The position numbers and the translations under genes were made by a program. A stretch of DNA of 5,222 nt from a bacterium (GTDB lineage: Bacteria; NPL-UPA2; JAGMAN01): assembly GCA_023130215.1 (NCBI GenBank), contig JAGMAN010000021.1, positions 1 through 5,222 of the forward strand, given 5' to 3'. This document shows, in pieces, positions 1-5,222 of the stretch; the first letter of the stretch is position 1; each line of letters opens with the position of its first letter. The notes beneath the pieces are model-generated. The model ran no database searches. It was not told where the DNA came from and saw only the letters and a list, made by a program, of their open reading frames with translations.

Positions 1-698
<698 letters not shown>

Positions 699-706
699 GC
701 CCGCTT

Positions 707-1780
707 TCATCTTCCAGTTCTATAAACGAGAACAAGCCCCACGCTGGTAAAGATGACATTGGCCAGCCAGGCGCCGGCCACTGTGGGCAAGATACCATGC
801 CCGAGGAACTGTCCTAACCTAAAGAAAGCCAGGTAGATAAAGCCTATCCCGATAGCCTTGCCGAATTCAGCGACGATGCCTCGGCGCCTGGTATGCAAAG
901 CAAATGGTATCCCGGTGAGGAGGATGACCAGGTTAGCCAGGGGAAGGGAGACCTTTGAATGAAGGTCTACAAGTTCCCTCCTAAGTTCCCTTTTTGGTAA
1001 TCCACTTGCGACAAGCGTCTCTATATGCTCCTTCAGGGCCCTGAAACTGAGCTCTTCACTCCTTGCTTCCACAGCCAAAAAATCTTCAGGAGTTTCGGGA
1101 ATATCAAGTTCCACGAGTGGCTCCTCAACTATATTCCCCCTCTCATTATATCTGCGCAAGAATCCATTGAGGAGGTGCCATCGACCATCTGACCATTTAG
1201 CTTCCTCAGCATCCACTCTCAGCTCTATAGAACCACGCTTGGAGTATTTAAGAATCTGTAGTCCCTTCATGACGTTTTTGCGGCTATCAAAGGATTTGAT
1301 ATAGAACATATTCCCTCCCCTTCCATACATCTGAATGTCCCTGTAGACATGTAAATCTGGATGCCTCTCCTTTCTCATCCTCTTTATCTCATTTGTCCTC
1401 CTGACTGTTCTCGTGACCACTGCTTCATTGATGAATATGGTAAGGAGGCTGACCAGGAGGGCAATGAAAAACAAGGGAAGCACGGTTCGATAAAGGCTTA
1501 TCCCGCTTGCCACCATTGCGGTAAGTTCGTTATTCTTGGAGAGTGTCCCCAGCCCGAACAAAGTTGCCAGAAGCAATGCCACCGGGCCGACAATGATGAA
1601 GACATTTGGCACACAATTCAGATAATAACGGGTTATAGTTGAGGCGGGTATCCTGGCCTGTATCCATTCATCGGAGTTGGTAAACAGGTCAACTATTAGA
1701 TATAGGGCGACGAAAGTTATGAGAGCACAGAGGTACGAGGCCAGAAAACCCCTAACTACATAGCGATCCAGAATCTTCAA
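707..1780 (-). CDS. lptG: LPS export permease, LptG-type (YjgP/YjgQ family)
   Basis: This is an inner-membrane permease that, with LptF and the LptB ATPase, extracts lipopolysaccharide from the inner membrane and passes it to the periplasmic Lpt bridge. I place the start at TTG 1780-1778, giving 357 residues beginning (M)KILDRYVVRGFL, the usual N-terminus of the family. AGGAGG lies 8 nt upstream (1789-1794). An in-frame ATG at 1843 would add 21 unmatched residues inside the lptF coding region and is rejected. Hydrophobic segments fall near residues 12-32, 56-78, 99-118, 275-295, 307-327 and 334-354, with a hydrophilic periplasmic domain between TM3 and TM4. That is the six-TM plus beta-jellyroll plan. 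A family signature, NELTAMVASGIS, is at 84-95. The start overlaps the lptF stop (TTGA), so the two are probably translationally coupled. The LptG rather than LptF assignment rests on operon order and N-terminus. Confidence 0.92.
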   Translation of the reverse strand: MKILDRYVVRGFLASYLCALITFVALYLIVDLFTNSDEWIQARIPASTITRYYLNCVPNVFIIVGPVALLLATLFGLGTLSKNNELTAMVASGISLYRTVLPLFFIALLVSLLTIFINEAVVTRTVRRTNEIKRMRKERHPDLHVYRDIQMYGRGGNMFYIKSFDSRKNVMKGLQILKYSKRGSIELRVDAEEAKWSDGRWHLLNGFLRRYNERGNIVEEPLVELDIPETPEDFLAVEARSEELSFRALKEHIETLVASGLPKRELRRELVDLHSKVSLPLANLVILLTGIPFALHTRRRGIVAEFGKAIGIGFIYLAFFRLGQFLGHGILPTVAGAWLANVIFTSVGLVLVYRTGR

Positions 1781-2853
1781 TGCTTGATCCTCCTGAAGAT
1801 GAGGAAAAGACCTATACTGCCGAGGAGAAAAGTTGGTACCCACATGACTAAACTTGGAGGAAGGAGGCCCTTTTCTCCCAGTGATTCTCCCAACATCATC
1901 ATTATATAATAGATGAGGATGAGGGAAAAGCTCAATCCAAATCCTATTGATTTTCCACCCCTCTTAACCAGGGCTCCAAGGGGAGCTCCAATGAGGACAA
2001 AGGTGAGGCAGGCAAAGGCTAAGGATATCTTCCGGTTAATCTCAACCAAGAGCGGATAGACCATCTTTCCTTTGAGGACATTTATCTCTTCCCTCAGCTC
2101 CTTAATGGTCATCTCCTTCGGCCTTTTATTGACCTTCTCTTCCCGAGGAGAAGAAAGAGAGAGAGTAAAGTAGTAAGTGCCAAAGTTGGATCGGCGGTAT
2201 TCTCCTGCTCTTTCTGGATTGACTTGCTCTCTCATCCCCTCAGTCAGCTTGAGAGTTAGTGCCTCCCCTCCCTTCTCAGACTTTACCTCCCCCCTCTTGG
2301 CAAATATGGTCAGGGGGGGACTCTGCGCCCTTAACTCCCAGATGTGAACGCCATATAGATAATTCCCTTTCACCTTCTCAATAAAAAGCCGGTGCTGGCT
2401 AAAGTCCTTAATGAAAACTCTCTCCTGGAAAAGGAGGGCAGGCCTCTTAACTCCCAATTCCCGGGTCATAGCTTCAAAGCGATACCTGGCCCCGGGGACA
2501 ACGTTACTATTCAGATGAAAGGAGAGAAGGCTGAGAAGGAAGCCAATGAAGAAAATGGGGATAAATAGAGAGGGGACCTTTATTCCACTGGCTTCCACCG
2601 CCACGAGCTCATTATCCTGAGATAGCCGTCCGAAGCTCATCAGGGCTGCGGCCAGGGTGGCCATAGGAAGGGAGTAGCAGAGAGAGAAAAGGGGAATGTA
2701 GATAATCAGTTTCAGGGCCGCAAGACCTCCCTTAGCAACCATCTCGATAAGCTGGAGCATGTTTCCTAAAAGGAGGATGAAGGTGAAGACCAGGAAAGCC
2801 AGGAAAAAGAAAGGAAGGAACTCCTTAACAATATGTACCCTTAGAATCCTCAT
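1777..2853 (-). CDS. lptF: LPS export permease, LptF-type (YjgP/YjgQ family)
   Basis: This is the partner permease of the LptB2FG transporter in the inner membrane and the first gene of the two-gene leftward operon. It has 358 residues from ATG 2853-2851 to TGA 1779-1777. The N-terminus, MRILRVHIVKEFLPFF, leads into a first hydrophobic helix (about 11-36). Further membrane segments lie near 50-72, 95-113, 274-295, 303-323 and 335-354, with a periplasmic region of about 150 residues between TM3 and TM4. The family signature NELVAVEASGIKV occurs at 81-93, and a conserved stretch EINRKISLAFACL starts TM4 at about 271. There is no recognisable Shine-Dalgarno before the ATG. A TATAAT box ends only 10 nt upstream, so the message may be nearly leaderless. 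No lptA, lptB or lptC gene is visible nearby. Confidence 0.92.
   Translation of the reverse strand: MRILRVHIVKEFLPFFFLAFLVFTFILLLGNMLQLIEMVAKGGLAALKLIIYIPLFSLCYSLPMATLAAALMSFGRLSQDNELVAVEASGIKVPSLFIPIFFIGFLLSLLSFHLNSNVVPGARYRFEAMTRELGVKRPALLFQERVFIKDFSQHRLFIEKVKGNYLYGVHIWELRAQSPPLTIFAKRGEVKSEKGGEALTLKLTEGMREQVNPERAGEYRRSNFGTYYFTLSLSSPREEKVNKRPKEMTIKELREEINVLKGKMVYPLLVEINRKISLAFACLTFVLIGAPLGALVKRGGKSIGFGLSFSLILIYYIMMMLGESLGEKGLLPPSLVMWVPTFLLGSIGLFLIFRRIKH
1789..1794 (-). promoter_or_regulatory. Ribosome binding site that fixes the lptG start
   Basis: AGGAGG on the minus strand lies within the last codons of lptF (encoding Arg-Arg), 8 nt before TTG 1780-1778. It supports the TTG start over the upstream ATG at 1843, which would ignore this site. 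Because it sits inside lptF, lptG initiation probably depends on ribosomes finishing lptF. Confidence 0.8.
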
Positions 2854-2863
2854 CTCAAAGCTA

Positions 2864-2893
2864 ATTATATACTATTTTTCTCAAAGTTGCCAT
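2864..2893 (-). promoter_or_regulatory. Putative sigma-70 promoter of lptF-lptG
   Basis: The minus strand carries a consensus TATAAT at 2869-2864. An 18-bp spacer separates it from a weak -35 candidate, ATGGCA (2893-2888, 4 of 6). The -10 box ends 10 nt before the lptF ATG, so transcription should begin within a few bases of the start codon. The -10 match is strong and the -35 is uncertain. Confidence 0.55.
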
Positions 2894-2900
2894 TTTTTTC

Positions 2901-2929
2901 TTGCCCTGTATTCCGGAGTGTGCTATCAT
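2901..2929 (+). promoter_or_regulatory. Putative promoter of the small basic protein gene
   Basis: TTGCCC at 2901-2906, a 17-bp spacer, and TATCAT at 2924-2929, preceded by TGC so that it also fits an extended -10. The predicted start near 2936 gives a leader of about 26 nt containing AGGAGG at 2951-2956. It diverges from the lptF promoter without overlapping it. Confidence 0.65.
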
Positions 2930-2961
2930 AGACGCAAATACTCGGTTGTCAGGAGGTAAAA

Positions 2962-3120
2962 ATGACTCAGCACTCCAGCCTAAAATCATCGGCCGGCCGA
3001 CGTGGACAGCGTCGCAGCGTGCTCAAGCGTATGGAACGGCTGAAGATATTGAAAGAGGCGGGAAAATGGAAAGAGGGAGATCCTGTTTCTGGCCTTCCTA
3101 AGGTGAAACCGCAGAGATGA
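2962..3120 (+). CDS. Small basic protein, PVC-type (52 aa)
   Basis: A 52-residue protein starts at ATG 2962 and ends at TGA 3118-3120. AGGAGG lies 5 nt before the ATG and a good promoter lies further upstream, so expression is credible despite the short length. It reads MTQHSSLKSSAGRRG, then QRRSVLKRMERLKILKEAG, then KWKEGDPVSGLPKVKPQR. It has 15 Lys/Arg against 4 Asp/Glu, no Cys and no membrane segment. The arrangement of an N-terminal HSSLK, a central RxVLKRxER..LK..G.W, and a terminal GLPKxKP matches my recollection of the uncharacterised 'small basic protein' family of Chlamydiae/Verrucomicrobia (I recall it as TIGR04137). The charge suggests RNA or ribosome binding, but that is inference and no function is established to my knowledge. 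Its stop codon is one base from that of the convergent PilZ gene. A longer frame overlapping it (2901-3101) is a shadow. Confidence 0.85.
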   Translation: MTQHSSLKSSAGRRGQRRSVLKRMERLKILKEAGKWKEGDPVSGLPKVKPQR

Positions 3121-3121
3121 A

Positions 3122-3532
3122 TCAGCCAGAACAGCTATCTATCACATAATTCATGATTTTCTCGCGGTCATCTTCGCTAATACCGATGAAGGATACCCCA
3201 ACTCCGTATCTATTGGAATCCACTCTTCTTTTTCCCTCTACCCAGATCACTCTGGCCAAGACCTTGATAGGGCGAGAAACATTAGGGATATCTATCTGCA
3301 GAGAGAGAACGTGAGTCCCTCTGAGAAGTCCATCCAGCATCTTTGGCTTGAGAGGAGGTATCTCTAAGAACATTCCGCCTCCGCCAACACTTTTCGTCTT
3401 TGCCCTGTCAGTCCCAGTTGCTACCTTTCTTCTTCTGCTTTCCTCAATTACCTTGAACCGGACAGAGATAGGCTCCTCTGGCTCAAGTCGCACATACCTT
3501 CGCCTCTCTGACTCAAAATAATCGCTTCGCAT
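3122..3532 (-). CDS. PilZ-domain protein with degenerate second c-di-GMP motif
   Basis: A single PilZ domain of 136 residues, probably cytoplasmic. PilZ domains bind cyclic di-GMP and regulate motility, polysaccharide synthesis or secretion through partners. The first motif, RxxxR, is present in SERRRYVRL (R11...R15). The second motif, usually D/NxSxxG after a TK pair, reads TKSVGGGGMF (46-55), so the Asp/Asn and Ser positions appear to be Ser48 and Gly50. The C-terminal half, ARVIWVE (93-99) then RYGVGVSFIGIS (108-119) and a final helix, is typical of the fold. The start is ATG 3532-3530; an in-frame TAA lies 9 nt upstream, so no earlier start is possible, and the next Met (54) is too late. 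There is no Shine-Dalgarno. The ATG and first six codons lie inside the 60-bp repeat. The fold is confident; ligand binding is uncertain. Confidence 0.88.
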   Translation of the reverse strand: MRSDYFESERRRYVRLEPEEPISVRFKVIEESRRRKVATGTDRAKTKSVGGGGMFLEIPPLKPKMLDGLLRGTHVLSLQIDIPNVSRPIKVLARVIWVEGKRRVDSNRYGVGVSFIGISEDDREKIMNYVIDSCSG

Positions 3533-3574
3533 ATTATTTTATAACGTATTGGAAACTTTCAGTTTCCTATACTA
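3515..3574 (-). repeat. 60-bp repeat copy 1, over the PilZ start codon
   Basis: Read on the minus strand, 60 bp match 5136-5195 at 59 positions; the only difference is A (here, 3532) versus G (5178). Copy 1 holds two palindromes. The first is GGAAACT-GAA-AGTTTCC (3567-3551). The second has AAAATAAT/ATTATTTT arms around a GCGAAGC core and contains the PilZ ATG. The match stops sharply after the sixth PilZ codon and, at the other end, about 8 bases past the first hairpin. If PilZ transcription begins at the promoter near 3612, the whole unit is in the 5' leader. Confidence 0.93.
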
Positions 3575-3618
3575 CTAAATATGGCTTCTTTCTCATAAGC
3601 TGCCCGCTTCTCTTGGAT

Positions 3619-3647
3619 ACAATAACACTGCGGACAAATTATGTCAA
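3619..3647 (-). promoter_or_regulatory. Putative promoter of the PilZ gene
   Basis: On the minus strand a perfect -35, TTGACA (3647-3642), is followed by a 17-bp spacer and TATTGT (3624-3619; 4 of 6). The predicted start near 3612 would give a leader of about 80 nt containing both hairpins of the repeat. A TATAAA inside the repeat could alternatively give a nearly leaderless message. Confidence 0.6.
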
Positions 3648-3660
3648 TAAAAAATGAGGG

Positions 3661-3690
3661 TTGACTTCATCTTGCCTAAAATGATAAGAT
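3661..3690 (+). promoter_or_regulatory. Putative promoter of tRNA-Ala
   Basis: TTGACT at 3661-3666, an 18-bp spacer and TAAGAT at 3685-3690. The predicted start, near 3697, is just before the mature tRNA 5' end at 3699, so the precursor would have a very short 5' leader. It diverges from the PilZ promoter, whose -35 lies 14 bp to the left. Confidence 0.6.
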
Positions 3691-3698
3691 TTAGGAGC

Positions 3699-3771
3699 GG
3701 GGCAATAGCTCAGTTGGGAGAGCGGTACGTTCGCAACGTACAGGTCGGGGGTTCAAATCCCCCTTGCTCCA
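3699..3771 (+). tRNA. tRNA-Ala (anticodon CGC)
   Basis: A complete cloverleaf can be drawn. The 7-bp acceptor is GGGGCAA/TTGCTCC, the D stem GCTC/GAGC, and the anticodon stem GTACG/CGTAC with loop TTCGCAA. The T arm has a 5-bp G/C stem with loop TTCAAAT. Anticodon CGC (3732-3734) reads GCG (Ala). The acceptor has a G-U pair at position 3:70, the classical alanine identity element, which independently confirms the assignment. The discriminator is A at 3771. The next bases are CTA, so CCA is not encoded and must be added enzymatically. No obvious terminator follows before the next promoter at 3804. Confidence 0.97.
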
Positions 3772-3803
3772 CTAGCTTAGCTACGCCGAAAGTCAATTGG
3801 AGG

Positions 3804-3832
3804 TTGACAATAAAATTAATATGGGTTAAAAT
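3804..3832 (+). promoter_or_regulatory. Strong sigma-70 promoter of the TolB-like lipoprotein gene
   Basis: A perfect TTGACA (3804-3809), a 17-bp spacer, and TAAAAT (3827-3832, 5 of 6). The predicted start, near 3839, lies just before the AGGAGG at 3844-3849. The same hexamers and spacing recur before tRNA-Thr. Confidence 0.8.
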
Positions 3833-3843
3833 CATCTATGGTT

Positions 3844-3849
3844 AGGAGG
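3844..3849 (+). promoter_or_regulatory. Ribosome binding site deciding the lipoprotein start
   Basis: AGGAGG lies 9 nt before ATG 3859 and 6 nt before an in-frame GTG 3856. It lies downstream of the ATG at 3838, which coincides with the predicted transcription start and therefore is unlikely to be used. Confidence 0.75.
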
Positions 3850-3858
3850 GTTGATGTG

Positions 3859-4929
3859 ATGAGTGCGCCGAGTAAAGTTCCCGGGAAGATAGTTCTGACG
3901 ATGCTTGCCTTAAGTTTCCTGCTTGGATGCGCCGGGGAGGAGGAGCGGGCAGTTGGGGGGCCTCGCCGGGTGGGGCAGGAGAGTATAAAGGAAACCAGGC
4001 CGCCGGCAGAAGAGAAAAAGATTCCAGAGAGATGGCAGATTACCTCTGGTCCTGGCTACTATTCCTTCCCGGCCTGGTCGCCGGATGGAAAGAAGATAGC
4101 TTATACCTGCTACCGAGAGGAAAAGCAGGATATCTGGGTGGTGGAGGTTGATGAGGATGGCAAACCAAAGGGGGAGGCAGTCAACCTCACTAACTCTCTT
4201 AGCATAGATGAGCATCCTTCTTGGTCCCCGGATGGAAAGAAAATTGTTTTTCATTCAAACAGAGAAGGCAAAAGACAGCTCTTTGTTATCGATGCTGATG
4301 GTGGTAACCTGAAACTCCTCTACAGTCATGAGAGAGAAACAGAGAAGGAAATGGGGACAGAAACAGGGGTAGAGAAGGAGCTCAAACTGGTCACCCGAGA
4401 ATGCTTTAATCCGGCATGGTCACCTGATCCAGATGGGGAGAGGATAGCTTTCGTAGCCGAGAATAATATCTGGGTGATAGATAAAGAAGGCAAGGAGGAA
4501 TCAAAGGATTGGCTCACCTCTTTCGGATACAATGACTATCCATCCTGGTCGCCTGATGGGAGCCAGCTTGCCTTCTATTCGGGAAACGGTATCAAACTGA
4601 TTGAGGTTGACACGAAAGAGAATAAAAGACTGACTGGCTCAGGAGGTATGAGGAGCGATTTTCCGGGATGGAGCAATTATCCGGCCTGGTCTCCTGACGG
4701 AGAAAGGATTGTCCTTGTCTCTAATAGGAAGAAGACCATAAAGGGAAAGGAAATAGAATACGACCTCTGGATAATTAAGGCTGATGGGACGGGGGAGGCC
4801 GAGTATCTAACTAACGACCGCTACCATGAGTATTTCCCCGGTTTCTCTCCTAAGGGGGATAAGATCGCTTTCCAATCTGGTTCTCACATCTGGATTATCT
4901 CCTTACCCGAGGAAATCTCGACTGATTAA
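3859..4929 (+). CDS. Lipoprotein with six-bladed TolB-like (PD40) beta-propeller
   Basis: A 356-residue exported lipoprotein ending at TAA 4927-4929. The N-terminus has a Lys, a hydrophobic run (11-22) and the lipobox LLGC with Cys24 as the lipid-modified residue, followed by a charged, Pro-rich linker to about 56. Six PD40/WD40-like units, with cores of the SPDGxxIAF/W type, begin near 71, 120, 185, 228, 275 and 327. They make one six-bladed propeller of the kind that forms the C-terminal part of TolB. Unit 3 has an extra Pro-Asp (WSPDPDGERI). A Glu/Lys-rich insert (about 157-180) separates units 2 and 3, and the last unit is weaker (FSPKGDKIAF). There is no N-terminal TolB domain, and no Tol-Pal genes are adjacent, so calling it tolB would overreach. 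A periplasmic or outer-membrane-facing protein-binding role is inferred. It has its own promoter and terminator, so it is probably monocistronic. Confidence 0.9.
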   Translation: MSAPSKVPGKIVLTMLALSFLLGCAGEEERAVGGPRRVGQESIKETRPPAEEKKIPERWQITSGPGYYSFPAWSPDGKKIAYTCYREEKQDIWVVEVDEDGKPKGEAVNLTNSLSIDEHPSWSPDGKKIVFHSNREGKRQLFVIDADGGNLKLLYSHERETEKEMGTETGVEKELKLVTRECFNPAWSPDPDGERIAFVAENNIWVIDKEGKEESKDWLTSFGYNDYPSWSPDGSQLAFYSGNGIKLIEVDTKENKRLTGSGGMRSDFPGWSNYPAWSPDGERIVLVSNRKKTIKGKEIEYDLWIIKADGTGEAEYLTNDRYHEYFPGFSPKGDKIAFQSGSHIWIISLPEEISTD

Positions 4930-4944
4930 TAAGCCGGGAAATGT

Positions 4945-4973
4945 AAAAAGCCTTGCAAAAAAAGGCTTTTTTT
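4945..4973 (+). terminator. Intrinsic terminator after the lipoprotein gene
   Basis: Arms AAAAAGCCTT (4945-4954) and AAGGCTTTTT (4962-4971) form a 10-bp stem with a 7-nt A-rich loop. A run of seven T (4967-4973) overlaps the 3' arm. It begins 15 nt after the stop codon. The GC core is only three pairs (GCC/GGC), so efficiency may be moderate. It isolates the lipoprotein gene from the tRNA-Thr unit. Confidence 0.88.
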
Positions 4974-4994
4974 CTTGGGAAAATGAGAATTTCC

Positions 4995-5023
4995 TTGACA
5001 GGATAGTCTGTGCAGGGTAAAAT
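4995..5023 (+). promoter_or_regulatory. Strong sigma-70 promoter of tRNA-Thr (and probably the next gene)
   Basis: TTGACA (4995-5000), a 17-bp spacer, TAAAAT (5018-5023). The predicted start, near 5030, gives a tRNA precursor with a leader of about 22 nt. No terminator is seen between tRNA-Thr and the gene at 5210, so read-through into that gene is likely. Confidence 0.85.
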
Positions 5024-5051
5024 GAAGTTTTGCCCTGATTGAATGGGGATT

Positions 5052-5127
5052 GCCCATGTAGCTCAGCCGGCAGAGCACATGCATGGTAAGCATGAGGTCA
5101 CCGGTTCAACCCCGGTCATGGGCTCCA
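5052..5127 (+). tRNA. tRNA-Thr (anticodon GGT)
   Basis: The cloverleaf is complete. The acceptor GCCCATG/CATGGGC pairs perfectly, the D stem is GCTC/GAGC, and the anticodon stem is CATGC/GCATG with loop ATGGTAA. The T stem is ACCGG/CCGGT with loop TTCAACC. Anticodon GGT (5085-5087) reads ACC (Thr). The discriminator is T at 5124 and CCA is encoded at 5125-5127, unlike the tRNA-Ala in this window. A tRNA-Thr just upstream of an elongation-factor Tu gene is a known bacterial arrangement, which bears on the partial gene at 5210. Confidence 0.97.
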
Positions 5128-5135
5128 ATGGTTTA

Positions 5136-5195
5136 TAGTATAGGAAACTGAAAGTTTCCAATACGTTATAAAATAATGTGCGAAGCGATTATTTT
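5136..5195 (+). repeat. 60-bp repeat copy 2, between tRNA-Thr and the next gene
   Basis: The second copy of the unit found inverted at 3515-3574 starts 9 bases after the tRNA-Thr CCA. It carries the 17-nt palindrome GGAAACTGAAAGTTTCC (5143-5159). It also carries a second hairpin, with arms AAAATAAT (5170-5177) and ATTATTTT (5188-5195) around GCGAAGC. The unit ends exactly where the Shine-Dalgarno AAAGGAGGTG begins. G at 5178 replaces the A of the PilZ ATG and leaves an in-frame GTG. The orientation relative to the following gene is the same as for copy 1. Confidence 0.93.
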
Positions 5196-5205
5196 AAAGG
5201 AGGTG
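5196..5205 (+). promoter_or_regulatory. Near-perfect Shine-Dalgarno sequence
   Basis: AAAGGAGGTG matches almost the full anti-Shine-Dalgarno complement; its GGAGG core ends 6 nt before ATG 5210. This suggests a highly translated product. It abuts the 3' arm of the repeat's second hairpin, so folding of that hairpin could affect its accessibility. Confidence 0.85.
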
Positions 5206-5209
5206 CAAG

Positions 5210-5222
5210 ATGCCCAAGCAGA
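5210..5222 (+). CDS. Start of a gene, MPKQ..., possibly EF-Tu or ribosomal protein L33
   Basis: Only four full codons (Met-Pro-Lys-Gln) and one further base (A) are inside the window. The start itself is well supported by the strong Shine-Dalgarno and by position after tRNA-Thr with no terminator between. Bacterial EF-Tu proteins often begin MAKxKF and L33 proteins MxKxR; the fifth codon starts with A, which allows Lys or Arg. In several lineages, including Chlamydiae as I recall, tRNA-Thr precedes tuf. Identity cannot be decided from the bases given. Confidence 0.6.

Follow-up and report, generated by a model that had tools for sequence, protein, structure and literature searches.

A 61-bp two-hairpin repeat at gene starts of an uncultured bacterium, a probable PATE-like mobile element

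The window (the whole stretch of 5,222 nucleotides analysed here) is contig C51 of G000, a fragmented MAG of 1.01 Mb in 136 contigs that is 90% complete, and it carries two inverted copies of a repeat that we term F1. Palindrome-associated transposable elements (PATEs) are transposase-less derivatives of IS200/IS605 elements. We propose that F1, 61 bp long and non-coding, is a non-autonomous mobile element, probably a PATE moved in trans by an IS200/IS605-like enzyme, a label that serves as a working classification because the enzyme is missing (no Y1, confident TnpB or IS110 in G000).

The inverted repeat lies exactly at 3515-3574 (-) and 5136-5195 (+), with identity at 59 of 60 positions (98%), a match beyond chance. 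The two copies are 1561 bp apart, and for each of them a relative shows a separate vacant site. In most copies the unit extends to 61 bp with a terminal G (A in copy 2), and its layout is TA, hairpin 1, GTTAT, hairpin 2 and G. The majority sequence of hairpin 1 is GTAT-A-GGAAACT-GAA-AGTTTCC-A-ATAC, and that of hairpin 2 is AAAATAA-(T)-GTGC-GAA-GCGC-TTATTTT, which has the same GAA loop. The original prediction had described two hairpins per copy, GGAAACT-GAA-AGTTTCC and a second one with AAAATAAT/ATTATTTT arms; both are predicted as claimed, on both strands of each window copy. The 61-mer folds with far greater stability than shuffled sequences, both in its DNA form (z -5.0 to -5.8) and in its RNA form (z -3.8 to -4.6). 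Covariation in the hairpins is weak, with one C-G/T-A change and one mismatch column, a level reached by 63 of 500 shuffles, so the structural argument draws on folding energy and the common layout. Hairpin 1 starts 2 nt from the left end and hairpin 2 stops 1 nt from the right end, and the termini TAGTATAGG... and ...GCTTATTTTG are non-complementary, leaving F1 with no terminal inverted repeats. The element has no coding capacity. By inspection, its left end presents stops in all three frames within the first 16 bases, and its right end presents start codons (ATG or GTG) in two frames. The coordinates are collected in Table 1.

Table 1. Coordinates of F1 copies, hairpins and neighbouring genes in the window
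Feature	Positions	Strand	Description	Match or comparison
F1 copy 1	3514..3574	-	61 bp including a terminal G; interrupts the pilZ coding region at its 5' end	59/60 to copy 2; vacant site in relatives
Hairpin 1 of copy 1	3546..3572	-	GAA loop; predicted fold	
Hairpin 2 of copy 1	3515..3540	-	GAA loop; reaches the element right end; predicted fold	
PilZ-domain protein	3122..3532	-	Read from the element start codon (sequence reading)	PF07238, 1.9e-9
ATG opening the pilZ frame	3530..3532	-	From G-to-A at element position 43; other F1 copies have GTG here	
Native pilZ start remnant	3567..3596	-	MRKKPYLVV, then TAG inside the element	
pilZ promoter-like TTGACA-17-TATTGT	3619..3647	-	Upstream of the insertion	Region conserved in G001 and G002
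tRNA-Thr (GGT)	5052..5127	+	8 bases 5' of copy 2	
F1 copy 2	5136..5196	+	Ends in A; lies between tRNA-Thr and tuf (EF-Tu)	G001 spacer without the element
Hairpin 1 of copy 2	5138..5164	+	Predicted fold	
Hairpin 2 of copy 2	5170..5195	+	Predicted fold	
tuf (EF-Tu) ribosome-binding site and first codons	5196..5222	+	Truncated by the window end	ATGGCCAAGCAGAAATTTGAGCGCAAG here in relatives

A search of the whole genome revealed seven F1 copies in G000, all full length: two in the window and one each on contigs C101, C100, C96, C93 and C68. These five are identical over the 60-mer; C53A is common to both window copies, and G43A occurs additionally in the pilZ copy. Less stringent patterns gave no degenerate or partial F1 copies in G000 at the thresholds used. 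The expectation of a dispersed repeat holds within the genome, which yielded five further F1 copies and, by covariance model, the related family F2, but not for F1 beyond it: no other copy of the 60-mer or of the hairpin cores was found in 145 relatives, genome contigs, phages, plasmids and viral contigs. Likewise, neither F1 nor F2 matched any sequence in the literature searched for them.

Comparison with the same-genus genomes G001 and G002 revealed readable vacant sites at four loci (pilZ, the UPF0280-like gene, ispE and C68), where ~61 bp are inserted in G000 with a target duplication of at most one ambiguous base. At pilZ, the vacant site is ATGAGAAAGAAGCCATATTTAGAGTCAGAG in G002 with a one-base variant in G001, and the region that reads ATGAGAAAGAAGCCA(T/G)ATTTA-GAGTCAGAG in the relatives is split by F1 in G000. 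The site of the UPF0280-like gene reads ATGTAT-CAACCAAGG in the relative and ATGTAT-[TAGTATAGG...TTATTTTG]-CAGCCAAGG in G000, a 61-bp insert with zero duplication. The hisG/ispE and C68 insertions, each of ~61 bp, have one ambiguous G. The G001 spacer upstream of tuf is also empty of F1, and at C101 and C96 no clean vacant site was readable. An insertion in the hisG-ispE spacer of G001 was considered as a relative of F1 and rejected, as it consists of a TPR-like gene and unrelated sequence. Because the sister-species sites are vacant, F1 is, as judged from these alignments, a recently acquired mobile insertion at these loci rather than an inherited leader.

The suggested recent spread of a small mobile element is thus upheld by seven full-length copies with no degenerate one among them, by the vacant sister sites and by the related F2, and the gene conversion offered alongside it is not needed to explain the identity. 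Short near-identical repeats of 60 bp in a fragmented MAG are also the classic pattern of an assembly or binning artefact, such as an adapter, a chimera or foreign contigs. We consider this explanation most improbable: the copies lie inside contigs, embedded in continuous native sequence, the left and right sides of which adjoin each other in the sister species, they carry copy-specific mutations, and related F2 copies occur in the independent assemblies G001 and G007.

At two of the vacant sites, F1 sits just inside the coding 5' end and its TAG cuts the native frame. At pilZ, the element-derived MRSDYF is in frame with ESERRRY, and the latter is encoded in the same frame by G001 and G002, such that MRKKPYLVV-stop becomes MRSDYFESERRR. 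In the UPF0280-like gene, the native frame is reduced to MY-stop, and the element ATG at positions 41-43 opens MCEALIL joined to QPRIYRDW, which turns MY-stop into MCEALILQPRIYR. In both cases the only intact start codon left for the remainder of the gene comes from the element, and we infer from the reading frames that this codon is used. The two window copies differ at 3532/5178, which is element position 43. As first proposed, this mismatch falls at a predicted bulge in both window copies; in the majority sequence, with C at position 53, the predicted bulge shifts to T42. In the pilZ copy, G43A converts the element GTG (43-45) to an ATG in the pilZ frame, with loss of the ATG at 41-43. Creation of the PilZ start codon thus appears to account for the single mismatch better than structural neutrality at a bulge does. 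Copy 1 includes the PilZ ATG (3532-3530), as originally read, and copy 2 is directly followed by AAAGGAGG (5196-5203).

All seven F1 copies overlap a start codon or lie within 60 nt of one, and six are co-directional with the gene, the ispE copy being reversed. The neighbouring genes are unrelated (tuf, pilZ, ispE, and those for a peptidyl-prolyl isomerase, a UPF0280-like protein and an aldolase-like protein). In the 84 kb examined, 91% is coding and 40% of the intergenic bases fall in the 60 nt ahead of a start, against which the bias of F1 is nominally significant (0.4^7, about 0.002), though post hoc. Selection alone could yield this bias to gene starts.

The same arrangement is what a leader RNA with a regulatory role (riboswitch- or thermometer-like), if duplicated before several genes and kept by selection, would display, and the stable RNA fold fits it, as do the promoter-like sequences found upstream of F1 at pilZ and tuf and, by eye, at C93, C68 and C96. 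However, the copies are identical in sequence rather than keeping a structure with variable sequence, the sister-species orthologues have no such leader, one copy is reversed, two interrupted coding regions, the downstream genes are unrelated, and no Rfam model matches F1. We regard such a duplicated regulatory leader as quite unlikely; regulation by F1 hairpins within the mRNA is possible. The original interpretation is only partly supported: the leader idea holds solely as a consequence of position, and any leader role would be a by-product of where the element landed. The reversed ispE copy, the two copies inside coding 5' ends and the F2 copies at gene 3' ends all speak against a wider one. 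In the tally of orientation and distance to starts, the tendency seen for F1 is not repeated in F2, whose copies occur at gene starts and gene 3' ends alike.

F2 is a distinct but related repeat that was found as weaker matches of the F1 covariance model. Its sequence is CCGTATAGGAAATTATAAATTTCCCATACGATAGTAAGTTGCGAGGCGATAGCCGAGCTAACTTG and variants, with a basic form of 65-69 bp; longer versions occur in G007 and also at C93 and G001:C21, where the loop is extended. At least 11 copies are spread over three genomes from the phylum: G000 and G001 have five each, and G007, which belongs to another family, has one; these counts are lower bounds. F1 and F2 have the layout and hairpin 1 in common (GTATAGGAAA...TTTCC.ATAC) but differ in hairpin 2, and detection is reciprocal, with the F2 model recovering F1 loci. 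No F2 was found in phages or plasmids, and viral contigs gave two chance-looking 18-mer matches. Taken together, the shared layout and reciprocal detection indicate that F1 and F2 belong as branches to one two-hairpin superfamily of this bacterial lineage.

Further analysis of the flanks revealed that the target resembles the right end of the element. For F1, the 8 left-flank bases match its own last 8 bases at 36 of 56 positions, compared to 14.7 ± 3.4 for random local octamers; for F2, the matches are 58 of 88, compared to 22.4 ± 4.0. Neither value was reached in 20,000 draws. The F1 left flank is T-rich, usually purine-ended and loose, with T at -3 as the only invariant base and no fixed tetranucleotide. 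The F2 left flank is mostly TTTTCTT(G/A), and the flanking bases of F2 are G or A on the left and always G on the right. Under a pairing-guide model, target choice would depend on pairing with the 5' arm of hairpin 2; this is contradicted by F2a, whose left flanks (TTTTCTTR) are closer to the F2b end than to its own end CTAACTTG, as compared by hand. IS200/IS605 elements lack terminal inverted repeats and join 3' of a tetra- or pentanucleotide, which leaves the target unduplicated (PMC7290912). The likeness of the left flank, together with the lack of a real target duplication, is the signature expected for joining 3' of a short target word.

A left flank resembling the right end would also be expected of a recombination core, and a site-specific recombinase (serine or tyrosine, IS607- or integron-like), acting via a double-stranded circle with a short core in place of a HUH enzyme, has to be weighed. 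A large serine recombinase is indeed encoded at G000:C26, and in 5 of the 7 F1 copies the bases flanking the 60-mer on its left and right are identical. Nevertheless, C26 yielded neither F1 nor F2 copies, and the serine recombinase has no visible link to them. In F2 the left base is G or A and the right base is always G, seven scattered loose sites are unlike the behaviour of a large serine integrase, and such a mechanism does not need near-terminal hairpins. This route seems unlikely to us.

For the HUH route, which we prefer, the enzyme was sought in the own genome of F1, which is 90% complete. RAYTs are Y1 proteins. No Y1 transposase was detected, with no PF01797 match in G000 at E up to 0.1, and no RAYT, in a PF01797 search that does match the E. 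coli control; G000 also has no TnpB with a confident Zn ribbon and no IS110. No parent IS with F1 or F2 ends was seen. Because no Y1 transposase was found, we can only infer the mobilising enzyme, and there is better support for F1 working like a PATE than for its descent from an IS605 element. It is also conceivable, albeit unlikely, that the superfamily is moved by an enzyme other than the known Y1/RAYT proteins, which targets right-end-like sites, with ends that would restart translation at gene starts.

Compared to known systems, F1 resembles PATEs in being short and non-coding, with palindromes close to its ends, no terminal inverted repeats and, one ambiguous base apart, no duplicated target. 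It differs from them in its two dissimilar hairpins, its loose target preference, its bacterial host and a hairpin 2 that extends to the last base but one, as well as in having no parent IS605-type element or Y1 in view. Ends-only PATEs of 52 bp have been reported in Haloquadratum (PMC3119063). The small mobile repeats (SMRs, PMC3119063) are likewise tiny and transposase-free, with no target duplication and an unknown mobilisation, but they have terminal inverted repeats, which F1 lacks. The absence of both terminal inverted repeats and target-site duplication also rejects a classical MITE of a DDE transposon. The palindromic elements of Rickettsia (RPEs) similarly enter reading frames and become protein parts (PMC10969869); they are ~150 bp and fused in frame through the gene, whereas F1 cuts the native frame and restarts from its own start codon.

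GTAG/CGTC REPs and REPINs are also hairpin repeats, mostly intergenic, which may give TAG stop codons or adjoin ORF 5' ends (PMC3733652), and F1 is comparably small, hairpin-based, largely intergenic and species-specific. That F1 is a true REP element of a RAYT system is nonetheless very unlikely, and the tests applied here give no support to REP membership. At the foot of the hairpin, F1 lacks an unpaired 5' tag (GTAG/GTGG or CGTC); GTAG occurs in only 4 of 7 copies, where its G comes from the flank and the motif overlaps the stem. No RAYT was found, the two different hairpins stand in tandem rather than as a single hairpin or an inverted pair, with no inverted pairing as a unit, and the copy number is low, with seven dispersed singletons.

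The present comparison allows a PATE-like life cycle to be proposed. F1 would move as a folded single strand, with one hairpin gripped at the left end and the other at the right end by an IS200/IS605-like (HUH, Y1) enzyme in trans. As the vacant sites show, it inserts cleanly beside a T-rich stretch resembling its own right end. After insertion, purifying selection would leave copies in leaders and at gene edges. An insertion just inside a 5' end cuts the native frame, and restart would be possible in two of three phases, which is the pattern in the sequences of pilZ, tuned by G43A, and of the UPF0280-like gene. The resemblance between left flank and right end makes this mechanism testable in vitro.

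The analysis resolves several insertions of a very small mobile element in an uncultured phylum, aided by sister species in which the sites are vacant. Otherwise ordinary in kind, F1 is of wider interest for a mobilising enzyme with no candidate in G000 and for the start-codon hand-over at two genes. The annotated N-termini of the PilZ and UPF0280-like proteins are element-derived, which is a warning for gene callers. Altogether, the two loci suggest that a gene can take up a tiny mobile element at its 5' end by start-codon hand-over, where a single-base change may fit the element to the host frame.

The UPF0280-like gene on contig C93 of G000, the genome of the window, carries an insertion of the 61-bp two-hairpin element F1 just inside its native 5' end, and is preceded by a promoter-like TTGACT-17-TATATT whose counterpart in the sister species G001 is nearly identical (Table). 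As this promoter-like sequence lies very near the native ATG, the ancestral transcript is likely to have been leaderless, and it is the insertion that provides a 5' leader. At the ispE locus, where G000 has its reversed F1 copy, G001 carries a TPR-like protein gene between hisG and ispE (L047, G001:C133). Just its apparent last codons are left in G000 (L010, G000:C100) and in the other sister species, G002 (L039, G002:C96), and the gene was therefore probably deleted in both.

The very basic protein encoded in the window has no Pfam match; it appears to resemble a family called 'small basic protein' in Planctomycetes/Chlamydiae relatives. The serine recombinase locus perhaps marks an integrated element.

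Features and their coordinates
Feature	Location	Strand	Context
Promoter-like sequence	L012 about 5773-5813 (G000:C93)		5' of UPF0280-like gene
Short frame, ~52 aa	window 2961-3119	+	
F2 copy	L122:4957-5021		over 3' end of murG-like gene
F2 copy, extended hairpin-1 loop	L012:11231-11313 (G000:C93)		over 3' end of gmk-like gene
F2 copy, extended hairpin-1 loop	L119:3039-3125 (G001:C21)		
Large serine recombinase, 549 aa	G000:C26:3138-3584 (L092)		flanked by ATPase-like and apparent miaB-like genes

Where the window has F1 copy 2, the tRNA-Thr/tuf spacer of G002 (L087, G002:C100) holds a different hairpin-like sequence of ~60 nt, AGTCCATGGTCCATAGTTAAAAGATTTTAGCCATCGACCATGGACTATTGACGATAG, so that this spacer may be a repeated target of hairpin insertions. 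For F2, the family sharing hairpin 1 with F1, the stop codons of the murG-like and gmk-like genes appear to come from the overlapping copies. The copies on G000:C93 and G001:C21, from two genomes, have the extended loop CTTGTGCCCGTAAGGGTG in common and differ in their hairpin-2 variants, which suggests exchange between element variants by recombination.
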